Positions 1 to 64,000 of a DNA stretch of 64,000 bases are shown piece after piece (position 1 is the stretch's first letter; every line of letters starts with the position of its first letter). Source of the DNA: Parvibaculum sp. GTDB taxonomy: Bacteria; Pseudomonadota; Alphaproteobacteria; Parvibaculales; Parvibaculaceae. Under the pieces are notes generated by a model. It was not told where the DNA came from. It did not search any database and saw nothing but the letters and a program-made list of their open reading frames with translations. The DNA is taken from positions 1 through 64,000 of the forward strand of contig NZ_JAUYUS010000058.1 in the NCBI RefSeq assembly GCF_030694575.1, written 5' to 3'. The position numbers were made by a program, and so were the translations under genes.

Positions 1-467
1 TTGCGTTCCTTGCTCTGCAGCCGGCTGATCGTGTTTGTCATGCCGATGCTCGCGGCGTTCAGGAAAGGCCGGTCGTTGGCATAGCCGACATCGACTTCGG
101 CCACCTGTCCCTCGCGCAACAACGACGCCAGTTCGAAAACCTTTTCCGGCATACCGAGTGAACGGGCGAAATCGTTTGCGGTTCCAGCGGGCAGCACGAG
201 AAGCGGCAGTTTGCGCGCGACAAGGCACTCGATCAGCGGGCTCAATGTGCCGTCGCCACCGGCCACGGCAACCGCATCCACATCGTCTGCGGTCTGCAGA
301 AGGCGGGTACAGAGTTCGGGGCTGCCGGGCTTTTCGTGTCTGATCCCGATACCCAGGTCGCGCACCGCCGTCGAAAACGCCTCGCTGTCCCAGCCGCTGC
401 CGCCGCCGCTATGCGGGTTCTCCAGCAGCAGGAGTTTGCGCACTGCGAATTGCGCGGGCATCGGCAT
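1..467 (-). CDS. Lipid kinase / diacylglycerol kinase catalytic-domain protein (3' part outside window)
   Basis: N-terminal part of a kinase of the diacylglycerol/YegS-type lipid kinase family, which phosphorylates a lipid hydroxyl using ATP. The translation starts MPMPAQFAVRKLLL and contains the GGDGT nucleotide-binding motif followed by LPAGTANDFARSLGM, the two hallmark motifs of DAGK_cat. The reading frame stays open to the window edge, so the C-terminal domain is missing here. A second ATG lies two codons downstream at 461 and could be the true start. The substrate cannot be told from this fragment. Confidence 0.8.
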   Translation of the reverse strand, partial: MPMPAQFAVRKLLLLENPHSGGGSGWDSEAFSTAVRDLGIGIRHEKPGSPELCTRLLQTADDVDAVAVAGGDGTLSPLIECLVARKLPLLVLPAGTANDFARSLGMPEKVFELASLLREGQVAEVDVGYANDRPFLNAASIGMTNTISRLQSKER

Positions 468-543
468 GCGGTTCCTTCCCGTAAATTCCAGGACAAGGAA
501 TTCTCTAGAAGGGCATTAAGTCAGGAAAAGGGCGCGGGTGGCG

Positions 544-2859
544 TCAACTGCACTTGGAGTAGCCGCAGGAGGTGCAGGTTTCGCAGCCTTCCTGGCGCAC
601 CATGCCGCGCTCGCCGCAGCGGGGGCAGCTTTTGAGGGCGGTCATGGCGGGGTTCTGAAGCGGCGGCGGGTCGCCTGCAACCGCGCGCAAGGCTTCCGTC
701 ACCGGTTGGCCGTCCGTCGCCGCGATGAAGCCCGTGTCGATCATGTGCTGCTCGATCACTCCGCCGATGGCGGCGAGGAGGCTCGGTACATAGCGGCCCT
801 TCATCCAGGTGCCGCCGCGCGGATCGAACACGGCCTTCAATTCCTCGACCACGAAGGTCACGTCGCCGCCGCGCCGGAAGACCGCCGAGATCATCCGCGT
901 CAGCGCCACCGTCCAGGCGTAGTGCTCCATGTTCTTCGAGTTGATGAAAATCTCGAAGGGGCGCCGCCTGCCGTCCTGCATTATGTCGTTGATGGTGATG
1001 TAGATCGCGTGGTCGCTTTCCGGCCATTGCAGCTTGTAGGTGAAGCCGGGCAGCACCGTTTCGCGTTCGAGCGGCTTCGACATATAGACGACGCCGTCCT
1101 TCTCATAGCGCCCGGTCTGCGCGGGCGCATCGAGCGGCAGGGCCGTCTGCGGCGCTTCCGCGGGGGCTTCGTCCAGCGACAGCACCGAGCCGCGCACATC
1201 GCTCGGCCGGTAGGTCGTGCAGCCCTTCAGGCCCTTTTCGTAGGCGTCCATGTAGACGCTCTTGAAATCGTCGAAGGTAATATCGGCCGGCACGTTGATC
1301 GTCTTAGAGATCGAGCTGTCGATATAGTCCTGCACGGCAGCCTGCACCGCGATGTGATCGGCGGGCGACAGTTCCTGCGCGTTGACGAAATAATCCGGCA
1401 GCGCGGCTTCCGCGCCGAACATCTCGTGAAATTTTTCCACCGCATGATCGCGCACATGCTCCTCGCGCCTCGTACCGTCCGGCAGCAGCACCTTGCGCCT
1501 GTAGCCATAGGCGAAGACGGGTTCGATGCCGGAGGAGACATTGCCGGCAAAGAGCGAGATCGTGCCGGTCGGCGCGATGGAGGTCACGAGCGCGTTGCGG
1601 ATGCCGTGTTCGGCGATGGCGTCGCGAATGTCCTTGTCGAGCGCGGACACGGTTTCGCCCGCGAGATAGGCATCGGCGACGAAAAGCGGGAAGGGCCCTT
1701 TCTCCTTCGCGATTTCCACGGAAGCGAGATAGGCCTCGCGCGACAGGGTCTTCATCCATGTGCGGATCAGCTTCAACGATGCGTCCGAGCCGTAGCGCGT
1801 GCGGCACATGATGAGTGCGTCCGCGAGGCCGGTGACGCCGAGCCCGATGCGGCGCTTCGCCGTCGCCTCATGGCGCTGCTCGGGCAGCGGAAAGCGCGAC
1901 ACGTCGATCGTGTTGTCCATCGCGCGCACGGCAACGTGCACGAGCTCCGACAATTCGCTCCCGTCGATATGCGCATTCTCCGTGAAGGGCTCCTTCACCA
2001 GCGCCGCGAGATTGATCGAGCCGAGAAGGCAGGCGCCGTAAGGCGGCAGCGGTTGTTCGCCACAGGGGTTCGTCGCGTGGATCGTCTCTGCGTAATAGAG
2101 ATTGTTCCGGGCATTGATGCGGTCGATGAAGATGACGCCGGGTTCGGCATAGGCGTAGGTCGCGGCGATGATGCGGTCCCAGAGCGCGCGCGCCTTCAGC
2201 ACCTTGTAGACCGTGCCGCCGAAGGTGAGTTCCCAGTCGGCATCCGCCTTCACCGCGTCCATGAAAGGATCGGTCGCAAGCACCGAGAGGTTGAACATGG
2301 TGAGCCGTCCGGGCTCCTGCTTTGCCTCGATGAAGGCTTCGATGTCCGGGTGGTCGCAGCGCATCGTCGCCATCATGGCGCCCCGGCGCGATCCTGCCGA
2401 CATGATGGTGCGGCACATCGCGTCCCACACATCCATGAAGGAGAGGGGACCGGACGCATCCGCGCCGACGCCCATCACCGGCGCGCCTTTCGGGCGCAGC
2501 GTCGAGAAGTCGTAACCGATGCCGCCACCCTGCTGCATGGTCAGCGCGGCTTCCTTCAACTGCTCGAAAATGCCTTCCATCGTGTCGGGGATTTCGCCCA
2601 TCACGAAGCAGTTGAAGAGCGTCACGTCGCGGCCCGTTCCGGCGCCTGCGAGGATGCGTCCCGCGGGAAGGAAGCGGTAGCCCGCCATCGCCTCGTGGAA
2701 GCGCGCCGCCCAGCGGTCCCGGACCTCCGGCGCCTCGGCTTCCGCCAGCGCCTTCGCCACGCGCCGCCAACTGTCGTCCACGGTCATGTCGACAGGGGTC
2801 CCGTCCTGCCCGTGCAGGCGGTATTTCATGTCCCAGATCTGTTCGGCGATTGCTTTCAT
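544..2859 (-). CDS. nrdJ: Adenosylcobalamin-dependent ribonucleoside-diphosphate reductase (class II)
   Basis: Makes deoxyribonucleotides by radical chemistry started from adenosylcobalamin, so it works with or without oxygen. The 771-residue protein has a class II large-subunit layout: LFNCF near residue 90, the QQGGGIGYDFSTLRP segment, NPCGEQPLPPYGACLLGSINLA (active-site Cys region), and SIAPTGTISLFAG. It ends in a Cys-rich tail (CPRCGE...CETCTSCGYSKCS) that fits a zinc ribbon plus redox-active cysteines. No nrdAB genes lie in the window. An adenosyltransferase at 19.2 kb could supply the cofactor. No cobalamin riboswitch is evident upstream. Confidence 0.93.
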   Translation of the reverse strand: MKAIAEQIWDMKYRLHGQDGTPVDMTVDDSWRRVAKALAEAEAPEVRDRWAARFHEAMAGYRFLPAGRILAGAGTGRDVTLFNCFVMGEIPDTMEGIFEQLKEAALTMQQGGGIGYDFSTLRPKGAPVMGVGADASGPLSFMDVWDAMCRTIMSAGSRRGAMMATMRCDHPDIEAFIEAKQEPGRLTMFNLSVLATDPFMDAVKADADWELTFGGTVYKVLKARALWDRIIAATYAYAEPGVIFIDRINARNNLYYAETIHATNPCGEQPLPPYGACLLGSINLAALVKEPFTENAHIDGSELSELVHVAVRAMDNTIDVSRFPLPEQRHEATAKRRIGLGVTGLADALIMCRTRYGSDASLKLIRTWMKTLSREAYLASVEIAKEKGPFPLFVADAYLAGETVSALDKDIRDAIAEHGIRNALVTSIAPTGTISLFAGNVSSGIEPVFAYGYRRKVLLPDGTRREEHVRDHAVEKFHEMFGAEAALPDYFVNAQELSPADHIAVQAAVQDYIDSSISKTINVPADITFDDFKSVYMDAYEKGLKGCTTYRPSDVRGSVLSLDEAPAEAPQTALPLDAPAQTGRYEKDGVVYMSKPLERETVLPGFTYKLQWPESDHAIYITINDIMQDGRRRPFEIFINSKNMEHYAWTVALTRMISAVFRRGGDVTFVVEELKAVFDPRGGTWMKGRYVPSLLAAIGGVIEQHMIDTGFIAATDGQPVTEALRAVAGDPPPLQNPAMTALKSCPRCGERGMVRQEGCETCTSCGYSKCS

Positions 2860-2979
2860 GGGGGCAGCCTAGGCGCGCACCGGGCGCAAATCAATGTTCC
2901 GGTTTTGTCCGCATTTCGTCACAATGCGAGCTCTATTAAATGGTTATAATGCTTAAGGAATTCCAGATATCCCCGGATT

Positions 2980-3783
2980 TCACAGAGAGGTCGCGGTCCG
3001 GTTTTCCACAGGGGCCCCGGCGCCCTTCGCGCCTGCCTCGGCGAGCAGCCGGGCGGTTGCCGTCTCGATGCGCGTTTCGAGCGTTTCCATGAAGCTCCTG
3101 CGGTCGAGGCCGGGCGGGATCGGCTCGAGGAATTCGAGGACGATGGTGCCGGGCCTGCGGGCGAAGCCGCGCCGTCCCCAGAACAGGCCGGAATTCACCG
3201 CGGCGGGCACGCAGGATACGCCGAGCTGGCGGTAGAGCGCGGCCACGCCCGGCTTGTAGTCGAGCTTGCTGCCCGGTGCAGCGCGGGTTCCTTCCGGAAA
3301 GATCACGATGGGGCGGCCTTCGGCGATGGCGGCCTTGCCCTGCGCGACGAGGCGGCGGATGGCGTTGGAGCCGGCGCCCCGGTCGATGGCGATCATGCGC
3401 GATTTCTGCGCGTACCAGCCATAGAAGGGAATCCACAGCAATTCGCGCTTCAGCACCATGGCGGGGTTGTTCAGGATCGCGGTCATCACGATCGTGTCCC
3501 ACATCGACTGGTGCTTGGAGGCGAGAAGAACGCCGCCTTCGGGCAGCGTGCCGCGCACCTCGTAGCGTGTGCCGGCCAGCACGCGCAGCAGCCACAGCGT
3601 CATATGCGACCATGCGGCCATTGAGCGGACGGTGCAGCTTCGCGGCAGCACGAAGCAGGGCGTCGCCGCGATCACGATCACGACCGATGCCGCGTAGAAG
3701 GTCAGGTTGAAGGCGGCGGAGCGGAGCCAGAGCAAGGGGAGCGGTCCTTCCCGTTCACGACTGCATCGACGACTGACGGCCAT
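2980..3783 (-). CDS. plsC: 1-acyl-sn-glycerol-3-phosphate acyltransferase (PlsC family)
   Basis: Acylates lysophosphatidic acid to phosphatidic acid at the inner membrane. Residues 91-96 are HQSMWD, the HX4D catalytic motif, and FPEGTR follows as the substrate-binding motif; a hydrophobic segment spans about residues 27-47. The ATG at 3783 lies 29 bp inside the upstream ydcF-like gene, so a later non-ATG start is possible. It is the last gene of ftsE-ftsX-ydcF-plsC, an arrangement common in alphaproteobacteria. Confidence 0.9.
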   Translation of the reverse strand: MAVSRRCSREREGPLPLLWLRSAAFNLTFYAASVVIVIAATPCFVLPRSCTVRSMAAWSHMTLWLLRVLAGTRYEVRGTLPEGGVLLASKHQSMWDTIVMTAILNNPAMVLKRELLWIPFYGWYAQKSRMIAIDRGAGSNAIRRLVAQGKAAIAEGRPIVIFPEGTRAAPGSKLDYKPGVAALYRQLGVSCVPAAVNSGLFWGRRGFARRPGTIVLEFLEPIPPGLDRRSFMETLETRIETATARLLAEAGAKGAGAPVENRTATSL

Positions 3784-4381
3784 AGGTCAGCGCCAGCAGG
3801 TATTTCGTATACTCGGAGATCAGCAGCCGCGTGGTGCCGGGATAAGCCCACCAGCCGTCGAGGTGAAGCGTATCCTGGAAGACGGGAAAGGGACTGATTT
3901 CGACATCGGGCATGGCGCGGGCAAGTTCAAGCCGCGCGCGCGGCAGGTGATAGGTGCTCGTCACCAGGATGATCGAGCGATAATTTTTCTCGCGCACCCA
4001 CTCGGCCGTCTCGGCGGCATTGCCAATGGTGTCCTCCGCCATGTGGCCGACATCGACGCAGCAATCGAATTTGGCCGAGCCGCCGGGCACGATCTCCTTC
4101 AGCGAGGCGACGCTCACATCCGGATGCACGCCGGTAATCAGCAGCCTGCTGCCCTTGCCGTCCTGCAGCAGCTTGTAGGCCGCGGTGATGCGGTCGGGCC
4201 CGCCCGTCAGCGCCACGATGCCGTCGGCCACGGGCACGCGGGCAGGCGGCGTGCGTTCGAGTTCTGCGGTGAACAGGAAGAAGCCGCCGACATAGGCAGC
4301 CGCCAGCAGCGCCGCGAAGCCCACGACGATACGAAGACTGCGCTGCCCTGTCCGTTGCCGCAGCGTTTCGCTGGCCGCCAT
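3755..4381 (-). CDS. YdcF/ElyC-family (DUF218) membrane-anchored protein
   Basis: A 208-residue protein with one N-terminal membrane segment (about residues 17-37) and a DUF218 domain starting ADGIVALTGGPDRITAA and including STYHLPRA. Family members (SanA, ElyC, YdcF) act in envelope or peptidoglycan-precursor metabolism, but the reaction is mostly undefined. It lies between ftsX and plsC and overlaps plsC, so it is probably cotranscribed with both. An envelope role is inferred from context. Confidence 0.82.
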   Translation of the reverse strand: MAASETLRQRTGQRSLRIVVGFAALLAAAYVGGFFLFTAELERTPPARVPVADGIVALTGGPDRITAAYKLLQDGKGSRLLITGVHPDVSVASLKEIVPGGSAKFDCCVDVGHMAEDTIGNAAETAEWVREKNYRSIILVTSTYHLPRARLELARAMPDVEISPFPVFQDTLHLDGWWAYPGTTRLLISEYTKYLLALTYGRQSSMQS

Positions 4382-4490
4382 GTCGGTCCGCCCTGTTGCC
4401 GGGATCGTTTGCCCGGTTTTACCCTATCACAGCCAAGTTGGCGCACATGATATGACCCGGCGGGCCCATGTAAAGCGCGGCCTGACCTGG

Positions 4491-5477
4491 CTAAAGCATG
4501 CGCTCCAGCGTGCTGAAGACGGTTAACCGGGCCGTGACCAGGGTCACGAGTGCGGCGGCGAAGGGGATCGCGAGGAGAACCGGGAAGTGCTCCGGCGCGA
4601 GGCCCGAGGCGGCGATCAGGAACATGTCGCCCGCGCCGCCTGCGAGGCCGAGCGCGAAGAAGGTGGCCGCGCCGAGCGCCGTGCCGATCGATCCGCCGCG
4701 AAAACCGAGATGAAGAAAATGACGCTGCACCTCCGCCGCGATGAAGCCGTCGCGGGCGCCGATGAGATGCAGCACTTCCACGACTTCGCGGTTGGCGGAA
4801 AGTCCGGCGCGGGTGGCGAAGACGACGATGGCGATGGTCGTGCCCGCCACCACTGCGAGAATGCCATAGGCGAGCCATTCGGCGGAGCGCGCGGCGCTCA
4901 TCAGTTCGGCGCGCCATTGTCTGTGCGTGTCGAGCGAAGCGCCGGGCGCGGCGGCGGCCGCGTCGATGGCGAGCGCCGAAAGGTCGGGGGGAGTGGCCGC
5001 GTCGATCCGGATGTCGATCAGGCGAGGCAGCGGCAGGTCTTCCGTCACCATGCCCCGGCCAAGCCATGGTTCGAGCAGGGCCTTCGTGTCGTCGAGCGGC
5101 AGCGGCGAGGCTGAAATGACGCCCGGCGTTCTCGACAGCACCGTCATCACGGCGTCGATCTGCTCGTCGGGGGCCATGTCGCGCGACGGGCGGATTTCGA
5201 TGGTGAGCGCGCCCGACAGGTCGCTCGACCATTCGTTCGTCTTCGCCCCCACAGACATCGCGGCGCCGAGCGCGAGGCTGGCGAGGAAGCACATCGCCGC
5301 CACGACCAGCATCAGCGATGCGCCGGTTGCGCCCGCCGCCGGCATCACGCTCCGTGTTTCCACCAGCAGCGCCGAGAGGGCGCCGCCCAGGCCGCGTTCC
5401 TCGTCGTGAAACGTCGGCGCCGGATCGGCGCGGCGGTTCCGGCCCGAGGGGCCCTTATGGCGAAGCGGATCAGCCAC
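4491..5477 (-). CDS. ftsX: Cell division protein FtsX
   Basis: Membrane partner of FtsE; together they control peptidoglycan hydrolases at the septum. The 328-residue protein has an N-terminal cytoplasmic stretch, a first membrane helix near residues 50-75, a periplasmic domain (about 80-185), and three C-terminal membrane helices. It overlaps the ftsE 3' end by 8 bp, which supports translational coupling. The C-terminal ...VTLVTARLTVFSTLERML end is typical of the permease. Confidence 0.9.
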   Translation of the reverse strand: MADPLRHKGPSGRNRRADPAPTFHDEERGLGGALSALLVETRSVMPAAGATGASLMLVVAAMCFLASLALGAAMSVGAKTNEWSSDLSGALTIEIRPSRDMAPDEQIDAVMTVLSRTPGVISASPLPLDDTKALLEPWLGRGMVTEDLPLPRLIDIRIDAATPPDLSALAIDAAAAAPGASLDTHRQWRAELMSAARSAEWLAYGILAVVAGTTIAIVVFATRAGLSANREVVEVLHLIGARDGFIAAEVQRHFLHLGFRGGSIGTALGAATFFALGLAGGAGDMFLIAASGLAPEHFPVLLAIPFAAALVTLVTARLTVFSTLERML

Positions 5478-6129
5478 GGACCGTCAGCCCTCCGTTGCGC
5501 AGTACGAGTTCCGGTGCGCCTGCCGCCTCGACCAGCGCGCGGTCATGCGTCGCGATGAGGACGCAGGTGCCGAGCCGGTTCAGTTCGACGAAAAGCCGGA
5601 GCAGGCGCTGGCCCATTTCCGGATCGACGTTGCCGGTCGGTTCGTCGGCAAGCAGGACGTCGGGCTGCGCGACGACGGCGCGCGCGATGGCGGCGCGCTG
5701 CTTCTCGCCGCCGGAAAGCGTCGGCGGTTTCGCGTTCATGCGGTCGCCGAGCCCGACCCAGGCGAGCAGCTCCTCCACGTCGGCGCGGTAGCTCTCTTCC
5801 TTCCGGCCCTGGATTTTCAGCGGCAGGGCGATGTTCTCGTAGGTCGTCAGATGATCGAGCAGCCGGAATTCCTGGAAGACCACGCCGATGCGCCGGCGGA
5901 GCGGCGGCAGTTCCGCGCGCGGCAGCGTCGCGATGTCCTGCCCGAACATGGTAATGAGCCCGCGCGAAGGGCGGTTCGCGAGAAACATCAGTTTCAGCAG
6001 CGAGGTCTTGCCCGCGCCGGACGGACCGGTCAGAAAATGAAAGGAGGCCGGCGCGAGGTGAAAATTCACGTCGCGCAGCACTTCCGGCCCCATGCCGTAA
6101 CGCAGGCCCACATTCTCGAAGCGAATCAT
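5470..6129 (-). CDS. ftsE: Cell division ATP-binding protein FtsE
   Basis: ABC ATPase that energises FtsX. The 219 residues contain Walker A GPSGAGKTSLL, the Q-loop VFQEFRLL, the signature LSGGEKQRAAIARA, Walker B VLLADEPTGN and the switch His in IATHDRAL. The N-terminus MIRFENVGLRYG is the usual FtsE start. First gene of the ftsEX-ydcF-plsC operon, divergent from the zinc-ribbon gene at 6351. Confidence 0.95.
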   Translation of the reverse strand: MIRFENVGLRYGMGPEVLRDVNFHLAPASFHFLTGPSGAGKTSLLKLMFLANRPSRGLITMFGQDIATLPRAELPPLRRRIGVVFQEFRLLDHLTTYENIALPLKIQGRKEESYRADVEELLAWVGLGDRMNAKPPTLSGGEKQRAAIARAVVAQPDVLLADEPTGNVDPEMGQRLLRLFVELNRLGTCVLIATHDRALVEAAGAPELVLRNGGLTVRG

Positions 6130-6350
6130 GGCTGCGACGGTAACATGGAACCAGCCGTGCTATGGAGGCCGGGAGGCGGGGAAGCCGCACATTTCCGCGA
6201 AATAACGGCTCTCGCGGCACTGTTTTTAACGCGCCTTTAACCATGCGCGATCTTTCAATAGGCTCGTACCGGAGCCCGGTTCCGCGCCTCCTTTCAGGTC
6301 GGCGTCGGGTCCGCCGTTCACCGTCCACGATACAAGATCGATTGCCCCGG

Positions 6351-7307
6351 ATGATCATCACCTGCCCATCCTGCTCGTCGCGCTACCCGGTGGACGCGGC
6401 TTCGTTCGCGCCGTCGGGCCGCAAGGTGCGCTGCGCGAAATGCGGCCATAGCTGGCACCAGTCGCCGCCCGCCGATCTCGATATCGCCGCGGCGCAGCCG
6501 GTCGATCAGGAAGGTGTCGCCGAGGCGCCCGCGCCCGTCCTGCCGTCGCAACCCGTCCGCAAGAAGGTTTTCGGAGAGAAAGCCGCCGCCGGAGCGCCTG
6601 CCGCTCCGGCCCGGACCGCGAAGGCGGTTGAAGAGGACGACGTCGTCTTCAGCGACAAGGCCGATGCCGGCGAGCCCGATGCGGCAGCCACCGGCATGGC
6701 CGCCGATATCGGCAACAGGTTTCGCGCCGAAATCCGCCGCGCCGCAACGCTCCGCCGGGGCAAGACGCTCACAGCCGCTGGCTGGGTGGTGCTGATCCTC
6801 TTCGTCGCCGCGACGCTCGGCACGGGTTATTTTTATCGCATAGATATCGCGGCGCTCTGGCCCGCGACGACAAAGGTCTATGCCGCGCTCGGCGAGCCGA
6901 TCAACCTGCGCGGTCTCGAATTCCGCAACGTCTCCTACGAGCGCCAGACCGAGGAAGGCCTGCCGGTGCTTGCGGTCAGCGGCGAGGTCGTCAATGTGAG
7001 CGGCGAACGTGTCACGCTGCCGCGCCTGCGCGTCGGGCTTCTCGACGGCACGCAGAAGGAACTTTATCACTGGACCTTCGCCCTCCAGGAAACGCAGCTG
7101 CCGCCGAACGAAGCGGCATCTTTCATCACGCGTCTGTCGAGCCCGCCGCCCGAGGCGCGCGACATCGAAGTGCGCTTCATGCCGAAGACCGATCCTGCGG
7201 AGACGGACAAAGCCGCGCCCGCGAGCGAGGAAGTCCCGTCCGCCGATCTGCCGGCCGAAGATGCACCGGCCGAAGCGCCCGCCGACCCGGCGGCGGCGGA
7301 AGAATAG
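6351..7307 (+). CDS. MJ0042-type zinc-ribbon, DUF3426-like membrane protein
   Basis: The 318-residue protein starts MIITCPSCSSRYPVD and has the Cys pairs CPSC and CAKC of a short N-terminal zinc ribbon. A low-complexity linker and one membrane helix (GWVVLILFVAATLGTGYFY) follow, then a DUF3426-like beta-rich domain with EVVNVSGERV. The C-terminus is Ala/Glu/Pro-rich. In alphaproteobacteria such genes often sit near ftsE; function is unknown. The ATG at 6351 was chosen because the zinc-ribbon motif starts there; upstream residues look non-coding. Confidence 0.85.
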   Translation: MIITCPSCSSRYPVDAASFAPSGRKVRCAKCGHSWHQSPPADLDIAAAQPVDQEGVAEAPAPVLPSQPVRKKVFGEKAAAGAPAAPARTAKAVEEDDVVFSDKADAGEPDAAATGMAADIGNRFRAEIRRAATLRRGKTLTAAGWVVLILFVAATLGTGYFYRIDIAALWPATTKVYAALGEPINLRGLEFRNVSYERQTEEGLPVLAVSGEVVNVSGERVTLPRLRVGLLDGTQKELYHWTFALQETQLPPNEAASFITRLSSPPPEARDIEVRFMPKTDPAETDKAAPASEEVPSADLPAEDAPAEAPADPAAAEE

Positions 7308-7308
7308 G

Positions 7309-7854
7309 ATGAGCGCCCCTACCGCCAAGGATGTCCGCATCGCCGTTCTCTACCCGGCTGAGGAAATCGCCGCGCGCGTGAGGGCGCTTGCCGGAGAGAT
7401 CGCCGGCACGGCCGGGCGCAATCCGCTCGTCATTCCGGTCCTCAAGGGAAGTTTCATTTTTGCCGCCGACCTCTTGCGCGCGTTGCATGAAGCGGGCGTG
7501 GAACCCGACATGGATTTCATCAGCCTGTCGAGCTATGGCGCCGGCACGCATTCGCTCGGCGAAGTCCGTATCGTCCGCGACACTGAAACGGTCGTCTCGG
7601 GCCGCGACGTCATTCTCGTCGACGACATTCTCGAATCCGGCCGCACGCTCGCCTTCGCCAAGGATCTGATGGCCGCGCGCGGTGCGCGCAGTGTCCGGAC
7701 CTGCGTCCTGCTCCGCAAGCCCGGCAAGCTGGCAGTAGAACTGGAAGCGGATTTTGTCGGTTTTGACTGTCCGGACCGGTTCGTCCTCGGCTACGGTATG
7801 GACGTGGCTCATGCCTACCGGCAGTTGCCGTTTGTCGGCTATGTGGAGCGTTGA
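7309..7854 (+). CDS. hpt: Hypoxanthine phosphoribosyltransferase
   Basis: Salvages hypoxanthine and probably guanine to IMP/GMP with PRPP. The 181-residue protein has the PRPP-binding loop VILVDDILESGRT, the PVLKGSFIFAADLLR segment and a C-terminal DRFVLGYGMD base-binding region, all typical of HPRT. It begins one base after the stop of the zinc-ribbon gene and its stop abuts the cpdR-like gene, so the three form an operon. Confidence 0.92.
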   Translation: MSAPTAKDVRIAVLYPAEEIAARVRALAGEIAGTAGRNPLVIPVLKGSFIFAADLLRALHEAGVEPDMDFISLSSYGAGTHSLGEVRIVRDTETVVSGRDVILVDDILESGRTLAFAKDLMAARGARSVRTCVLLRKPGKLAVELEADFVGFDCPDRFVLGYGMDVAHAYRQLPFVGYVER

Positions 7855-7859
7855 TGTGC

Positions 7860-8243
7860 ATGGCGCGCATTCTCGTTGCGGAAGATGAGCCGGATGTCAG
7901 GACCTTCGTCATGCGGGCGCTTGGCGGTGCCGGTCACGATGTCGACGCGGTCGCCGACGGCAGCGACGCGCTGGAGGCGCTTGCACGGGCGCGCACCGCG
8001 AACAGGCCTCACGATCTTCTGCTGACGGATATTCTGATGCCGGTGATGGACGGCGTCTCTCTCGCCCTGCTTGCGGCGCGGGATGCTCCCTCGCTCCGCA
8101 TCATGCTGATGACGGGCTATTCCGGCCAGCGCGAACGCGCGCACGGCCTCGACGCCATCATTCAGGACATTCTGCTGAAACCCTTCACGCTCGACGAACT
8201 GGTGACGCGCGTGGCGGCGGTGCTTGAGGACAAGACCGCCTAG
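7860..8243 (+). CDS. cpdR: CpdR-like single-domain response regulator
   Basis: Stand-alone receiver domain of 127 residues. MARILVAEDEPDVR carries the acidic pocket, D57 in LLLTDILMP is the phosphoacceptor, and the C-terminal LLKPF holds the conserved Lys. MPVMDGVSLALLAARD and LMTGYSGQRERAHGLDAII resemble Caulobacter CpdR, which in its unphosphorylated state directs ClpXP to degrade cell-cycle proteins such as CtrA. ATG 7854 is also in frame and overlaps the hpt stop, but 7860 gives the family N-terminus and better spacing from GGAGCG. Confidence 0.85.
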   Translation: MARILVAEDEPDVRTFVMRALGGAGHDVDAVADGSDALEALARARTANRPHDLLLTDILMPVMDGVSLALLAARDAPSLRIMLMTGYSGQRERAHGLDAIIQDILLKPFTLDELVTRVAAVLEDKTA

Positions 8244-10741
8244 AACCGCCTCAGCAACCGGTCGAGATAATCGAGTTCGATCTGTGGCCGTCCGAGGTCG
8301 GCGGCGCGTTTGCGCAGCTCCTCGAGAATCTGCCGCGCGCGCTGCATGTCGATCTTGTCCGGCACGGAGACGTCGTTGCCGTAATCGGTGCCCGATTGCG
8401 CCCTTGGCCGTCCGAAGGGGTCCGTGCCCGCCTGGCCCTGGCCGCGTCCCTGACCGCCCTTGCCTTCCATCAGCTTGTCGGCCAGCGCCTGTGCGCCCGC
8501 CTGCATCCGTTCGATCGCCTGTCCCTGCGAACCGGCGGCACGGTCGGCGCGGCCCATGCCGAGCCGGTCCTCCGCGCTTTTCATCGCGCCGTCCGCTTCC
8601 ATCAGGGCGTCGGGCGTTTCGGTCTCCGCTTCGCGCAGCGCCCCCAGTATCTTGTTCAGCTCCTCGCGCAGCGCCTGCTGCTCCGCGCCGAGCCCGTCGA
8701 GCGCAGGCGCCCGCTCGCCGCCGGGCATGCCGGAAGGCATCCCCTGTTCGCCGTCGGCATGCTGCTTCTCCATTTCGCGGAAGGTGCGGTCCATCAGGTC
8801 GCGCTGCTTGCCGATCAGGTCTCCCATCTTGTCGATCGCCTGGCTCATTGCCTTGTCGCCGGGACTCATCTGCGCGTTGCTTTTGGGAACCTGAAGATTT
8901 TCGAGAATGTTTTGAAGCTGCTGCAGCATGGCGCTCGCCTGCTCATGTGCGCCGCTCTTTGCCAGTTCGCCGATGGCGTTCATCATGTCTTCGAGTTGCG
9001 ACTGGTTTATCGTCTGCACGTCGCCGTCGGGAAACTGGCTCGTCATCGGCATGTCGCCGGGCTGCTGCGCCGCCAGCGCTTCCATGTAGCGATTGAAGGC
9101 CGATTTGAGTGCGTCCATCAGCTTCGCGATTTCGTCGTTGCCGGCGCCCTGCGCCAGCGCGTCGGCCAGCGCCTTGCGCGCATCGCGCAGGTCGCGTTCC
9201 GCCAGCGACAGGTCGCCGTCCTCGATCCTCAGCGCAATCGACCAGAGAAGGTCGTAGATGCCGGTGAGATCGGTGTCGCGCTTCGCCTCCGTCAGCCGCC
9301 AATAGGCGGCGCGCAGCGACAGGTAGACCGACTTGTCGTCGATGTAGCGGTCCGCGTCCTGCGTGAAATTGTCGATGTAGCGGGCAACGCTCGTACCGGA
9401 GCGCGGATCGAGCGCGAGGCGGCGGCGCTGTTCCACGATGGCGCGCGCCAGCGGATCGGTGAACTCGCGCGCAGGCAGGACAATATGCAGCGGCTCGGAC
9501 AGTCCCACCTGTTCCTTGTCGTCGGTCGCGGCGAGCGTGATGGTGACGGGAAGTCCTGCCCAGGGATGCGCGCTCAGTTCTGCATAGGTCGCGCTCTCGG
9601 CCTCGCGCGGGCGGGCGGAGGGCAGCGTCAGGGGCACGTCCGGCGCTGTCACGCGCGGCTGCGGCACGTCGGCCTTCTCCGCGCCGGCGGCTTCGTCCCC
9701 GTCGAGCGCGATGCGCGCTTCCGCCGACACGACGCCGTAATCGTCCGCCACCTTGTAGGGGAGGCGCAGCGCGTTCGATGCCGAGCGTTCGACCGGCCCG
9801 TTGAACTCGATCGACGGCACTGCGTCCGGCGTCACCTCGACATGCCAGGCGCGGATCATGCGGCCGCCTTCCGTCAGCGCCACGTCGCTCGTTTTCGTCA
9901 GCGTCGCGTCGATGGAATAATTGCCCTCGCTCACCGTGTTCAGCGGTTCAGGCTTGCCGCGCTCGTCGCCGTGGCTTTCGAGCAGCGGCGCATTCTTCAG
10001 TCCGTGGACGCGGAGCGAAAGCTTCGATCCTTCCGGCACGGTGAGGGCCGCCATCGCCTCGCTTCCCGCGCGGCGTTCGAGATAGACGGGCGGCTTGCCC
10101 GTATAGCCGGGCGGCGTGATCCAGGCTTCGATGCTCGCGGCGCGCGCACCGCTCGCGCCCGGCAGCAGCGCATCCGCGATGCGATTGAAATGGCCGGGTC
10201 CCGTTCCCGCGACGCCCACGACGAGCAGCAGCAGCACGATGGCGCGAAGGCCGAAGGGGTCGCGCGCGGCCAGCAGCGATGCCGGAAAGCCGATGCGGAG
10301 CCGCTTCAGCCGCTCGCCGATCCAGCGGCGATGGGCGGCCCAGAGCGCCGGATCGCCGGTATTTTCCGCCGCCACGTCCTCATAGGCCGAAAGCGGCGCA
10401 TGCGGCAGGCCTGAGGATTTTTCGAGATGGCGCAGCGCGTCGTCGCGGCTTGGCCAGCCGAAACCGCGGAAGCCGCGCCACAGCAGCCAGACCGTCGTCC
10501 CGCCGAAACAGGCGAGCAGCAGCCAGTGCGGCAGCGGCGGCAGGTCGGCGAAGAGACCGAAAAGGGCGAGCGCGATGAAAAATCCGGCGAGCCCCGCCGC
10601 CGGCCACAGCGCGGGCAGCAGCGCTTCCAGAACGAGCAGCGCTCGCGAGATGCGCACACGCCGTTCCACCCGGCGGGGAAGCATGGTTCCCTCCGCCGGT
10701 TTTCGCTTCCGTTCCTGATTATCGCCTTTTCGGCCGAACAA
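8240..10741 (-). CDS. TIGR02302/DUF4175 family membrane protein
   Basis: An 833-residue protein with N-terminal membrane helices (about residues 30-90 and again near 160-185), then a large periplasmic region rich in charged and Met/Gln helices, ending ...LGRPQIELDYLDRLLRRF. This fits the alphaproteobacterial TIGR02302 (DUF4175) family of unknown function, usually encoded next to lysA as here. A second candidate start is the Met at 10684 (MLPRRVERRVR). It overlaps the convergent cpdR-like gene by 4 bp. Confidence 0.85.
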   Translation of the reverse strand: MFGRKGDNQERKRKPAEGTMLPRRVERRVRISRALLVLEALLPALWPAAGLAGFFIALALFGLFADLPPLPHWLLLACFGGTTVWLLWRGFRGFGWPSRDDALRHLEKSSGLPHAPLSAYEDVAAENTGDPALWAAHRRWIGERLKRLRIGFPASLLAARDPFGLRAIVLLLLVVGVAGTGPGHFNRIADALLPGASGARAASIEAWITPPGYTGKPPVYLERRAGSEAMAALTVPEGSKLSLRVHGLKNAPLLESHGDERGKPEPLNTVSEGNYSIDATLTKTSDVALTEGGRMIRAWHVEVTPDAVPSIEFNGPVERSASNALRLPYKVADDYGVVSAEARIALDGDEAAGAEKADVPQPRVTAPDVPLTLPSARPREAESATYAELSAHPWAGLPVTITLAATDDKEQVGLSEPLHIVLPAREFTDPLARAIVEQRRRLALDPRSGTSVARYIDNFTQDADRYIDDKSVYLSLRAAYWRLTEAKRDTDLTGIYDLLWSIALRIEDGDLSLAERDLRDARKALADALAQGAGNDEIAKLMDALKSAFNRYMEALAAQQPGDMPMTSQFPDGDVQTINQSQLEDMMNAIGELAKSGAHEQASAMLQQLQNILENLQVPKSNAQMSPGDKAMSQAIDKMGDLIGKQRDLMDRTFREMEKQHADGEQGMPSGMPGGERAPALDGLGAEQQALREELNKILGALREAETETPDALMEADGAMKSAEDRLGMGRADRAAGSQGQAIERMQAGAQALADKLMEGKGGQGRGQGQAGTDPFGRPRAQSGTDYGNDVSVPDKIDMQRARQILEELRKRAADLGRPQIELDYLDRLLRRF

Positions 10742-10795
10742 CGCCTGAAACCCTCAACCTGTCGTTGCGGCCCGCATGGCGCGCGGGCACGCGGC

Positions 10796-12064
10796 CTATT
10801 CGAGCCAAGAGGGAATAATATCCTGTTTCAGCATTGCGTCATAACTGGGGCGCGCCCGCACTTCCTGGAAAGTGCCGCCCTTCACCATCACCTCGGGCAC
10901 GAGCGGCCTTGTGTTGTAGGTCGATGCCTGCACCGCGCCATAGGCGCCCGCCGACATGATGGCCACGAGGTCGCCGCTCTTCAGGCGCGGCAGGTCGCGC
11001 GCCTTGGCGAAAAAGTCGCCGGTTTCGCATACCGGGCCCACCACGTCGTAGGCGGCGCGCTCGCCGCTCTCCGCCGGTTCCGCGACAGCGCGGATTTCGT
11101 GGAAGGCGTCGTAAAGCGTCGGGCGGATCAGGTCGTTCATCGCGGCGTCGACGATCAGGAAGGCGCGGTCGTCGCCCTGCTTTTCGTAGATCACGCGGCT
11201 GACGAGAATGCCCGCATTGCCCGCGATCAGGCGTCCGGGCTCGAAGGTCAGTTCGCAGCCGAGATATCCGATGGTGCGCTTCACCATGGCGGCATATTCG
11301 TCCGGATGGGGCGGCACGTCATTGTCGCCGCGATAGGGAATGCCGAGGCCGCCGCCGAGGTCGATATGGGTGATCTCGTGGCCTTCCGCGCGCAGCGCTT
11401 CCACCATGCCGGCCACACGCTCGAAGGCGGCGGCGAAGGGTTCGAGCGCCGTCAACTGGCTGCCGATATGGACGTCGATGCCGCTCGCCTTCACGCCCTT
11501 CAGCTCGCGTGCGCGGGCATAGACGGCGGGCGCGCGCTTCCATGAAATGCCGAACTTGTTCTCCGCCTTGCCGGTCGCGATCTTCTCATGCGTTTTCGCG
11601 TCGACGTCGGGGTTCACGCGAATGGCGACACGCGCCGTCAGGCCGCGCGCGGCGGCGAGTTCGGCCAGCAGTTCGAGTTCCGGTTCCGATTCCACGTTGA
11701 ACTGATCGATACCGGTCTCGAGCGCGAAGGCCATTTCGGCTTCGGTCTTGCCGACGCCCGAGAAGACGATCTTCTCCGCCGGAATGCCGGCCGCGAGCGC
11801 GCGGCGGAGTTCGCCTTCCGACACCACGTCCGCCCCCGCGCCGAGCCGCGCCAGCGTCGCCACCACGGCGAGGTTCGAATTCGCCTTCACCGAATAGCAG
11901 ACGCGCGCGGGCTGGCCCTTGAAGGCGCCCGCGAAAACCTCGTAATGCCGTTCGAGCGTCGCGCTCGAATAGCAGTAGAAGGGCGTGCCGATGGCGGCCG
12001 CTATGTCGGGAATGGCGACATCCTCGGCATGGAGAACGCCATTGCGGTACTCGAAATGATGCAT
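10796..12064 (-). CDS. lysA: Diaminopimelate decarboxylase
   Basis: PLP enzyme for the last step of lysine synthesis, meso-diaminopimelate to lysine. The 422 residues show the PLP lysine in VCYSVKANSNLAVV, the phosphate-binding HIDLGGGLGIPY, and the Cys-containing PVCETGDFFAK motif at the dimer interface. It follows argH and lptM on the same strand, the usual alphaproteobacterial order. Confidence 0.95.
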   Translation of the reverse strand: MHHFEYRNGVLHAEDVAIPDIAAAIGTPFYCYSSATLERHYEVFAGAFKGQPARVCYSVKANSNLAVVATLARLGAGADVVSEGELRRALAAGIPAEKIVFSGVGKTEAEMAFALETGIDQFNVESEPELELLAELAAARGLTARVAIRVNPDVDAKTHEKIATGKAENKFGISWKRAPAVYARARELKGVKASGIDVHIGSQLTALEPFAAAFERVAGMVEALRAEGHEITHIDLGGGLGIPYRGDNDVPPHPDEYAAMVKRTIGYLGCELTFEPGRLIAGNAGILVSRVIYEKQGDDRAFLIVDAAMNDLIRPTLYDAFHEIRAVAEPAESGERAAYDVVGPVCETGDFFAKARDLPRLKSGDLVAIMSAGAYGAVQASTYNTRPLVPEVMVKGGTFQEVRARPSYDAMLKQDIIPSWLE

Positions 12065-12119
12065 CGGTCGGCTCGGCTTCCGGCTCGCCTCGGGCCCCGC
12101 GGTCGGGCCGGCTGAGCGG

Positions 12120-12353
12120 TCAATAGTTGGGCAGATTGCGGGGCGAGATATCCTGCATTTGATCTTCGAGCGGCCGCTGGTCGATAGGTTCGGTCTCGCC
12201 GGGAATGTCGGTCACGGATTCCACCTTGGCGGGCTCCGCCTTCGCCGTGTCGGCATTCGGCGGCAGTTCGAGCGGACCCTTTTTTCCGCAGGCGGAAAGC
12301 GCCGTCAGGAGAGCGAGGCCGAGCAGGGCCGCCGTCAGGTGTCGCGTGGTCAT
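12120..12353 (-). CDS. lptM: Small LptM-like lipoprotein
   Basis: A 77-residue lipoprotein. MTTRHLTAALLGLALLTALSAC is a signal sequence with a lipobox ending at the acylated Cys, followed at once by GKKGPLELP, the conserved GKKGPL motif of LptM (YifL), which helps mature the LPS translocon LptD. ATG 12353 was chosen since it starts the signal peptide; upstream codons would add an unsuitable basic extension. Located between argH and lysA, as is common in the class. Confidence 0.85.
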   Translation of the reverse strand: MTTRHLTAALLGLALLTALSACGKKGPLELPPNADTAKAEPAKVESVTDIPGETEPIDQRPLEDQMQDISPRNLPNY

Positions 12354-12367
12354 CCCAAATCCCCGTT

Positions 12368-13750
12368 CTATGAGCCGAGTTCGTCCCGCCACCGGCGGAC
12401 CGCGGCCCGCACATTGCCGGGCGCCGTGCCGCCGAAGCTCGTCCGGCTCGCGACCGAATTGTCGACGCCGAGCACGGAGTATACCTCATCGGTAATGCCG
12501 GGCTCCACTTCCTGCATCTCGGCGAGCGTCAGCCCGTCGAGGTCGACGCCCCTCTTCTCCGCCTTCGCCACCAGCGCGCCGGTGACGTGATGCGCCTGAC
12601 GGAAGGGCAGGCCGAGCGCCCGCACCAGCCAGTCGGCAAGGTCCGTCGCCGTCGAGAAGCCGCGCGAGGCGGCGGCCCTCATCGATTTCTCGTTCACCGT
12701 CAGTGTCGTCACCATGCCGGTCATGGCCGCAAGCGACAGCGACAGCGCGTCGAGCGCGTCGAAGGCGGCTTCCTTGTCTTCCTGCATGTCCTTGGAATAG
12801 GCGAGCGGCAGGCCCTTCATCACGATGAGGAGCGAAGTCAGGTCGCCGATCACGCGGCCCGATTTCGCGCGCACGAGTTCCGCCGCGTCGGGGTTGCGCT
12901 TCTGCGGCATGATCGACGAGCCGGTGGTGAAGCCGTCGGTCAGGCGCACGAAGTCGAAGCCCGGCGTCGACCAGATGACGATTTCCTCCGCGAGCCGGGA
13001 GAGATGCGTCGCGCAGATTGCCGCCGCTGAAAGCGTTTCGAGCACGAAGTCGCGGTCGGACACGCTGTCGAGCGAGTTCCGCGTCGGGCCGTCGAAACCG
13101 AGTTCGGCCGCCGTCCTGTGGCGGTCGATGGGGAACGAAGTGCCGGCCAGCGCGGCGGCGCCGAGCGGGCATTCGTTGAGCCGCCGCCTTGCATCCGCAA
13201 ACCGTCCCCGGTCGCGTCCCGCCATTTCCACATAGGCCATGCAGTGATGGCCGAAGGTCACCGGCTGCGCGGTCTGCAGATGCGTGAAGCCCGGCATGAT
13301 GGTGTCGGCGTGCTCTTCCGCCCTGTCGAGCAGCGCGCGCTGGAAATCGGCAAGCTGCCCGTCCAGATGGTCGATGGTGTCGCGGACATAGAGCTTGAAA
13401 TCGGTCGCCACCTGGTCGTTGCGCGAGCGGGCGGTATGGAGCCTGCCCGCCGCCGCGCCGATCAGCTCGGCAAGCCGCGCCTCCACGTTCATGTGGATAT
13501 CTTCGAGCTCGCGCCTGAATTCGAACGCGCCGCCTTCGATCTCGGCGAGCACCGCGTCGAGGCCCGCGACGATTTGATCGGCATCTTCCCTTGAGATAAT
13601 TCCCGTTTCGGCCAACATGCGGCAATGCGCCTTCGAGCCCCTTATGTCCTGGGCGAAGAAGCGCTGATCGAAGCCGATGGAGGCGTTGATTTCCTCCATG
13701 ATCCGGTCGGGGCCCTCGCCGAAGCGGCCGCCCCACATCTTGTTGCTCAT
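12368..13750 (-). CDS. argH: Argininosuccinate lyase
   Basis: Cleaves argininosuccinate to arginine and fumarate. The 460-residue protein carries the superfamily signature [12 protein letters not shown] near residue 280, [13 protein letters not shown] near residue 110, and [16 protein letters not shown]. The Met at 13750 begins [10 protein letters not shown], the standard N-terminus. Divergent from tlpA and upstream of lptM and lysA. Confidence 0.96.
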
Positions 13751-13805
13751 GTCGTTCTCCGGGGCGGCGGCGGCCACCCCAAACCGAGGTGAAGAAGGCT
13801 AGCGG

Positions 13806-14417
13806 ATGGTTCAGGTGAAGCCGAAACTTATTGCCATGCTGGCCGGCGCGGTTCTGTTGGCCGCTGGGGCGGTATACTTGATCGGCCGGGGGGGCGGCAA
13901 CCCGGACGATGGGGCGACCCTTTCCGGCTCTGCCGCAGCCCTCAATGCAGCCGCCACGGGCGAAGTCGCCAATTTCCGGGCAAGTCCGCCCATGGCCCTG
14001 CCGGAGGTCGCCTTCGTCGATGCCGGAGGCAAGGAGCGGACCCTGGCCGATTTCCGGGGCAAACTCGTCCTCCTCAACCTCTGGGCCACCTGGTGCGGCC
14101 CCTGCCGCGAGGAAATGCCCGCGCTCGACCGGCTGGAGGGCCGGATGGGCGGCGACCGCTTCCAGGTGGTCGCGCTCAGTGTCGAGCGGAACGGGCTCGG
14201 CCTCGCCGCCGCCTTCCTCAAGGAGGTGGGAACGGAGCATCTGGCGCTTTTCAACGATCCCACCGGCAAGGCCAATTTCACCTTCAAGGCGTTCGGCCTG
14301 CCGACGACGCTCCTGATCTCGCCGGAGGGCGAGGAGATCGGCCGCATGGTCGGTCCCGCCCATTGGGACAGCGAAGACGCGCAGGCGCTGATCGAGGCGG
14401 CGCTGGCGAGCTACTGA
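13806..14417 (+). CDS. tlpA: TlpA-like thioredoxin-fold thiol:disulfide protein
   Basis: Membrane-anchored periplasmic thioredoxin-like reductase. Residues 8-26 form an uncleaved signal anchor and WCGPC (C97, C100) is the redox site within LLNLWATWCGPCREEMP. The family includes TlpA of Bradyrhizobium, which reduces cytochrome oxidase assembly factors; here the client is unknown. The gene diverges from argH with a 55 bp gap. Its 3' end runs into an inverted-repeat element that may also end transcription. Confidence 0.87.
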   Translation: MVQVKPKLIAMLAGAVLLAAGAVYLIGRGGGNPDDGATLSGSAAALNAAATGEVANFRASPPMALPEVAFVDAGGKERTLADFRGKLVLLNLWATWCGPCREEMPALDRLEGRMGGDRFQVVALSVERNGLGLAAAFLKEVGTEHLALFNDPTGKANFTFKAFGLPTTLLISPEGEEIGRMVGPAHWDSEDAQALIEAALASY

Positions 14418-14447
14418 ACTCTCTTCACCTTTCCCCGAGCTCTTCCT

Positions 14448-14597
14448 CCACCCTCCCCCTGTGGGAGGGTCAAACGGCTGCAAGCCGTTTGGGGAGGGGT
14501 AGAGGCGAAGAATTGGCCGGTGGATTTATATCGAGCGCCGCGACCCCTCCCCAAAATTCGCTTCGCAAATTTTGACCCTCCCACAGGGGGAGGGTGG
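14448..14597. repeat. Intergenic inverted-repeat element, copy 1 (two units facing each other)
   Basis: Outer arms at 14448-14474 and 14571-14597 are near-perfect reverse complements (27 bp; begins CCACCCTCCCCCTGTGGGAG). Inside are matching GGGGAGGGGT (14491-14500) and ACCCCTCCCC (14543-14552), plus two small hairpins (AAACGGC/GCCGTTT and AAAATT...AATTTT). One unit recurs at 19149-19197. Looks like a dispersed extragenic palindromic repeat. Confidence 0.8.
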
Positions 14598-14613
14598 AAG
14601 AGAGATCAACGGG

Positions 14614-15438
14614 CTAGGCCTTCCTCGCCCTCACCGAATAGCTGAGCGGCAGGCGCGGTGCGCCTTCGGGCGCGCGGTAGAACGTGCCGTCCCATTCGAG
14701 GCTCGGCACGCCCGCCCAGACGAGCCTGTCGTGCTCATGCAGGAAGTCGATGCGAAGCCCGGCTTCCGCCAGCACCGTCACCACCTCGCCCAGCGTGTGT
14801 TGCCATTCATGGCTCTTGAAATGCGTCAGCGCGATGCCGGGCTCGGCATAGTCATGCGCGTTTTCCCATTGCTGCGGGCCGTCGAGAAAATAGGAGCGCA
14901 CGATGCGGAAATTTTCCGCCACCGTCTTTCCCTCGTCGTCCAGGGTCCAGAGAAGCGGGTGGCCTTCCGCGAGATAGAAGGTGCCGCCGGGCATGAGGCA
15001 TTCGGCGATGTTGCCCGCCCAGACCGTCAGGTCCGGCAGCCACATCAGCGTGCCCCAGCTTGCGAACACGATGTCGTAGCCGGTGCCCGCCGCCTTTGCC
15101 GCCTCGTCCACCCGCGCGTTCACGAAGCGCGCATCGAGCCCCGCTTCGGCCGCGAGCTTCCGTGCCGCCGCGATTGCCTTCGGCGAGAAGTCGAGGCCCG
15201 TCGCCTTCGCGCCCATGCGGGCGAAGGAAAGCGTGTCGAGGCCGAAATGGCATTGCAGGTGAAGGAGCTTCTTTCCGGCCACATCGCCGATTTCCGACAG
15301 GACCAATGGATCGAGGCTCGTTTCGCCGCCGAGAAATTCCTTCACGCGGTAAAAACCGGAGGCGAGGTGGATATCGACCTGCTCTTCCCATCGCGCAAGA
15401 TTGTCAGCAAGCGGATCGTCTGTTGCTTCGGCGGACAT
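14614..15438 (-). CDS. Class I SAM-dependent methyltransferase
   Basis: The 274-residue protein has a Rossmann methyltransferase core: KLLHLQCHFGLDTLSFARMGAKATGLDFS matches motif I and the acidic end of beta 2, and FVNARVDEAA gives the motif II region. The start sits inside the next region of the window at MSAEATDDPLADN. The substrate is unknown. It ends a minus-strand series after the PAS protein, separated by about 80 bp. Confidence 0.8.
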   Translation of the reverse strand: MSAEATDDPLADNLARWEEQVDIHLASGFYRVKEFLGGETSLDPLVLSEIGDVAGKKLLHLQCHFGLDTLSFARMGAKATGLDFSPKAIAAARKLAAEAGLDARFVNARVDEAAKAAGTGYDIVFASWGTLMWLPDLTVWAGNIAECLMPGGTFYLAEGHPLLWTLDDEGKTVAENFRIVRSYFLDGPQQWENAHDYAEPGIALTHFKSHEWQHTLGEVVTVLAEAGLRIDFLHEHDRLVWAGVPSLEWDGTFYRAPEGAPRLPLSYSVRARKA

Positions 15439-15518
15439 GGCTGCGTTCCTTCCGGTCGCGCTTCGCCCGTCGCGAAGCCGGCCAGAATACGCGCGTCCTT
15501 GCCGCCGTCAATCGATAG

Positions 15519-16088
15519 CTAGAGGCCGGGCTGCCTGTCGGTATGCACGACGAACATCGCGCCGATCGTCTGCGCGGGCTCAGTGCCGCCTGCCGTCAGT
15601 GGCGCCGAAATGGCGTGGCCGACGAGATAGAGGCGGTCGGAGGCGGCGAAGGGCACGCGCACGAAGACCGGCTTGCGGCCCGTGAAGGCGCGGCGAGAGA
15701 TATGCAGCCAGCGCCTCTGAACGGCCTCCGGGTCGGTGGAGAGGCTGCTCTCCTCGCCGAATTCCGAGAGGAGCTTGCCCGTGCGCTCCTCGCCCAGCAG
15801 TTCGACGAGCGCCGTGCCGAAGAGACGTGTACGGAAGTCCTCGCCGCCGTTTATGGCTTCGGCAATGATGATGTTGGGCAGGAACCGCACGATTTCGGCG
15901 GGGTCGATGTCGGCGCGGTCCGGCATCTCGCGGTCTCCGCGCTTCCTTTCGAGATAGGCGTGGAGTTCGATCACGGAGGGGTGTTCGGGCGCGTCGAGAA
16001 ACTGGGGCTCCTCGGCCATTTTCCGGGCATTCTCGTCTTGCCTGAAACTATCCGTCACTGATCCACCCGTTTGCGTTCTATGCCGCAT
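15519..16088 (-). CDS. PAS_5-type PAS-domain protein
   Basis: A 189-residue protein with a single domain (about residues 40-185) resembling the PAS_5 group common in alphaproteobacteria: LPNIIIAEAINGGEDFRTRLFGTALVELLGEERTGK is the core sensor strand and helix region. No output domain is visible, so it may act by partner binding. The start is uncertain: the first Met (16088), GTG before TDSF, or MAEEPQF are all possible. Confidence 0.7.
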   Translation of the reverse strand: MRHRTQTGGSVTDSFRQDENARKMAEEPQFLDAPEHPSVIELHAYLERKRGDREMPDRADIDPAEIVRFLPNIIIAEAINGGEDFRTRLFGTALVELLGEERTGKLLSEFGEESSLSTDPEAVQRRWLHISRRAFTGRKPVFVRVPFAASDRLYLVGHAISAPLTAGGTEPAQTIGAMFVVHTDRQPGL

Positions 16089-16132
16089 TCCGGCAAGCGT
16101 CGCATGGCGCGGGTTAAGAAAGGGTCGCCGCC

Positions 16133-17008
16133 CTAGCGTGTCGGCACCGGCTTTTCGCCGCGATAATCGTAGAAACCGCGCTGTGTCTTGCGGCCGAGCC
16201 AGCCGGCCTCGACATATTTCACCAGAAGCGGGCAGGGGCGGTACTTCGAGTCCGACAGGCCGTCATGCAGCACCTGCATGATCGAAAGGCAGGTGTCGAG
16301 ACCGATGAAGTCCGCGAGCTGCAGCGGCCCCATCGGATGGTTCGCGCCGAGCTTCATCGCCTTGTCGATGCTCTCGACCGAGCCTACGCCCTCGTAAAGC
16401 GTGTAGACGGCCTCGTTGATCATCGGCAGCAGGATGCGGTTGACGATAAAGGCCGGGAAATCTTCCGCGTTGGCGATCTTCTTGCCCAGCGTCTCGGCGA
16501 AATGCCGGACCTTGTCGAAAGTGTCGTCGTCGGTCGCGATGCCGCGCACCAGTTCGACCAGTTCCATCACCGGAACCGGGTTCATGAAATGCATGCCCAT
16601 GAAGCGTTCGGGCCGGTCGGTCGATGCCGCGAGGCGTGTGATCGAAATCGACGAGGTGTTGGTCGCGATCAGCGCGTCCTCGCGCAGATGCGGGCAGAGT
16701 TCGGCGAATATCTTGCGCTTGACCGCCTCGTTCTCGACGGCGGATTCGATCACGATGTCGGCGTCCTCGAAGCTTTCCATCGTATCGGCGGCAGTCAGGC
16801 GTTCCAGCGCCGCATCGCGCTCGGCGGCGGTAATGCGCTCGCTCGTCACCTGCCGCGACAGGTTGCCGTCGATGGTGGCGAGGCCCTTCTGGATGCGGTC
16901 GCCCGAGACGTCGTAGAGACCGACATGGTAACCCGCCAGCGCGCAGACATGCGCGATGCCGTTGCCCATCTGTCCCGCGCCGATCACGCCCACCTTGCGA
17001 AATGTCAT
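16133..17008 (-). CDS. hbdA: 3-hydroxybutyryl-CoA dehydrogenase
   Basis: Oxidises or reduces acetoacetyl-CoA/3-hydroxybutyryl-CoA using NAD(P). The 291-residue protein begins MTFRKVGVIGAGQMGNGIAH with the GxGxxG dinucleotide site, has IATNTSSISIT and the catalytic-His motif GMHFMNPVPVMELVE, and the usual C-terminal domain ending KTQRGFYDY. The start at 17008 removes a non-homologous extension. It lies just downstream of etfAB, so it may link PHB/acetoacetyl-CoA metabolism with the ethylmalonyl-CoA pathway. Confidence 0.93.
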   Translation of the reverse strand: MTFRKVGVIGAGQMGNGIAHVCALAGYHVGLYDVSGDRIQKGLATIDGNLSRQVTSERITAAERDAALERLTAADTMESFEDADIVIESAVENEAVKRKIFAELCPHLREDALIATNTSSISITRLAASTDRPERFMGMHFMNPVPVMELVELVRGIATDDDTFDKVRHFAETLGKKIANAEDFPAFIVNRILLPMINEAVYTLYEGVGSVESIDKAMKLGANHPMGPLQLADFIGLDTCLSIMQVLHDGLSDSKYRPCPLLVKYVEAGWLGRKTQRGFYDYRGEKPVPTR

Positions 17009-17125
17009 TACCGGTCTTTCGTATCTGCTGCTGTCATTTGCCCTCGCCGTCGCGGGGGCCGTCCGGCGAATAACGTAGCAAAGAATGAGGCGGTGAACAC
17101 AGGATAACGAAGTAATCGGCAAGGA

Positions 17126-17156
17126 AACGGCGCCGCCGGTTTCCCGGGGCGCCGTT
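17126..17156 (-). terminator. Probable terminator after etfA
   Basis: Hairpin with stem AACGGCGCC / GGCGCCGTT, followed on the minus strand by a short TTTCC tract. It lies between the etfA stop and the next minus-strand gene. A second hairpin (CCGCCCG/CGGGCGG) precedes it at about 17168-17185. Confidence 0.5.
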
Positions 17157-17192
17157 CGATGGTTCAGCCGCCCGTTGCCGGGCGGGTGGGGA

Positions 17193-18134
17193 TCAGAGGC
17201 CGATCTTGCCGAGTTCGGCTTCGAGCTCCGGCACCGCCTTGAAGAGGTCCGCCACGAGGCCGTAATCGGCGACCTGGAAGATCGGCGCCTCTTCGTCCTT
17301 GTTGATCGCGACGATGACCTTGCTGTCCTTCATGCCCGCGAGATGCTGGATCGCGCCGGAAATGCCGACGGCGATGTAGAGATCGGGCGCGACCACCTTG
17401 CCGGTCTGGCCGACCTGGTAGTCGTTCGGCACGAAGCCCGCATCGACCGCCGCGCGCGAGGCGCCGACGGCGGCACCGAGCTTGTCGGCGATCTTTTCCA
17501 GCATGGCGAAGTTCTCGCCGTTCTGCATGCCGCGTCCGCCGGAAATGATGACCTTGGCGGAGGTGAGTTCCGGGCGGTCGGATTTCGTGAGCTTCTCTTC
17601 CACGAATTCCGCGAGGCCGGGGTTTTCGCCGGCGCCGATCTTCTCGACCGCGGCGGAGCCGCCCTGGCCGGCCGCCGGGAAGGCGGTGGTGCGGACGGTG
17701 ATGACCTTCTTGGCTTCCGAAGACTTCACGGTCTGGATTGCGTTGCCGGCATAGATCGGACGCTCGAACGTGTCCGGGCCCTGTACGGCGGTGATTTCCG
17801 AGATCTGCGCCACGTCGAGCAGGGCGGCCACGCGCGGCATGAAGTTCTTGCCGATGGTGGTGGCGGCCGTGACGATCGCGTCGTAGCTGCCGGCGAGGCT
17901 CACCACGAGGGCGGAAATCGGTTCTGCAACCGGATGCGCGTAAAGCGCGTCGTCGGCGACCAGCACCTTCTTCACGCCGTCGAGCTTGGCGGCGGCTTCG
18001 GCGGCGGCGCCGCAATCCTGTCCGATCACGAGCACGTGGATGTCGCCGCCGATTTTCGACGCGGCGGTCACGGTCTTCGCGGTGGCGTCGTTCAGCGCCT
18101 TGTTGTTGTGGTCTGCGATAACAAGCGTGGTCAT
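17193..18134 (-). CDS. etfA: Electron transfer flavoprotein alpha subunit
   Basis: FAD-binding subunit of ETF, which collects electrons from acyl-CoA dehydrogenases and passes them to ETF:ubiquinone oxidoreductase. 313 residues; the C-terminal FAD domain shows [37 protein letters not shown] and [16 protein letters not shown], all diagnostic. Overlaps the etfB stop by 4 bp (ATGA). Likely serves the probable Mcd at 22.4 kb and the acyl-CoA dehydrogenase at 37.2 kb. Confidence 0.96.
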
Positions 18135-18880
18135 CCGATCACTCCCGCTTCCTTGAGCTTCGACACGAGCTGTTCAACCGATTCGACCTTGATACCGGCC
18201 TGCCGCTGCGGCGGCTCGCTCACTTTCAGTACTTCGAGGCGCGGCTTCACGTCGACGCCGTAATCGGCCGGCGCCTTCTCGTCGATCGGCTTCTTCTTCG
18301 CCTTCATGATGTTCGGCAGCGAGGCGTAGCGCGGCTCGTTGAGGCGCAGGTCCGTCGTGATGACGGCGGGCATCTTGAGCTTCAGCGTCTGCAGGCCGCC
18401 GTCGATTTCGCGGGTCAGGTTCAGCGTCTCGCCGTCGATCTCGACCTTGGAGGCGAAGGTGCCCTGCGCCCAGCCGAGGAGGGCGGCGAGCATCTGGCCC
18501 GTCTGGTTGCAATCGTCGTCGATCGCCTGCTTGCCCAGAATGATGAGGCCGGGCTGTTCCTGCTCGGCCACCGCCTTCAGGATCTTGGCGACGTTGATCG
18601 GTTCGACGGTTTCGTCCGTCTTCACCAGGATGCCGCGGTCGGCGCCCATGGCGAGCGCGGTGCGGATGGTTTCGGTGGTCTGCTGGACGCCGATCGAAAC
18701 GGCGACGACTTCCGTCACCTTGCCCGCTTCCTTGAGGCGCACCGCTTCTTCAACGGCGATCTCGTCGAACGGGTTCATCGACATTTTGACATTGGCGAGA
18801 TCGACGCCGCTGCCGTCCGATTTCACACGGACTTTCACGTTGTAATCGACCACTCGCTTGATCGGGACGAGGACTTTCAT
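18131..18880 (-). CDS. etfB: Electron transfer flavoprotein beta subunit
   Basis: AMP-binding partner of EtfA. The 249-residue protein starts [17 protein letters not shown] and contains the recognition-loop region with [17 protein letters not shown], the signature segment of beta ETF that docks dehydrogenases. Start 18880 chosen on the conserved N-terminus. First gene of the etfBA pair. Confidence 0.96.
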
Positions 18881-19221
18881 CGAGGCGGACTCCCTGCGCA
18901 TTGCCTTGGCGGCGCGGACCCGGGGAATGGAAGCCCCCGGCTCGCGGAAACCTTGGCGCCGGTCTTGGTGTAGGTCTGGGGGCGGCTGGCTGCCTTGAAA
19001 ACGGCTGTTTTCCGGGAAAAACCAAGCCAAACGCGCCCGCTGCCACATAGCTGCTGTTGCGGTGCGGGAACCTAGAGGCCCCGTCCGCCCCTGTCAACGA
19101 ATTGGGATTCGAGCAAGTTGAGGATCGGCGCCCTTGTCTCTTTCTTCTTCCACCCTCCCCTTGAGGGAGGGTCAAACGGCTGCAAGCCGTTTGGGGCGGA
19201 GTCGCTGACTCGCCGCTGTCT
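18881..19221. other. Intergenic region upstream of etfB
   Basis: 341 bp without a convincing gene. It holds the etfB leader and promoter region and, at 19149-19197, a second copy of the dispersed repeat, next to a small hairpin (GGCGGAGTC...GACTCGCC) just after the adenosyltransferase stop. Nothing else recognised. Confidence 0.6.
19149..19197. repeat. Intergenic dispersed repeat, copy 2 (single unit)
   Basis: Matches copy 1 over about 48 bp: CCACCCTCCCC, a short spacer, GGGAGGGTCAAACGGCTGC and AAGCCGTTTGGGG. Self-complementary CCCTCCC/GGGAGGG arms. Lies downstream of the adenosyltransferase and upstream of etfB. Confidence 0.75.
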
Positions 19222-19812
19222 CTACCGGCTGCCGCCCGGCACCCACAGCACGTCGCCGGGGCCCTTGCCGTCCTCGCCGCGATTGACGTAGCGCGCCGCC
19301 ACGAACAGGAAGTCCGAAAGCCGGTTCAGATAGCGGAGCGCCGCCTCGCTTACCTTTTCCTCCGGCTCCTCCATCAGCGCCGTCACAAGCCGCTCGGCGC
19401 GGCGGCAGACGGTGCGGGCGAGGTGGAGATGGGCGGCGGCCGCCGTTCCCCCCGGCAGCACGAAGGAACGGAGCGGCTCCAGCACCCCGTTCAATTCGTC
19501 GATTTCCTTTTCCAGCCGGTCGACCTGCGCGTCCAGTATCCGCAAGGGTTCATATCCCAGCTTCTCGCCGCGGTCGGGCGTCGCGAGATCGGCGCCGAGG
19601 TCGAAGAGGTCGTTCTGGATGCGCATCAGCATGGCGTCGAGCCGCGCCATGCCGCCGGTGTGAAGCCGGGCGATGCCGATGACGGAATTGGTCTCGTCCA
19701 CGGTGCCGTAGCTCTCGATGCGGAGCGCATGCTTCGGCACCCGCTCGCCGTTCGCCAGCGCGGTCGTGCCCTTGTCGCCGGTCCGCGTGTAGATCTTGTT
19801 GAGCGTGACCAT
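19222..19812 (-). CDS. Cob(I)yrinic acid a,c-diamide adenosyltransferase (PduO type)
   Basis: Transfers the adenosyl group of ATP to cob(I)alamin, giving adenosylcobalamin. The 196-residue protein shows the PduO-type ATP-binding N-terminus IYTRTGDKGTTALANGERVPK, YGTVDETNS, and the helical motif ARTVCRRAER plus LNRLSDFLFVAARYVN. Two adenosylcobalamin enzymes, NrdJ (0.5 kb) and ethylmalonyl-CoA mutase (38.6 kb), are encoded nearby and would use the product. Confidence 0.94.
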   Translation of the reverse strand: MVTLNKIYTRTGDKGTTALANGERVPKHALRIESYGTVDETNSVIGIARLHTGGMARLDAMLMRIQNDLFDLGADLATPDRGEKLGYEPLRILDAQVDRLEKEIDELNGVLEPLRSFVLPGGTAAAAHLHLARTVCRRAERLVTALMEEPEEKVSEAALRYLNRLSDFLFVAARYVNRGEDGKGPGDVLWVPGGSR

Positions 19813-19835
19813 TCAGTCTCGGCAGTCCTTTCGGG

Positions 19836-20357
19836 TCAGGCCTTCGCGAAGGGCAGCATCCGCTTCAGCACATTGTCGCGCACGATGAAGTGATGGTAGA
19901 GCGCGGCAAGAATGTGAACGGCGACGAGCGCGGTCAGAAGAAATCCGTTCACGCCGTGCAGCACATGGCCGATCTCGTTGATCGTGTCGTTCTGCACGAT
20001 TTTCAGCGGAATCACGCCATAGGCGACCGGCTCGCCCTTCGAGGTCGTCACCATCAGCAGGCCGAAGACCGGTTGCAAGGTCACGGAGGCGTAAAGGCCG
20101 TGATGCGTCGCCTTCGCGGCAATCTCCTGCCAGCGGGGCATCGGCGTGTAGGCCGGCCGGATGCTTGTGCGACGCACGGCAAGCCAGATCACCATGAGCA
20201 CGAGGACCACGAGGCCGGTGCCGAAATGCAACGTCGCCGTCTCGCGGCTCAAGGTGAAACCGCCATAAAGCATGATGAGCACCAGCACGGCGATGGCCCA
20301 GTGCAGGCTTTTCATGCGTGTGGCGAAGCCCGAATTGACGGAAGCGGTCTCTTTCAT
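19836..20357 (-). CDS. Cytochrome b561 family protein
   Basis: A 173-residue four-helix membrane cytochrome of the bacterial b561 type, likely passing electrons between quinols and periplasmic acceptors or superoxide. Predicted heme ligands lie in MKSLHWAIA (helix 1), TLHFGTG, KATHHGLYA and LVAVHILAALYHH. Separated by 23 bp from the adenosyltransferase and likely cotranscribed. Confidence 0.87.
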   Translation of the reverse strand: MKETASVNSGFATRMKSLHWAIAVLVLIMLYGGFTLSRETATLHFGTGLVVLVLMVIWLAVRRTSIRPAYTPMPRWQEIAAKATHHGLYASVTLQPVFGLLMVTTSKGEPVAYGVIPLKIVQNDTINEIGHVLHGVNGFLLTALVAVHILAALYHHFIVRDNVLKRMLPFAKA

Positions 20358-20475
20358 GTGCGTGTCCCTCTATGGGTGTGCATCGTGCGAGAGTCGCCCG
20401 TTGCGCCGTGGGAATCAAGTCGGCCGGATCAAGCTCTCAGGGCATCATTACGGCGACATGACGAGAGGGGAAGCG

Positions 20476-21369
20476 CTATTTCCTCCAGGACCGGCGCCAT
20501 TTGGCCACGGCCTCGCCGATCTCGTGGGGGCTGTCTTCCTGGATGAAATGGCTGCCCTTCACGGTCACTTCCGTCTGGTTCTTCCAGCTTCGGCAGAATT
20601 CGCGCTGCGCGCCCGTCAGGATCGCGCCGGGCTCCGCGTTGACGAAAAGCTTCGGCAGGTCGTTTTCCGACATCCAGCGCGCATAGTCGGCGACGCTTGC
20701 CACCACGTCCGCCGGCTCGCCGCCGAGCGGTATCTGGCGCGGCCATGACAGCGTCGGCCGGCGGTCCTCGCCTTCCTCCGCGAAGGGGCGGCGATAGACC
20801 GCCATCTCCTCGTCCGTCAGCTTGCGGAGGATCGAGCCCGGCAGCACCGCCTCGATGAAGAGGTTCTTCTTCAGGATCATCTCTTCGCCCGCTTCCGAGC
20901 GGAAGCCCTTGAAGATGCCGACGGCCGCCTCGCTCCACTCGCTCCATTCGAGCGGGCGGACGATCCCTTCCATATAGGCGATGCCTTCGGCGGCGCCGCG
21001 GTTGCGGTTCGCCCAGTCGAAACCGAGCGCCGAGCCCCAGTCGTGGATCACCAGCGTCACGTTCTTCTTGATGCCCATCGCCTCGAGGAAGCTTTCGAGG
21101 AAGCGGCGATGCTCGCGGAAGGTGTAGCGCTCGGGGCCCGAGGGTTCGAGCTTGTCGCTGTCGCCCATGCCGATGAGGTCGGGCGCGATGCAGCGGCCCT
21201 GGTCGGCGAGGTGCGGCATCACGTTGCGCCACAGATAGGACGAGGTCGGGTTGCCGTGCAGGAAGACGATGGGATCGCCTTCGCCCATCTCGCTATAGGC
21301 CATGGAGCGGCCCGCGATGGTGATGCTCTTCTTGGGGAGCTCGGCGGCGGAAATCGTCTGCGCTGTCAT
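20476..21369 (-). CDS. dhaA: Haloalkane dehalogenase (LinB/DhaA-like, HLD-II)
   Basis: Alpha/beta hydrolase that replaces a halogen on an alkane with hydroxyl. In the 297-residue protein the full pentad is present: halide-binding N40 ([10 protein letters not shown]) and W111, nucleophile D110 ([11 protein letters not shown]), acid E134 (MEGIVRP) and base H274 ([10 protein letters not shown]). All are at LinB numbering plus 2. The start at 21369 follows a plausible ribosome site. The natural substrate is unknown. A hairpin at 21.5 kb separates it from the gene upstream. Confidence 0.92.
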
Positions 21370-21478
21370 CGTCTGGCCTCCTCTCGTCCTGCCGTCTCCC
21401 GTGAGGAGAAGGCGGGTCCGCATCATAAGGCTCGCGGGGCTACGACCAAGCGAAAAGGCCGAGATGGAAACGACACAT

Positions 21479-21508
21479 TAAAGGGAGCGGTCGCTGGCCG
21501 CTCCCCTT
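21479..21508 (-). terminator. Terminator after the PagL-like gene
   Basis: Hairpin with arms AGGGAGCGG and CCGCTCCCCTT, followed on the minus strand by TTTAATG. It sits 23 bp downstream of the PagL-like stop codon. Confidence 0.6.
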
Positions 21509-21530
21509 GTTCCGGCGGGCGGGTGACGGA

Positions 21531-22076
21531 TCAGAACCGGTAGGCGTAGCGGATGCCGAAATTGGTCAGGCCGTCGTTCTTCTCGCACAGCCGCGCGTTC
21601 GACATGTGGTCGACGCTCAGCATGATGCTGTTCGAGCCGTCGAAATTATAGCCCACCGACACGCTTTCGTGGAAGTTGAAGCGGCAGCCGTAGTTCGCGC
21701 TGTCCGCGGTGCGCCTGTCGGTTTCGCCGTCATGCACGGCGCCGCCCAGCGTGAAGTCGAGAAAGATGTGGTCGGTGAAGTAGATATCCCAGCCGAGGCC
21801 GAGATAGGCGAGGCTGGTGCCGTCGCCGGTGTTGATGTCGGCGCCCAGCACCGGGTTGGGCGAAAAAGCCCAGGAGAGAAAATCGGGCGTGGTGAACCGC
21901 ACTTCCAGATTGATGTCCGGGTTGGCGGTCTCGTAGCGCGAGCCGAACATGCTTGCGTCGTGATCGTAGATGCCGCCCCGGATCTCGGTGATGAAGTTTT
22001 CGGCGGATGCCGGAGATTGCAGGCAGGCGAGCGATGCCGCCGTCGCAGCGGCGAGAGCGAGTTTCTTGAACGTCAC
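21531..22076 (-). CDS. pagL: PagL-like acyloxyacyl hydrolase (lipid A 3-O-deacylase)
   Basis: Outer-membrane beta-barrel expected to remove the 3-O acyl chain of lipid A. The 181-residue precursor has a signal peptide ending SPASA, then alternating strands, and the C-terminal active-site segment with H157-M-S159-N, as in HxSN of PagL, then GIRYAYRF ending in Phe. GTG 22076 is chosen because GAGGGG lies about 10 bp upstream and the signal peptide begins there. An ATG at 22133 would add a basic extension. Confidence 0.83.
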   Translation of the reverse strand: MTFKKLALAAATAASLACLQSPASAENFITEIRGGIYDHDASMFGSRYETANPDINLEVRFTTPDFLSWAFSPNPVLGADINTGDGTSLAYLGLGWDIYFTDHIFLDFTLGGAVHDGETDRRTADSANYGCRFNFHESVSVGYNFDGSNSIMLSVDHMSNARLCEKNDGLTNFGIRYAYRF

Positions 22077-22159
22077 CTTCGGAATTCCCCTCTTGATGAA
22101 CGCCCGCCGTCGCGGTTCGCGGGCGAACATCAACGCGCGGCGTTCCGTCCGGTTCCTCG

Positions 22160-22351
22160 TCAGCGGCTCGTCAGGTAAAGCCCCGCCATGATGACGATGA
22201 TGGCGAGGAACTGCAGTCCCACGCGCCAGCGCATCAGCGTCTGCGAGCGGCTCGCGGAGCCGCCCCGCATCATGTTGAAAAGCCCGAGCACCAACACGAC
22301 AAGGACCGCCGCGAGGGCGATGGGCCCGAGCCAGGCAAAGACGTCAGCCAT
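22160..22351 (-). CDS. Twin transmembrane (HIG1-like) small protein
   Basis: A 63-residue protein with two hydrophobic helices (residues 8-26 and 44-61) around a basic loop SRSQTLMRWRVGLQ, matching the alphaproteobacterial twin-TM/HIG1 group. Homologues in mitochondria act on respiratory supercomplexes, but the bacterial role is unclear. It overlaps the upstream acyl-CoA dehydrogenase by 1 bp, so translation is coupled. Confidence 0.8.
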   Translation of the reverse strand: MADVFAWLGPIALAAVLVVLVLGLFNMMRGGSASRSQTLMRWRVGLQFLAIIVIMAGLYLTSR

Positions 22352-24051
22352 CAGTTTCCCCCTTCAAGCAGGCGGCGGGCGATCACCTGCGCCTGGATTT
22401 CCGCCGCGCCCTCGAAGATGTTGAGGATGCGCGCATCGCACAGCACCCGGCTTACCGGATATTCGAGGGCGAAGCCGTTGCCGCCGTGAATTTGCAGCGC
22501 ATTGTCCGCCGCCGCCCAGGCGACGCGGGCGGCGAGAAGTTTCGCCATGCCCGCTTCGAGGTCGCAGCGCCTGCCGCCGTCCTTTTCGCGCGCGGCGAAA
22601 TAGGTGAGCTGGCGCGCCACCATGATTTCGACGGCCATCATGACGAGCTTGCCGTTGACGCGCGGGAAATCGAAGATCGGCTTCGAAAACTGGATGCGGT
22701 CCTGCGCGTAACGCAGCCCCAGTTCCAGCGCCGACTGCGCCACGCCCACCGCGCGCGCCGCGGTCTGGATGCGCGCGCTTTCGAAAGTCTGCATCAATTG
22801 CTTGAAGCCCTGGCCTTCCTCGCCGCCGAGCAGGTTTTCGGCCTTCACCTCGAAATCGTCGAAGCCGATCTCGAATTCCTTCATGCCGCGATAGCCGAGC
22901 ACCTCGATCTCGCCGCCCGACATGCCTTTGGCCGGGAAGGGTTCGTTATCGTCGCCACGGGGCTTTTCGGCGAGCAGCATCGAGAGGCCCTTGTAGCCGG
23001 GCTCGTCATTGGTGCGGCAGAGCAGCGTCATCACGTCGGCGCGGGCCGCATGCGTGATCCAGGTCTTGTTGCCGTTTATCTTGTAGACGTCGCCGTCGCG
23101 CTTGCCCCTCGTCTTCAGGCTGGCGAGGTCGGAGCCCGTGTTCGGCTCGGTGAACACCGCCGTCGGCAGCACTTCGCCGGACGCGATCTTTGGCAGCCAC
23201 TTGTCCTTCTGTTCCTTCGTGCCGCCGCCAAGGATCAGCTCCGCCGCGATTTCGGAGCGCGTGCCGAGCGAGCCGACGCCGATATAGCCCCGGCTCAGTT
23301 CCTCCGAGACGACGCACATGGATTCCTTGCCGAGGCCGAGCCCGCCGAATTCTTCCGGGATCGTCAGGCCGAAGACGCCGAGTTCCGCCATCTGTTTCAC
23401 GACCGGCATCGGAATGTAGTCGTCCTTCAGGTGCCACTCATGCGCATGCGGGATCACTTCCGCGTCGGCGAAGCGGCGCATCTGGTCGCGGATCGCGTCG
23501 TAGGTTTCCTCGAGGCCGGTATCGCCATAGGTCGAGGCGCCCGCATTGGCCGCGATCAGCTCGGCGAGCCGCGCCCGCGTCGCCCGCGTGTTGCCGGCGA
23601 TCATCAGCTTGCGCACGGCGTCGTTGAACAGAACCTGCCCCTCCTCGTGCGTGACGCCAAGATCGCGCAGGCGCACGATCTCGCCCTGGCTCATCGGAAT
23701 GCCGCCCGCGATCTGCGAGAGATATTCGCCGAAGCCCGCCTGCACGATCAGCGCCTCGAACTCGCCGAAGCGTCCTTCCTCCGTCATCCGCGCCGCATAG
23801 GAGGCGAGCTGGCGCAGCGCCTCCACATAGGTCGCCAGCCAGGCGAAGCCGTGCACCGCGAATTGCTCGCGCTCGATCGCGGCCGCCGAAACCTTGCCGT
23901 CCTTCGCGACCATGGCGAAGACCGCCGCCTTCGCCTTCGCGAGCAGGGTATCGGCCGCCTCGACGGCTTTGGCGGTCAGCGGCAACAGGTCGGCGAGCGG
24001 GATGTCGGCCCCCGCTTTCGAGCCGGAGGGGGCGCTCTGGGCTTGGCTCAT
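22351..24051 (-). CDS. mcd: Acyl-CoA dehydrogenase, probable (2S)-methylsuccinyl-CoA dehydrogenase
   Basis: FAD enzyme of 566 residues, longer than usual acyl-CoA dehydrogenases because of an N-terminal helical extension (about residues 1-150), as in methylsuccinyl-CoA dehydrogenase of the ethylmalonyl-CoA pathway. Core motifs: AVFTEPNTGSDLASL, KTWITHAARADVM, and MSGGEIEVLGYRGMKEFEI, a stretch I recall as characteristic of Mcd. It would form mesaconyl-CoA and pass electrons to ETF (17.2 kb). ccr and ecm in the window support this. A general long-form dehydrogenase is the alternative. Confidence 0.82.
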   Translation of the reverse strand: MSQAQSAPSGSKAGADIPLADLLPLTAKAVEAADTLLAKAKAAVFAMVAKDGKVSAAAIEREQFAVHGFAWLATYVEALRQLASYAARMTEEGRFGEFEALIVQAGFGEYLSQIAGGIPMSQGEIVRLRDLGVTHEEGQVLFNDAVRKLMIAGNTRATRARLAELIAANAGASTYGDTGLEETYDAIRDQMRRFADAEVIPHAHEWHLKDDYIPMPVVKQMAELGVFGLTIPEEFGGLGLGKESMCVVSEELSRGYIGVGSLGTRSEIAAELILGGGTKEQKDKWLPKIASGEVLPTAVFTEPNTGSDLASLKTRGKRDGDVYKINGNKTWITHAARADVMTLLCRTNDEPGYKGLSMLLAEKPRGDDNEPFPAKGMSGGEIEVLGYRGMKEFEIGFDDFEVKAENLLGGEEGQGFKQLMQTFESARIQTAARAVGVAQSALELGLRYAQDRIQFSKPIFDFPRVNGKLVMMAVEIMVARQLTYFAAREKDGGRRCDLEAGMAKLLAARVAWAAADNALQIHGGNGFALEYPVSRVLCDARILNIFEGAAEIQAQVIARRLLEGGN

Positions 24052-24247
24052 GGGATGAACTCACTGGTGTGACGCGCTTGAAAAGGGGCGGAAAGCGCGG
24101 ACGGGACAAGGAAAACCGGAATTTCGCAACAGGCCCGGGGGGAATGGCATGGGCCCGTCAATGTCTATATATCTCGAACCCTCCGCTCCGGCCAGCCGGA
24201 CGGGGCGATTCGGTTTTTCGTGTATCGGGGCCTCACGGGGGGTTTTC

Positions 24248-25720
24248 ATGGACAGCGCCAGAACATCGGTCGGCGACAGCACCAAGGTGGTCGGCCTCGT
24301 GATCGGCGCGCTTCTCATCGCGCTGTCGGCGGTGATGCTCGTGCCGGTGCTGGCCGAGATCGTCGCCAAGAGCGGCGACTGGGAGGCCTTCCTGTCGAGC
24401 GCGGTCGTCACCGGCTTTGTCGGCGGCGCGCTGATGCTGGCGAACCAGACCGAGGACCGCGATCTCGGCCACCGCGCCACTTTCCTCGTCACCACGCTCG
24501 GCTGGCTTTCGGTCAGTGCCTTTTCGGCGCTGCCCTTCGCCTTCTCCCAGGTCGACATGAATTATACGGATGCCTTCTTCGAGGCCATGTCCGGCGTCAC
24601 CACCACCGGCTCCACCGTGATGACCGGGCTCGACGCCACGCCGCCCGGCATTCTCCTCTGGCGCTCGCTCATCCAGTGGATCGGCGGCGTCGGCATCATT
24701 CTGACGGCGGTGGCCATTCTGCCCTTCCTGCGCGTCGGCGGTATGCAGCTTTTCCGCACCGAGAGTTCCGACCGCTCGGAAAAAGTGCTGCCGCGCCCGG
24801 GGCAGATCGCGGTTGCCATCGGCGAGGTCTATCTCCTGCTCACGCTGCTTTGCGCGCTCGCCTATATCCTCGGCGGCATGACCGCCTTCGATGCGCTCAA
24901 CCACGCGATGACGACGATCTCGACCGGCGGCTATTCCACCCACGACGCCTCGTTCGGTTATTTCGACAGCAGCTTCATTCACTGGGCCGCGATCGTGTTC
25001 ATGATCTCGGGCGCGCTGCCGCTCGTCCTTTATGTGCAGACGCTGCGCGGCACCGGCGAAACCTTGTGGCGCGATCCGCAGGTGCGCGCCTTTCTCACGC
25101 TCATCGCCGCCGTGTCGGTAACGATGTCGCTCTGGCTTGCCGCGCGCGGCGACTACGGCTTCTTCGAGGCGTTGCGTCTCGTCACCTTCAACGTGGCCTC
25201 GGTCGTCACCACCACGGGCTTTGCCAGCACCGACTACACGCTCTGGGGGCCCTTCTCTGTCATGGCCTTCTTCATCCTCATCTTTCTGGGCGGCTGCACG
25301 GGCTCGACATCGGGCGGCCTCAAGATGTTCCGGCTGCAGATTCTCGGCCTTCTTTTCAAGAGCCAGGTTCGCCAGACGCTTTATCCGCATGTCGCGCAGA
25401 CCATGCGCTATGCCGACCGCACGGTGAGCCGCGAGATCGTCTTCTCCGTCGCGCTCTTCGTCTTCGTCTTCATGGGATCGATCCTGGTGGGCGCGCTCGC
25501 CATTTCGGCCTTCGGCATCGACATGGTGACGGCGCTTTCGGCTTCCGCGCAGGCCTTCGCCAATGTCGGTCCCGGCCTTGGCCCCATCGTCGGCCCCGCC
25601 GGCAATTTCGCCTCGCTCCCCGACGGCCCCAAACTTATCCTCTCCTTCGCAATGCTCCTCGGCCGCCTCGAACTGCTGACGGTGCTGGTGATGTTCTCGA
25701 AGGATTACTGGGAGAAGTGA
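24248..25720 (+). CDS. trkH: TrkH family potassium uptake protein
   Basis: Inner-membrane K+ channel subunit needing TrkA for control. The 490-residue protein has four pore loops: SGVTTTGST, ISTGGYST, VTTTGFAST and ANVGPGLG, each with the filter Gly, and KMFR after the third. Start 24248 (MDSARTS) follows a G-rich site; upstream Met codons give a non-membrane extension. No trkA is in the window. Confidence 0.93.
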   Translation: MDSARTSVGDSTKVVGLVIGALLIALSAVMLVPVLAEIVAKSGDWEAFLSSAVVTGFVGGALMLANQTEDRDLGHRATFLVTTLGWLSVSAFSALPFAFSQVDMNYTDAFFEAMSGVTTTGSTVMTGLDATPPGILLWRSLIQWIGGVGIILTAVAILPFLRVGGMQLFRTESSDRSEKVLPRPGQIAVAIGEVYLLLTLLCALAYILGGMTAFDALNHAMTTISTGGYSTHDASFGYFDSSFIHWAAIVFMISGALPLVLYVQTLRGTGETLWRDPQVRAFLTLIAAVSVTMSLWLAARGDYGFFEALRLVTFNVASVVTTTGFASTDYTLWGPFSVMAFFILIFLGGCTGSTSGGLKMFRLQILGLLFKSQVRQTLYPHVAQTMRYADRTVSREIVFSVALFVFVFMGSILVGALAISAFGIDMVTALSASAQAFANVGPGLGPIVGPAGNFASLPDGPKLILSFAMLLGRLELLTVLVMFSKDYWEK

Positions 25721-25728
25721 GCGAGGAA

Positions 25729-26217
25729 ATGGAATTTTTCCTGCGCATGGTATCGATCGGTGTCGGTGCCACCGTGGTTCTCGATCTGTGGGTGTTGTTT
25801 GCGACCCGGGTGCTCGGCATCTCCGGGCCCGATTGGGCAATGGTGGGCCGCTGGATCGGGCATTTGCCGCGCGGACGCTTCCGGCATGTCAGCATGGCTG
25901 CGGCGTTGCCGGTTCGCGGCGAGCGTCTCCTCGGCTGGAGCACGCATTATGCGATCGGCATCGCCTTCGCCGGCTTTCTTCTGGCGATCTGGGGCCTCGA
26001 CTGGGCGCGTCAGCCGACATTGCTGCCGGCCCTGATCGTCGGGGTTCTGACGGTTGCAGCGCCGTTCTTCATCCTGCAGCCGGGGATGGGCGCGGGGATC
26101 GCCGCTTCGAAAACGCCGAAACCAAATGCGGCGCGTCTTCGGAGCCTTGTCTCCCACACCGTCTTCGGCATCGGCCTCTACGTTTCGACCTTGCTCGTTG
26201 CGATGGTGCCTTTTTAA
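25729..26217 (+). CDS. DUF2938 family membrane protein
   Basis: A 162-residue protein with four predicted membrane helices, including MEFFLRMVSIGVGATVVLD and ALIVGVLTVAAPFFIL, and GPDWAMVGRWIGHLPRGRF between helices one and two. This fits DUF2938; function is unknown. A GTG at 25717 is also in frame and overlaps the trkH stop; the ATG at 25729 has GAGGA just before it. Confidence 0.72.
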   Translation: MEFFLRMVSIGVGATVVLDLWVLFATRVLGISGPDWAMVGRWIGHLPRGRFRHVSMAAALPVRGERLLGWSTHYAIGIAFAGFLLAIWGLDWARQPTLLPALIVGVLTVAAPFFILQPGMGAGIAASKTPKPNAARLRSLVSHTVFGIGLYVSTLLVAMVPF

Positions 26218-26261
26218 GGAACGGGCAGGCGTTGCCGGTGTGAATAGCAGATTTAGATACG

Positions 26262-26322
26262 ACATAAGCCGTCATGGTCCGCTTTAGGCGGGTCATCCAC
26301 GCCTGCCCCGGCGAAAGCCGGG
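26262..26322. repeat. Dispersed imperfect palindrome element
   Basis: Sequence of the CCGTCATGGTCCG...GGCGGGTCATCCACG...CCCCGGCGAAAGCCGGGTC type, with small self-complementary arms. It resembles extragenic repeats widely seen in alphaproteobacteria. Only one copy was seen here, so the call rests on remembered type rather than repetition in the window. Confidence 0.4.
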
Positions 26323-26413
26323 TCTTTCTTTTCTTCATTTCGCGCCGCTTGACCTGCCGGGCTGCGTCGCCAAGACTCGACGAAGATTTGCCGCCTCAGC
26401 GAAGCGTGCTTCC

Positions 26414-26641
26414 ATGCCGACGACAATTCGCCTCGACGCAGAAACCGAAAGACGCCTCGCCATGCTCGCCGCAAGGACCGGCCGCAGCAAGACCGCGTTG
26501 CTGCGCGAAATCGTCAGACGGGGGATCGAAGACAGTGAAGACTATTGGCTGGCTGCCGACGTGCTGGCGCGTGTCCGCGCCGGGCAGGAGAAGACGCATT
26601 CTGCAGCCGCCGTGCGGAGAGTGCTTCCTCTGACTGACTAA
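26414..26641 (+). CDS. Ribbon-helix-helix antitoxin-like protein, without its toxin
   Basis: A 75-residue RHH protein: MPTTIRLDAETERRLAMLA is the DNA-binding strand and first helix, TGRSKTALLREIVRRGIED the second helix, followed by the RelB/ParD-like tail DYWLAADVLARVR. Such antitoxins normally precede a RelE/ParE toxin gene, but no such ORF follows; a minus-strand protease gene ends 40 bp downstream. It may be a remnant or an orphan regulator. The ribosome site is weak. Confidence 0.72.
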   Translation: MPTTIRLDAETERRLAMLAARTGRSKTALLREIVRRGIEDSEDYWLAADVLARVRAGQEKTHSAAAVRRVLPLTD

Positions 26642-26680
26642 GCGCCAGCCTCGCAAACGAGAGTTGCTAGGGGTTCCTGT

Positions 26681-27493
26681 TTATTTCTCCATGCTCCTCT
26701 GTGCCCATCGCGTCATTAACGACGCCAGGACGGGCAGCGAGCATCCGTAGACTGTACGGGAATTGCGGTTCCATGAACTTTGCAATGCGACGATCCAGTA
26801 CCGGCATTCGCCATCCGGTTCAAATCTGAATCCGAAAATTGGACCACCACTCATTCCCTCTATGTTGTGCGGCAAGTCGGTCTCGATCTGCCCAACGAAC
26901 CGAGGATAGCGAGTAGGGGGATGCTCAATCGGCAGCGCGTCGACCCTTCTCACACCAAGCATTGTGGGAGAAACGGTGCCTGCGCCAGACGATGAGACGC
27001 GGTCCGATGCGAGCTCCGTTGGAAAGCCGAGCATCTCATATTTGTTGAACGACACATCGCATTGGTGCGCCCAATTTGCTTCCTGAAGCGCGACCACTCC
27101 GTTCTTCGCGAGCAACCGGGCGTGGTGAAGCTCAATTCGGACAACGCCGAAGTCAAGGCCTTGGTCCTCGTCGTCGATGTAGAAGAACCGGGCATCCCTC
27201 AGGTTGAACGGAATCGGGATGTCGCTAACTCGCTTATCGCCGAAAGTGTCTGCCCAAGCCGTACTCACTATCTCGACGCTGCTGGAAGCGCGCAATTCAT
27301 CGAGCTTTTTCAGGACATGACCCGCCGTCAAGAAACACAACATATCGTCAACTACGATGAGCGTTCCGGAACATGTCGCAAATCGTGGTGGCTGAACGGA
27401 ATCTTCGTGTGTCTTGTGGCGGAATGTAATGCACAATCCCACAAGATGTCGGCAGAAGAATTCAACTACGTTTGGTTTTTCTTCGGTCGTCAT
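26681..27493 (-). CDS. Trypsin-like serine peptidase, accessory
   Basis: A 270-residue protein with a chymotrypsin-fold triad: H59 in CFLTAGHVL, D114 in GLDFGVVRIE, S215 in EGMSGGPIFGF. No signal peptide is seen, so it may be cytoplasmic. Base composition looks clearly less GC-rich than the neighbours and codon use differs, suggesting recent acquisition. Closest class is lone trypsin-like peptidases found in genomic islands, some near defence genes. Function is unknown. It lies next to the orphan antitoxin. Confidence 0.72.
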   Translation of the reverse strand: MTTEEKPNVVEFFCRHLVGLCITFRHKTHEDSVQPPRFATCSGTLIVVDDMLCFLTAGHVLKKLDELRASSSVEIVSTAWADTFGDKRVSDIPIPFNLRDARFFYIDDEDQGLDFGVVRIELHHARLLAKNGVVALQEANWAHQCDVSFNKYEMLGFPTELASDRVSSSGAGTVSPTMLGVRRVDALPIEHPPTRYPRFVGQIETDLPHNIEGMSGGPIFGFRFEPDGECRYWIVALQSSWNRNSRTVYGCSLPVLASLMTRWAQRSMEK

Positions 27494-27630
27494 CGGCCCG
27501 GCATTTCAACTTCATGGTAGAATCACAACAGTCTAACATGCGCTATACAGGGCGTCCTTGTTCAGCCGGGCTACCGTTAAAGCCCTTTGATACGTGACTG
27601 GTTCGATCTGCGTGCCTTCCTACCCCGCGT

Positions 27631-27654
27631 AGGAGAGCCCCTAAAGGCTCTCCT
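27631..27654 (-). terminator. Hairpin overlapping the blh stop
   Basis: Stem AGGAGAGCC / GGCTCTCCT with a 6-base loop that contains the blh stop codon. No U-tract follows on the minus strand, so it may stabilise the 3' end instead of ending transcription. Confidence 0.35.
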
Positions 27655-28531
27655 CCACATTCGCCGGCACGTTCAACGGTATCTTCAGATAGCGCTTGCC
27701 GTTGTCCTCCGCCGGCGGAACGTGTCCGGCGCGGATGTTGACCTGGATCGAGGGCAGAAGCAGCACGGGCGCCGCCAGTGTCGCGTCGCGCTTCTCGCGC
27801 ATGGCGACGAAGCTGTCCTCGTCCACGCCGTCATGGACATGGACGTTGCGGGCGCGTTCCTCCGCCACCGTCGTTTCCCACACATAGTGGTCGCGGGTTT
27901 CCGGCTTGTAGTCGTGGCACATGAAGAGCCGCGTCTCGGGCGGCAGCGCCAGCAGTTTCCGGATCGAGCGGTAGAGCGTGCGCGCGTCGCCGCCAGGGAA
28001 GTCGGCCCGCGCCGTGCCGTAATCCGGCATGAAGAGCGTGTCACCGACGAACACCGCATCGCCGATCCTGTAGCTCACGCAGGCGGGCGTGTGGCCGGGC
28101 GTCCCGATCACTTCCACCGTCAGCCCGCCGATGGCGAGGCTCTCGCCTTCCTTGAACAGGCGGTCGAATTCGCGGCCGTCGGTCGGGCCCTTCTGGTTGA
28201 AGACCGGCGTGAAGATTTTCTGCACATCGTTGATATGCGCGCCGATGCCGATTTTCGCACCCGTCTTCGCCTTCAGATATTGCGCGGCGGACAGGTGGTC
28301 GGCATGGGCATGGGTTTCGAGGATCCATTCGATTCGCGCCTTCGCCTTTTCGGCGGCGTTGAGCAGCCTGTCGGCGCTCGCCGTCGAGACCTTGCCCGAC
28401 TTCGGATCGTAGTCGAGCACGGGGTCGACAAAGGCGGCGGCGCGGCTTTCGGGATCGACCACCAGATAGCTCACCGTATTGGTGGCCTCGTCGAAAAAGC
28501 CCTGAATTTCCGGCTTTTTTGCGTTGCTCAT
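27641..28531 (-). CDS. blh: Beta-lactamase-fold persulfide dioxygenase (Blh/ETHE1-like)
   Basis: Non-heme iron sulfur dioxygenase predicted to oxidise glutathione persulfide to sulfite. The 296-residue metallo-beta-lactamase fold has THAHADH (HxHxDH), GTPGHTPACVSY, VGDTLFMPDYGTARADFPGG and MCHDY. The name Blh comes from BigR-controlled operons of Agrobacterium and Xylella. It diverges from the ArsR-type regulator next door; start at MSNAKKP with GGAG just upstream. Confidence 0.88.
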   Translation of the reverse strand: MSNAKKPEIQGFFDEATNTVSYLVVDPESRAAAFVDPVLDYDPKSGKVSTASADRLLNAAEKAKARIEWILETHAHADHLSAAQYLKAKTGAKIGIGAHINDVQKIFTPVFNQKGPTDGREFDRLFKEGESLAIGGLTVEVIGTPGHTPACVSYRIGDAVFVGDTLFMPDYGTARADFPGGDARTLYRSIRKLLALPPETRLFMCHDYKPETRDHYVWETTVAEERARNVHVHDGVDEDSFVAMREKRDATLAAPVLLLPSIQVNIRAGHVPPAEDNGKRYLKIPLNVPANVEESL

Positions 28532-28586
28532 GGGGTATCTCCTTCTTCGTTTCCGGCCGGTTTTCAACATCGGGCCGGTCTGTCTC

Positions 28587-28628
28587 TTGACATATATATT
28601 AGCATTCCCTAATTTAGCAATACCTAAA
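28587..28628. promoter_or_regulatory. Divergent promoters with two adjacent operator palindromes (BigR-like)
   Basis: Plus-strand promoter: TTGACA (28587) 17 bp before TAATTT (28610). Minus-strand promoter: TTGCTA (28620-28615), 17 bp, ATATAT (28597-28592). Two 16-bp palindromes overlie both: ATTAG-N6-CTAAT (28598-28613) and TTTAG-N6-CTAAA (28613-28628), centres 15 bp apart. A dimeric ArsR repressor bound at each would block both promoters. Confidence 0.75.
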
Positions 28629-28653
28629 ACGAAGATCGGCCGGAGGCCGGGCG

Positions 28654-28965
28654 ATGCGAATGATGAAAAGCGATATTTCGAAGCTTGCCGAAAGCGCGGG
28701 CGAGGCGGCGCGGATGCTCCGCCTGCTTGCCAATGAAAAGCGCCTGCTGGTGCTCTGCGCGCTGGCGGTGAAGGGCGAGGCGAGTGTTACCGAGCTTGCC
28801 GCCGAAGCCGAGCTTGGCATGTCGGCGCTTTCGCAGCATCTGGCGAAGCTCCGCGCCGACGGTCTCGTGGCGACGCGGAAGGAGGCGCAGACGGTCTACT
28901 ATCGGATCGCCGATCCCGATGCGGCGAAGATACTGAAGACGCTGAAAGACATTTATTGCGCGTGA
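28654..28965 (+). CDS. bigR: ArsR-family persulfide-sensing repressor (BigR/SqrR-like)
   Basis: Winged-helix repressor of 103 residues. Two cysteines, C35 in LLVLCALAV and C102 in DIYCA, are 67 apart and match the dithiol pair of BigR and SqrR (66 apart), which forms a tetrasulfide or disulfide bridge with reactive sulfur and lets go of DNA. The recognition helix region is MSALSQHLAKLRADGLV. GGAGG lies 8 bp before ATG 28654. It heads the operon with the rhodanese and TauE genes. Confidence 0.88.
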   Translation: MRMMKSDISKLAESAGEAARMLRLLANEKRLLVLCALAVKGEASVTELAAEAELGMSALSQHLAKLRADGLVATRKEAQTVYYRIADPDAAKILKTLKDIYCA

Positions 28966-29001
28966 GCGATTTGCGCTCCGCGCCCACAAGGAGAACGAAA
29001 G

Positions 29002-29523
29002 ATGAGCCTCAGGACCCTGACCCCCGAAGAAGCGAAGGCAATGGCCGCGCGCGGCGCCGTCATCGTCGACATTCGCGAGCCGGACGAGTTCGCCCGCGAG
29101 CATATTCCGGGCGCGGTGAACGAGCCGCTCTCGAAGCTTGGCGGCCATCGTGCCGCCTCGGGCGCCGACATCGTCGTCTATCACTGCAAGTCCGGCATGC
29201 GCACGAAAGCCAATGTGGCGAAGCTCGCGGCGCCGGAAACCTGCGAGGCCTATATCCTCGAAGGCGGGATCGATGCCTGGAAGGCGGCGAAGCTGCCCGT
29301 CGCGGCCGATGCCGCGCAGCCCATCGAGCTGATGCGCCAGGTGCAGATCGCGGCGGGCTCGCTCGTCGTGCTCGGCGTGGCGCTCGGCGCGGGCGTGCAT
29401 CCGGGCTTCTACGCGCTTTCGGCTTTCGTCGGCGCGGGCCTCGTCTTTGCCGGCGTCTCCGGCTTTTGCGGCATGGCGCGTGTCCTCACCTTGATGCCGT
29501 GGAACCGCGCGCTCCGCGCCTGA
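29002..29523 (+). CDS. Rhodanese-domain membrane protein (DUF2892 C-terminus)
   Basis: N-terminal rhodanese domain (about 1-100) with catalytic C62 in YHCKSGMRTK, moving sulfane sulfur. The C-terminal part has two membrane helices (AGSLVVLGVALGAGVHPGFYALSAFVGAG) of the YgaP/DUF2892 type, placing the domain at the inner membrane. AAGGAG lies upstream of the ATG. Middle gene of the sulfide-detoxification operon. Confidence 0.9.
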   Translation: MSLRTLTPEEAKAMAARGAVIVDIREPDEFAREHIPGAVNEPLSKLGGHRAASGADIVVYHCKSGMRTKANVAKLAAPETCEAYILEGGIDAWKAAKLPVAADAAQPIELMRQVQIAAGSLVVLGVALGAGVHPGFYALSAFVGAGLVFAGVSGFCGMARVLTLMPWNRALRA

Positions 29524-29539
29524 GTGTGAAACCCGCATC

Positions 29540-30334
29540 ATGGAGTTCGCCGCCGCCGATCTTCTGACGCTCGCCTCCGGCGCCCTGGTCGGGCTCACGC
29601 TCGGTCTTGTCGGCGCGGGCGGGTCGATCCTCGCCGTGCCGCTTCTCGTCTATGTCGTCGGCGTCGCCTCGCCGCATGTCGCCATCGGCACCGGCGCCAT
29701 CGCGGTAGCGGCGAACGCGCTGGCCGGCGTCTTCCTCCATGCGCGGGCGAAGACGGTCAAATGGCCCTGCGCGCTCGTCTTCGCGGGCTCGGGCGTCGCC
29801 GGCGCCTTTCTCGGCGCGCGGCTCGGCAAGATGGTCGACGGCGATCTGCTGCTCGGCCTTTTCGGCCTCGTCATGATCGCGGTCGGCGTCTCGATGTTTC
29901 TCCGCAAGGGCGATGGCGGCAATGCCGATGTCCATCTCGACCGCGCATCGGCGCGCAAGCTGCTGCCGTCGCTCGTCGGCTACGGGCTCGCGGTCGGCCT
30001 TCTCTCCGGCTTCTTCGGCATCGGCGGCGGCTTCCTCATCGTGCCGGGGCTGATCGGCGCCACCAACATGCCGATCCTCTATGCCGTCGGCTCCTCGCTC
30101 GTCTCGGTTTCCGCCTTCGGCTTCGCCACCGCCTCCTCCTACGCGCTGGCCGGTCTCGTCGACTGGCACGCGGCGGCGTTTCTCCTCCTCGGCGGCCTCG
30201 CCGGCGCCGGCCTCGGCGCGGCGCTCGCCCGCCGCCTCGCCACCCGCAAGGCCCTCCTCACCCGCCTCTTCGCCATCCTCGTCATCGCGATCGGGTTCTA
30301 TGTCGCGGGGCAGGGGGTGCTGATCTTCGTTTGA
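29540..30334 (+). CDS. TauE/SafE family sulfite exporter
   Basis: 264-residue polytopic membrane protein with the TauE repeat: GLTLGLVGAGGSILAVPLLVYVVG and, in the second half, LLSGFFGIGGGFLIVPGLIG. Expected to export sulfite made by the upstream dioxygenase. It begins 17 bp after the rhodanese stop, so it is in the same operon. Confidence 0.9.
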   Translation: MEFAAADLLTLASGALVGLTLGLVGAGGSILAVPLLVYVVGVASPHVAIGTGAIAVAANALAGVFLHARAKTVKWPCALVFAGSGVAGAFLGARLGKMVDGDLLLGLFGLVMIAVGVSMFLRKGDGGNADVHLDRASARKLLPSLVGYGLAVGLLSGFFGIGGGFLIVPGLIGATNMPILYAVGSSLVSVSAFGFATASSYALAGLVDWHAAAFLLLGGLAGAGLGAALARRLATRKALLTRLFAILVIAIGFYVAGQGVLIFV

Positions 30335-30444
30335 GGTGCGGCGGCATCGGACATGATTTGTAACGACGTCATAAAACTGTGCTTGGTGTGTCTGCCTTCC
30401 TGCCGCCAAACTGCCGCCGGTTTCGGAAAAAGGGAGGGATGCGG

Positions 30445-31146
30445 ATGAAAGCTTTTGGCCTCTTGTTGCTGCGTGTTGCCCTGTCCGGGCTTGTCGCGGT
30501 CTGGGCGGCGGCGCGCATCGCCGCGCCGGAGGGGGGCGTGCCCGCCCTCGATGTCTGGTTTCCTTCCGTCGCGCTCGATCCGCTTTCGGTGCGGCTCGCC
30601 GGCGGGCTGGCGGCGTTTGTCGCATTTCTGGTTCTCACCGGCTTTTTCCGGCTTGCCGCCTATCCGCTCCTTCTTGCCGGTCTCGTTGCCGCCGCCGTCG
30701 CGGCATGGCCGTTTCCCTCCGCGCCGATCGATCTCGTCTCGGGCGGCGTCAGCTTCTTTCTTCTGCTCGCGGCGCTGGCCGTGGCCGCCTTGTTGCCGCT
30801 CGCCTTTTACGATGAGGACCGGTTGTCGCTGGACCGTCTCGCCGCGCGGCGTCCGATAGCCGCCGCCGCGGCCGTTGCGGCTTCCGTGCCCGACGAACCT
30901 GCTCCGTCTACAGAGGAAATGAGTCCCGCGGCTCATGTCGAGCCGGCAGCCGCCGTCGAAACGGTGGAGACGGTGGAACCTGTCGAGGCGGAGGCGGCTC
31001 CCGCCTGTGAGGTGCCGGCGCCCGAACCGGTCGCGTCTGTCGAAGCGGCTCCGGAGGTTTCCGGCGAAGAGCCGGAGCAGGCCCCCGCGCATGAGGTGGC
31101 GGCGGCCGAACCGGAACCGTCCGAGACCGAAAAATCCGCCGCCTGA
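30445..31146 (+). CDS. Membrane protein with acidic Ala/Pro/Glu-rich tail, unrecognised
   Basis: A 233-residue protein: four likely membrane helices in residues 1-130 (LLLLRVALSGLVAVWAA, AGGLAAFVAFLVLTGFF, YPLLLAGLVAAAVAAW, FFLLLAALAVAALLPLAFY), then a low-complexity tail of Ala, Glu, Pro and Val to the end. No family recognised. ATG 30445 is favoured over 30439 because AGGGAGGG at 30431 gives proper spacing. Ends near a bidirectional terminator. Confidence 0.6.
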   Translation: MKAFGLLLLRVALSGLVAVWAAARIAAPEGGVPALDVWFPSVALDPLSVRLAGGLAAFVAFLVLTGFFRLAAYPLLLAGLVAAAVAAWPFPSAPIDLVSGGVSFFLLLAALAVAALLPLAFYDEDRLSLDRLAARRPIAAAAAVAASVPDEPAPSTEEMSPAAHVEPAAAVETVETVEPVEAEAAPACEVPAPEPVASVEAAPEVSGEEPEQAPAHEVAAAEPEPSETEKSAA

Positions 31147-31257
31147 GGCAGCCGGAAAAACCGGGGATAAATTTTTTGCTCTCACCTCGGCGCGCGGGCG
31201 AAGCGGAAAGCGGGGATTACTTTTTCCGGGCCGGCCGGCGAGCCTCTGCACGACATG

Positions 31258-31284
31258 AAAAGGGCCGGGGATAACCCGGCCCTT
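31258..31284. terminator. Bidirectional terminator
   Basis: Hairpin with stem AAGGGCCGGG / CCCGGCCCTT around GATAA, followed by TTTGCG on the plus strand and TTTTCATG on the minus strand. It lies between the convergent gene at 30.4-31.1 kb and ccr. Confidence 0.65.
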
Positions 31285-31314
31285 TGCGTTCGTTTTCCGT
31301 CCCGAAATTGTGTG

Positions 31315-31342
31315 TGACAAAACGATGACAGTTCGGTGACAG
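31315..31342 (-). promoter_or_regulatory. Triple 11-bp TGACAG repeats, PHO-box-like, locus A
   Basis: TGAC recurs at 31315, 31326 and 31337 (11-bp period). Read on the minus strand this is CTGTCAC-N4-CTGTCAT-N4-TTGTCAC, close to the CTGTCAT direct repeats of PhoB boxes. It lies between convergent genes, so no annotated gene starts in its direction. See locus B at 48993. Confidence 0.5.
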
Positions 31343-31358
31343 ACGCCCGTTTTCGGGG

Positions 31359-32627
31359 CTATTTCGCCTGACTTGTCCCCGCTTCGACCGCGTCCTCGAT
31401 GGTCCTGAGGCCCGGCCGCGCGGCCGATACCAGCACCGCCATATTGCCCGGCAGGTGCTCGTTCTTCCACATCTTGGTATGCGCCAGCGGAATGTCCGCC
31501 CACGGAAGGACTTCCGACATGCACGGGTCGATGCGGCGTTCGATGACGAGCTGGTTCGCGGCGGATGCCTGTTGCAGATGCGCGAAATGCGAACCCTGGA
31601 TGCGCTTCTGGCGCATCCACACGAAGCGTGCGTCGAAGGTGAGGTTGAAACCCGACGTGCCGGCGCAGAACACCACCATGCCGCCGCGCTTCGCCACCAT
31701 GCAGGAAACCGGGAACGTCGCTTCGCCGGGATGTTCGAAGACGATGTCGGGGTCGATGCCCTTGCCGGTGATGTCCCAGATCGCCTTGCCGAATTTGCGC
31801 GCTTCCTTCATGAAGTCGTTGAACTCTTCCGAATTCACTTTCGGCAACTGCCCCCAGCAGTTGAAATTCTTTCTGTTGATGACGCCCTTCGCACCCATCG
31901 ACATGACGAAGTCGTGCTTGCTGTCGTCGGAGATAACGCCGATGGCATGGGCACCCGCCGTCGCGCAGAGCTGCACGGCGAAGGAGCCGAGGCCGCCGCT
32001 CGCGCCCCACACAAGCACGTTCTGTCCGGGCGAGAGAATATGCGGCCGGTGGCCGAACAGCATGCGGTATGCGGTCGCGAGAGTGAGTGTGTAGCAGGCA
32101 CTCTCTTCCCAGGTGAGGTGCTTCGGGCGCGCCATGAGCTGCTGCGATTGCACGCGGCAGAACTGCGCGAAGGAGCCGTCCGGTGTCTCGTAGCCCCAGA
32201 TGCGCTGCGTCGGCGAGAACATGGGGTCGCCGCCATTGCATTCCTCGTCGTCGCCGTCGTCCTGGTTGCAATGGATGACGACCTCGTCGCCGACCTTCCA
32301 CCGCTTCACCTTCGCGCCGACCGCATAGACGATGCCGGAGGCGTCCGATCCCGCGATGTGATAGGGCTGCTTGTGAACGTCGAAGACGGAAATCGGCGTG
32401 CCGAGGCCGGCCCAGACGCCGTTGTAGTTGACGCCGGCCGCCATCACGAGGACGAGCACCTCGTTGCTGTCGATCTCCCAGGTCGGCACGACCTCGACCT
32501 GCATCGCCTGCTGCGGCGGTCCCTGCCGGTCCCTGCGGATCGCCCACGCATACATGTTTTTCGGCACGTGACCCACGGGCGGTATCTCGCCGACTTCGTA
32601 GAGGTCTTTTTTCTCCGTGTGCGTCAT
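31359..32627 (-). CDS. ccr: Crotonyl-CoA carboxylase/reductase
   Basis: Key enzyme of the ethylmalonyl-CoA pathway: crotonyl-CoA + NADPH + CO2 to ethylmalonyl-CoA. The 422-residue MDR-type reductase has GVNYNGVWAGLG, the nucleotide-binding VLVWGASGGLGSFAVQL, RIWGYETPDGSFAQF and the QGSHFAHLQQA segment, containing residues used for CO2 and acyl-CoA binding in Ccr. Typical N-terminus with PVGHVPKNMYAWAIRRDRQGPP. Divergent from the diiron gene; palindromes lie between. Confidence 0.95.
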   Translation of the reverse strand: MTHTEKKDLYEVGEIPPVGHVPKNMYAWAIRRDRQGPPQQAMQVEVVPTWEIDSNEVLVLVMAAGVNYNGVWAGLGTPISVFDVHKQPYHIAGSDASGIVYAVGAKVKRWKVGDEVVIHCNQDDGDDEECNGGDPMFSPTQRIWGYETPDGSFAQFCRVQSQQLMARPKHLTWEESACYTLTLATAYRMLFGHRPHILSPGQNVLVWGASGGLGSFAVQLCATAGAHAIGVISDDSKHDFVMSMGAKGVINRKNFNCWGQLPKVNSEEFNDFMKEARKFGKAIWDITGKGIDPDIVFEHPGEATFPVSCMVAKRGGMVVFCAGTSGFNLTFDARFVWMRQKRIQGSHFAHLQQASAANQLVIERRIDPCMSEVLPWADIPLAHTKMWKNEHLPGNMAVLVSAARPGLRTIEDAVEAGTSQAK

Positions 32628-32677
32628 ATTGCGCCTCGCTCGCTTCGGGTGCCGCTTTGGCGCGGATCATTGGCATT

Positions 32678-32770
32678 TGACGCTACGGATGCAAGAAACT
32701 TTTGCGCTGCAATATAGAAAGTTTGCGGGCGGAAACGCTGGAATCCCGCGGGTTATTTGACGTAGCGTCA
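32678..32770. promoter_or_regulatory. Operator-like sites between ccr and the diiron gene
   Basis: A perfect 13-bp palindrome TGACGTAGCGTCA (32758-32770) and a related site TGACGCTACG (32678-32687), which equals one arm of the first read on the opposite strand, lie 80 bp apart in the 195 bp divergent region. They may bind a repressor or activator such as a CcrR-like TetR protein; none is encoded next to it. Confidence 0.5.
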
Positions 32771-32822
32771 CTGGAATTGCGGAGTTATACTACGTACATT
32801 GCTCGGCAGGGAGGAGAACCCG

Positions 32823-33920
32823 ATGCAGAAGATCAAGGACACCTATGCGTTAGCGCTTGAGGACAGCCACTGGCCGGTGCCGCAGAATTTCGACGCGATG
32901 TTCAACTGGAACTACGATCCCGAACGCAACGCGATGATGGGGCTCTATCGCAAGGGCGTCGAGATGCAGTGGGATGCAAACACGCGTCTCGACTGGTCCC
33001 AGGAACTCGACGAAGACAATCCCGAACAGTTGCCCGACGAAATGCTGCCGATCAACGGCATGGCGCAATTCGAGAAGATGTCGCGCAAGGAAAAGGCGAA
33101 TGTGCGCAAGCATTTTCAGGCATGGCAGCTTTCGCAATTCATGCAGGGCGAACAGGGTGCCCTGATCTGCACCGCAAAGATCGTGACGCAGGTGCCGGAC
33201 ATGGATTCGAAATTCTATGCCTCGACGCAGGTGATCGACGAGGCGCGCCATGTCGAGAGCTACAAGCGCCTGCTCGAAAAATTCCAGCTCGCCTATCCGA
33301 TGACGAAGCCGCTGCAGGATTTGATCGAGCAAACGCTGCTCGATTCGCGTTGGGATATGACCTATCTCGGCATGCAGGTGGTGATCGAGGGGCTGGCACT
33401 GGCGTCGTTCGCGCAGATCCGCGACAACGCGCAGAACCCGCTCGCCGCGGCGGTCAATGCCTATGTGATGCAGGATGAAAGCCGCCACGTCGCTTTCGGG
33501 CGTCTTGCGCTGCGCGACTACTATCCGCAGCTCACCGAAAAGGAACGCGACGAGCGAGAGGAATTCCTGCTCGAAGCGAGTTACCTCATGCGCGACCGGT
33601 TCGACGCGGTCGAAGTCTGGAAAAACCTCGGCCTCGATCCCGTCGCCTGTGGCGAACACATGTACAATTCGGGCTTCATGACGAAGTTCCGGAGTTCGCT
33701 CTTCCAGCGCATCGTGCCGATCGTCAAGGATGTCGGCCTCTGGGGTCCGCGCATCCGCAAGGGTTACGGGGAGATGGGCGTTCTCGACTATGCCGATCAG
33801 GACGTCGACCGGATGCAGTCCGACGACGAGAGCATCGCGCTCGAATTCGATGCCCGCCGCCGCCACATTGAGAGCATGGCGGCACGTGCGAACGGCATGG
33901 CGGCAACGGCTGCCGAATAG
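32823..33920 (+). CDS. Ferritin-like diiron protein
   Basis: A 365-residue helical protein with metal-ligand motifs GEQGALICTAKI, DEARHVESY, EGLALASF and QDESRHVAFGRL: two ExxH-type pairs (EARH, ESRH) and two lone Glu residues, as in ribonucleotide reductase R2-like or diiron oxygenase proteins. Substrate unknown. It starts after GGGAGGAGA and diverges from ccr. A strong terminator follows. Confidence 0.82.
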   Translation: MQKIKDTYALALEDSHWPVPQNFDAMFNWNYDPERNAMMGLYRKGVEMQWDANTRLDWSQELDEDNPEQLPDEMLPINGMAQFEKMSRKEKANVRKHFQAWQLSQFMQGEQGALICTAKIVTQVPDMDSKFYASTQVIDEARHVESYKRLLEKFQLAYPMTKPLQDLIEQTLLDSRWDMTYLGMQVVIEGLALASFAQIRDNAQNPLAAAVNAYVMQDESRHVAFGRLALRDYYPQLTEKERDEREEFLLEASYLMRDRFDAVEVWKNLGLDPVACGEHMYNSGFMTKFRSSLFQRIVPIVKDVGLWGPRIRKGYGEMGVLDYADQDVDRMQSDDESIALEFDARRRHIESMAARANGMAATAAE

Positions 33921-33941
33921 GCTGCCGCGCGACAATCGGGG

Positions 33942-33968
33942 AAACGCCGGGCAATGCCCGGCGTTTTC
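33942..33968 (+). terminator. Rho-independent terminator after the diiron gene
   Basis: Stem AAACGCCGGGC / GCCCGGCGTTT with a short loop, then TTTTCTC. Located 22 bp after the stop. Confidence 0.85.
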
Positions 33969-34045
33969 TCTTTGGCCCATACAATGGGCCTCATTCTCGC
34001 CATACGGGTCCGTCTCCATGGAAGGGTTCACCAGAGGAGGACGAG

Positions 34046-34450
34046 ATGCGACATGGTTTCATTACGGCCGGCATCGCCGCCGCGCTCATTCTTTCATCCG
34101 CACCGGCACAGGCAAGGAACGACAAGCCCGGGAAGCCTGACGGAGCCGGTTCCCAGGCCGACATCGGCGTCAATGTAACCGTGGTATTCGAAGCGGACGA
34201 GACGCGGCTCATCCGCGACTATTTCGCGACCAATCCCATGGAAACGAAGCCGTTGCCGCCGGGCATCGCAAAGAACCTGGCGCGCGGCAAGCCCCTGCCG
34301 CCCGGCATCGCCAAACGCTATCTGCCTCAGGATCTATCGGCGCGCCTGCCGTCGCGATCGGGTTACGAACGGCTGATCGTGGGCGGCGACATCCTGCTCG
34401 TTTCTCTCGCGACAGGTATCATCGTCGATCTGCTCGAAGACGTTCTATGA
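34046..34450 (+). CDS. CigR-family secreted protein 1
   Basis: A 134-residue periplasmic protein with signal peptide ending SSAPAQA. The conserved block runs ETRLIRDYFATNP...LPPGIAKNLARGKPLPPGIAKRYLP...GYERLIVGGDILLVSLATGIIVDLL, matching the CigR group (CigR is described as an anti-virulence protein in Salmonella). Function in this organism is unknown. A paralogue follows 116 bp downstream. Confidence 0.8.
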   Translation: MRHGFITAGIAAALILSSAPAQARNDKPGKPDGAGSQADIGVNVTVVFEADETRLIRDYFATNPMETKPLPPGIAKNLARGKPLPPGIAKRYLPQDLSARLPSRSGYERLIVGGDILLVSLATGIIVDLLEDVL

Positions 34451-34566
34451 ACGGATGAAGGGTAAAGGCGGGCGAGGCTCGCGCGACGGAATGCGGTGGC
34501 GGGACCGTTTAAACAGGGAAGTCTTCCCTTTTCCCAAGGAGGCGGGAGCCTCGCTTCCGTACACTC

Positions 34567-35079
34567 ATGAAAACATCCGTCCGAGCTCTTTCTCTGGCCT
34601 TGGCATTCTTTGTTGCCGCCACCGGGGTCGCCCTGGCGCAGCCTGCCGGTCCCCAGCAGGGCCAGCAGCCATCTCACGGTCAGACGCAGGGCCAGCAGCC
34701 GTCTCACGGTCAGCAGCAGGAGCAGCCTCGGGGCGGATCGCAAGGCCAGCAACAGAAGCCGCAGCAGGGTCAGCCGCATATCTCGCAGCAGAATCGGAGC
34801 GCCAAGGCAGCGCCGCCGGAATTCAGGGCGCAGGATTCGCAGGCGGTCCGCACCTACTTCCGCCAGAACATGCAGACGCCGGTTCCCTTGCCTCGCGGCA
34901 CAAAGCTGATCGTCGGGCAGAAGCGTCCGCTCCGGGTGGAATATCGCGATGTGCCGCCGCCGCTTCTCAAGCGGCTTCCCGCCTATGATGGCTATAGCTA
35001 CTATCTCGCGGGGAACGATCTGATCCTCGTCGCCATCGCCACGGGCGTCATCGTCGACATTCTGACATCCGTCCACTAA
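34567..35079 (+). CDS. CigR-like secreted protein 2 with Gln-rich repeat
   Basis: A 170-residue protein with signal peptide MKTSVRALSLALAFFVAATGVALA, then a Gln/Gly/Ser/His-rich stretch (about residues 30-75) from two tandem 30-bp repeats, then a domain like the preceding gene: FRAQDSQAVRTYFRQNM, PLPRGTKL and GNDLILVAIATGVIVDIL. The two are likely a diverged duplication. Function unknown. A terminator lies about 40 bp downstream. Confidence 0.72.
   Translation: MKTSVRALSLALAFFVAATGVALAQPAGPQQGQQPSHGQTQGQQPSHGQQQEQPRGGSQGQQQKPQQGQPHISQQNRSAKAAPPEFRAQDSQAVRTYFRQNMQTPVPLPRGTKLIVGQKRPLRVEYRDVPPPLLKRLPAYDGYSYYLAGNDLILVAIATGVIVDILTSVH
34657..34716 (+). repeat. Two tandem 30-bp repeats inside the CigR-like gene
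   Basis: CAGGGCCAGCAGCC begins at 34657 and again at 34687, each unit encoding QGQQPSHGQT/Q. One base differs in the shared 24-bp core. Such in-frame repeats change length by slippage and would alter the Gln-rich linker. Confidence 0.85.
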
Positions 35080-35118
35080 GGCTGGGCTCGGTCGAGCCTG
35101 AATTCGGTCTGTGCGTGC

Positions 35119-35155
35119 GCGCCGGAACCATCGGGTTGGCTCCGGCGCTTTCGTT
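35119..35155 (+). terminator. Terminator after the CigR-like pair
   Basis: Stem GCGCCGGA / TCCGGCGC, with an inner AACC/GGTT, followed by TTTCGTTTT. It lies 40 bp downstream of the second CigR-like stop and 12 bp from the convergent BVMO stop. Confidence 0.65.
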
Positions 35156-35166
35156 TTCCGGCCGCC

Positions 35167-36987
<1,821 letters not shown>

Positions 36988-37099
36988 CGGGGCGTTTCCA
37001 ATATGATAATTTGTCAGTTTATTTTTTTCTATTCTTCCGATCTTGAGGCGCGATGCAACGGAAACTGTGAGAGGCGGTAGAATATGGCGGAAATCTGCG

Positions 37100-37139
37100 A
37101 AAAAGCCGCTATGCGGAGGCTCTCCACATAGCGGCTTTT
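37100..37139 (-). terminator. Terminator after the acyl-CoA dehydrogenase
   Basis: Stem AAAAGCCGCTATG / CATAGCGGCTTTT (13 bp) with a 13-base loop, 30 bp downstream of the acyl-CoA dehydrogenase stop on the minus strand, ending in a T tract there. Confidence 0.8.
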
Positions 37140-37168
37140 CCGGCGGATATCCGGTTGGCGGGCCGGTC

Positions 37169-38416
37169 TTACCAGAGACCGTGCTTCTGCACTTCGGCGC
37201 GGCCGACGACCATGTGATGCACTTCGTCCGGCCCGTCCGCAAAGCGCAGGTGGCGCATGTCGGTATACATGTCGGCGAGCGGCGTCCATTGTGAGATGCC
37301 GGCGGCGCCGTGCATCTGGATCGCCTGATCGATGATGAGGCACACCTTCTCGGGCACCATCGCCTTCACCGCGCTCACATAGACGCGGGCTTCCTTGTTG
37401 CCCAATACGTCCATGGCTCTCGCGGCCTGAAGCACGGCGAGACGCATCGCGTTGATTTCGATGCGGGCGCGCGAAATGATCTCGAGGTTCCCGCCGAGTT
37501 TCGCAATCGGCTTGCCGAACGCCTGGCGCGTCGCGGAACGCTTCACCATCAGTTCCAGCGCCTTCTCCGCCTTGCCGATCGAGCGCATGCAGTGATGGAT
37601 GCGGCCGGGGCCGAGGCGCACCTGGCTGATTTCGAAACCGCGGCCTTCGCCGAGCAGGATGTTTTCCTTCGGCACGCGCACATTGTTGAAGCGGATGTGC
37701 ATGTGACCCCAGGGCGCGTGATCCTTGCCGAAGACCTTCATGCCTTCGAGAATCTCGACGCCGGGCGTGTCGATCGGCACGAGGATTTGCGACTGTTGCT
37801 TGCTGGGCGGGGCGTCCGGGCTCGTGCGCACCATCACGATCATGATCTTGCAGCGCGGGTCGCCGGCACCGGAAATATAGAACTTCTCGCCATTGATGAC
37901 CCAGTCGTCGCCATCGAGCACGGCGCTGGTGCGCACGTTCTTCGCGTCGGAGCTCGGAACATCCGGCTCGGTCATCGCATAGGCCGAGCGGATTTCGCCG
38001 TTGAGCAGCGGCTCCAGCCACTTCTTCTTCTGCGCGGGCGTGCCGACGCGCTCCAGCACTTCCATGTTGCCCGTGTCGGGCGCGCTGCAATTCAGAGATT
38101 CGGAAGAAAGCGGCGATTTTCCGAGTTCGACGGCGATATAGGCGTAGTCGAGATTGGTGAGACCGGAGCCGATTTCGGAGTCCGGCAGGAAGAAATTCCA
38201 CAGGCCGGATTCCTTGGCCTTGTTCTTCGCGCCTTCCAGCAGTTCGAGCTGGCGCGGATGCCAGCTCCAGCGGTCGGTCTTTTCGTCCTGGAGGCGGAAG
38301 AACTCCTCCGTGATGGGATCGACGTTTTCGGCGATGTGCTTTTGCACGGCGGCCATGAGAGGCCGCGCCTCTTCCGACATGGCAAGCTGAAACAGGTCCT
38401 GGTCGAGGTCTGACAT
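37169..38416 (-). CDS. Acyl-CoA dehydrogenase family protein
   Basis: A 415-residue FAD enzyme. YAMTEPDVPSSDAKNV binds flavin and substrate, and EKFYISGAGDP, MRSIGKAEKALELM and QIHMHGAAG-like AIQMHGAAGISQWTPLADMYTDMRHLRFADGPDEVH mark the C-terminal domain. The last region resembles long-chain/CaiB-linked dehydrogenases (ACAD10/11 type). Substrate unknown. It neighbours the BVMO, so it may handle acyl chains formed from ketone oxidation; ETF would take its electrons. Confidence 0.9.
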   Translation of the reverse strand: MSDLDQDLFQLAMSEEARPLMAAVQKHIAENVDPITEEFFRLQDEKTDRWSWHPRQLELLEGAKNKAKESGLWNFFLPDSEIGSGLTNLDYAYIAVELGKSPLSSESLNCSAPDTGNMEVLERVGTPAQKKKWLEPLLNGEIRSAYAMTEPDVPSSDAKNVRTSAVLDGDDWVINGEKFYISGAGDPRCKIMIVMVRTSPDAPPSKQQSQILVPIDTPGVEILEGMKVFGKDHAPWGHMHIRFNNVRVPKENILLGEGRGFEISQVRLGPGRIHHCMRSIGKAEKALELMVKRSATRQAFGKPIAKLGGNLEIISRARIEINAMRLAVLQAARAMDVLGNKEARVYVSAVKAMVPEKVCLIIDQAIQMHGAAGISQWTPLADMYTDMRHLRFADGPDEVHHMVVGRAEVQKHGLW

Positions 38417-38603
38417 GAATTCCGTCCATTCATTGTGATTTCAGTTCTGATTTGCGCAGGGTAGCGCTTCAGGACGCGATAAGGAATTTATTGCGGCGCG
38501 CGTTCCGCCGATTGCCGGACGGGGCTGTCCCTTGGCTCTTTTGCAGCGCAGCAAAGCCTGTGATAATGGCATGACAAAGATGTGTGGGACGCGAGGTCAG
38601 GCG

Positions 38604-40607
38604 ATGAGCAAGGGTAGTGAAAACGGCGCGGGCGGTCCGAAAAAGGACCAGCCCTGGATTTTCCGCACCTATGCCGGCCATTCGACGGCCAAGGCCTCGA
38701 ACGAGCTTTACCGGACGAACCTGTCGCGTGGCCAGACGGGTCTATCGGTCGCTTTCGATCTGCCGACGCAGACGGGCTACGACAGCGATCATGCTCTCGC
38801 GAAGGGCGAAGTCGGCAAGGTCGGCGTGCCTGTCTCCCATATCGGCGACATGCGGGCGCTGTTCGACGGCATTCCCATGGAGCAGATGAACACCTCCATG
38901 ACGATCAATGCGACGGCGGCCTGGCTGCTGGCGCTCTATATCGCCGTCGCCGACGAGCATGGTGCGGACCGCGCGAAGCTCCAGGGCACAGTGCAGAACG
39001 ACATCATCAAGGAATATCTCTCGCGGGGCACTTACGTGTTTCCGCCCGATCCCTCGATGCGGCTCCTCACCGACATCGTCTCCTACACCTACACGCAAGT
39101 GCCGAAGTGGAACCCCACCAACGTCTGCTCCTATCATCTGCAGGAAGCGGGCGCGACGCCGGTGCAGGAACTCGCCTTTGCGCTGGCGACGGCGCAGGCC
39201 GTGCTCGACCGCGTCAAGGCAGGCGGGCAGGTGCCGGAGAAGGATTTTCCGCAGGTCGTCGGCCGCATCAGCTTCTTCGTCAATGCGGGCGTGCGCTTCA
39301 TCACCGAGATCGCCAAGATGCGGGCCTTCGTCGATCTGTGGGACGAGATTTGCCGCGACCGCTACGGCGTCGAGGACGCGAAGCTCCGCCGCTTCCGCTA
39401 TGGCGTGCAGGTGAATTCGCTCGGCCTCACCGAGCAGCAGCCGGAGAACAACGTCTACCGCATCCTGCTCGAAATGCTGGCCGTCACGCTGTCGAAGAAC
39501 GCGCGTGCCCGCGCCGTGCAGCTTCCGGCATGGAACGAGGCGCTCGGCCTGCCGCGTCCATGGGACCAGCAATGGTCGCTCCGCGCACAGCAGATCCTCG
39601 CCTATGAAAGCGACCTTCTCGAATATGGCGACATCTTCGACGGGTCGAAGGTGATGGATGCGAAGGTCGAGGCGCTGAAGGCCGAGGCCCGCGAGGAGCT
39701 GGCGCGCATCGAGGAGATGGGCGGGGCGGTCGCCGCCGTCGAGAGCGCCTACATGAAAGAGCGTCTCGTCGAATCCAATTCCGCGCGGCTCGAAGAAATC
39801 GAGGCCGGACGGCAGGTCGTGGTCGGCGTCAACAGATACGAGGAATCGGCGCCGTCGCCGCTCTCCACGGGCGCGGGCTCGATCCATGTGGTCGATGCAG
39901 GCGTCGAGGCGGAGCAGATCGCGGCGCTGAAGAAGTGGCGCGAGACGCGCGACGCCGCCGCGGTCGAAGCCGCCCTTGCCGATCTTCGCCGCGCGGCGAA
40001 AGAAGGCCGCAACATCATGGAGCCCTCGATCGTCTGCGCCAAGGCGGGCGTCACGACCGGCGAGTGGGGCACGGCGCTCCGCGAGACCTTCGGCGAGTAC
40101 CGCGCACCGACGGGTGTTTCGAAGGCCGCGCGCAATGCACCGGGCGATCTCGACAAGGTGCGTGAAATGGTCGAGGCGGTTTCGTCCAAGCTCGGGCGCC
40201 CGCTGAAATTCCTCGTCGGCAAGCCGGGCCTCGACGGCCACTCCAATGGCGCCGAGCAGATCGCTGTGCGCGCCCGCGACAGCGGCATGGATGTCGTCTA
40301 TGAGGGCATCCGCCTCACGCCGGAGCAGATCGTGAAAGCGGCGCAGGACGGCGAGGTCCATGTCGTCGGCCTCTCGATCCTCTCGGGCAGCCATGTCTCG
40401 CTGGTGACGGAACTGATGGACCGCATGCGCGAGGCGGGCCTCTCCGGCATCCCGGTCGTTGTCGGCGGCATCATCCCGCCGGACGACGAAGAGATACTCC
40501 GCGCCGCCGGCGTTGCCGCGATCTACACGCCGAAGGATTTCCAGATCAACGACATCATGGCCGATGTGGTCCGCCTCGTGGACTACAACACGGACGAGGC
40601 GGCGTGA
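38604..40607 (+). CDS. ecm: Ethylmalonyl-CoA mutase (adenosylcobalamin-dependent)
   Basis: Converts ethylmalonyl-CoA to methylsuccinyl-CoA. The single-chain 667-residue protein has a mutase TIM barrel (RGQTGLSVAFDLPTQTGYDSDH; MNTSMTINATAAWLLALY) and a C-terminal B12 domain with D544-G-H546-S-N-G, the DxHxxG cobalamin motif. It resembles MeaA/Ecm rather than methylmalonyl-CoA mutase by length and by GEYRAPTGVS. Start 38604 follows GAGGT. Together with ccr and mcd it supports an intact EMC route. Confidence 0.93.
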   Translation: MSKGSENGAGGPKKDQPWIFRTYAGHSTAKASNELYRTNLSRGQTGLSVAFDLPTQTGYDSDHALAKGEVGKVGVPVSHIGDMRALFDGIPMEQMNTSMTINATAAWLLALYIAVADEHGADRAKLQGTVQNDIIKEYLSRGTYVFPPDPSMRLLTDIVSYTYTQVPKWNPTNVCSYHLQEAGATPVQELAFALATAQAVLDRVKAGGQVPEKDFPQVVGRISFFVNAGVRFITEIAKMRAFVDLWDEICRDRYGVEDAKLRRFRYGVQVNSLGLTEQQPENNVYRILLEMLAVTLSKNARARAVQLPAWNEALGLPRPWDQQWSLRAQQILAYESDLLEYGDIFDGSKVMDAKVEALKAEAREELARIEEMGGAVAAVESAYMKERLVESNSARLEEIEAGRQVVVGVNRYEESAPSPLSTGAGSIHVVDAGVEAEQIAALKKWRETRDAAAVEAALADLRRAAKEGRNIMEPSIVCAKAGVTTGEWGTALRETFGEYRAPTGVSKAARNAPGDLDKVREMVEAVSSKLGRPLKFLVGKPGLDGHSNGAEQIAVRARDSGMDVVYEGIRLTPEQIVKAAQDGEVHVVGLSILSGSHVSLVTELMDRMREAGLSGIPVVVGGIIPPDDEEILRAAGVAAIYTPKDFQINDIMADVVRLVDYNTDEAA

Positions 40608-40809
40608 CGCGTCCCGGACGCGATCACATTCCTGCCATATTCCCATAATGTTTCCGCCGCATTGGAGTCCTTCAATGGGACAGGTTGTTAAGGTGTGGCG
40701 GGCTTCTCCTCTCTCGACGATCCGATTTTTCGCGGAGTCCGCTTGCCTTTCTTCCGGTGTTACACTTTTCGGGTATTAACGCGGGATGTGTCAGGAAAGG
40801 ACCGGGCTG

Positions 40810-41112
40810 ATGAGCGACGGCTTCGAGACGAGTAGCGGCAAGGGCCCCCAAGGCCAGAACCAGACGGGCCAGAACCAGACGGCATGGGCCTATGGGCGCA
40901 GCGTCGAGCCTCTTCCCGAGCTTCACGTGTTCTCCCGCCTTTCGGAACTCGACTCCGCCTATGCCTCCGAGCTTGCCCGGCGTCGCGCGCGGCAGGAGAC
41001 ACTGGAAAGGGAAATTCTCGAACTCGCGAAACGTCTCGCCGCGCCGCTCGAAGGGGCGGTCGCGGAGGCGCCCAAGCGCAAGGGCTTCTTCGGCCGGAGG
41101 GCGAAGGCATGA
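40810..41112 (+). CDS. Small charged protein, first gene of an unrecognised operon
   Basis: A 100-residue soluble protein: Gln-rich N-terminus (QGQNQTGQNQT), a likely coiled coil (about 42-75: ELDSAYASELARRRARQETLEREILELAKRL region), and a basic tail KRKGFFGRRAKA. The next protein carries a near-identical GFLGRR motif at residues 288-293, suggesting contact with a shared partner. No family recognised. An ATG at 40786 is also in frame. Its stop overlaps the next start by 4 bp. Confidence 0.7.
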   Translation: MSDGFETSSGKGPQGQNQTGQNQTAWAYGRSVEPLPELHVFSRLSELDSAYASELARRRARQETLEREILELAKRLAAPLEGAVAEAPKRKGFFGRRAKA

Positions 41113-42239
41113 ACAGCCGGGTCTCTCTCATCTCCGAAGACATGCGCGGACAGATGACGCGCAATTACGTGGCGAGCGAGCGCGAGGCGCGGTTCGCCAG
41201 TTTCCATTTTCTGGCCTTCCTGATCGTCGGTCTCATTGCGCTCGGCGCGCTGGTCGTCGATTACATGATCGTCAGCGAATTCTGGACGCGGGCGCTCGCC
41301 AACGAATTCCTCGAACTGCCGGGCGCGCTCGGTTCCTCCGTCGCCTTCAAGTCGATGCAGGTTCTCTTCGCCACCGTCGCGGCGCATATCCTCTACGAGC
41401 AGCTCGGCGCCTTCGGCAAGGCGCTCTTCGTGCGCATCGTCTTCGTGCTCGCGCTCGCCATGCTGCTCGGCGTCGGCCTTCTGCTGGCGCTGATGTCGCT
41501 GCCGAACGGCGTCGCGGCGACAAGCGACGGCGGCGTCGGCTCGTCGCTCGGCAACGCGCTGGCCGGCCTCGGCATCGCGACCGAGGCGACGCAGGAAACG
41601 GCGCGCACGGCCAGCGAAGTCGATCAGATGCGCGGCTGGCAGCCTCTTGCGTGGATGGCCTCTCTCGGCATCGTCTTCCTCGTCGTCACGGGCGTTGCCG
41701 CTCTTTGCATCCACTATGCGGTGCAGTCGCTTCGCCGCGTATTCCAGGCGCGCGATTTCAAGCACCGCCGCGTCGAGATGGAGCGGCTCGCCGCACTGGA
41801 AGCGGAGTATGACGGCAATCGCCATTCGCTTTCCGAAATGGAAGGCCCCGAGAACCGGCGGCATCTGTTGTGGACCGGCCTCATGCGCGAATGCCGGAGC
41901 TACGAGCAGGGCCTCGAAGAGGCGCGGCGGCAGGGCAAGACGGCGCTTTCGAACGGTTCCGGCGGCCGCGGCTTCCTCGGCCGGCGCAAGGAGCCTGCGC
42001 TCCTCAATGGCGCGGCCTCGCAATTCTCCGACCGGATGAAGGCCTGCGAGGAATCGCGGCATCTCGCGCGTTATGAAAAGCTGTTCGACGACTGGTGGGC
42101 GCGGCGCTCGCGCAATGCCATGAAGGCTGGGCCCGCGCGTCTCGAGGCGGTGCGTGAGCCGATCGGCGAACTGCTGCCGCCAAGCAGCGGACCGCGCCGC
42201 ATTCCGGGCCAGACAACCAGCTTCACGGCCGGCGAATGA
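41109..42239 (+). CDS. Four-helix membrane protein, second gene of the operon
   Basis: A 376-residue membrane protein with helices near 33-55, 77-98, 106-131 and 179-204, and a long cytoplasmic C-terminal region (205-376) of charged helices containing GRGFLGRRKEP. No family recognised. It overlaps both neighbours by 4 bp (ATGA), so the three genes are translationally coupled. The gene before contributes a small coiled-coil protein and the gene after a secreted MIDAS domain, so it may be the membrane core of a complex. Confidence 0.75.
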   Translation: MNSRVSLISEDMRGQMTRNYVASEREARFASFHFLAFLIVGLIALGALVVDYMIVSEFWTRALANEFLELPGALGSSVAFKSMQVLFATVAAHILYEQLGAFGKALFVRIVFVLALAMLLGVGLLLALMSLPNGVAATSDGGVGSSLGNALAGLGIATEATQETARTASEVDQMRGWQPLAWMASLGIVFLVVTGVAALCIHYAVQSLRRVFQARDFKHRRVEMERLAALEAEYDGNRHSLSEMEGPENRRHLLWTGLMRECRSYEQGLEEARRQGKTALSNGSGGRGFLGRRKEPALLNGAASQFSDRMKACEESRHLARYEKLFDDWWARRSRNAMKAGPARLEAVREPIGELLPPSSGPRRIPGQTTSFTAGE

Positions 42240-42916
42240 GCATGCGTCACGGGCGGACCTTGTTTGCAGGGGTGCTGTTTGCATGGGCGCTGACAGGCGC
42301 CGCCGCGGCCGTCGATGCGCCCGCGCCGCCGCAGACCGTCGTGGTCGGACTCGATATTTCAAAGAGCAATCCGCTGGTCGAGGATCCGGCCTATGCGGCG
42401 CGTGTCGCCAAGCGCCTCACCGCCGAGATCGACAAGCTGCCCGTTCGCTCGCGCCTCATGGTGCGGACTTTCGGCGCTTACGATTCAAGCGCCAATCCGC
42501 TCAAGATCGACGAGGTGATTTCGGCGCGCGCCCGGCCGGAGACGGTGGCCGAAGGCGTATCCGCGCTTGTCGCGGCCATGCCGCAGCTCGTCAAAGAGGG
42601 CAAGCTCCAGGCACAGGACTGGACCTATATCGTGTCTTTCATGGAAACCATGTCGCAGCAGGTCGACTGCTCGGCGGGCGATGTCCGCTTCATCCTGCTG
42701 ACGGACGGTATCGAGGATTCGACGATCGCCCGTATGCAGCGCGGCGCTTCGCTGCCGAAGCCGGAACCGATCTTTGCCGGATGCGGCGAACTTCTCATGC
42801 TCGGTGTCGGGCAGGGCGGCGGCAGCCCCGCCGTCACCAGGCGCGTGCAAGAGCAATGGGCGGGCTGGGCCGAGGCGGCGGGCTTCCGCAAGTTCACGGG
42901 TCTCTACGACTGGTAG
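42236..42916 (+). CDS. Secreted von Willebrand A-like protein, third gene of the operon
   Basis: A 226-residue protein with signal peptide (MSMRHGRTLFAGVLFAWALTG; cleavage near AAA-VDA). The mature part starts as a vWA fold: VVVGLDISKS has the MIDAS triplet D40-x-S42-x-S44, and RFILLTDGIEDS supplies the TDG motif. It probably binds a divalent metal and a protein ligand in the periplasm. Two later Cys may form a disulfide. No named family fits. Confidence 0.75.
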   Translation: MSMRHGRTLFAGVLFAWALTGAAAAVDAPAPPQTVVVGLDISKSNPLVEDPAYAARVAKRLTAEIDKLPVRSRLMVRTFGAYDSSANPLKIDEVISARARPETVAEGVSALVAAMPQLVKEGKLQAQDWTYIVSFMETMSQQVDCSAGDVRFILLTDGIEDSTIARMQRGASLPKPEPIFAGCGELLMLGVGQGGGSPAVTRRVQEQWAGWAEAAGFRKFTGLYDW

Positions 42917-42983
42917 TGTTTTGACGGCATGAATGGCGGCCTATAAGGTCCGCCCGCCTTTCACCCGCCGCCCGGAACACCCG

Positions 42984-43931
42984 ATGAATGTTGCCCTCAG
43001 CCTCGTGCTGCCGATCTTCGGCATCATCGCCTTCGGCTATTTCGGCGCCCGCACGAAGCTCATCAGCCATGCGGGTGTCGACGGGCTCGACACCTATGTC
43101 TTCACCTTCGCCATGCCGGTGCTGCTGTTCCGCAATCTCGCGGGAACGGAATTTCCATCGTCGCTGCCCTGGGGTCTCTGGATTTCCTATTACGGCGCGA
43201 TGCTCGCCGTCTGGGCGGCGGGGTCGCTGATCGCGCTTTTCATTCTTCGCCGTCCGGCTTCCGATGCGGTGATGCTCGGCTTCGGCTGCGGCCAGGGCAA
43301 CACGATCATGCTCGGCCTGCCGATCATCCTCACCGGCTTCGGACCGGAAGCGGGCACGCCGGTCTTCCTCATTCTCGCCTTCCACGGGATCATTCTCTTC
43401 ACCATCGCGACCTTCCTGCTGGAATTGACGCGTACGCGCGAGGGCGAGGAGTTGCCGAGTTTCGGGGCAATTCTGAAAGAGGGTCTGGTCAACACGGCGC
43501 GCAATCCCGTCATCATCGGCATTGCCTGCGGTGTCGTTTACGGCCAACTCGGCGTGCCGCTTCCCGGCATCGTCGACACGACGCTTGAAATGATCGCGCG
43601 CTCGGCCATTCCCTGCGCGTTGTTCGTGCTCGGCGCCATGCTCACGCGCTACAGCATCCGCCGCTCGGTCGGCGCCGCCTCCATCACGACCTTCTTCAAG
43701 CTCACGGTTCATCCCGCGCTTGTCTTCGCGATGACGCAGTATGTGTTCGAGCTGGAGCCGCTCTGGGTCACGGCGGCGACGCTGCTTGCCGCCATGCCGA
43801 CCGGGGTCTATTCCTCGATCCTCGCCAACCGATACCGGGCGGCGCCGGGCGCGGCGTCGAGCACCGTGGTGCTCTCGACCGGCATCAGTCTCGTCACGCT
43901 GACGATCCTGCTCGGATATTTCCTCGGCTGA
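42984..43931 (+). CDS. AEC (auxin efflux carrier) family transporter
   Basis: A 315-residue inner-membrane carrier with about ten helices and the AEC pattern: MNVALSLVLPIFGIIAFGYFGARTKLI at the start, GCGQGNTIMLGLPIIL in the middle, and a repeat-like second half ending STVVLSTGISLVTLTILLGYFL. Substrate unknown. Start 42984 chosen on the family N-terminus. Convergent with the acyltransferase, 2 bp apart. Confidence 0.87.
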   Translation: MNVALSLVLPIFGIIAFGYFGARTKLISHAGVDGLDTYVFTFAMPVLLFRNLAGTEFPSSLPWGLWISYYGAMLAVWAAGSLIALFILRRPASDAVMLGFGCGQGNTIMLGLPIILTGFGPEAGTPVFLILAFHGIILFTIATFLLELTRTREGEELPSFGAILKEGLVNTARNPVIIGIACGVVYGQLGVPLPGIVDTTLEMIARSAIPCALFVLGAMLTRYSIRRSVGAASITTFFKLTVHPALVFAMTQYVFELEPLWVTAATLLAAMPTGVYSSILANRYRAAPGAASSTVVLSTGISLVTLTILLGYFLG

Positions 43932-43933
43932 TT

Positions 43934-44986
43934 TCAGTCGCCGCCGGCCGCCATCACGATGTTCGGCTTGCGGGCGCGCGGTGTCGTCAGCCGGAACATG
44001 TCCGGCCGGACGAAGGCGAAACCGAGCGGCGTATTCTCGACCAGCCTGAAGGCGAGGATCGGCGTCACGACGGCTATCGTCGTCGAGATCAGCGTAATGA
44101 GATCGCCATTGTCGAGGCCGAGCCTGGTCAGGACGATGCGCATGGTCGCCATGGGCAGGAAGAACGTGAGAAAGACATAGAGAGAATGACGGCCGACATA
44201 GGCGATCGGTCCGGCAAGCCCGCGCGATGCGAGCAGACTTACCAGCATGATCGCGCTTCCCGCGCCGGCGAAGCCCATCAGCAACTCGAGCGCGCGGATG
44301 TCGACCAGATGCGAGAAGACGACGGTGCCGACGCAGGCAAGCATGAGGCCCGCAAGACCCGCCGACTTCGCCGGGTAGACGCGCGCCCAGTCCGCGATCT
44401 GGAATATCTGCTTTGCGCCATAGACGCCGGTAACGAACCAGATGAAGCGCCAGGCGAATTCGTCCAGCAGCATCCAGCCCGTATCGAGCCGCGTGAAATA
44501 AAGCGCGAGAGCGAAGAAGAAGACGAAGAAAGGCCGCGCCTCGCGCAGCAGCCGCATGGTGACGAAGAACATCGCGAGCGAATAGATGAACCAGAGCACG
44601 GCGAAAGGCTGGATCGGGATCATCAGCAGGTCGACATAAGTGACCTGCCATGCGCCTTCATGGGGGATCATCTTGATGCCGATCTGGATGACCGACCAGA
44701 GCACGTAGAAATAGGCGAAATGGACGATCTTGCCGTCGACGAATTTCCGCAGGTCGCCGAACAGCGCCTTGTAGGCGAAGAGGCCGGCGACGAGGAAGAA
44801 GAGCGGCATCCGGAAAGGTTTCGCGAACTCCGCGATCGCACCGAAAACGAGCGGCATATGGCCGATGGCATTCGAAACGCCGAAGGTCGTGTGTTCCATC
44901 ACGACCAGAATGATCGTCAGGCCTTTTGCCGTATCGATCCAGTTAATGCGCTGTTTCGAAACAACCGATGTGCTTGCGCCGGCCAT
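43934..44986 (-). CDS. Acyltransferase-3 family membrane protein
   Basis: A 350-residue protein with about ten helices; INWIDTAKGLTIILVVMEHTTFG has the conserved His of the family, and FRMPLFFLVAGLFAYKA the Arg motif. Members acylate surface sugars, LPS or osmoregulated glucans. The target is unknown. Confidence 0.85.
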   Translation of the reverse strand: MAGASTSVVSKQRINWIDTAKGLTIILVVMEHTTFGVSNAIGHMPLVFGAIAEFAKPFRMPLFFLVAGLFAYKALFGDLRKFVDGKIVHFAYFYVLWSVIQIGIKMIPHEGAWQVTYVDLLMIPIQPFAVLWFIYSLAMFFVTMRLLREARPFFVFFFALALYFTRLDTGWMLLDEFAWRFIWFVTGVYGAKQIFQIADWARVYPAKSAGLAGLMLACVGTVVFSHLVDIRALELLMGFAGAGSAIMLVSLLASRGLAGPIAYVGRHSLYVFLTFFLPMATMRIVLTRLGLDNGDLITLISTTIAVVTPILAFRLVENTPLGFAFVRPDMFRLTTPRARKPNIVMAAGGD

Positions 44987-45112
44987 TGAGGGCTCCTGAG
45001 GCTCGAAAAAATACGGTTTCTGTCCCTTTGGGGGATGAAAACCGGTTCTTGAAGCTTCAGAAGCAGCTTTCGCGCCAGACGGGCGGGCCGGGCGTTCATG
45101 GTTAAGGGCGGC

Positions 45113-46015
45113 TTAAAGACCTACCATCCGCCGGATCTCCACCGGTGTATGTCCGGCGGAACGGAGTTCCCTCAGGCCCATGTCCTTCGCGCTTTTGGAC
45201 AGGCGCCGCCCCGTTTCGTCGCGGATGAGACCGTGATGGCGATAGCGGGGCTCGGGCAGGCCAAGCAGCACCTGCAGGATGCGGTGAATGTAGGTTGCCG
45301 GAAACAGGTCCTGGCCGCGCGTCACGAGCGTCACGCCCTGCAACGCATCGTCCACCGTGACCGCCAGATGATAGCTCGTCGGCACATCCTTGCGGGCGAC
45401 GATGACGTCGCCGAAGAGTTCGGGCTTCACCTCCAGCGTGCCGTTGTCTCCGCCCGGACTGATGCCTTCCTCGTGAAAGGTCACGGGCGCACCCGTCATC
45501 GTTTCCGCGATGCGAAGCGCCTTCTCCGTGTCGAGCCGCCAGGCATAGCTGCGGCCTTCCCACATCAGATGGTTGCGGCGCTCGCGCGAAATTTCCTTGT
45601 AGATGCCCGGATAGACCGGCGCGCCGTCCGGGTCCACCGGCCAGTTCCGGAGGGGAATGCCGGAGGCGGCGATGGCGTCGTTGATTTCCTTTCTCGTCGC
45701 GAAGCAGGGATAGACGACATCGAGTTGCTGCAGGCGCCTCAGCGCCTTTTCGTAATCGTCGAAATGTTCCGACTGACGGCGTACCGGCCGTTCCCATTCG
45801 ATGCCGAGCCAGGCGAGGTCGTCGTAAATGCCTTGCTCGTATTCCGGGCGGCAGCGGCCGGTATCGATGTCCTCGATGCGAAGCAGGAAGCGTCCGCCGA
45901 GCGTCTTCGCCAGATCGAAGGCGAAAAGCGCGGAATAGGCATGACCGAGATGGAGCCAGCCGTTGGGGCTCGGCGCAAAGCGCAGAACCTCGGGCCCGCC
46001 TGTCTTCTCCTGCAT
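45113..46015 (-). CDS. gluQ: Glutamyl-Q tRNA(Asp) synthetase
   Basis: Loads glutamate onto queuosine at tRNA-Asp position 34. The 300-residue GluRS-like catalytic core has APSPNGWLHLGHA (HIGH motif) and RRLSKSAKD (KMSKS-type), but no anticodon-binding domain. The usual zinc cysteine cluster is not seen beyond a single Cys in YPCFATRKE. Start 46015 (MQEKTGG) chosen because upstream residues show no homology. Divergent from the esterase. Confidence 0.87.
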   Translation of the reverse strand: MQEKTGGPEVLRFAPSPNGWLHLGHAYSALFAFDLAKTLGGRFLLRIEDIDTGRCRPEYEQGIYDDLAWLGIEWERPVRRQSEHFDDYEKALRRLQQLDVVYPCFATRKEINDAIAASGIPLRNWPVDPDGAPVYPGIYKEISRERRNHLMWEGRSYAWRLDTEKALRIAETMTGAPVTFHEEGISPGGDNGTLEVKPELFGDVIVARKDVPTSYHLAVTVDDALQGVTLVTRGQDLFPATYIHRILQVLLGLPEPRYRHHGLIRDETGRRLSKSAKDMGLRELRSAGHTPVEIRRMVGL

Positions 46016-46097
46016 TGAAACCCCGGCTTCGAGAGGCTTAGTGTGGGCCGCATTGATAGCCCGCATGGGCGCGTGGCGGAAGAGGAGGCGTGGAACG

Positions 46098-46772
46098 ATG
46101 ACGTTGAGCGGACCGGGCGTGGCGGCGGCAAGCGGCCGGACGAAGCAGCTTGTCATCCTCTGTCACGGCTATGGCTCGGATGGCGACGACCTCATTTCGC
46201 TCGCGCCCTATTGGCAGCGGCTGATGCCCGACGCCGCCTTCGTCGCACCCAACGCGCCCGCGCGCTGCGACGGCAATCCGATGGGCTACCAATGGTTTCC
46301 GATCTCGCGGCTCGATCCGTCGGAGATCGAGCGCGGGGTCGATGCGGCCGCGCCGCTGCTCGACCGGTTCATCGACGATCAGTTGAAGCTGCGCGGGCTC
46401 GACGGGTCGCAACTCGCTCTTGTTGGGTTCAGCCAGGGCACCATGATGGCGCTTCATGTGGGGTTGCGGCGGGAGATCGCGCCGGTCGGCATCCTCGGTT
46501 ATTCGGGCGCCCTTGCCGCTCCCGAGCGTCTCGCCGCCGACCTCAGGTGCCGTCCGCCGGTCCTGATGGTCCATGGCGATATCGACGACATGCTGCCGGT
46601 TTCGCGCATGCATCAGGCGGTTCAGGCGCTGGGAGAGGCGGGGCTTTCGGTGCAATGGCATGTGTCGCGGGGCCTCGGACACAGCATCGACCAGACAGGG
46701 CTCGACCTCGGCGGGCGTTTCCTTGCCGACGCCTTTGCCGGCAGGCTGGCCGGCGCGGCTGTAACGGGTTGA
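46098..46772 (+). CDS. Phospholipase/carboxylesterase (alpha/beta hydrolase)
   Basis: A 224-residue hydrolase of the YpfH/acyl-protein thioesterase type. LCHGYGSDGDDL forms the oxyanion region, VGFSQGTMMAL has the nucleophile Ser (GFSQG), MVHGDIDDMLP the Asp and GLGHSID the His. The substrate is not clear. ATG 46098 follows GGAACG and removes an unrelated extension. Divergent from gluQ. Confidence 0.85.
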   Translation: MTLSGPGVAAASGRTKQLVILCHGYGSDGDDLISLAPYWQRLMPDAAFVAPNAPARCDGNPMGYQWFPISRLDPSEIERGVDAAAPLLDRFIDDQLKLRGLDGSQLALVGFSQGTMMALHVGLRREIAPVGILGYSGALAAPERLAADLRCRPPVLMVHGDIDDMLPVSRMHQAVQALGEAGLSVQWHVSRGLGHSIDQTGLDLGGRFLADAFAGRLAGAAVTG

Positions 46773-46881
46773 GCCGGGGACCAGGAGTTGGCGGCTTCAC
46801 AAAGCCGTCGCACCAGATATAGTAAGATCAGGCAGTTGAGAGGCCGGTCGTTTTGAAGCCCTATGGCCTCAGGAGGGTGGC

Positions 46882-47442
46882 GTGCACGGAACGTTTGCCG
46901 CGCCGGATGCTTGTCCGGCTCTTGTCTTGAATGCGGATTACAGGCCGCTCAGCTACTACCCTCTGTCGCTCTGGTCATGGCAGGACGCGATCAAGGCGGT
47001 GTTTCTCGACCGCGTGAACATCGTCTCGTCCTACGAAACGCTTGTGCGCTCTCCGACCTTCGAAATGCAACTGCCGAGCGTCGTCTCCCTGAAATCCTAT
47101 GTGAAGCCGACGCGCTTTCCGGCGTTCACGCGGTTCAATCTTTTTCTCCGCGACCGCTTCACCTGCCAGTATTGCACCGCGCGGCACGAGCTTACTTTCG
47201 ATCACGTGATCCCGCGCTCGCGCGGCGGGCAGACGACGTGGGAAAACGTCGTCACGGCCTGCGCGCCCTGCAATCTCAAAAAAGGCGGCAAGATGCCGGA
47301 GCAGGCGGCGATGTTTCCGATGCAGGCGCCGTTCCGGCCGTCGGTGAGCGATCTGCACAAGAACGGCCGCGCGTTCCCGCCCAACTATCTGCATGAGAGC
47401 TGGCAGGACTATCTCTACTGGGACAGCGAGCTGGAGCCGTAA
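46882..47442 (+). CDS. HNH endonuclease family protein
   Basis: 186 residues starting with GTG, 5 bp after AGGAGGG. It contains the HNH core with zinc Cys pairs CQYC and CAPC and the FDHVIPRSRGG...WENVVTAC block. N-terminal LVLNADYRPLSYYPLSLWSW is typical of a widely conserved bacterial group thought to act in DNA repair or RNA/DNA processing; it is not clearly a mobile or phage enzyme. Confidence 0.88.
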   Translation: MHGTFAAPDACPALVLNADYRPLSYYPLSLWSWQDAIKAVFLDRVNIVSSYETLVRSPTFEMQLPSVVSLKSYVKPTRFPAFTRFNLFLRDRFTCQYCTARHELTFDHVIPRSRGGQTTWENVVTACAPCNLKKGGKMPEQAAMFPMQAPFRPSVSDLHKNGRAFPPNYLHESWQDYLYWDSELEP

Positions 47443-47448
47443 GGCCCG

Positions 47449-48030
47449 TCAGACTTTTTCGGAGACCTTGATCGCAAGCCGGCAGGCGGCCTTGATCGCG
47501 CCGGACAGCAGCGGATAGGCGGGCGCTTCCTTCGCGCCGGCTTCTATCGCCTCGTCGCGATGCTGTACTTCTTCCAGGCGGAACTTCTCGATCGTGTCGC
47601 GAAGCGGCTCCTCCTCTTCGCCCATCTGGTCGAGCCGGTTCACCTGCGACCGATAATGTTCGTCGATCACTTCTTCCACGGCGGCGGTGCAGGCATGCGC
47701 AGCCTTCTCGCCGAGCAGCGCCGTTGCTGCGCCGAGCGCAAAGCCCGCCACATGCCAGACCGGCGCGAAGGCCGTCGGCCGCACGCCGCGTTCGTTCACG
47801 ATTTCGCTGAAGCGCGCGAGATGGACTTCCTCGTCCTTCGCCATGCGCTCGAGCGCGGCGGCGATTTCCTGCTTGTGGGGCAGGTAGCGGAAGACGGCGC
47901 GCTGGCCTTCATAGATGCGCACCGCGCCATACTCGCCCGCGTGGTCGACACGGATCATTTCCTCGATGGCGGCATCGCGCGCGCGGCCGGGCTGCGCGGA
48001 GACGCGGGGCGTTTTCGGCGTGGCGGGCAT
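47449..48030 (-). CDS. coq7: COQ7-type demethoxyubiquinone hydroxylase
   Basis: Diiron monooxygenase adding the last hydroxyl of ubiquinone. The 193-residue protein has EEMIRVDHAGEYGAVRIYEGQ, KDEEVHLARF, EEVIDEHY and LEEVQHRDEA, giving the Glu/His ligands (E..ExxH twice). It overlaps the dsbB stop by 1 bp and ends 7 bp from the convergent HNH gene. A COQ4 family gene lies at 53.4 kb. Confidence 0.92.
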   Translation of the reverse strand: MPATPKTPRVSAQPGRARDAAIEEMIRVDHAGEYGAVRIYEGQRAVFRYLPHKQEIAAALERMAKDEEVHLARFSEIVNERGVRPTAFAPVWHVAGFALGAATALLGEKAAHACTAAVEEVIDEHYRSQVNRLDQMGEEEEPLRDTIEKFRLEEVQHRDEAIEAGAKEAPAYPLLSGAIKAACRLAIKVSEKV

Positions 48031-48560
48031 CAGACCTCTCCTCTGCTCTCACGGAAATAGCGCAGCAGGGGCAGGGCGGAAAGGGCGGCGAGCGCCAAAG
48101 TGATGAGCATGTTGAACCCCGCCAGCGAAATGCCGAACAGCCGCCATGCGGCATCGTCGCAGCGCGGTGCCTTCGCGCCGCCATGGAGTGCCGACTGCAA
48201 ATCCTCGAGCGAGTTGGCGACGAGGCCGCCGGCGCCGCAGGTGTCGGGTCCCGGCCACCATTTGTACTCGACGCCCACATGGTAAAACGACAGGCCCGCC
48301 CCGGCGAGATAGGCCAGCAGGCAGAGCCCGAGAAAGACCAGGACGCCGATGCCGATATTCGCCTCGCGCGACAGGATGCCCGCGATCAGCGCCGCCCCGA
48401 TGGCGAAATAATGCGGCTGGCGGCCCTGCAGGCAGAGCGAGCAGGGCACATATCCAAGCACATGCTCGAAAAAGAGCGCGCCCGCGAGGGTGGCGACGCT
48501 CACGGCGATCAGGATCCAGGGGATGGCGTTCGAGGGGATGCGTTCCGTCATGGGCGGCAT
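48030..48560 (-). CDS. dsbB: Disulfide bond formation protein B
   Basis: A 176-residue four-helix membrane protein reoxidising periplasmic DsbA with quinone. First pair C40/C43 in VPCSLCLQGRQPHY; second pair in PDTCGAGG and APRCDDAAW. Position before coq7 suggests cotranscription. Confidence 0.88.
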   Translation of the reverse strand: MPPMTERIPSNAIPWILIAVSVATLAGALFFEHVLGYVPCSLCLQGRQPHYFAIGAALIAGILSREANIGIGVLVFLGLCLLAYLAGAGLSFYHVGVEYKWWPGPDTCGAGGLVANSLEDLQSALHGGAKAPRCDDAAWRLFGISLAGFNMLITLALAALSALPLLRYFRESRGEV

Positions 48561-48669
48561 TCAAGCACGGGCCCCGCCCCTTGTCCCGTGCCTTGTCGCC
48601 GCATATCGGCCCCGCCTTCTTTTCGATTGAAGGCGCGGGCCAGCCCATTATGATGCGCCCGCGCTCAGG

Positions 48670-48755
48670 GCCCCTGTGGCGGAATGGTAGACGCGGCAGA
48701 CTCAAAATCTGTTGTTGGCAACAACGTGCTGGTTCGAGTCCGGCCAGGGGCACCA
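48670..48755 (+). tRNA. tRNA-Leu (CAA anticodon)
   Basis: Acceptor stem GCCCCTG (48670-48676) pairs with CAGGGGC (48745-48751), followed by A and CCA that are encoded. The loop CTCAAAA gives anticodon CAA; there is a long variable arm (TGTTGGCAACAAC-type) and T loop GGTTCGAGTCC. It is isolated from other tRNAs. Confidence 0.95.
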
Positions 48756-48992
48756 ATCCTTTCGATGGTTCGAGCCGTGGCTCGCCATTCGTCCGGGCCC
48801 ATCCGGATTTTTCCCCGTGCCGCTCTGACCGCATTCCACCCGGTTTGGCAGGAGACGGTCTTTTTGCTGGATAAGTTTCCGTGAATGAAACTTGTCCCCG
48901 GTTTTTGCCGGCGGGCGCGGCGGTCCGGCGGGCCGGTTTCGAGCAGGGTTTATCCCCGAAATATCATCTGTGCACGGATGGAAGTGTACTTG

Positions 48993-49020
48993 TGACAGTT
49001 CGATGACAGTTTGATGACAG
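48993..49020 (-). promoter_or_regulatory. Triple 11-bp TGACAG repeats, PHO-box-like, locus B
   Basis: TGAC at 48993, 49004 and 49015, exactly 11 bp apart. On the minus strand: CTGTCAT-N4-CTGTCAT-N4-CTGTCAC. This is a strong match to the PhoB-box pattern, oriented away from the flavoprotein operon and toward the tRNA; no gene starts in that direction. Locus A at 31315 has the same design. Confidence 0.55.
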
Positions 49021-49078
49021 TCGCGGGATAACTCGGCCAAACGTCCCCTGAATCAACCTTGCAGAAGCCGGTCATATA

Positions 49079-49100
49079 TTTAATTGACTGATTAATTAAA
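49079..49100. promoter_or_regulatory. Palindrome upstream of the flavoprotein/GS operon, probable TetR operator
   Basis: TTTAATT-N8-AATTAAA, a perfect inverted repeat 46 bp before the first start codon. A TetR gene ends the operon at 52.0 kb and may bind here for autoregulation. The region is far more AT-rich than its surroundings. Confidence 0.6.
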
Positions 49101-49145
49101 TTAGAATACGACTCCGAAACCGGCGACGGAATTCGGAGAGAAGCG

Positions 49146-49790
49146 ATGAAAGCCCTCATCCTCAATGGCAGCCCCCGGCGGAACGGCAATTCGGCCGCGC
49201 TGGCGCAGGCCGTGAAAAAGGGACTGATCGAAGCCGGCCACGAGACGAAGTTCATTTTCGCTGACGATGCCGTCGCGCGTTTCCTGAGGGACTGCCGTCA
49301 GTGCCGCAGAGCGGACGGCGAATGCGGTATCGACGATGGCTTCCGCGCGATTTTCCTCGAGGACTTTCTGCCTGCGGACGGTTTTATCGTGGCGACACCC
49401 GTCTATTGGTACGGCATGTCGGCTCAGCTCAAGGCTTTCTTCGACCGAATGTTCTGTTACGTCGCGGCGTCTCATCCGCAGTCGTCTTCGGTCGTCGAGC
49501 GGATGACGAGAAAGCGGGTCGGGCTTCTGTTGAGTTCCGAAGAGACGTTCCCGACGGTTGCGGCGGGCATCGTCCACCAGATTCAGGAATACAGCCGCTA
49601 CACGAAATCGACCTTCACCGGAACGGTTCACGGCTACGGCAATGCGCGCGGCGACGTCGGACGGGATCCGCATCGGCCACTGGCAAGCGCCGAACAATTC
49701 GGACGGGATTTTTTCACACGACACGCCACCGACTACCAGATCGATACGCCTCGGCCCGGGCGCGTCTGGGGTGAGTGCACAACAGCGTAA
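49146..49790 (+). CDS. Flavodoxin-fold NAD(P)H-dependent oxidoreductase
   Basis: A 214-residue FMN protein: ILNGSPRRNGNSAALAQAVKKG binds the phosphate of FMN, and ATPVYWYGMSAQLKAFFDRM is the usual second site. A Cys-containing CRQCRRADGEC segment between them suits iron-sulfur flavoprotein-like relatives. It heads an operon with GS-like and creatininase-like genes; the role is probably reduction of a small molecule. GGAGAGAAG precedes the start. Confidence 0.83.
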   Translation: MKALILNGSPRRNGNSAALAQAVKKGLIEAGHETKFIFADDAVARFLRDCRQCRRADGECGIDDGFRAIFLEDFLPADGFIVATPVYWYGMSAQLKAFFDRMFCYVAASHPQSSSVVERMTRKRVGLLLSSEETFPTVAAGIVHQIQEYSRYTKSTFTGTVHGYGNARGDVGRDPHRPLASAEQFGRDFFTRHATDYQIDTPRPGRVWGECTTA

Positions 49791-49812
49791 GCGGCCGACA
49801 AAGGGACTGACG

Positions 49813-51189
49813 ATGACCGACCCGCAACAAGCAACGGACCTGCAAGAACGTCTCGCCCGCGAGGGTGTCGAATACTGCTTTGCGACCTATGTCGACGTGC
49901 ACGGCATTTCGAAGACGAAATGCGTTCCCATCAGTCATCTTGCCGACATGGTGCGGGGATCGGAGCTTTTTACCGTCGGCGCGCTCGAAGGCATGGGGCT
50001 TGTCGGGCCGCATTTCGATGAATGCGCCGCCGTTCCGGATCTCGCGACGGCGACGATCCTGCCATGGGACAGGAAGTATTGTTGGTTTGCATCCGACCTC
50101 TATTTCCACGGCGCGCCCTACGAGAATTGCAGCCGCATCATTCTCAAGAAGGCGCTGGCGAAAGCCGCGGCGAAGAACCTGAAATTCAATCTCGGCATCG
50201 AGCCGGAGTTCTATGTCTACCGGCGAACGCCGGAAGGTCTCGCGCCTCTTCAGCACGAGGCTTTTCACGGTCCGACGCCCGCCTACGATCTCCACCAGAT
50301 ATCTCTCGCCGGGCCGTTTCTCGAACAGTTGACGCGCTATGTCGAAGATTTGGGCTGGGGGCTCTATTCTTTCGATCAGGAAGGCGGACACGGCCAGTTC
50401 GAAATCGATTTCGGCTATGCCGATGCACTGACGACGGCGGACCGGCTCACTTTCTTCCGCTTCATGGTGAAGAGTCTCGCCCGCGCGCATGGCGCCGTCG
50501 CGAGCTTCATGCCCAAACCCTTCAGCAACGATTTCAGGTCCGGCGCGCATCACAACATGTCGCTGATGGATACGCGGACGGGCGAACATCTGTTCGATGC
50601 CAAGGCGCGCCAGGCCGGTGAGATCGCGCGCGGCTACGGTCTCGACGCAACGGACGAGACGCTCCATTTCGCCGGCGGGTTGCTCACACATGCCGAAGCG
50701 CTTTGCGCGATAACTTGTCCAACGCACAATTCCTACAAGGGCCTGATCGCGCGCGGCGACATGCCGGATATGTCATGGGCGCCGGTGCTGCAGGCCTATG
50801 GCAGAAACAACCGCTCAGCGATGCTGCGACTGCCGATGAACCGGCCTTGCATCGAAAACCGTGCCCCGGACATGAGCGCCAATTTCTATCTCTCTTCCGC
50901 CTTGAGCCTCTATGCGGGGCTTGATGGTCTCGATCGGAAGATCGACCCCGGTCAGCCGCTCAACGACAATCTCTATCTGGAAGCGTCGCTCAGGGCGGGC
51001 CGGAATGTCCGGCGGCTGCCTCGCACCCTGCTGGAGGCGACGGAAGCATTCGAGGCGAGCGTCTTTGCGCGGGAAATGCTCGGCGACGCCTTCGTCGATA
51101 TCTTCGCCGCGCAGAAGAAGAAGGAATGGGAGGCGCAGTTCTATGCGGTCTCGCCCGCCGAACGGGATCAATACCTGACTTTTGTCTGA
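49813..51189 (+). CDS. Glutamine synthetase-like ligase (GlnT/gamma-glutamyl-amine type)
   Basis: A 458-residue GS-fold ligase joining glutamate gamma-carboxyl to ammonia or an amine with ATP. Motifs: GIEPEFYVYRR (metal Glu), GHGQFEID, GAHHNMSLMD (His ligands) and NRPCIENRAPDMSANFYLSSAL (Arg and Glu). It lacks the adenylylation Tyr region of housekeeping GS and is like GlnT or gamma-glutamylmethylamide/anilide synthetases. With a creatininase-like amidohydrolase next, a gamma-glutamyl amide intermediate is likely. Confidence 0.86.
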   Translation: MTDPQQATDLQERLAREGVEYCFATYVDVHGISKTKCVPISHLADMVRGSELFTVGALEGMGLVGPHFDECAAVPDLATATILPWDRKYCWFASDLYFHGAPYENCSRIILKKALAKAAAKNLKFNLGIEPEFYVYRRTPEGLAPLQHEAFHGPTPAYDLHQISLAGPFLEQLTRYVEDLGWGLYSFDQEGGHGQFEIDFGYADALTTADRLTFFRFMVKSLARAHGAVASFMPKPFSNDFRSGAHHNMSLMDTRTGEHLFDAKARQAGEIARGYGLDATDETLHFAGGLLTHAEALCAITCPTHNSYKGLIARGDMPDMSWAPVLQAYGRNNRSAMLRLPMNRPCIENRAPDMSANFYLSSALSLYAGLDGLDRKIDPGQPLNDNLYLEASLRAGRNVRRLPRTLLEATEAFEASVFAREMLGDAFVDIFAAQKKKEWEAQFYAVSPAERDQYLTFV

Positions 51190-51213
51190 GAGATCGAAAG
51201 AGGAGGCGCGACA

Positions 51214-51972
51214 ATGACTTCCTGGGCGCAATTGACAGGTCCCCAGTTGGGCGATCTGGTCAAAACCGAAGGACGTTCGCTTGCGGTCCTGCCGATCGGC
51301 GCTACCGAGCAGCACGGGCCTCACCTTGCAACCGGCACCGACACGCTTCTCGCCGACACGATCTGCCGGGAAGCGTGCCGGAGGCGCGGCGTGCCGATGC
51401 TGCCGGCGCTTCCCTATGGCTGTTCCTATGGCCACACCAACGCATGGCCGGGCACGCTGTCGCTCTCGCCGGAGACGCTGACGAGGGTGGTTTGCGAGCT
51501 CGCCCGCTGGGCCATCGATAATTCGGGCATCGACCGGCTTCTTTTCATCTCGGGACACGCGACGAACGGACCTTCCATCGAAAGCGCCATTCTGCAGCTT
51601 CGCTATGAATATCCCCATGCGCGGTTTGCGACGCGGGGGCTTTGGGAAATTTCCGACGAGGCTCTTCGTCTCTACACCTCCGACGCCGCCGACATTCACG
51701 CGAATGTGGCGGAGACCTCGATGGTAATGGCCATCGATCCGGACAGCGTCCAGATGGAAAGGGCGGAGGATGTAGAGGACGTCACGGTGGGATTGATATG
51801 GCGCTACGCCATGCCGGCGGTGACCCCGAACGGCGTCGTCGGGCAGCCCTCGGGCTCTTCCGCCGCCGTGGGCCGGGAAATGCTGGACCGACTCATCCAG
51901 GACCTCGAAACTATGCTGAAGCAAGCCGAGGAAGAGGCATGGCCGGCCATCCCTCGTCCCGCAATGCGATGA
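51214..51972 (+). CDS. Creatininase-family amidohydrolase
   Basis: A 252-residue metal hydrolase: GATEQHGPHLATGTDTLLAD provides Glu, His and Asp ligands, FISGHATNGP the His loop, and ADIHANVAETSM the C-terminal metal Glu. Members open or hydrolyse cyclic amides (creatininase), formamides or peptide bonds (MftE). Its substrate probably comes from the preceding ligase. Spacing of 25 bp from the ligase gene. Confidence 0.86.
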   Translation: MTSWAQLTGPQLGDLVKTEGRSLAVLPIGATEQHGPHLATGTDTLLADTICREACRRRGVPMLPALPYGCSYGHTNAWPGTLSLSPETLTRVVCELARWAIDNSGIDRLLFISGHATNGPSIESAILQLRYEYPHARFATRGLWEISDEALRLYTSDAADIHANVAETSMVMAIDPDSVQMERAEDVEDVTVGLIWRYAMPAVTPNGVVGQPSGSSAAVGREMLDRLIQDLETMLKQAEEEAWPAIPRPAMR

Positions 51973-52005
51973 TGCGCCTCGCCGTCCAACGAGAAGAAAC
52001 GGGTC

Positions 52006-52653
52006 ATGAAGAAGCCTGGTCGGAAGTCCGATATCGCGACAGCAGCCGGGAGTGGAAAAGCCCGCAAGGCAGGTAGGCCGCCTGTGGAAAGCCCGAACGA
52101 AGAACGCCGCGATTCGATTGCGGCGGCCGCTCTCAAATTGTTCTCGGAGTCGGGGTTCGCCGCTGTATCGAACAAGGAGCTCGGCGAAGCGGCGGGCATC
52201 AATCCCGCGCTGATCTATTATTATTTCGAGGACAAGGACGATCTCTTCCAGTTCGTGGTGCGCAAGGCGCTGGCGGACGCGCTTTCCGCCTATGAAGAGA
52301 TAAGGCGCGAGCGCGGCGGCATCGACAGTCTGGATGCCTGGCTTTCGAGCAATCTTCTTCTGTTCGGCGAGATCACGCGCTTTCTGAAAATCATATTGGA
52401 CTATGCGCATTCAGGCCGGCGTTCGCCCAGGACGGATGAAGCGATCGCCCGCTTCTACGACACGGAAGTCCAGTTGCTCGCGAGCGCCCTTCGGCAGGAA
52501 GGCAATATCGCCGTGCCGGAGGCTGCCGAGCTTGCAAGTCTGGTGTCTGTCTTTCTCGACGGCCTGATGGTCGCGCGCGTGATCAGGCCGGAACTCGATT
52601 CCGAACGGCTCGTGGCGGCGATGCGCCGTCTGCTTGGGCGGAAGGGAAAATAA
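52006..52653 (+). CDS. TetR-family regulator of the flavoprotein/GS operon
   Basis: A 215-residue TetR protein; the HTH is AALKLFSESGFAAVSNKELGEAAGINPALIYYYFEDKDDLF. It closes the operon 34 bp after the creatininase gene, and the palindrome at 49079 is its probable operator. N-terminal basic tail (KARKAGRPP). Ligand unknown. Confidence 0.88.
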   Translation: MKKPGRKSDIATAAGSGKARKAGRPPVESPNEERRDSIAAAALKLFSESGFAAVSNKELGEAAGINPALIYYYFEDKDDLFQFVVRKALADALSAYEEIRRERGGIDSLDAWLSSNLLLFGEITRFLKIILDYAHSGRRSPRTDEAIARFYDTEVQLLASALRQEGNIAVPEAAELASLVSVFLDGLMVARVIRPELDSERLVAAMRRLLGRKGK

Positions 52654-52660
52654 GGCCGCC

Positions 52661-53341
52661 TTACCTGTCGCCGTCCCAATGGTCGTTCAGCAGCTTGGCG
52701 AACCAGGCGCGAAAGCGCTTTATGCCATCCTGATCCAGGCCGGCGCCTTCCGCGAGTTGCCTGCCGACGATCGCTTCTCCAAAAGCGGCATTCGCCGTCA
52801 GCATCGCCATGAACAATGTGTCTTCCTTGTCCGGTGCGGGCTTGCCTTTCATCTCGGCATATTCCTCGCGCCGCGCCTGAAGTGCCGCGACGATCTCCCC
52901 CATGATGTTGTGGGCATCCGAGCTTTCCGAAGCGCGACCGGTAAGCAGCAGCCAGGACAGGAGCCGGGCCGTGCCGCGATCGCTCAGGGCTCTGAAGACA
53001 TGGTCGATGTGGTCGGCGGCGTCCGTGCTGACATGCCCGCCGCCGAGCGCCGTCAGCATCGTGTCTCGAAGCTGTTTGTTGGCCCGCGCGATCAATGCAC
53101 GGACCAGCCCTTCGCGGCTTTCGAAATGATGGAGAATCGCCGGATGCGAGATGCCGACATCGCGAGCGATATCCTGCAGGCGGAGCCCCTCCGGGCCCTG
53201 CTTTGCCAGTCGCTCCTCGGCGGCATCCAGGATCAGACGGCGCGCTTCCTCTGCCGTGCGCCGGACCCTTTTAGGCGCCTTTTCCGCCGTTTTTTCAGGC
53301 AGAGCGGCTTTTGCGGCAGGACTTTTCGCAACGCTGGACAC
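52661..53341 (-). CDS. TetR-family regulator next to coq4
   Basis: A 226-residue regulator with HTH ERLAKQGPEGLRLQDIARDVGISHPAILHHFESREGLVRAL. It diverges from the COQ4 family gene; a palindrome overlapping its putative promoter lies between. It ends 8 bp from the convergent TetR gene. The ligand is unknown. Confidence 0.88.
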   Translation of the reverse strand: MSSVAKSPAAKAALPEKTAEKAPKRVRRTAEEARRLILDAAEERLAKQGPEGLRLQDIARDVGISHPAILHHFESREGLVRALIARANKQLRDTMLTALGGGHVSTDAADHIDHVFRALSDRGTARLLSWLLLTGRASESSDAHNIMGEIVAALQARREEYAEMKGKPAPDKEDTLFMAMLTANAAFGEAIVGRQLAEGAGLDQDGIKRFRAWFAKLLNDHWDGDR

Positions 53342-53367
53342 ACAAGGCTCCTTTTCAGGTCCGATTT

Positions 53368-53399
53368 ATATTGACAACAATGTCAGTATATCTTATTTC
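53368..53399. promoter_or_regulatory. coq4/TetR intergenic promoter and operator
   Basis: Palindrome TGACA-N4-TGTCA (53372-53385) with flanking ATA/TAT. It overlaps a -35 TTGACA (53371-53376) with TATTTC 17 bp downstream for coq4, so a bound repressor would block it. Likely site of the adjacent TetR protein. Confidence 0.65.
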
Positions 53400-53448
53400 T
53401 TGCTCAAGGCTGATGGCGTAGAACCATTATAGCAACGGGATACTCTCA

Positions 53449-54243
53449 ATGACGATTGCAAGCCCAACAGAGTTTGACGGCAAGGTTGTGGCAAAATCTC
53501 GCCGCAAGCGCATCGAGCCGCTGAAGGCTCTGCGCGCGATCCGCGCCCTTATCGCTGACAAGGAAGATACCGGTCAGGTCTTCAAGATCATCGATGCCCT
53601 TTCCGGCGGCGCCATCGACAGGCAGTTCCAGCGTTTCATCGCGACGGAAAACGGCCGCCGTATCGTCGCCGAGAAGCGCGATCTCATCGCCGCGCTCAAC
53701 GACCGCGCTTATCTCTCCAGCCTGCCGGAAGGCACGCTGGGCCGGACCTATTATGAATTCATGGCCGGGGAAAACCTCACGGCCGACGGTCTCGTTGCCG
53801 CAAGTCAGGAAGTGCGTGTTCTCGAAGAGCGTCCGGAGGCGCAGCGCATTTTCGGCGAGCGCCTGCGCGATCAGCACGATCTCTGGCACGTGACGACCGG
53901 TTATGGCCGCGACGGCCTCGGCGAACTCGCATTGCTTGCCTTCACTTATGCACAGACCCGCAATCGCGGCATCGGCTTCATCGTTCTGGTGGGTGCCCGC
54001 GTCACGGCGAAACACGTTCCGAACGCAGGTATCTGGCGCGTGGTGCGTGAGGGCTACCGGCATGGCAAGCAGGCGGGATGGCTGCCGGAGACGGACTGGG
54101 AATCGATGCTCGCGAAGCCGCTCTCCGAAGTCCGCTCGCTTCTGAACATTCAGGAACCTGCCGTCTACAGGGCGGTCGAACCGATCACGACAGCTGCCGA
54201 GCAGATTTACCGCGAGAACGGCAAGCTCAAAAAAGCCGCCTGA
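53449..54243 (+). CDS. coq4: COQ4 family ubiquinone-biosynthesis protein
   Basis: A 264-residue protein with the COQ4 metal-binding signature HDLWHVTTGYGRDGLGE (HDxxH-x11-E), residues about 144-160. Yeast Coq4 is needed for ubiquinone synthesis, reported to act on ring C1. The N-terminal ~100 residues are helical. Close TetR control is unusual. coq7 lies at 47.4 kb. Confidence 0.88.
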   Translation: MTIASPTEFDGKVVAKSRRKRIEPLKALRAIRALIADKEDTGQVFKIIDALSGGAIDRQFQRFIATENGRRIVAEKRDLIAALNDRAYLSSLPEGTLGRTYYEFMAGENLTADGLVAASQEVRVLEERPEAQRIFGERLRDQHDLWHVTTGYGRDGLGELALLAFTYAQTRNRGIGFIVLVGARVTAKHVPNAGIWRVVREGYRHGKQAGWLPETDWESMLAKPLSEVRSLLNIQEPAVYRAVEPITTAAEQIYRENGKLKKAA

Positions 54244-54329
54244 GGTCTTCAACTTAACTCTCTCTTTCCGGGCTTTGGCACCGGCGTCATCCCCCGCTAT
54301 GCTGCTTATCAAGCGTTGCAGGCGAGGGA

Positions 54330-54698
54330 ATGGGGCCGGTGCTGACCGTTTACGGGCTGAAGAACTGCGATACCTGCCGCAAGGCCTTGAAGTGGCTTGA
54401 CGAGGAGGGTGTTGCGTATCGTTTCCGCGATGTCCGGGCGGATGGGCTCAAAACCGCCGACATCAGGCGTTTTGCAGCAGCAGCCGGTTGGGAAACGCTC
54501 CTCAACAAAGCCGGTACGACATGGCGCGGCCTGCCGAAAAGTGAAACCGAGAATGCCGGGGAGGCCCAGGCGCTGAAGCTCATGGCGGCGCATCCGGCGC
54601 TCATCAAACGCCCGGTCTTTGAAACGGCGAGCGGCGAGATCGTTGTCGGGTTTCGCGATGCCCAAAAGGCGGTGCTCAAGCAGGCGGGGCGGAAATGA
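54330..54698 (+). CDS. ArsC/Spx family reductase-like protein
   Basis: A 122-residue thioredoxin-fold protein: VYGLKNCDTCRKALKWLDEEG with C13 and C16 as a CxxC pair, and LIKRPVFE near the C-terminus. It resembles YffB/Spx-type proteins rather than a true arsenate reductase. It overlaps the acetyltransferase by 4 bp. Confidence 0.83.
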   Translation: MGPVLTVYGLKNCDTCRKALKWLDEEGVAYRFRDVRADGLKTADIRRFAAAAGWETLLNKAGTTWRGLPKSETENAGEAQALKLMAAHPALIKRPVFETASGEIVVGFRDAQKAVLKQAGRK

Positions 54699-55291
54699 GG
54701 CTGCGCCGGCGGGTTTCGCCAGATCCGACCCTGACGCTGCCGATCGAGACGCCGCGGCTTCTTCTCCGGGACTTCGTCTCGCGGGACCTGGAGGCAGTGC
54801 ATGCCTATTCCTCCACCCCGCAAGCCACTCAATACCTCATCTGGGGGCCGAACACGCTGCTGCAAAGCAAGCAGACAATCCGCGCCTTTCTGGACGACCA
54901 GAAAGAACGGCCGAGGGTCAATTTCGATCTGGCCATCATCCGCAAGGGTACCGCGCGGCGTGGCGATGGGCCGAGGCTCATCGGCGGTGTCGGGCTGAAA
55001 CTCGCCGATTGGGACAACCGGACGGCCGACATCGGCTATGTTCTGCATCCGGATTACTGGGGGCAAGGCTATGCGCTCGAAGCGGCGCAAGGGCTCGCTC
55101 ATGCCGGGTTCCGCGAACTGGGCTTGCAACGCATTGTCGCCACCTGCGATCAGCGGAACAAGGCATCTGCCCGTGTAATGGAAAAGCTGGGCATGCGCCG
55201 CGAGGGTGTTTTCCGCCAAAGCAAATATATCCATGGCGGCTGGCGGGACGAATTTCTCTATGCGATCCTGGCCGAGGAATTCTACGGCTGA
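54695..55291 (+). CDS. GNAT N-acetyltransferase (RimJ/RimL-like)
   Basis: 198 residues with the acetyl-CoA-binding pattern IGYVLHPDYWGQGYALEAAQGLAHAGFRELGLQRIVATCDQRNKASARVMEKLGMRREG, typical of RimJ/RimL-type enzymes that acetylate protein N-termini, antibiotics or small amines. Target unknown. Coupled to the ArsC-like gene; its end overlaps tusA by 10 bp. Confidence 0.88.
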   Translation: MRLRRRVSPDPTLTLPIETPRLLLRDFVSRDLEAVHAYSSTPQATQYLIWGPNTLLQSKQTIRAFLDDQKERPRVNFDLAIIRKGTARRGDGPRLIGGVGLKLADWDNRTADIGYVLHPDYWGQGYALEAAQGLAHAGFRELGLQRIVATCDQRNKASARVMEKLGMRREGVFRQSKYIHGGWRDEFLYAILAEEFYG

Positions 55292-55584
55292 AGATCCCTG
55301 ACGGGCTTTGAAGCGATATCCTCCGGGTCGTCTACCTGCTCGCCGCGCCGGATCAGGAATTCGATCCATGTGCCGCGATCCCGGGTTTCGACGAGCTCGT
55401 GGCCTGCCTCGGCGCAAAAATGCGGCATGTCGATCCGTGCGACGGGGTCGCTTGCGAAAACTCTCAGCAGCGCGCCCGGGTCGAGCCGCAACAGGCGTTT
55501 GCGGGCCCGCAACACCGGCAGCGGGCAGCGCTGCCCGATCACGTCGAGAATGATTTCCCCCTGATCGTCCGCTTTGTCGTCCAT
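55282..55584 (-). CDS. TusA-like sulfurtransferase
   Basis: A 100-residue sulfur carrier: IGQRCPLPVLRARK has the CPxP motif with C20 accepting persulfide. VFASDPVARIDMPHFCAEAGHELVE is the typical second half. It could serve tRNA thiolation or another sulfur route; operon partners are absent. Confidence 0.87.
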   Translation of the reverse strand: MDDKADDQGEIILDVIGQRCPLPVLRARKRLLRLDPGALLRVFASDPVARIDMPHFCAEAGHELVETRDRGTWIEFLIRRGEQVDDPEDIASKPVRDLQP

Positions 55585-55800
55585 TGTCCCGGCTTTGATG
55601 ATTGGAGCCGCTCATGGCCCTTCTTGCAGCGCGGGATAATGGCGCCGTCCTGCGTTGCTGTCACGCCTGCTTCCTATGGAAGGCCGATAACGCCGATTTG
55701 ACGTCACGGAACCCGGCTTTTCTTGACGGTCCTGCCGCCACGAAGGCATAAAAGACGAAAGCGCCCGGCGCGCTATGGAAAAACAGGAGGAACGACGGAT

Positions 55801-57603
55801 ATGGGTCTCGTCAAGCGGATCGGCAACGAAATCACGTTCGCGAGGGCGGCTATCCGCACGCTGAAGAAGCTGACGGCCATCAAGGAAAACCCGACAGGCA
55901 CCTTCTCGGACAAGCTCGAAGAGCTCGCGCGCGACAAGCCGAACAACATTGCGATCTATTTCGAGGACCGCAAGATCACCTACGGCGAATTCAACGCGCA
56001 GGCGAACCGTTATGCGCGCTGGGCCATATCGCAGGGCATCGGCCGGGGCGACGTCGTGGCGCTGATGATGGAGAACCGGCCGGAATATCTCATCGCCTGG
56101 CTCGGCATCGTCAAGGCGGGCGCGACGGCTGCCCTCATCAACACCAATCTCACAAAAGGCCCGCTTGCCCACTGCCTGAACATCTCCAATGCCAATCAGG
56201 TAATCCTCGGTGCGGAACTGGCGGATAATTATTCAAGCGCCGCCGACCAGCTCGAGCGGCCGATGACGGTCTGGGCCGAGGGCGGGCAGGTGCAGGGCGC
56301 GAACGATCTGAACGCGGCCCTTGCCCAGCATGAGGACGGCCCGCTGCCCGCCGATACCCGCAAGGACGTCACGCTCGATGACGATGCCCTCTTCATCTAC
56401 ACGAGCGGTACGACTGGCAACCCGAAGGCGGCGCGTATTCCGCATATCCGGCTTCTGTCGATGATGGGCGCGTTCGCCGCCGGCACGAATGCCACGGAAA
56501 AGGACCGCATGTATCTCGTGCTGCCGCTCTATCACTCCGCGGGCGGCGTCTGTGCTGTCGGCACCGCGCTCACGGTCGGCGGCTCGGTCATTATCCGGCA
56601 AAAATTTTCCGCCACCCATTTCTGGGACGACGCGGTCAAGTACAAGGCGACACTGTTCCAGTATATCGGCGAGCTGTGCCGCTACCTGCTCAATACGCCG
56701 CCGCATCCGAAAGAGCGCAAGCACAAGCTCCGGATGGTGGTCGGCAACGGTCTTCGCCCGGAAATCTGGCCGGCCTTCCAGAAGCGCTTCAAGATTCCGC
56801 ATGTGCTCGAGTTCTACGGCGCGACGGAAGGCAATGTGGCGTTGATGAATTTCGACGGTACGCCGGGTGCCATCGGCCGCATTCCTGGCTGGGCAAAGAA
56901 AAAGTTCAACGTCGAGATCGTGAAATTCGACATCGAGAACGAGAAGCCGGTGCGCGGGCCGGACGGCTTCTGTATCCGTACAGAGCCGGGAGAGGCGGGC
57001 GAGGCACTGGGGCGTATTTCCGACGATCCGGATCAGCCGACGGGCCGCTTCGACGGCTATGCAAAAAAGGAAGAAACCGAAAAGAAAATCCTGCGGGACG
57101 TGTTTGAAAAAGGAGATGCCTGGTTTCGCTCCGGCGATCTCCTCCGTCAGGACAAGCTCGGTTATTTCTATTTCGTCGACCGGATCGGCGACACTTTCCG
57201 CTGGAAGGGTGAGAACGTTGCGACCTCGGAGGTGGCGGAAGCAATTTCCGTTTTTCCGGGGGTCAAGGAAGCGAACGTCTATGGCGTGCATGTACCGGGC
57301 GCGGACGGCCGTGCCGGCATGGCTTCCATCGTCGCGGAGAACGGCTCTCTCGATCTCGACAGGTTCCGCGAGCAGATGCTGAAGGAACTGCCGGATTATG
57401 CCGTGCCGGTCTTTCTGCGGCTGCAGCCCGAAATGGAAGTTACGGGCACCTTCAAACACCGCAAGGTGGAACTGGTGAAAGAGGGTTTCGATCCGTCCAC
57501 CATTGCCGAGCCGATCTATTTCAATTGTCCGACGGAGAAGAGATACGTGCCCGTCGATCAAACGCTCTACGGCCGGATTTGCGCGGGCAACTTCAAGCTC
57601 TAG
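55801..57603 (+). CDS. Long-chain acyl-CoA synthetase (FadD6/FATP type)
   Basis: A 600-residue ATP-dependent acyl-CoA ligase. FIYTSGTTGNPKAARIPH is the P-loop, LEFYGATEGNVAL the adenylate motif, and YFYFVDRIGDTFRWKGENVATSEVAEA the hinge. Close to the very-long-chain/FATP group. ATG 55801 is preceded by GGAGGAACGA. Activates fatty or other acids for beta-oxidation or lipid synthesis. Terminator follows. Confidence 0.9.
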   Translation: MGLVKRIGNEITFARAAIRTLKKLTAIKENPTGTFSDKLEELARDKPNNIAIYFEDRKITYGEFNAQANRYARWAISQGIGRGDVVALMMENRPEYLIAWLGIVKAGATAALINTNLTKGPLAHCLNISNANQVILGAELADNYSSAADQLERPMTVWAEGGQVQGANDLNAALAQHEDGPLPADTRKDVTLDDDALFIYTSGTTGNPKAARIPHIRLLSMMGAFAAGTNATEKDRMYLVLPLYHSAGGVCAVGTALTVGGSVIIRQKFSATHFWDDAVKYKATLFQYIGELCRYLLNTPPHPKERKHKLRMVVGNGLRPEIWPAFQKRFKIPHVLEFYGATEGNVALMNFDGTPGAIGRIPGWAKKKFNVEIVKFDIENEKPVRGPDGFCIRTEPGEAGEALGRISDDPDQPTGRFDGYAKKEETEKKILRDVFEKGDAWFRSGDLLRQDKLGYFYFVDRIGDTFRWKGENVATSEVAEAISVFPGVKEANVYGVHVPGADGRAGMASIVAENGSLDLDRFREQMLKELPDYAVPVFLRLQPEMEVTGTFKHRKVELVKEGFDPSTIAEPIYFNCPTEKRYVPVDQTLYGRICAGNFKL

Positions 57604-57626
57604 CTATATTCGGTCCCGACAAAAAA

Positions 57627-57653
57627 GGGCGGCTCTTGCGAGCCGCCCGTTTC
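57627..57653. terminator. Bidirectional terminator between the acyl-CoA synthetase and LLM genes
   Basis: Stem GGGCGGCTC / GAGCCGCCC (57627-57635 and 57640-57648) with TTGC loop, flanked by a run of A on the left and GTTTCATTT on the right, so it works for both convergent genes. Confidence 0.8.
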
Positions 57654-57669
57654 ATTTCGAGTTTAGTGA

Positions 57670-58887
57670 TTACTGAGCGGCGTCGGGCTTCTTGCCGAGG
57701 CCCATCGCTTCGAGGATTTCCGGGCGGATATTTTCCGTGCCCTTCTTCTCGATATGCTGCGCGACGCGCGTGCCCACCGCCATCATGGCCTGGCCCATGA
57801 ATGTCGGACGGTTGGTACTCGCCCATTCGAGCGAAGCCTCGCGGTTCACGTTCAGCTCCTGGAACTTCGGGAAAACGTAGCGCGCCATCAGTTCGTAGGA
57901 GCGTTTCGTCTGTTCGAAGTCGGCCCAGTTATGCGCCATCTGCAGGAAGGCGCCGAAGCCGCCCGACTGGCTTTGCAGACGTTCGATCTGTGCGATCGCG
58001 TCGTCCGGCGTGCCGACCACGGCCATGCCGGATGCGATCAGTGCATCGACGGGATCGGAGCCGTCGGACGGTGCAAGCGGCAGCGCCGCTACTTCGCGGA
58101 AATAATAGAGCCATTTTTCGAGGCCGAAGCGCACGTTCTCGCGCGCCTTTTCGCGCGTCTCGGCGATGTGTACCGGGCCGACAAGGCGCCACTGGTCGCG
58201 GTCGACCGCCTTGCCGCAGTCCTTCGCATTGTCTTCCGCTATCGCCCAGTTTGTGGAGAGCGCGTTGAAGCCGCCGGCGGAGGTGGCGCCGATCGACAGA
58301 AGACCGAGGCCATGCCGTCCGGCCGCCGTCGCACCTGTCGGCGAGACCTGGCTTGCGACGGAGATTTCCACGCTGGGCCGCGAGTAGGGTGTCATCTGCA
58401 GACGCGCTTCGTTCAATTCGAACCAGCTCGTCTTCGCTGTCACGGTTTCGCCGCGCAGCAATGGCACCAGTACATCGAGAGCCTCGTCCATCATGTCGCG
58501 CTGCTTGGCGACTTCGATGCCCATCATGAAGGCATCGGAGGGCAACGCGCCGGGACCCACGCCGAACATCACGCGGCCGCGCGTTATGTGGTCGAGCTGA
58601 TTGATGCGGTCGGCCAGCATCAGCGGGTGGTGATAGGGGAGCGACGAGACGCCGGTGCCGAGGCGGATATGTTTCGTGCGTTCGGCGGCGGTCGCGATGA
58701 AGACTTCGGGGCTGGCGATCAGCTCGTACCCGGCCGAGTGATGCTCGCCGATCCAGGCTTCGTCGTAGCCGAGTTTGTCCATCCACTGGACGAGTTCAAG
58801 GTCGCGCTCGATGGCGAGGGTCGGGTTCTCGCTCAGCGGGTGGAAGGGCGCGATAAAGGCGCCGAAGCGCATTTTTTTGCCGGCCAT
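57670..58887 (-). CDS. Luciferase-like (LLM) flavin-dependent oxidoreductase
   Basis: A 405-residue TIM-barrel FMN monooxygenase. MRFGAFIAPFHPLSENPTLAIERDLELVQWMDKLGYDEAWIGEHHSAG and RLGTGVSSLPYHHPLMLADRINQLDHITRGR are the classic LLM segments. Possible roles are alkane or alkanesulfonate oxidation or similar. ATG 58887 follows GGAAAGG and removes an unlikely extension. Upstream lie a TetR gene and the SDR. Confidence 0.9.
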   Translation of the reverse strand: MAGKKMRFGAFIAPFHPLSENPTLAIERDLELVQWMDKLGYDEAWIGEHHSAGYELIASPEVFIATAAERTKHIRLGTGVSSLPYHHPLMLADRINQLDHITRGRVMFGVGPGALPSDAFMMGIEVAKQRDMMDEALDVLVPLLRGETVTAKTSWFELNEARLQMTPYSRPSVEISVASQVSPTGATAAGRHGLGLLSIGATSAGGFNALSTNWAIAEDNAKDCGKAVDRDQWRLVGPVHIAETREKARENVRFGLEKWLYYFREVAALPLAPSDGSDPVDALIASGMAVVGTPDDAIAQIERLQSQSGGFGAFLQMAHNWADFEQTKRSYELMARYVFPKFQELNVNREASLEWASTNRPTFMGQAMMAVGTRVAQHIEKKGTENIRPEILEAMGLGKKPDAAQ

Positions 58888-58967
58888 TTCTGTTGATCCT
58901 TTCCTGACGTTTCCTGTTGCGAATTCTTGTTGCCGGATCGTAGCCAGGGGCTCGTTTCCGGGCGACT

Positions 58968-59615
58968 CTATTTCCGGCTTCCGTCTTTCACCTTCAGCCC
59001 GTTGAGGGCGATGTCGAGAAATTCGCTGTTGAAAGCCGATGTGTCTGTGTCCGGGTGCTCTTGCCACCAGGCCGTGATCGCGCTCCACGTCGCGACGATG
59101 GCGGCGGCGCCGACTTCCGGGGTGAAACTGGGGCGGAATTCGCCCCTTTCCTGGCCGCGCCGGAGGATCGAAGCGACGAGGTCGATGACGCTCTTGTTGA
59201 GATCGGTCGCGACGAGGTGTTTCGCGGGCTGGTCCATGAACTCGCTCAGCATCTTGCGCATGACCGTCGCATTGTCGCGCCAGGCTTCCTCGAACACCGA
59301 AGCGAGGAAAACCAGTTGCTCTTCCGCCGTGCCGTCATGCTCGCCAAGGCGCTCGGCCATGGACTGCGTGATTTCCTCGTTGAAGGAGGTGATGAGCGCC
59401 GCCTTGCCTGCGAAGTGCAGGAAGAAGGTCGCCTTGGCCACGCCGGCACCGGCACAGATGTCCTCTATCGTTACCTTGTCGTAGTCGTCTTCGGCGAACA
59501 GGCGCATTGCCGTCCGGTAGATTTCCTGACGGGTGCGCTCTTTCTTGCCGGCGCGGCGAGGGGGCACGGTGTCGGGCGCCGTGTCCTTCGAGGCGGTCTT
59601 CAGCAGCTTCGTCAT
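58968..59615 (-). CDS. TetR-family regulator divergent from SDR
   Basis: A 215-residue regulator with HTH AMRLFAEDDYDKVTIEDICAGAGVAKATFFLHFAGKAALI. It is divergent from the SDR and upstream of the LLM gene, so it may control both. An imperfect palindrome lies in the intergenic space. Ligand unknown. Confidence 0.88.
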   Translation of the reverse strand: MTKLLKTASKDTAPDTVPPRRAGKKERTRQEIYRTAMRLFAEDDYDKVTIEDICAGAGVAKATFFLHFAGKAALITSFNEEITQSMAERLGEHDGTAEEQLVFLASVFEEAWRDNATVMRKMLSEFMDQPAKHLVATDLNKSVIDLVASILRRGQERGEFRPSFTPEVGAAAIVATWSAITAWWQEHPDTDTSAFNSEFLDIALNGLKVKDGSRK

Positions 59616-59638
59616 CCACCCATCCTTTTATTCCCGAC

Positions 59639-59662
59639 AAAAATAGACCGGGGTACATTTTT
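59639..59662. promoter_or_regulatory. Imperfect palindrome between TetR and SDR genes
   Basis: A 24-bp imperfect palindrome: AAAAAT-N2-ACC-N2-GGT-N2-ATTTTT. Central GG and three inner pairs do not match. Located 24 bp upstream of the TetR start; candidate operator. Confidence 0.45.
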
Positions 59663-59785
59663 CTACAAGGGCACTTTTTTATCGTTTCCCCCGCCGAGGG
59701 GTGGGGCGTTGCGGCGCTAGGGCCGATACCCTAAGACTCAAGCCAAATAATCGCCAAAACAATCAAAAGCATCAGGGAGAAAATC

Positions 59786-60595
59786 ATGGGTCGGGTGAGC
59801 GGCAAAGTGGCACTGATAACGGGCGCGGCAAGCGGCATCGGCCGGGGCGCGGCTATCGCGCTTGCGGCGGAAGGCGCCAAGGTTGTGGTCACGGATGTGG
59901 ACGAGGCCGGCCTCAAGGAGACGGCGGACCTCATCCGCAAGGCGGGCGGCACAGCTTCCACCCACAAGCAGGATGTGACGAACGAAGGGCGCTGGCAGGA
60001 AATCGTCGCGGCGATCAAATCCGAATTCGGCGCGCTCCACATCCTCGTCAACAATGCCGGCATCGCCATCGGCGCCTCGGTCTTCGAGATGTCCCATGCG
60101 GATTGGTCGCGCCAGCAGGCGATTAACGTGGACGGCGTCTTCTTCGGCGTGAAGCACGGCATCCCCCTCATCGCGGCGTCGGGCGGCGGCTCGGTCGTCA
60201 ATATTTCGTCGGTTGCCGGCCTGCAAGGCGCGCCGGGTCTCGCGGGCTATTGCGCGACCAAGGGGGCGGTTCGCCTGTTCACCAAGGCCGTCGCACTCGA
60301 ATGCGCGCAGGCTCAGATGAACGTGCGGGTCAACTCGGTGCATCCGGGCATCATCGACACGGCGATCTGGCAGAAGATGACGCCGGGCGGTACGGCTTCG
60401 GTTGCCTCCAGCGTTCTTCCCATTGCCGACGGTGCGAATGCCATCGATCCCAATGCAATCGCCGTGGCGACGCCGCTCGGCTATGCGGGCCTGCCTTCCG
60501 ACATCGCGGCGGGCATCGTGTTCCTCGCGTCCGACGAGTCGCGCTACATGACCGGCACCGAACTCGTTATCGATGGCGGCATGACGGCGCGCTGA
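59786..60595 (+). CDS. Short-chain dehydrogenase/reductase
   Basis: A 269-residue SDR: KVALITGAASGIGRGAAIALA (NAD(P) site), VTDVDEAG (Asp favours NAD), LVNNAGIAIGA, active-site Ser in NISSVAGLQG and YCATKGAV (Tyr-x3-Lys). Substrate unknown. It opens 170 bp from the TetR start. Confidence 0.92.
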   Translation: MGRVSGKVALITGAASGIGRGAAIALAAEGAKVVVTDVDEAGLKETADLIRKAGGTASTHKQDVTNEGRWQEIVAAIKSEFGALHILVNNAGIAIGASVFEMSHADWSRQQAINVDGVFFGVKHGIPLIAASGGGSVVNISSVAGLQGAPGLAGYCATKGAVRLFTKAVALECAQAQMNVRVNSVHPGIIDTAIWQKMTPGGTASVASSVLPIADGANAIDPNAIAVATPLGYAGLPSDIAAGIVFLASDESRYMTGTELVIDGGMTAR

Positions 60596-60597
60596 CG

Positions 60598-61665
60598 CTA
60601 CTGCGTCTGCACGATCTCGTTGGTGATGCGCCAGTATCCGTCGAGCCATTGGACGATTTCGCGGGCGCAGGGATGATCTACGGCGGCGTAGCGGGTTCGC
60701 AGCGCCGCCGTTTCCTTTTCCGTCAGGACATCCAGTCCCTTGTCCTGAAAGAGGACCAGATCTTCTTCGATCATGGAAGCGAGAGGCGCGCCGGCAACCG
60801 CCGTAGCTGCCGCGCGAAATGCCGTCACGGCGTCGTAGCTCATCCCTTCGCGATAAAGCGCGGCAAGCGTCAGCATCGGAATACGGCTCAGCATCGGTTG
60901 CGATGCCGGGTTCACGCCATGCGCCGCGATATGCGCGCCGATATCCGCTTCCCGGCCGGTGAAGCCGCGCAAATGCAGGAAGGGGGACATGCGCTGGCCA
61001 TCATTCACCGGATAATTGTCCCAGATGAAAGGCTTGCGCCGCAGCGTTTCCGTCACACGCTCAAGATGCGCTGTCGTCATCTCCTTCGAGCAGACGCGCG
61101 GTCCCGTCCAGAAGACCTCGATAGCTGGATCGAGTGTCGCTCCGAGTGTTTCCAGGTAATTTTCCGGGCGGGCGCCGAACACGCGGTCGAGCACAGGGTC
61201 ATCCGAGTAATAGCTTGGGCAAACGATCAGGCGATCCGCCTTGGTGCAGGAAGCCACGCAATTCACGATCTCGATCTGCTTTTCGGCGAGTTCGGGCAGG
61301 TCTCCGCGCATGTCGTCGAACAGGATGGCCAGATCGTTGATGCCGATGGCATCGAGGGTTTCGAGCTTTCGCATCAGCGTCTCGCGCGCCGCCGTGTCGA
61401 AATTCAGGTAAAGTTCGTAAGGACTGAGGCCGATGCCGAAGCGCACGCCGTGCGCACGGCAGTGCCCGGCGAAGGCGGCAAGCCGTTCCGCCTCGTCCGC
61501 GGGATGCGGCTCCGTCCAGCGACGGCGGAGGAACGTGTCCGCCTTCGGGGCATATAGATAAAAGCCGTAGCCATGCGGCGCGACCGCGGCGACATGCGCC
61601 GCTTTTGCTTCCCAGTCCCACGGCAGTCCGTAGAAACCTTCGATGGTGCCAAGTTCCAGCGTCAT
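60598..61665 (-). CDS. GH84 beta-N-acetylglucosaminidase (O-GlcNAcase-like)
   Basis: A 355-residue GH84 catalytic domain: TIEGFYGLPWDW, YLYAPKAD (K41), catalytic D117-D118 in ILFDDM, PSYYSDDP, FWTGPRVCS and FIWDNYPVND. These match the active-site loops of human O-GlcNAc hydrolase and bacterial homologues. No signal peptide is seen, so the protein may be cytoplasmic. It starts 1 bp after the preceding GST stop, so it is in a GST-GST-GH84 operon. It ends 2 bp from the convergent SDR. Confidence 0.9.
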   Translation of the reverse strand: MTLELGTIEGFYGLPWDWEAKAAHVAAVAPHGYGFYLYAPKADTFLRRRWTEPHPADEAERLAAFAGHCRAHGVRFGIGLSPYELYLNFDTAARETLMRKLETLDAIGINDLAILFDDMRGDLPELAEKQIEIVNCVASCTKADRLIVCPSYYSDDPVLDRVFGARPENYLETLGATLDPAIEVFWTGPRVCSKEMTTAHLERVTETLRRKPFIWDNYPVNDGQRMSPFLHLRGFTGREADIGAHIAAHGVNPASQPMLSRIPMLTLAALYREGMSYDAVTAFRAAATAVAGAPLASMIEEDLVLFQDKGLDVLTEKETAALRTRYAAVDHPCAREIVQWLDGYWRITNEIVQTQ

Positions 61666-61666
61666 G

Positions 61667-62599
61667 TCAGGCTCGCATCGCAAGGAAGCCCGCGCGCGGG
61701 AAATGCACCACGACATCGCCGACGCGCGGATCGTTCCGCTTCAGCGCGATATGCTGCGCGGAGGATGAAACCAGTTCGCCCGAGATCGGATCGCGGCCGT
61801 AATCGTCTGCCATCACGGTCACACGGTCGCCGGGCTTCAGCCCGTTCGGTTCGCCGGGATCGGCCTTAACGGCCTCCGTCGAGGTTGCCGCCTTTGCTAT
61901 GTCCAGTGCTACCTCGCGCGGGATGTCCTGGCGGTTGCCGTGACCGATTGCGGCCACGCGCCGTTCCCACGCCGCGAGGCGGGGCATTGCGTCCGCGCTC
62001 TTCGCGCCCGCCGGAAAAATCCAGCGGATGAAGGCGAGATTGTAGTAGGCGTTCGCATCCACGATGCCGGGTTTGTCGCCCATCAGGAAATCGCGGCCGT
62101 CGCCGAGCTGCTCGTCGACCCAGCCGAGATGCGCGCGCAACTGCTCGGCCATCATCGGCGCGCCGGCCACCATCGCATCCGTATCGAAGGGGCGTCCCAT
62201 CAGTTTCGTGCGGTCCGCCTTGAACTCCTCACCCATCGCATCGGGTGCGCCGCCGAAAATGACGGCCACGGCCGCCATGAAAAACGTGCGATCGGTCCAC
62301 AGCCCGACGCCCCAGCCGAGCCCGCGGTCACCGCCGACGAAAATCGAGGGTTCCGGAAATCGCCGCTCCAGTTCGCGGATGATGATCTGCGTGTCGCAGT
62401 AAATATCGGCGCCGATCTGCATCACCGGAATTTTCCGGTAACCGCCGGTCAGCGCGACCAGCTCCGGCTTCGGCATGATGACCGGCTCCTCGCAGGCGAA
62501 CCAGTCGAGGCCCTTGATACCGAGCACGACGCGTACTTTCTCGGAAAAGGGCGAGATGTCGTATTGATGCAGGATGATCGATTGCGCGTTGACGGACAT
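61667..62599 (-). CDS. Glutathione S-transferase family protein 1
   Basis: 310 residues, longer than usual (200-250). The N-terminal thioredoxin fold runs IILHQYDISPFSEKVRVVLGIKGLDW with a Ser in the site usually holding Cys/Ser, and YCDTQIIIRELERRF. The C-terminal helical domain follows (about 90-240) and an extra C-terminal tail of ~60 residues with beta-like segments is seen. Role unknown. Coupled with the second GST upstream, 7 bp apart. Confidence 0.86.
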   Translation of the reverse strand: MSVNAQSIILHQYDISPFSEKVRVVLGIKGLDWFACEEPVIMPKPELVALTGGYRKIPVMQIGADIYCDTQIIIRELERRFPEPSIFVGGDRGLGWGVGLWTDRTFFMAAVAVIFGGAPDAMGEEFKADRTKLMGRPFDTDAMVAGAPMMAEQLRAHLGWVDEQLGDGRDFLMGDKPGIVDANAYYNLAFIRWIFPAGAKSADAMPRLAAWERRVAAIGHGNRQDIPREVALDIAKAATSTEAVKADPGEPNGLKPGDRVTVMADDYGRDPISGELVSSSAQHIALKRNDPRVGDVVVHFPRAGFLAMRA

Positions 62600-62606
62600 G
62601 GCTTTC

Positions 62607-63392
62607 CTATTCGAAGTCGTAGCTGAAGCGGATGTTGTTCTTCTTGAGGCCGTCCAGAACGATCTCGACGCCGCCTGTCTTCATCATCCATTCAAGCCGG
62701 TGGTCGCGATACTCGCGCTTGAAGAGGCCCTGTTCCAGCACATTCGCAATGGACGTCATGCCGGCAATGCTGTCCCGCGCTTCTTTCGCGGTCAGGGCGA
62801 CGCTTGGTCTCGCGTTGACGCGGGCGAGCCAGCGGCCCAGCGCCGAGCCTTCGTCCGGCGCGTTGCCGAAGCCCGCGGAGCCGTTCACATAAGGCACGAC
62901 CGACAGATCGCCCCAGCCGAAAGTCTCGCCATTGAACCAGTCGGCGGTTCCGAGTTCTCGCGTGAGCCAGGAGTGAATCCGGGCGGTCTGGGTCGCGGCA
63001 AGCTCGCGCATTTCGTCGGCCTTCTCCCCGGTCGCGCGGGCGAACCAGCCGATCTCGCCGAGGCCCCAGTTGATCGCCTCGTAATGCGTGTCGCAAACTT
63101 CCTCGATCATGCGGACGCGGGCCCGATCGGCGGGTGTTGCGGGCAGCATGGCGGGGGAAGGCCATTTATCCTCCAGATATTCGAGGATGATGGTCGAATC
63201 GAATATCCGCACGGGCCCGTCGATCAGCGCCGGCACTTCGGCGCGCGGATTGGCGCCGACGAATTCGCCCTGGGCGCCGCCCGCGCCGATGCCGTCGGGC
63301 GTCTTGAGGTCGAGTGTCAGTCCTTTTTCGCGCGCCGAGATTTTCACTTTCTGCGCGTAGGGCGATAGCGGATGTTCGTAGAGCGTCAGCAT
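62607..63392 (-). CDS. Glutathione S-transferase family protein 2
   Basis: A 261-residue GST: MLTLYEHPLSPYAQKVKISAREKGLTLD and VPALIDGPVRIFDSTIILEYLEDKWP form the N-terminal domain (Ser in SPYAQKV), followed by the helical domain. ATG 63392 chosen at the family N-terminus. Head of the three-gene cluster with GST1 and GH84. Substrate unknown. Confidence 0.88.
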   Translation of the reverse strand: MLTLYEHPLSPYAQKVKISAREKGLTLDLKTPDGIGAGGAQGEFVGANPRAEVPALIDGPVRIFDSTIILEYLEDKWPSPAMLPATPADRARVRMIEEVCDTHYEAINWGLGEIGWFARATGEKADEMRELAATQTARIHSWLTRELGTADWFNGETFGWGDLSVVPYVNGSAGFGNAPDEGSALGRWLARVNARPSVALTAKEARDSIAGMTSIANVLEQGLFKREYRDHRLEWMMKTGGVEIVLDGLKKNNIRFSYDFE

Positions 63393-63632
63393 GGCGGCGG
63401 CCTCCCCGGTTCCCTTTGGCGGGGGATCATCGACGCCGCACAAAATCCTGTCCACCCGGCGGCCTTCACGCCTGCGTGAGTGAAGGTGCCCCTGCGTCAG
63501 CTGATCAAGTGGGCTCGGCGACGGACGCAGAAGACGTGCCACCTTATCGCCCCGCTTCTGTCTTTTTCTCGCCACGCGTTGCCGTTTCCATCGCTGCCGG
63601 GCGGATATCTAGCGATCGATCAGGCAGGAGCC

Positions 63633-64000
63633 ATGACCTATCACGCAGAATCGAGCCCTTCCGACCGTCTGTCGCCCGATGAGGGAACAGAGCCGAACGG
63701 GTGGCTTGCGCCGCTCATCTTCCTTGTCTGCATCTCGCTGCTCGCCTTTCTTGCCGGCGCCTATGTGGTGCTCGCGAAAGTGCCGCCCTATCGGCTGCTG
63801 ATGAATGCGCATGAAGCGGCCCACGCGCTCTACGCGAAGGCGACGCAATACGACGATCCCTACAAAACCGACCTGTGGTATGACGCGCGCACCGACGGCA
63901 AGGGCGTCGTCACCTATTTCGGCGACGAAGCCTATAACGGCTACACGCTCTACAGCTCTTCGCATGAGGCAAGCGCTTTCCTCGTCGATATGAGCGGCAA
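63633..64000 (+). CDS. Membrane-anchored protein, possible arylsulfotransferase family (3' part outside window)
   Basis: Open to the window end. It starts MTYHAESSPSDRL, has one membrane helix (about residues 26-50), then NAHEAAHALYAKATQ and GKGVVTYFGDEAYNGYTLYSSSHEASAFLVDM, which resembles the opening of arylsulfotransferase-type beta-propeller proteins. The catalytic region is not included, so the family is tentative. GGCAGGAG precedes the ATG. Confidence 0.5.
   Translation, partial: MTYHAESSPSDRLSPDEGTEPNGWLAPLIFLVCISLLAFLAGAYVVLAKVPPYRLLMNAHEAAHALYAKATQYDDPYKTDLWYDARTDGKGVVTYFGDEAYNGYTLYSSSHEASAFLVDMSG

Follow-up and report, generated by a model that had tools for sequence, protein, structure and literature searches.

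A short run of three overlapping genes in a Parvibaculum-like alphaproteobacterium raises the question of what the genes build and whether they build it together. They lie on the forward strand of the window, by which we mean the whole 64,000-nucleotide stretch of DNA analysed here, and a preliminary description had taken them for an unrecognised three-gene unit with a membrane part and an exported part that carries a MIDAS. Sequence comparison upholds that description and shows conservation in alphaproteobacteria: the unit exists, its genes are strictly linked, and it has no name; its VWA subunit is well supported, and the fold of its membrane subunit is an unrecognised one. It is an ordinary unit, one among many uncharacterised conserved operons, and it is of interest for its clean pairing of a MIDAS with a membrane protein and for the exchange of its VWA gene. 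The host is called Parvibaculum-like because, among named relatives, those closest to gene 3 come from Parvibaculum records (78-86% identity).

Results

Gene layout and family searches

All three genes are read from the forward strand: gene 1 (40810-41112, 100 aa), gene 2 (41109-42239, 376 aa) and gene 3 (42236-42916, 226 aa). The frame coordinates bear out the proposed 4-bp ATGA overlaps, which fall at 41109-41112 between genes 1 and 2 and at 42236-42239 between genes 2 and 3. The stretch between ecm and gene 1 showed no consensus promoter or terminator, a result that says little in so GC-rich an organism.

Profile scans of the window's three proteins against Pfam, NCBIfam, PHROGs and PADLOC gave weak hits and no acceptable match, in agreement with the earlier statement that no named family fits. 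The same outcome was reached when all 73-74 family members were scanned one by one against Pfam and NCBIfam; genes 2 and 3 represent two protein families for which neither collection holds a model. One such weak hit on the VWA protein, Dioxygenase_N (E 0.0036), fell below the family cut-off. A PDB sequence search with the single VWA protein returned nothing convincing, and a search with a VWA profile returned weak VWA hits only (Plasmodium TRAP, E 0.016; RGLG1, E 0.19). When 398 genomes of the phylum were searched with a profile, the window's own genome alone matched, and our literature search found no paper naming this cassette. We also considered an anti-phage defence system, which is not supported: PADLOC hits to the three proteins were at chance level, gene 3 had no match in plasmids or phages, and the chromosomal position is fixed.

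The VWA domain of gene 3

The AlphaFold2 model of gene 3 (pLDDT 88.1, pTM 0.83) adopts the alpha/beta fold of a VWA domain. Foldseek returned many VWA domains among the best matches to this model, and VIA-align scored it against VWA structures at Z 11-12, up to 12.3, with Z 11.5 over 152 residues at 3.2 A for CMG2. A full MIDAS accompanies the predicted fold. Its DxSxS motif, here DISKS (residues 40-44; 42353-42367, forward strand), contributes D40, S42 and S44; the threonine is T130 (42623-42625, forward strand), and the aspartate is D157 (42704-42706, forward strand), the central residue of a TDG at residues 156-158. An alignment of 73 homologues (41-85% identical to the window's protein) has 22 invariant columns, and all five MIDAS residues are among them, a degree of conservation that places the predicted MIDAS far beyond chance. 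With fold and residues both present, gene 3 is, as modelled, a divergent VWA domain of the MIDAS-type superfamily.

The N-terminus of gene 3 reads as a signal peptide, and the protein is thus predicted to be exported, as the preliminary description had proposed when it noted the DxSxS and TDG motifs; some distant homologues have an apparent uncleaved anchor. C183 is invariant and C145 nearly so, and an invariant Asp-Trp forms the end of the protein. The chain stops at residue 226, three residues past the last strand (219-223), and an integrin-type alpha-7 C-terminal helix is absent from the model. Ligand binding by integrin I domains is relayed through this C-terminal helix.

The membrane protein and its detached domain

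Hydropathy marks four hydrophobic segments in gene 2, at about residues 32-50, 77-95, 110-128 and 183-201. The second is a weak one, with a mean hydropathy of 1.4, but a helix occupies it in the modelled fused homologue. The C-terminal tail carries 32 K/R, so the predicted four membrane helices and charged tail agree with what had been claimed for this protein. Hydropathy and charge fit an arrangement in which both ends are inside and loops 1 and 3 are outside. Thirteen positions are invariant in 70 homologues (D51, I54, W59, K81, Q84, V85, F87, A88, H93, G123, F190, V193 and A198), and two more are acidic almost without exception, position 57 being E/D in 70/70 and position 66 in 69/70. Both acids, E57 and E66 in the window, belong to the putative first periplasmic loop (residues 53-75; 41265-41333, forward strand).

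We modelled a fused homologue (L100; mean pLDDT 82), in which long helices dominate, one of them a 78-residue helix that begins as TM4 and continues into the tail, where it would be cytoplasmic. A fold search of the membrane-protein model against PDB and viral structures gave no match with an E value below 0.001, and the highest VIA Z was 7.2; in this modelled form the best matches are generic long helices, and it is conceivable that the searches missed a fold. A MotA/ExbB proton channel was considered for gene 2 and is unsupported by family profiles: the MotA/ExbB/TolQ Pfam families were not among the matches of 74 family members at E 0.01. These proteins were also not among the fold matches, a comparison that says little, since long helices yield generic hits only.

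Gene 1 had been described as a separate coiled-coil partner, a reading that the comparison of loci overturns. In three Candidatus Phaeomarinobacter-type genomes (L046, L047 and L100) a single frame consists of gene 1 followed by gene 2 (profile match E 1.6e-26), whereas in Parvibaculaceae loci, the window included, gene 1 has its own frame immediately upstream of gene 2. Because the two are fused in Ca. Phaeomarinobacter, gene 1 is, by sequence comparison, the N-terminal domain of gene 2 and no independent partner; it is predicted to be helical and cytoplasmic. A profile built from both forms assigns its positions 4-73 to gene 1 and 72-352 to gene 2 in the window, a partly circular result, as the profile contains gene-1 rows. 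The membrane protein of other families often has an N-terminal extension at the place of gene 1, and a suggestive similarity of this extension to gene 1 is not significant (E 0.2-0.8 in L118, L150 and L152).

Both proteins do contain the GF[F/L]GRR motif on which a common partner had been proposed, as GFFGRR at residues 92-97 of gene 1 (41083-41100, forward strand) and GFLGRR at residues 288-293 of gene 2 (41970-41987, forward strand). The basic-aromatic end of gene 1 is kept across Parvibaculaceae (GFFGRR, GFFSRR, RWFGR, RWFRR). The gene 2 motif is limited to the genus (G[FL]LG[RK][RK], including GFLGKR and GLLGRR; also FLGMR and FLGLR) and absent from the other genera of the family, and because it is unconserved beyond the genus the shared motif is weak evidence for a common partner. 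We would rather see in it the end of a linker, basic and aromatic in character and perhaps in touch with the membrane surface, than proof of a shared partner.

Linkage and neighbourhood

At 75/75 informative loci the gene immediately upstream of the VWA gene is that of the membrane protein; the remaining 4 named loci are contig ends. In a sample of the class, genes 2 and 3 occur in the same 17/289 alphaproteobacteria; an extra weak gene 2 hit in one further genome (G084; E 3.9e-4, 104 residues) is probably due to chance. Within the genus the VWA gene was found in 21/25 genomes, and gene 2 was found in none of the four that lack it, two of which are incomplete. In a genome of the same genus that is 100% complete (G006), the match to ecm runs as far as 43812 and that to the transporter begins at 43847 of the same contig (C8); the two nearly abut, and genes 1-3 are therefore cleanly missing there. 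We found no genome with only one of genes 2 and 3 intact. In two genomes (G226, locus L111, and G684) the membrane-protein gene is present twice, and in the former each copy has its own VWA gene, in tandem. The genes are kept and lost together. Cultured carriers include Parvibaculum indicum, Tepidicaulis marinus and Rhizomicrobium electricum.

The copies in such duplications of the membrane protein-VWA pair as a tandem unit have diverged (L048, 902-4667; L111, 6721-10505).

The surroundings of the pair are old and stable, with ecm upstream in 47/79 loci and gluQRS downstream in 72/79; transporter and acyltransferase genes stand between cassette and gluQRS in only about 25/79. Across the alphaproteobacterial loci the pair is always adjacent and no known system was found beside it, so the idea of an unrecognised unit withstood neighbourhood analysis. 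A longer block, ecm - cassette - gluQRS - carboxylesterase - HNH - COQ7 - DsbB (38604-48560 in the window), keeps its order in many alphaproteobacterial families.

A discordant history of the VWA gene

For each flanking gene tested, one of ten relatives (genome G013) ranks nearest, alone or in a tie, with identities of 96% for ecm, 92% for gene 2, 96% for the transporter and 97% for HNH. The VWA protein departs from this pattern, being 72% identical to that of G013 and 88% identical to that of the more distant G010. At the DNA level, the 92-95% identity to G013 gives way to 72-79% across the VWA gene (42100-42900) and recovers beyond it, with sharp drops at both ends. The VWA data reject a clade of the window and G013 (p-AU 4e-64), and the gene 2, ecm and transporter data reject one of the window and G010 (p-AU 1e-5 to 4e-4), values that are optimistic, as the clades were chosen after the identities were known. 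The pattern in the sequences is clear: the VWA gene alone is discordant with its neighbours, as it would be after recombination. The VWA alleles fall into two classes that are distinguished by 12 sites, two of which lie next to the MIDAS residue T130. That the VWA gene appears swappable without its membrane partner suggests that contact between the two would rest on conserved residues and that something else met by the VWA protein varies.

Discussion

How might the two proteins work? The reading we favour, tentatively and as somewhat short of probable, is that they form one inner-membrane complex linking periplasm and cytoplasm, in which the MIDAS metal sits on E57 or E66 of gene 2 and the whole acts as an envelope sensor or relay. 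Gene 2, together with its detached domain gene 1, would cross the membrane four times and have two cytoplasmic ends, and a helical stalk on that side would be built from gene 1 and the prolonged TM4. The exported gene 3 would sit on the periplasmic face, its MIDAS metal most likely binding one of the two acids of periplasmic loop 1; formation or rupture of that contact, or competition for it, would shift the membrane helices and hence the stalk. The VWA domain has no C-terminal relay helix, and the relay would therefore run through gene 2. A precedent for such docking is CaV1.2, in which Asp-181 of the first extracellular loop anchors alpha2delta-1 (PMC5655503); the likeness would be an analogy of working, not of kinship.

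We infer the complex, its topology, the docking residue, and the relay and its direction. In support we count the VWA fold, the conservation of the MIDAS, the fusion of gene 1 with gene 2, strict linkage, joint loss and paired duplication, together with the conserved acids 57 and 66 and residues D51, K81, Q84 and H93 of gene 2. Against it stand the lack of a known fold in gene 2 and of any recognised cytoplasmic output domain, and the missing relay helix of the VWA domain. The exchange of the VWA gene without gene 2 also counts against it, as a tight, co-evolved interface might resist such exchange, though the contacts proposed here are conserved residues.

The same residues can be read differently. 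The invariant D51, K81, Q84 and H93 lie at or inside the first two predicted membrane helices, and alpha2delta itself serves a channel (PMC5655503), so that gene 2 may be an ion or proton conductor which the VWA protein, as an auxiliary subunit, stabilises or gates. However, no match of gene 2 to a channel family or fold was found, and its charged residues may instead stabilise helix packing, and we consider conduction rather unlikely. The VWA protein could also look outward. VWA domains often bind foreign ligands, and adhesion is one of their several roles. That frequency, the exchange of the VWA gene alone and the differences between allele classes beside T130, as if facing a variable partner, would suit a protein that binds the cell wall or an outer-membrane or foreign protein while gene 2 only anchors or senses. 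Yet no repeats, outer-membrane partner gene or sorting signal were seen, and, unlike typical adhesins, the protein keeps its MIDAS face and its C-terminus under strict conservation even in distant families. Such a ligand is thus unlikely in our view, and nothing we found favours adhesion among the roles of VWA domains, contrary to the adhesion-like periplasmic part first envisaged.

A chaperone-like pair that assembles another envelope or metal protein, in the manner of VWA proteins with MoxR ATPases, has its model in NorD and similar VWA proteins, which act so and need surface carboxylates on their target (PMC9976466). Here, however, the VWA protein is exported, away from ATP; none of the ten flanking window genes named by Pfam is AAA+, and the pair has no fixed metalloprotein neighbour beyond the old shared synteny, which makes this role very unlikely. 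That the genes are adjacent merely as residents of an old chromosomal block, with no complex between them, seems hardly likely at all: the surrounding order is indeed conserved (gluQRS in 72 and ecm in 47 of the 79 loci), but the flanking transporter and acyltransferase come and go while genes 2 and 3 are never apart, and the pair shares its presence, its losses and its duplication. Returning to the favoured sensor or relay complex, we can also frame a bolder version of the pairing, in which an ion-conducting or signalling bacterial membrane protein of new fold is controlled by a separate, alpha2delta-like periplasmic MIDAS subunit that is exchanged between species by recombination; taken as a whole, we regard that as quite unlikely.

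Strict linkage makes genes 2 and 3 a unit in many alphaproteobacteria, and its position in the chromosome is mostly the same. Should a metal mediate the docking of the VWA protein on its membrane partner, the pair would offer a minimal bacterial model of VWA control of membrane proteins, and its presence in cultured organisms opens the idea to experiment.

Several known systems invite comparison. CMG2/ANTXR2, integrin I domains and Plasmodium TRAP share with gene 3 the VWA fold and a complete MIDAS; gene 3 differs from them in being bacterial and exported, in lacking the C-terminal helix and in having no Pfam or NCBIfam family match. The MoxR AAA+/VWA couples (NorQ-NorD, RavA-ViaA) likewise contain a bacterial VWA protein whose gene belongs to a conserved pair, whereas the present unit has no flanking AAA+ gene, exports its VWA protein and pairs it with a membrane protein. 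A further analogy is with alpha2delta on voltage-gated calcium channels, where a similar extracytoplasmic MIDAS VWA domain sits beside a multi-helix membrane protein whose first outside loop bears conserved acids, as that of gene 2 appears to do (PMC5655503). We claim no kinship, as gene 2 has no recognised channel fold and gene 3 is a VWA domain alone, with no cache domains; what the two systems may share is a way of working.
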